Position numbers and translations under genes: made by a program. This document shows, in pieces, positions 1-7,317 of a stretch of DNA of 7,317 bases; the first letter of the stretch is position 1, and the number at the start of each line of letters is the position of its first letter. The stretch comes from Synergistaceae bacterium UBA1037 (GTDB lineage Bacteria; Synergistota; Synergistia; Synergistales; Synergistaceae): assembly GCA_002316795.1 (NCBI GenBank), contig DCEE01000044.1:1-7317 (forward strand). Reading direction: 5' to 3'. The notes below the pieces were generated by a model. That model had not been told where the DNA came from. It saw only the letters and a list, made by a program, of their open reading frames with translations, and did no database searches.

Positions 1-2156
1 ACCGCATTTACTATTGCGGCCGATACCGGAACTGTGGAAATTTCGCCTATGCTCTTCGCTCCGAAAGGACCTCCGGGTTCATTGTCTTCAATAAGGATTA
101 TTTCCGGATCGGGCATGTCCGGAGCATTCACAAGATGATATTTGTCAAAATTACGTACCCTGGGGATACCCATGTTGTCAAAGGGAAGTTCTTCGCTGAG
201 AGCCATACCTATCCCCATCTGGATGCCCCCGTATATCTGGCCCCTTACAAAGCTCTCGTTTATTGCCTGGCCGATATCGTGAACAGCAAGATATCTGTTG
301 ATCTTCACTAAGCCTGTCAGCTTGTCCACTGTCACTTCAGCAAAGTGAGCACCAAAAGATGCAGGGTTCATTTCAGGCCTGTGTTCATAATTAACCTCGA
401 TGGATACCCTCCTTTTTCCCATTATCTCTCTTACAGTATCTGCAATATCAAGCCTCTTTCCTTCACAAACAAGACTTCCTTTATAAAAACGGACAGGCTT
501 GTCCAAAAGTTTTGATGCCTCTTGAGTAAGCATTTTCACTGCTTCCTCGGAAACCAGCCTTGCGCATTCTCCGCATACGTATATGACCCTGCTTGCCTGG
601 CATCCGGAGTCATAAGAAGTAAATTGCGTGTCGGTCTCGGTAACGGTAATTTTTGAGACATCTATTCCTGTGACCTCGCCAACTATCTGTGCAAGTGCTG
701 TTGTTGCGCCGCTGCCAAGCTCATGGATCGAGGCCCTGAGTATCGCAGAACCGTCTTCAAGTATCCTTAGGGACATGTCTGAAAAATCGTGATATTTTGT
801 CTTATAGTAACCATTGCCATGTGTACAGCATGCGAAGCCTGTTCCGGTGAAAAATCTTCCTCTCCTTATCTTAGGAGTTTTGTTGTCTTCCCATCCGAAA
901 GACGCTGCTCCCCTACTAAGGCAGTCGATCACTCTTGCCTTACCGATATTAGCCCCTCCGGAAAGATCTTCTTCGAATTCTCTGAGGAGATTTTTCAGTC
1001 TGAACTGGAGAGGGTCGAATCCAAGCCTCCTGCACATCAGGTCTGTGTGGATCTCTGTTATTGTGTGTATCTGAGGTGAGCCGTAGCCCCGGCAGGCACC
1101 TGCCGGGGTCGTTGAAGTCCTGATAACAGAACCTGTGTAGCTGAGCGCAGGGATCCTATATAACCTTGAAGTTTTTTTCGCCATGGCCATCATTACCTTC
1201 TTTGTGCCTGTAAGGTATGCTCCTGCGTCAACGGTCAGTTCAAAGGACCTTCCAAGTATCATGCCATGAGCATCTACGGCCGTTTCGATTTTGCCTCTTA
1301 CTGCGGCTCTGGTGCGGGTCGAAAGGATGGTCTCTTCCCTCGTTGTATTGATAAAGACAGGCCTTTTGAGTTTATTAGCAGCCCACGCACACAAAACTTC
1401 AAAGACGACCTCCTGCTTGCCTCCAAAGGTCCCTCCCATGTTCGCCTTGATCACCCTAATCTTTGATAACGGCAGATCCAGTACCTGTGCAATGGAATGC
1501 TGAACTCCGAATGTGATCTGGCAGGGAGTCCTGACTTCTATTACATCTCCTGAACGAGGTATTGCGAGAACTGAGTGGGTTTCCATGGCCGCATGATGGA
1601 TCTTGGGAGTGGTGACTGTATCCGACTCTATGTAAGCGGCTGAAGAAAAGGCTTTTTCGAGATCTCCGTAGCATATGCTGCCGTCAAAGCTCTTTACTCC
1701 GTCTTCATGGAGCATCCCCGCCATGTCAGCGGCTGTTTCAGGAAGTGTGACGGCAGGCAGGATCTCATATTCGACCCTTACAAGATCCCTGGCCTTTCTC
1801 GCCTTCTCTTCCGTATCGGCCATGACCAGGGCTATACGGTCGCCTACGTGTCTTGCATGACCGGTCAGGACCGTCTCGTCAGGGTAGTCATCCTGGCCGG
1901 GGAACCACTCGCTGCCGTTGTATCTGGCATTGGGGGCATCAAGGTATGTAAGTATTTCGACACCCTCGATCCGGCTTGCCTCGGACACATCGATCTTCTT
2001 TACGACCGCATTGGCATGTGGGCTGAAAAGCACTGCACCGAAAAGGGCATTTGGGAACGGCTCGTCCGCGAGATAGGGAAACCTGCCGCGGACTTTGTCC
2101 ACAGCATCGAATCTTGTAACGTTCCTGCCGATATATTTGTATGATCTTTTATCCAT
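1..2156 (-). CDS. Molybdopterin-binding (large) subunit of a xanthine dehydrogenase-family enzyme, 3' end outside window
   Basis: This is the catalytic subunit of a molybdenum hydroxylase; it binds molybdopterin cytosine dinucleotide (or MPT) and hydroxylates an N-heterocycle or aldehyde using water. The frame is open from ATG at 2156 to base 1, 718 full codons, against a family length of about 750-800, so only the last few dozen residues are missing. Visible family motifs in order are: N-terminal VDKVRGRFPYLAD (residues 19-31), GGTFGGKQ (241-248), the Mo-site loop AGACRGYGSPQ (352-362, Arg356), HELGSG (478-483), AVHDIGQAIN near 620-640, GQIYGGIQMGIG, and GPFGAKSIGE near the end, whose Glu705 matches the catalytic base glutamate of the family. 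Its start overlaps the end of the FAD-subunit gene by 8 bp. Unusual features are Gln248, where mammalian xanthine oxidase has a substrate-binding Glu, and several Cys in motif regions (C355, C519, C528, C531). Family certain; substrate unknown; purine, nicotinate or aldehyde are all possible. Confidence 0.95.
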   Translation of the reverse strand, partial: MDKRSYKYIGRNVTRFDAVDKVRGRFPYLADEPFPNALFGAVLFSPHANAVVKKIDVSEASRIEGVEILTYLDAPNARYNGSEWFPGQDDYPDETVLTGHARHVGDRIALVMADTEEKARKARDLVRVEYEILPAVTLPETAADMAGMLHEDGVKSFDGSICYGDLEKAFSSAAYIESDTVTTPKIHHAAMETHSVLAIPRSGDVIEVRTPCQITFGVQHSIAQVLDLPLSKIRVIKANMGGTFGGKQEVVFEVLCAWAANKLKRPVFINTTREETILSTRTRAAVRGKIETAVDAHGMILGRSFELTVDAGAYLTGTKKVMMAMAKKTSRLYRIPALSYTGSVIRTSTTPAGACRGYGSPQIHTITEIHTDLMCRRLGFDPLQFRLKNLLREFEEDLSGGANIGKARVIDCLSRGAASFGWEDNKTPKIRRGRFFTGTGFACCTHGNGYYKTKYHDFSDMSLRILEDGSAILRASIHELGSGATTALAQIVGEVTGIDVSKITVTETDTQFTSYDSGCQASRVIYVCGECARLVSEEAVKMLTQEASKLLDKPVRFYKGSLVCEGKRLDIADTVREIMGKRRVSIEVNYEHRPEMNPASFGAHFAEVTVDKLTGLVKINRYLAVHDIGQAINESFVRGQIYGGIQMGIGMALSEELPFDNMGIPRVRNFDKYHLVNAPDMPDPEIILIEDNEPGGPFGAKSIGEISTVPVSAAIVNA
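1087..1108. repeat. Perfect 10-bp inverted repeat inside the Mo-subunit gene
   Basis: CCCCGGCAGG (1087-1096) and CCTGCCGGGG (1099-1108) are exactly complementary with a 2-nt spacer. It falls on the codons for the Mo-site loop PAGACRG, so it is coding sequence, but it is far more G+C-rich than its surroundings and could fold into a very stable hairpin in mRNA. No function can be assigned. Confidence 0.75.
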
Positions 2157-3033
2157 GGCTCTTCTCTCCGCTTTTTTCCAAAGACCTTCCCCTGGCCTCA
2201 AGCATTTCCAGAACATCTTCCGCCAGAGCCTGAATGGCCGACTGCTTATAAGGAAGCGTACTTCTGCTTGGGATCATACGCCCGGCAAATTCACAAAGGG
2301 CTTTTTTAAAACCTTCTTTACGTAAGGAGATAGGCATAAGGAGAGCGTTTTCCGCTTCGGGAGACCTTTTGGCGGCTGTGCCGAGAGTGCCTACGAATAC
2401 CATCGCATCACAAAATGCCCCGTCCTCATATTTTGCCGAGACAGCCAGATTGATCCTTGCTATGCTGACTTCGCTCCTGCTTCCTATTTTTTTGAATGCA
2501 GAGACATGACTTTTTCTTACCGGGATACGAAATTCCATAATGATATCGCTGTCCGACAGCGTATTTTTATTCGGGCATGTACCGAGCACTTCTTCGATCG
2601 AAAGTTCTTTTGTGCCTGAAGGAGAAAAAATTACCGCGGAAGCATCCAGGGCCGCCAACGCACCCGGGGTGTCGGCTGCGGGGGAAGCGTTTGCAAGATT
2701 TCCGCCCACTGTGGCTCTGTTTCTGATCTGGACCGAACCCATGGATGAGGCTGCATCGCAAAGTGCCGCTGCATGAAGTCTAATCTCCGGGTCTGTATGG
2801 ATAGATGTCATCGTCTCCATTGACCCCAACCTCAGAGAAGACTTCCTCTTCTCGATCCCCCTGAGTTCGGGGATCTTCGACAGATCAAAGAGCACTGCAT
2901 CCTCGGAGAGACTCCTCCTGTTTTTTATCAGCCAGTCAGTTCCTCCCGCTATGAAATGTTTCTCATGCTCACCGCATTCAGCCAGGAGCACGGAGAATTC
3001 TTTTATGCTTCGTGGTGCAAACAATTCTGTCAA
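2149..3033 (-). CDS. FAD-binding (medium) subunit of the molybdenum hydroxylase
   Basis: This subunit carries the FAD that passes electrons from the iron-sulfur centres to NAD+ or another acceptor. It is about 294 aa, the normal length for free-standing FAD subunits. The first FAD loop IAGGTDW lies about 30 residues in, and the second, ATVGGNLANASPAAD, at about 107-121; both are hallmark FAD_binding_5 motifs. IARINLAV at about 190-200 marks the C-terminal CO-dehydrogenase flavoprotein-like domain. No signal peptide or membrane segment is seen. The frame also opens at GTG 3042, but GGAGAG at 3042-3047 touches that codon, while it sits 8 nt before TTG 3033. TTG also overlaps the upstream TGA stop as TTGA, so I prefer TTG; GTG (3 residues longer) is the alternative. 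The stop TAA at 2149-2151 overlaps the Mo-subunit start. Function of the family is sure; exact start moderately sure. Confidence 0.93.
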   Translation of the reverse strand: MTELFAPRSIKEFSVLLAECGEHEKHFIAGGTDWLIKNRRSLSEDAVLFDLSKIPELRGIEKRKSSLRLGSMETMTSIHTDPEIRLHAAALCDAASSMGSVQIRNRATVGGNLANASPAADTPGALAALDASAVIFSPSGTKELSIEEVLGTCPNKNTLSDSDIIMEFRIPVRKSHVSAFKKIGSRSEVSIARINLAVSAKYEDGAFCDAMVFVGTLGTAAKRSPEAENALLMPISLRKEGFKKALCEFAGRMIPSRSTLPYKQSAIQALAEDVLEMLEARGRSLEKSGEKSHG

Positions 3034-3509
3034 CGTCTGCACTCTCCGATCCGTGCAGCTGCTGTCTCAACTGCATCGATTATCTGGGTATACCCTGTGC
3101 ATCTGCAAATATTGCCAGCCAGGGCGGTCCTGATCTCTTCTCTCGACGGACAGGGGTTTTTCATGAGCAAAGCCTTGGCCGACATTATCATTCCGGGAGT
3201 GCAGAAACCGCACTGGACAGCATCACAGTCTATAAAAGACTGTTGGATCAGATCCAATTCTCCGTTTTCCTCCAGCCCTTCGACCGTAAGGATATCGTGT
3301 CCGTCCGCCTGAAAGGCCGGCACCACGCAAGAACAGACTGCCTCGCCATTCATGATGACCGTGCACGCACCGCACTCTCCCGCGCCGCATCCCTCTTTGA
3401 CGCTGACAAGGCCGAACTTCTGCCGGAGCACATCTATCAGCCTCTCGGACGCAGATACTTCAGCTATTCTTAATTTGCCGTTGATCTTAAGTTCTATTTT
3501 CAGGAACAT
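3030..3509 (-). CDS. [2Fe-2S] (small) subunit of the molybdenum hydroxylase
   Basis: This subunit relays electrons from the Mo site to FAD through two [2Fe-2S] clusters. From ATG 3509 it is 159 aa, the standard size. The N-terminal plant-ferredoxin-like domain has GCGAGECGACTV (residues 40-51) giving Cys41, Cys46, Cys49, with Cys61 as fourth ligand. The C-terminal helical domain has QCGFCTPGMIMS (99-110) and ICRCTGYTQI (134-143), giving Cys100, Cys103, Cys135 and Cys137. All eight ligands are present. The beginning, MFLKIELKINGK, aligns with the usual strand before the first cluster. The frame stays open upstream to 3599, but that stretch overlaps the promoter and has no family resemblance. 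ATG 3524, five residues earlier, is an alternative, since the G-rich GGGGTG directly before ATG 3509 is too close to be an ideal ribosome site. It is the first gene of the operon and its stop overlaps the FAD-subunit start. Confidence 0.94.
   Translation of the reverse strand: MFLKIELKINGKLRIAEVSASERLIDVLRQKFGLVSVKEGCGAGECGACTVIMNGEAVCSCVVPAFQADGHDILTVEGLEENGELDLIQQSFIDCDAVQCGFCTPGMIMSAKALLMKNPCPSREEIRTALAGNICRCTGYTQIIDAVETAAARIGECRR
3042..3047 (-). promoter_or_regulatory. Ribosome binding site deciding the FAD-subunit start
   Basis: On the minus strand GGAGAG lies within the last codons of the [2Fe-2S] subunit gene. It is immediately adjacent to the GTG at 3042 (too close) and 8 nt from the TTG at 3033 (good spacing). 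This supports TTG as the initiation codon, coupled to termination at TGA 3030-3032. Confidence 0.55.
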
Positions 3510-3569
3510 CACCCCAACGATCATTGCCAGTCCAATATGCATGTCCGGTATTTTATTTCCATAAATAAG

Positions 3570-3599
3570 TCTATACTTACCACATAAGAAAAGCGTCAA
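3570..3599 (-). promoter_or_regulatory. Predicted promoter of the molybdenum hydroxylase operon
   Basis: On the minus strand, TTGACG (3599-3594) as -35 is followed after 18 bp by TATAGA (3575-3570) as -10, so transcription would begin near 3563 and leave a leader of about 54 nt before ATG 3509. The -35 box is itself part of the inverted copy of the TTGACGCTT box found upstream of the divergent regulator gene. Predicted by eye; 5/6 and 4/6 matches to the sigma70-type consensus with slightly long spacing. Confidence 0.5.
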
Positions 3600-3669
3600 T
3601 ATTCCTCATCGTGTCTCAGCTTCTTTTTTACGCTTGTTTGACGTTTTATTGACGCTTTTTGTGAGGAAT
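3589..3669. repeat. Two interleaved inverted repeats in the divergent promoter region
   Basis: AAAAGCGTCAATA at 3589-3601 is exactly complementary to TATTGACGCTTTT at 3647-3659 (13 bp). Directly beside each arm, ATTCCTCA at 3601-3608 is exactly complementary to TGAGGAAT at 3662-3669 (8 bp). The order is A-B then A'-B', so the arms cannot nest into a single hairpin. This suits protein binding at two mirrored sites rather than a terminator. The left pair overlaps the operon -35 box; the right pair lies just before the rightward promoter. Confidence 0.8.
3630..3662 (+). promoter_or_regulatory. Three tandem 11-bp units, candidate SARP/BTAD operator
   Basis: Three units follow each other without gaps: ACGCTTGTTTG (3630-3640), ACGTTTTATTG (3641-3651) and ACGCTTTTTGT (3652-3662). 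With the preceding bases the shared core reads TT(T/G)ACG(C/T)TT, spaced exactly 11 bp three times. Established knowledge: SARP-type activators bind heptameric direct repeats with 11-bp phasing beside the -35/-10 region. The gene 70 bp downstream encodes a protein with that DNA-binding domain. That this is its operator is inference. Confidence 0.6.
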
Positions 3670-3698
3670 TTTCAGGATCTGACAAATATTGATATAAT
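3669..3698 (+). promoter_or_regulatory. Predicted promoter of the SARP-like regulator gene
   Basis: A perfect TATAAT -10 box at 3693-3698 is preceded by a weak -35 (TTTTCA, 3669-3674) at 18 bp. A good -10 with a poor -35 is typical of activator-dependent promoters, and the 11-bp repeat cluster ends just upstream of the -35. Transcription would start near 3705, leaving a leader of about 29 nt. Confidence 0.5.
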
Positions 3699-3705
3699 TT
3701 GATAT
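3689..3705 (+). repeat. Direct repeat TTGATAT over the -10 region
   Basis: TTGATAT occurs at 3689-3695 and again at 3699-3705, a 10-bp step that straddles the predicted TATAAT box. It could be a regulatory half-site pair or simple A+T-rich sequence; no binding protein can be named. Confidence 0.35.
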
Positions 3706-3722
3706 CGACGAAATACAAAGAC

Positions 3723-3728
3723 GGAGGT
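3723..3728 (+). promoter_or_regulatory. Strong ribosome binding site of the regulator gene
   Basis: GGAGGT ends 5 nt before ATG 3734 and fixes that codon as the start. The first residues, MTLFLHLLGNPYIEISG, match the usual opening strand of SARP-type winged-helix domains. Confidence 0.85.
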
Positions 3729-3733
3729 CGTCC

Positions 3734-6700
3734 ATGACTCTTTTTCTCCACTTATTGGGAAACCCCTATATCGAGATCAGCGGAAGAAAAATTTCTTTTC
3801 CGCTGAAAAAAGCGGAGTCAATGGTCTTTTACCTGGCATTGAACGGCCCCGCTACCAGAAATCAGCTTAAAGCACTCTTCTGGTCGGACATGGAAAGACC
3901 CCAGGCATCAGCCAATCTGAGAAACGCTCTCTATATAATACGAAACACGATACCAGAATATGTAGACATCGACAGAAACAGCATCTCTCTCAAAGAGACA
4001 TTTGATGACATCTCCGCCCTTGAGCAAATAATCGATCCCGATGTTCCGCTCCCAAGGCATATAACCGAAGAGCCCCTCAGAGATTTCAGTCTCGAAGGTT
4101 CGGAAGAGTTTGACGAATGGACGGCAGTCACAAAGCAGGCGATCAGAAAAAATATCGTAACGATGCTGAGGAAGAGGATCTCAAATTGCTACGAAAAAAA
4201 GATGTATGAAGAGATGAGCAATTCGCTTGAGACCCTGCTGACTATCGATCCTTACGATGAAGATTCAGTGCTTGAACTGATGGAGATATACTGCAATATG
4301 GGACAGCCCACCAAAGCTCTGATCTTTTTCAAAGAGTACTCATCGAAAATTGAAAACAAGATGGGCATCACACCCTCGGAGAGAAGCAAAAAATACTTCA
4401 GAAAGATCCTCAACAACTGGTCAGAATACGACACCTCCTCCGAAAACAGGGAAAAGTTCTGGTGCAGGAAAAACGAGCTCGCCGCGATGATAGGGGCCCT
4501 GACAGATCCGGGAGGCCTGAACACAGCCGTCTACGTGCACGGAGAGGCCGGTATAGGCAAGACGGCGCTGATCAACAAAGCTGTATCGATACTCGACAAA
4601 GGTGACTTCCTGATCCTCTCGTCAAGATCCAGCCCCATAGGCGAAGGCTATCCGTACTCTTCCTGGAACAGCATAATGACACGGATAGGCCGGATGCCCG
4701 AGATCGAAAATGATTTTCCGGATATAAATACCCGGTCCGTCCTTTCCGGCATTTTCCCCGGATTCCTGGGCGGCAAGGGCCTTAACTACAACGCAGACGT
4801 GGCTCTGATGACCGAGAGGAATCCCATTGTCATCAGCGGCATGATAAACGATATCCTCCGGCGCATAGCAAGCAAAAAGAGGATCATTATGATCTTTGAG
4901 GACATCCACTGGTTCGACACACAGTCGATCCAGCTTCTGACTGCTTTTATGAGTACTGTTGATCTTGATATCAACATCATCCTGTCAGGACGGCCGGAGT
5001 CATCGAGGATCACCCTGGCAATGCTTCAAAGTCTGGATCCTCCCTCAAAATGGAAGATCGTCCCTCTCAAACTGGCCCCTCTGCGAAATGATGAGATCAT
5101 AGACATATGCCGGAACTCCCTTTCCGAAGAGCTTCTCAATCAAAAGGGCGACGAATATTTTATCCGTGAAAGCGAAGGGATCCCCCTTCTTCTTTTTGAG
5201 ATGCTCCGTGCGGCGGAGGAGAATCCTGATTCCGATCTTACGAACGGATTGGGTGGACTCATAATGGCGAGGATAGGAGATCTTTCAGAGCTGCAGCAAA
5301 ATGTGCTTGCAATAATTTCAGTCTTTGCGGTGGGTGCATCTCCCGAACAGATAACGGAGGCCGCCTCCCGCGGATACGATGAAGTGCTGTCGGCAGGCGA
5401 AACCCTTCTATCCAAAGGACTGCTGAAAGAACGGGAAGAAGACGGGAAGGTGATCTGGGATTTTACCCATGCAAAGGTCAGGGAGTGCATATATGAATCG
5501 ATCTCCCTCTCCAAAAGGCAGGAACTTCACAAGAAGGTCGCCGAGGTCCTGAACAACGCATACTCGCCGCAGAAATGGGATCCGGAACTCAGCACTATGC
5601 TCTGTCACCACTACATGAGATCGGGGCAGCGTGCCATGGAACTTAAACAGTATCTGCGGGAGCTTATTTTTGATATCACGCTCAACCATGACCTTTTCCC
5701 CGTCGTTTCGGACAAGGTGCTTCTCTCCTGCTCCACCCCCTTCAGCAGCAGAGAGGGGACCGAACAGAGAATCAGTCAGGCTCTGGCGCTGCTGGATGAG
5801 ATCCGTACGGACAAAAATGTCGGCCGGATGGAACTGAAAAGCCTTGAGGCTTCATGTTTCGAACTGGCGGGAGGATACCATATAAGCTGGGGAGAATATG
5901 ACAAGGGCCTCGTCTTTATAAACGAAGCGATAAGCATTTCAAAGGAATTCGGGCTCTCTGAGACACACATACACTGTCTAAAGCATATATGCTACATGCA
6001 TCTTCAGACAGAAGACCCCGTGCGCCTTATTTCAACGGCAAGAGAGCTGATACAGCTTTCACGGCCGGAAAATCACCGACACTACATGGCAACGGCAGTA
6101 AGGTTCGTCGGAGTATCGATGTTTTTATCAGGAAAATACGACCAGGCAGAAAGAACGTTCAGGCATTCGATCAGACTTTTCGAAAGCCTTAAGCTTACGG
6201 GCAAATGCTATACGCTGAGCATACTGGTCGCGAAATGCTACATTGCCGAGATATTCCAGCTTAAAGGAGATCACGCAAGCGCACTGGCCTATCTCGAATC
6301 CGCCACGGAGACCTCTGAAAGGATAGGCCTCTATTGGGGCAGAAGCTATTTTCACACCCATGCGGCGAGCCTAGCTTTGGACATGAACGATATGTCCCTG
6401 CTATTTCGCCATATAGACGATGCCGTATCCCTGTTCGAAAGCTGCAGGGGCGGCAGGTGCGGATCGATGCTGTACAGCATCAAGGCGATAGCGGACGCTG
6501 AGCGCGGCCGGCAGGAATCGGCAGAAAAATCTATCGAACGTGCGGAGATCTTCCTGAAAGATGTCTCCAGAAAACAATGGCTGGCGACCCAATATCTGGC
6601 AAAGGCCTGGCTCTTGTCAAAATCATCGAAAAATAAAAAGACCCAGCAAAAAAATAGCAGATCCCCCTGGGGATCGACCGAAGAACTGGCTCTCAGGTCC

Positions 6701-6778
6701 GCGGCGCTGTATGAAGAATGCGGTTTCATAGACAGAGCGAAATGGATCAGAAAAAAGTTCAACTGCGGGGATCGGTAA
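3734..6778 (+). CDS. SARP/AfsR-like transcriptional regulator: winged helix, BTAD, AAA ATPase, TPR-like C-terminus
   Basis: This 1014-aa protein is probably a signal-gated DNA-binding regulator. Residues 1-90 form an OmpR-like winged helix of the SARP type (KKAESMVFYLAL, then a recognition segment around ASANLRNALYIIR at 58-70). Residues about 95-230 are a bacterial transcriptional activation domain (BTAD) of helical repeats, with the typical LLTIDPYDEDSVLELM and MGQPTKAL motifs. An AAA_16/STAND-like ATPase follows: Walker A GEAGIGKT (270-277), Walker B IIMIFED (384-390) with IHWFD, and a sensor-type Arg in LSGRPE (Arg420). From about 690 to 975 the protein is helical and TPR-like, for example GEYDKGLVFINEAISI and GKYDQAERTFRHSIRLF. 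There is no C-terminal LuxR HTH, so it is not a LAL (MalT-like) regulator. It is divergent from the Mo-hydroxylase operon and shares a repeat-rich intergenic region with it, so I infer that it controls that operon and itself. Ligand unknown. Confidence 0.9.
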   Translation: MTLFLHLLGNPYIEISGRKISFPLKKAESMVFYLALNGPATRNQLKALFWSDMERPQASANLRNALYIIRNTIPEYVDIDRNSISLKETFDDISALEQIIDPDVPLPRHITEEPLRDFSLEGSEEFDEWTAVTKQAIRKNIVTMLRKRISNCYEKKMYEEMSNSLETLLTIDPYDEDSVLELMEIYCNMGQPTKALIFFKEYSSKIENKMGITPSERSKKYFRKILNNWSEYDTSSENREKFWCRKNELAAMIGALTDPGGLNTAVYVHGEAGIGKTALINKAVSILDKGDFLILSSRSSPIGEGYPYSSWNSIMTRIGRMPEIENDFPDINTRSVLSGIFPGFLGGKGLNYNADVALMTERNPIVISGMINDILRRIASKKRIIMIFEDIHWFDTQSIQLLTAFMSTVDLDINIILSGRPESSRITLAMLQSLDPPSKWKIVPLKLAPLRNDEIIDICRNSLSEELLNQKGDEYFIRESEGIPLLLFEMLRAAEENPDSDLTNGLGGLIMARIGDLSELQQNVLAIISVFAVGASPEQITEAASRGYDEVLSAGETLLSKGLLKEREEDGKVIWDFTHAKVRECIYESISLSKRQELHKKVAEVLNNAYSPQKWDPELSTMLCHHYMRSGQRAMELKQYLRELIFDITLNHDLFPVVSDKVLLSCSTPFSSREGTEQRISQALALLDEIRTDKNVGRMELKSLEASCFELAGGYHISWGEYDKGLVFINEAISISKEFGLSETHIHCLKHICYMHLQTEDPVRLISTARELIQLSRPENHRHYMATAVRFVGVSMFLSGKYDQAERTFRHSIRLFESLKLTGKCYTLSILVAKCYIAEIFQLKGDHASALAYLESATETSERIGLYWGRSYFHTHAASLALDMNDMSLLFRHIDDAVSLFESCRGGRCGSMLYSIKAIADAERGRQESAEKSIERAEIFLKDVSRKQWLATQYLAKAWLLSKSSKNKKTQQKNSRSPWGSTEELALRSAALYEECGFIDRAKWIRKKFNCGDR

Positions 6779-6781
6779 GAA

Positions 6782-6842
6782 TTCCTCTTTACTGTACAGA
6801 CGCCATAAGGTCGCTGACATTTACTGTCAGACGGAAGAGGAA
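6782..6842. repeat. Nested inverted repeats at the 3' junction of the two convergent genes
   Basis: TTCCTCTT (6782-6789) pairs exactly with AAGAGGAA (6835-6842). Inside it, CTGACA (6814-6819) pairs with TGTCAG (6825-6830) around a 5-nt loop. The outer arm starts 4 nt after the regulator stop. It lies mostly within the last codons of the cls remnant and has no T-run after it, so a role as terminator is only possible, not shown. Confidence 0.45.
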
Positions 6843-7170
6843 ATTGGCCTGAGTGTATTCTGTTGCGCTGACTTGTATGCTTCTTGAAAGATCATCAAGG
6901 AGCATCTTTTCTGTTTTTTTTTGCAAAATCCCTGTCACACATGATCATAGTTATCTCAAAATTCAGCCTGAACGACCGGTTGTCAAAATTTGCTGTACCT
7001 ACTACAGCCGAAGTATTATCATCTGCCAGCATGACTTTCTGGTGCATAAAGCCCTTGTTGTATTTGTAGACTTTGACTCCCGCCCTCTCCAGTTCAGACA
7101 GATATGAGCAGGCGAAGAGGCCCACCAGTATGTTGTCGGGTCTTCTCGGTATGATGACGTGTTTTGATCA
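6789..7170 (-). pseudogene. cls: 3' remnant of a cardiolipin synthase (phospholipase D family) gene, truncated and frameshifted
   Basis: Cardiolipin synthase joins phosphatidylglycerol units at the inner membrane and has two HKD motifs. Here only the C-terminal part remains. It begins with KHVIIPRRPDNILV just after a TGA at 7168-7170, continues through the second HKD motif (GFMHQKVMLADD, HxKxxxxD) and GTANFDNRSFRLNFEI, and ends with DRDFAKK. The frame then stops early at 6895-6897. Removing one A from the nine-A run (T9 on the plus strand, 6914-6922) restores about 45 residues: TEKMLLDDLSRS, then ANFLFRL and SDLMASVQ, a normal Cls C-terminus, with stop at 6789-6791. The N-terminal transmembrane segments and first HKD motif are absent and no convincing start is seen; an internal ATG at 7125 is possible. 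It is convergent with the regulator gene, with 10 bp between stops. Identity strong; pseudogene status likely, subject to sequencing error in the A run. Confidence 0.82.
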
Positions 7171-7317
7171 GTATCTGGTCACATACTCGAACCTCTCCCG
7201 GAATTCCTCAGGGGACATGTGAGCCGCCACTGCAAGCTGCACAAACTCCAGCCCCGGCTCAAAATCTTTCTTTTCCAGCCTTATCATGTACTGTCTTGCT
7301 ATCCTGTACTGGATAGA
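7168..7317 (-). CDS. C-terminal end of an unrecognised protein, 5' part outside window
   Basis: An open frame enters from the right edge and gives 49 codons before TGA at 7168-7170. The peptide is soluble-looking and charged, with likely helices: IARQYMIRLEKKD, then FVQLAVAAHMSPEEFRERF, ending YVTRY. I do not recognise the family. It does not look like the region that normally precedes the KHVIIPRRPD segment of cardiolipin synthase, though it is in the same frame. Either it is a separate gene whose end abuts the cls remnant, or a fragment fused to it by deletion. Confidence 0.45.
   Translation of the reverse strand, partial: SIQYRIARQYMIRLEKKDFEPGLEFVQLAVAAHMSPEEFRERFEYVTRY

Follow-up and report, generated by a model that had tools for sequence, protein, structure and literature searches.

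SARPs are known as the switches of antibiotic clusters in Streptomyces. According to the accessible portion of PMC10936776, their operators follow a rule of spacing, in which the repeats lie 11 or 22 bp apart and the 3′ repeat stands 8 bp from the −10 element. AfsR of Streptomyces coelicolor, a large SARP (PDB 8hvr, 8k60), joins a winged helix and a BTAD domain to NTPase and TPR parts, and its afs box, as given in the same portion of that article, consists of 11-bp direct repeats, lacks a useful −35 and has 8 bp between its last heptamer and the −10 (PMC10936776). The SARP-LAL regulator PimR is encoded divergently from its target, and in the accessible text of the two articles that describe it, a single array of 11-bp units (heptamer CGGCAAG) in the pimR/pimM gap is set away from the −35 (PMC3367932, PMC5930380). 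EmbR of Mycobacterium tuberculosis (PDB 2fez, 2ff4) also has the winged-helix and BTAD fold and ends in an FHA domain (PMC10936776, accessible portion).

The window, which is the whole 7,317-nt stretch of DNA that was analysed, is a 7.3-kb contig from a member of the Synergistaceae, and its repeats sit in the gap between a regulator gene and a divergent enzyme operon (Table 1). With a probability that we put at about 0.8, judging from sequence comparison, these repeats would be the operator of the adjacent AfsR-like regulator, which would recruit RNA polymerase to the divergent XdhCBA-like operon; this would be a SARP-like operator of known type with an apparently undescribed catabolic target. 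The likeness to AfsR extends to the domain plan and the operator geometry, whereas the half-site here is TTGACG and not the afs repeat, the host belongs to the Synergistota rather than the Actinobacteria, and the target is a catabolic operon. PimR is matched in the divergent layout, in the 11-bp units and in having one array away from the −35, but its heptamer differs, and the present locus also has another site, at the position classical for SARPs, before the target, with only one perfect half-site in the window's genus. Relative to EmbR, the C-terminal part is AAA and TPR rather than FHA, and the target differs. The SARP promoter grammar recurs in this way far outside the Actinobacteria, before a nutrient-breakdown operon, which would provide a readable motif for the whole phylum. 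Within mostly non-subscription literature, we found no paper on SARPs in Synergistota, and a search combining Synergist with BTAD gave nothing usable.

Table 1. Genes and predicted promoter elements of the window (positions are those of the window)
Feature	Position	Strand	Remarks
Large-SARP-like regulator, 1014 aa	3734..6778	+	BTAD 128-226, AAA_16 241-416, TPR; N-terminal winged-helix fold
XdhC-like [2Fe-2S] subunit	3030..3509	-	start inferred, ATG 3509
XdhB-like FAD subunit	2149..3042	-	
XdhA-like molybdopterin subunit	3..2216	-	truncated by contig end
Three contiguous 11-bp units	TTTACGCTTGT 3627-3637, TTGACGTTTTA 3638-3648, TTGACGCTTTT 3649-3659	+	
Core operator (predicted), TTGACG-N5-TTGACG	3638..3654	+	11-bp phase; faces regulator gene
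Weak third half-site, TTTACG	3627..3632	+	11 bp away in window
−35-like, TTTTCA	3669-3674	+	4/6 match; regulator promoter
−10, TATAAT	3693..3698	+	extended (TGA before); invariant 6/6
Half-site, TTGACG	3594..3599	-	in 6/6 close sequences and G015
Degenerate second half-site, CTTATG	3583..3588	-	11 bp on
Predicted −10, TAGACT	3568..3573	-	9 bp after second half-site; identical 6/6; TAAACT in G015

The regulator has the architecture of a large SARP, with an OmpR-like winged helix followed by a BTAD domain and then an NTPase and TPR tail; the BTAD, AAA_16 and TPR_12 matches all lie over their cut-offs. An AF2 model of the N-terminal 243 residues, made from a 20-sequence alignment (pLDDT 90.4), has six PDB matches at E ≤ 0.001, and all six are AfsR or EmbR chains. 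In a sequence-profile search, AfsR is the best match along the full stretch (residues 3-228); designed TPR proteins outscore it, but over 148-201 alone. Single-sequence searches returned no PDB relative. By positions counted by hand, the base-contacting T88 of AfsR aligns to N64 and R92 to a hydrophobic residue, which fits a different half-site. The antibiotic cluster in an actinomycete that belongs to the usual picture of a SARP is not found here, as the host is one of the Synergistaceae and the neighbours are catabolic-type enzymes and a transporter.

The three contiguous 11-bp units reported in the preliminary description are present at 3627-3659, the earlier position of 3630-3662 marking this array with its units counted from 3 bp further on. 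The window holds a single TTKACGN5TTGACGN5TTGACG, a pattern that none of 200 dinucleotide shuffles produced, and TTGACGN5TTGACG with at most one mismatch occurs twice, against 0.04 expected. The exact pair, TTGACGTTTTATTGACG, is the sole TTGACGN5TTGACG of its own 1.75-Mb assembly; a reversed control pattern has two occurrences there, and therefore the pair is not rare by itself. We aligned the gap in six sequences, comprising the window, four further members of the genus and L035, a record labelled Clostridia whose gap is identical to that of G006; the window and G002, both among the six, are near-identical. All six share 20 consecutive invariant columns, TTTGACGTTTTATTGACGCT, over the plus-strand pair, against a mean of 79% for the alignment. 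The first unit, TTTAC, is spaced at 12 bp in four of six close relatives, so only two units are kept in phase, and a three-unit operator was rejected as the conserved element. What remains of the 11-bp-phased SARP-like operator first proposed is the core pair. The preliminary description had suggested a check for conservation in orthologous loci; there the pair is invariant (6/6), and the paired half-site is found again in clusters with regulators of only about 26-50% identity. A further copy of TTGACGCTTTT, on the minus strand at 3599-3589, had been passed over in the preliminary description; it makes a perfect 13-bp inverted pair with 3647-3659 and is part of the divergent promoter.

The regulator promoter has the perfect −10 and the poor −35 noted earlier, together with an extended TGA that had been overlooked, and the sequence TTGATATAATTT is invariant in the six-sequence alignment. 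The preliminary description took this promoter to be autoregulated and activator-dependent, and positive autoregulation through the plus-strand triple could be seen as the main role of the repeats. No invariant stretch of the gap is longer than that of the pair, which faces the regulator in all seven regulator-bearing sequences examined from genera g1 and g10, and the PimR operator likewise lies upstream of its own −35 (accessible part of PMC3367932); with PimR, however, the divergent gene is the regulated one. The distance from the pair to the regulator −10 is 38-40 bp (38 bp in the window), which is not of SARP type, the −10 is both consensus and extended, and none of the 17 other regulator upstream regions tested has a pair facing the regulator above 8 of 12 matches. 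We regard autoregulation as an unlikely main role, and on this point the earlier proposal is not supported. The plus-strand pair was also rejected as a classical SARP promoter, there being no conserved −10 nine bp 3′ of it. Rather, the pair at 3638-3654 may be a second, and in the genus stronger, binding site, which would tune the regulator gene or help the divergent promoter, with the PimR operator in the pimR/pimM gap as a precedent (PMC3367932, PMC5930380).

The conserved promoter of SARP type is the divergent one of the enzyme operon, overlooked when the regulator promoter was taken as the main one. In the window, the target promoter would read TTGACG(3599)-N5-CTTATG-N9-TAGACT(3568) on the minus strand, which places a degenerate half-site at the 8-bp SARP distance from the −10. 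The position of the second half-site is TTTATG in G006 and its near twin and TTGACG in G015, and within the window's genus the site has 9-10 of 12 matches. Taken alone, the window site is not clearly above chance (shuffle p 0.065); it was accepted because it is identical in 6/6 and a perfect site stands at the equal place in G015. G015, with 64% regulator identity, has a perfect pair on both strands, while G020, G033 and G030 (47-50%, whole regulator) have one perfect pair in the gap, in minus orientation and directed at the enzyme operon; in G026 (44%) the pair has 11 of 12 matches. The mechanically called reading frame of the XdhC-like gene opens at 3599, within this promoter, and ATG 3509 was taken as its start.

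Across 185 Synergistota genomes, TTGACGN5TTGACGN9TANNNT occurs at 13 sites in 11 genomes, and its reversed control occurs once. All 13 sites lie directly upstream of XdhC (nine), of a HAL-like gene followed by XdhC (two) or of a BCCT transporter gene (two); they come from five genera with several close pairs and amount to fewer than 13 independent events. When both gaps were left free (3-7 and 6-12), 74 matches fell into 35 spacing cells, with 13 in the N5/N9 cell and a mean of 1.8 and a maximum of 8 in the other 34; gaps 3 and 6 likewise have large row totals (21 and 23), a pattern expected of coding DNA. Counted as the heptamer TTGACGN, the N9 between the last TTGACG and TANNNT becomes 8 bp, the published SARP distance, which is found across the phylum but not at the plus-strand pair. 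We scored 37 regions from 33 genomes, of which 25 have at least 11 of 12 matches, the six of the window's genus have 9-10, and six (G098, G097, G031, G019, G061 and G100) have at most 8 and no TTGACG pair. When each genus and target is represented by a single region, the 11-bp spacing, one of the two known for SARP operators, yields at least 11 of 12 matches in 12 of 19 regions; at inter-hexamer gaps of 1-4 and 6-15 the count is 0/19, and the 22-bp spacing accounts for two regions, gap 17 for one and gap 18 for one. Scanning 80 genomes for the exact pair without the −10 gave 54 rows (19 for the reversed control), and since 17 of the 54 fall in this cluster, the pair alone is not diagnostic.

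This geometry also bears on whether the TTGACG repeats are simply ordinary sigma-70 −35 boxes of one or more overlapping promoters, with no repeat-binding regulator involved. TTGACG does match TTGACA at five of six positions, and the minus strand can be read as TTGACG-N18-TATAGA in the genus and as TTGACG-N18-TATAAA in G015. A weak −10 (4/6, with A2 and T6) lies 16-18 bp from a hexamer in 5 of the 13 pattern-selected regions and in 1 of 11 others, but four of those five are near-identical sequences of family f9. The plus-strand consensus −10 stands 38-40 bp off, and in the 11 regions that had not been selected for a −10, TANNNT stands 9 bp past the last hexamer in eight, 10 bp in one and 21 bp in one. 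A lone −35 would leave two to three hexamers locked at 11 bp unexplained, with no neighbouring spacing enriched, and we hold this reading to be quite improbable.

A motif-independent test of the link between regulator and site came from 20 loci chosen by homology to the operon lyase, taken from relatives above about 36% identity (the pair in G104 was already known). Six of these were left unscored because the first-gene start was missing or unclear (G018, G155, G046, G005, G101 and G097 contig 22). Among the 16 regions scored (14 genomes), ten have 11-12 of 12 matches, with TANNNT at N9 in eight of the ten and at N10 in one. Six further lyase loci, five of them new and one a longer stretch of G018, added two sites with TANNNT at N9 (G168 and G036), and the second G033 cluster, G097 contigs 5 and 13, and G018 have no TTGACG pair. 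Taking the 25 distinct lyase loci together, repeats are found in all nine in which the regulator is present (TTGACG in six, TATACG-like in three), and TTGACG repeats are found in 4 of the 16 with no regulator on the stretch read (G008, G027, G168 and G036), a group that includes several short contig ends. The closest regulator homologue found lies about 40 kb off in G008 and about 100 kb off in G027.

The ten motif-less regions (6/37 and 4/6 of the further loci) include three with a regulator homologue, G098, G031 and G019, and each of the three has repeats of another kind. In G031, the 7-base TATACGA is repeated perfectly at 11 bp (L130:5363-5395), with TATGCT at the SARP distance, an arrangement reached in 1% of shuffles, and G019 (L135:6093-6125) and G098 (L128:1892-1925) carry TATACG-like pairs at 12 bp, followed by a −10 after nine and ten bp. 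All 16 aligned regulators that go with TTGACG-type sites have RNALY in the recognition helix, whereas RNALS stands there in 3 of 3 regulators from clusters with TATACG-like repeats, three that may be one clade. It is possible that the switch of half-site tracks the end of the recognition helix.

Regulators of the OmpR/PhoB type bind 11-bp direct repeats too, and the repeats could belong to such a winged-helix protein instead of the adjacent regulator. AfsR and PhoP share a site (accessible part of PMC10972967), and the three f9 genomes G071, G064 and G086, as well as the 4/16 lyase loci above, keep the site with no regulator found. Yet the regulator-bearing lyase loci have repeats in every case (9/9), the three regulators with an altered recognition-helix end pair with another half-site, and the three f9 genomes have what looks, from their gene content, like a loss of the same cluster by deletion, with the site kept and the regulator, XdhB, XdhA and lyase not found there. 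We judge a foreign OmpR/PhoB-type protein to be a poor candidate. In those three genomes (L103:8484-8934 in G071, L104:8393-8843 in G086 and L114:8321-8771 in G064), the operator is followed by a shortened XdhC and then an FmdA-like gene.

Returning to the adjacent AfsR-like regulator, we infer that it binds these sites and activates the operon. The two half-sites would be occupied by a side-by-side dimer of the regulator, which would bring RNA polymerase to the divergent molybdenum-hydroxylase operon; like AfsR, the dimer would link sigma region 4 to the DNA in lieu of a −35. A signal, perhaps ergothioneine or one of its breakdown products, would be sensed by the AAA and TPR parts.

Ergothioneine is a diet-derived thiol and a betaine, and its breakdown by ergothionase gives trimethylamine. 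In sister genomes, XdhCBA, a BCCT transporter and a HAL-like lyase form a single run that extends beyond the point where the window contig ends; the f9 clusters show no BCCT on the stretch read, and G075 shows no lyase. The XdhC-, XdhB- and XdhA-like subunits all fall under the NCBIfam equivalog cut-offs, and so the substrate of the molybdenum hydroxylase is not nameable by homology. The best solved relative of the operon lyase is the ergothionase 6s7j at 500 bits, whose species, Treponema denticola, is given in the accessible part of PMC13405746, and the best histidine ammonia-lyase scores 230; the f9 lyase scores 312 bits against ergothionase and 162 against the next relative, an aminomutase. 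Unlike the Treponema enzyme, the lyase here is known from sequence, and its gene lies in the sister genomes, the window contig ending earlier. The MIO-forming ASG triad is absent from all 22 cluster lyases inspected (SVGEGD, SVGEAD and similar), and the true HutH of G020 keeps SVGASGD. Ergothionase is likewise described as having no MIO (PMC13405746, accessible part). The identity of the lyase as a histidine ammonia-lyase was thus rejected on the scores (500 vs 230 bits) and the missing triad, and in sequence the protein has the ergothionase hallmarks of a HAL/PAL fold, no MIO triad and a known ergothionase as nearest relative; in a database search with the lyase, none of the 120 matches listed was named ergothionase. 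The nearest NCBIfam names for the transporter are betaine and carnitine BCCT carriers, under the cut-off.

Because an ergothionase-like lyase occurs with a BCCT carrier of betaine type, and ergothioneine is a betaine, the operon likely serves ergothioneine or hercynine breakdown. The finding would tie an uncharacterised molybdenum hydroxylase to ergothioneine and makes the question of the regulator's ligand directly testable. A broader proposal, which we offer tentatively and at somewhat less than even odds, is a phylum-wide SARP regulon for ergothioneine degradation. Here the AfsR-like ATPase would sense ergothioneine or thiourocanate, clamp the double site of 11-bp phase instead of a −35, and switch on BCCT uptake, trimethylamine release by the ergothionase, and a new molybdenum hydroxylase that would act on thiourocanate, with Tyr67 or Ser at the end of the recognition helix deciding between TTGACG and TTATACG as half-site. 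In mostly non-subscription literature, we found nothing on ergothioneine with Synergistota beyond a COVID-19 severity study, and nothing usable on thiourocanate chemistry beyond the accessible part of PMC13405746. In G020 (L108:7462-9861) and G033 (L115:6147-8555), the HAL-like protein is split into two genes before XdhC, and the N-terminal half of the G020 protein has no ASG triad (STGLSD).

Related words were also seen elsewhere. An exact TTGACGTTTTATTGACG in G020 (L106:7085-7101) is flanked by a true hutH and a gene for formiminotransferase and has no −10 at the usual spacing. L057:1501-1539 (G062:C5:7545-7583) holds TTGACG four times in perfect 11-bp phase, in a genome outside the 62 with a BTAD match. 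The exact 17-mer TTGACGTTTTATTGACG is also contained in the IMG/VR contigs L124, L125 and L126. Paralogous BTAD regulators of the same family have no TTGACGN5TTGACG upstream; in the paralogues G020b, G033b and G030c (L046, L045 and L049), the upstream TTGAC words are 22 bp apart, or two helical turns. G020d was considered as a fourth 22-bp paralogue and set aside, as its TTGAC spacing measures 23 bp.

The origin of the locus itself is a separate matter. In G175, which is from the same species and 99% complete, the regulator and the whole locus were not found. The locus of the window (G000:C55) is 96-99% identical to that of G002, which belongs to another species of the genus, and the stretch 2200-3800 is 96% alike. 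The contig may represent an accessory island or a binning error, and either origin leaves the cross-genome argument untouched. At its far end (6895-7317, minus strand), pieces of a gene like phospholipase D or cardiolipin synthase run across short ORFs; they include the motif HQKVMLAD, which we take to be of HxK type and on which we base this assignment, and the gene is probably broken or cut by the contig end.
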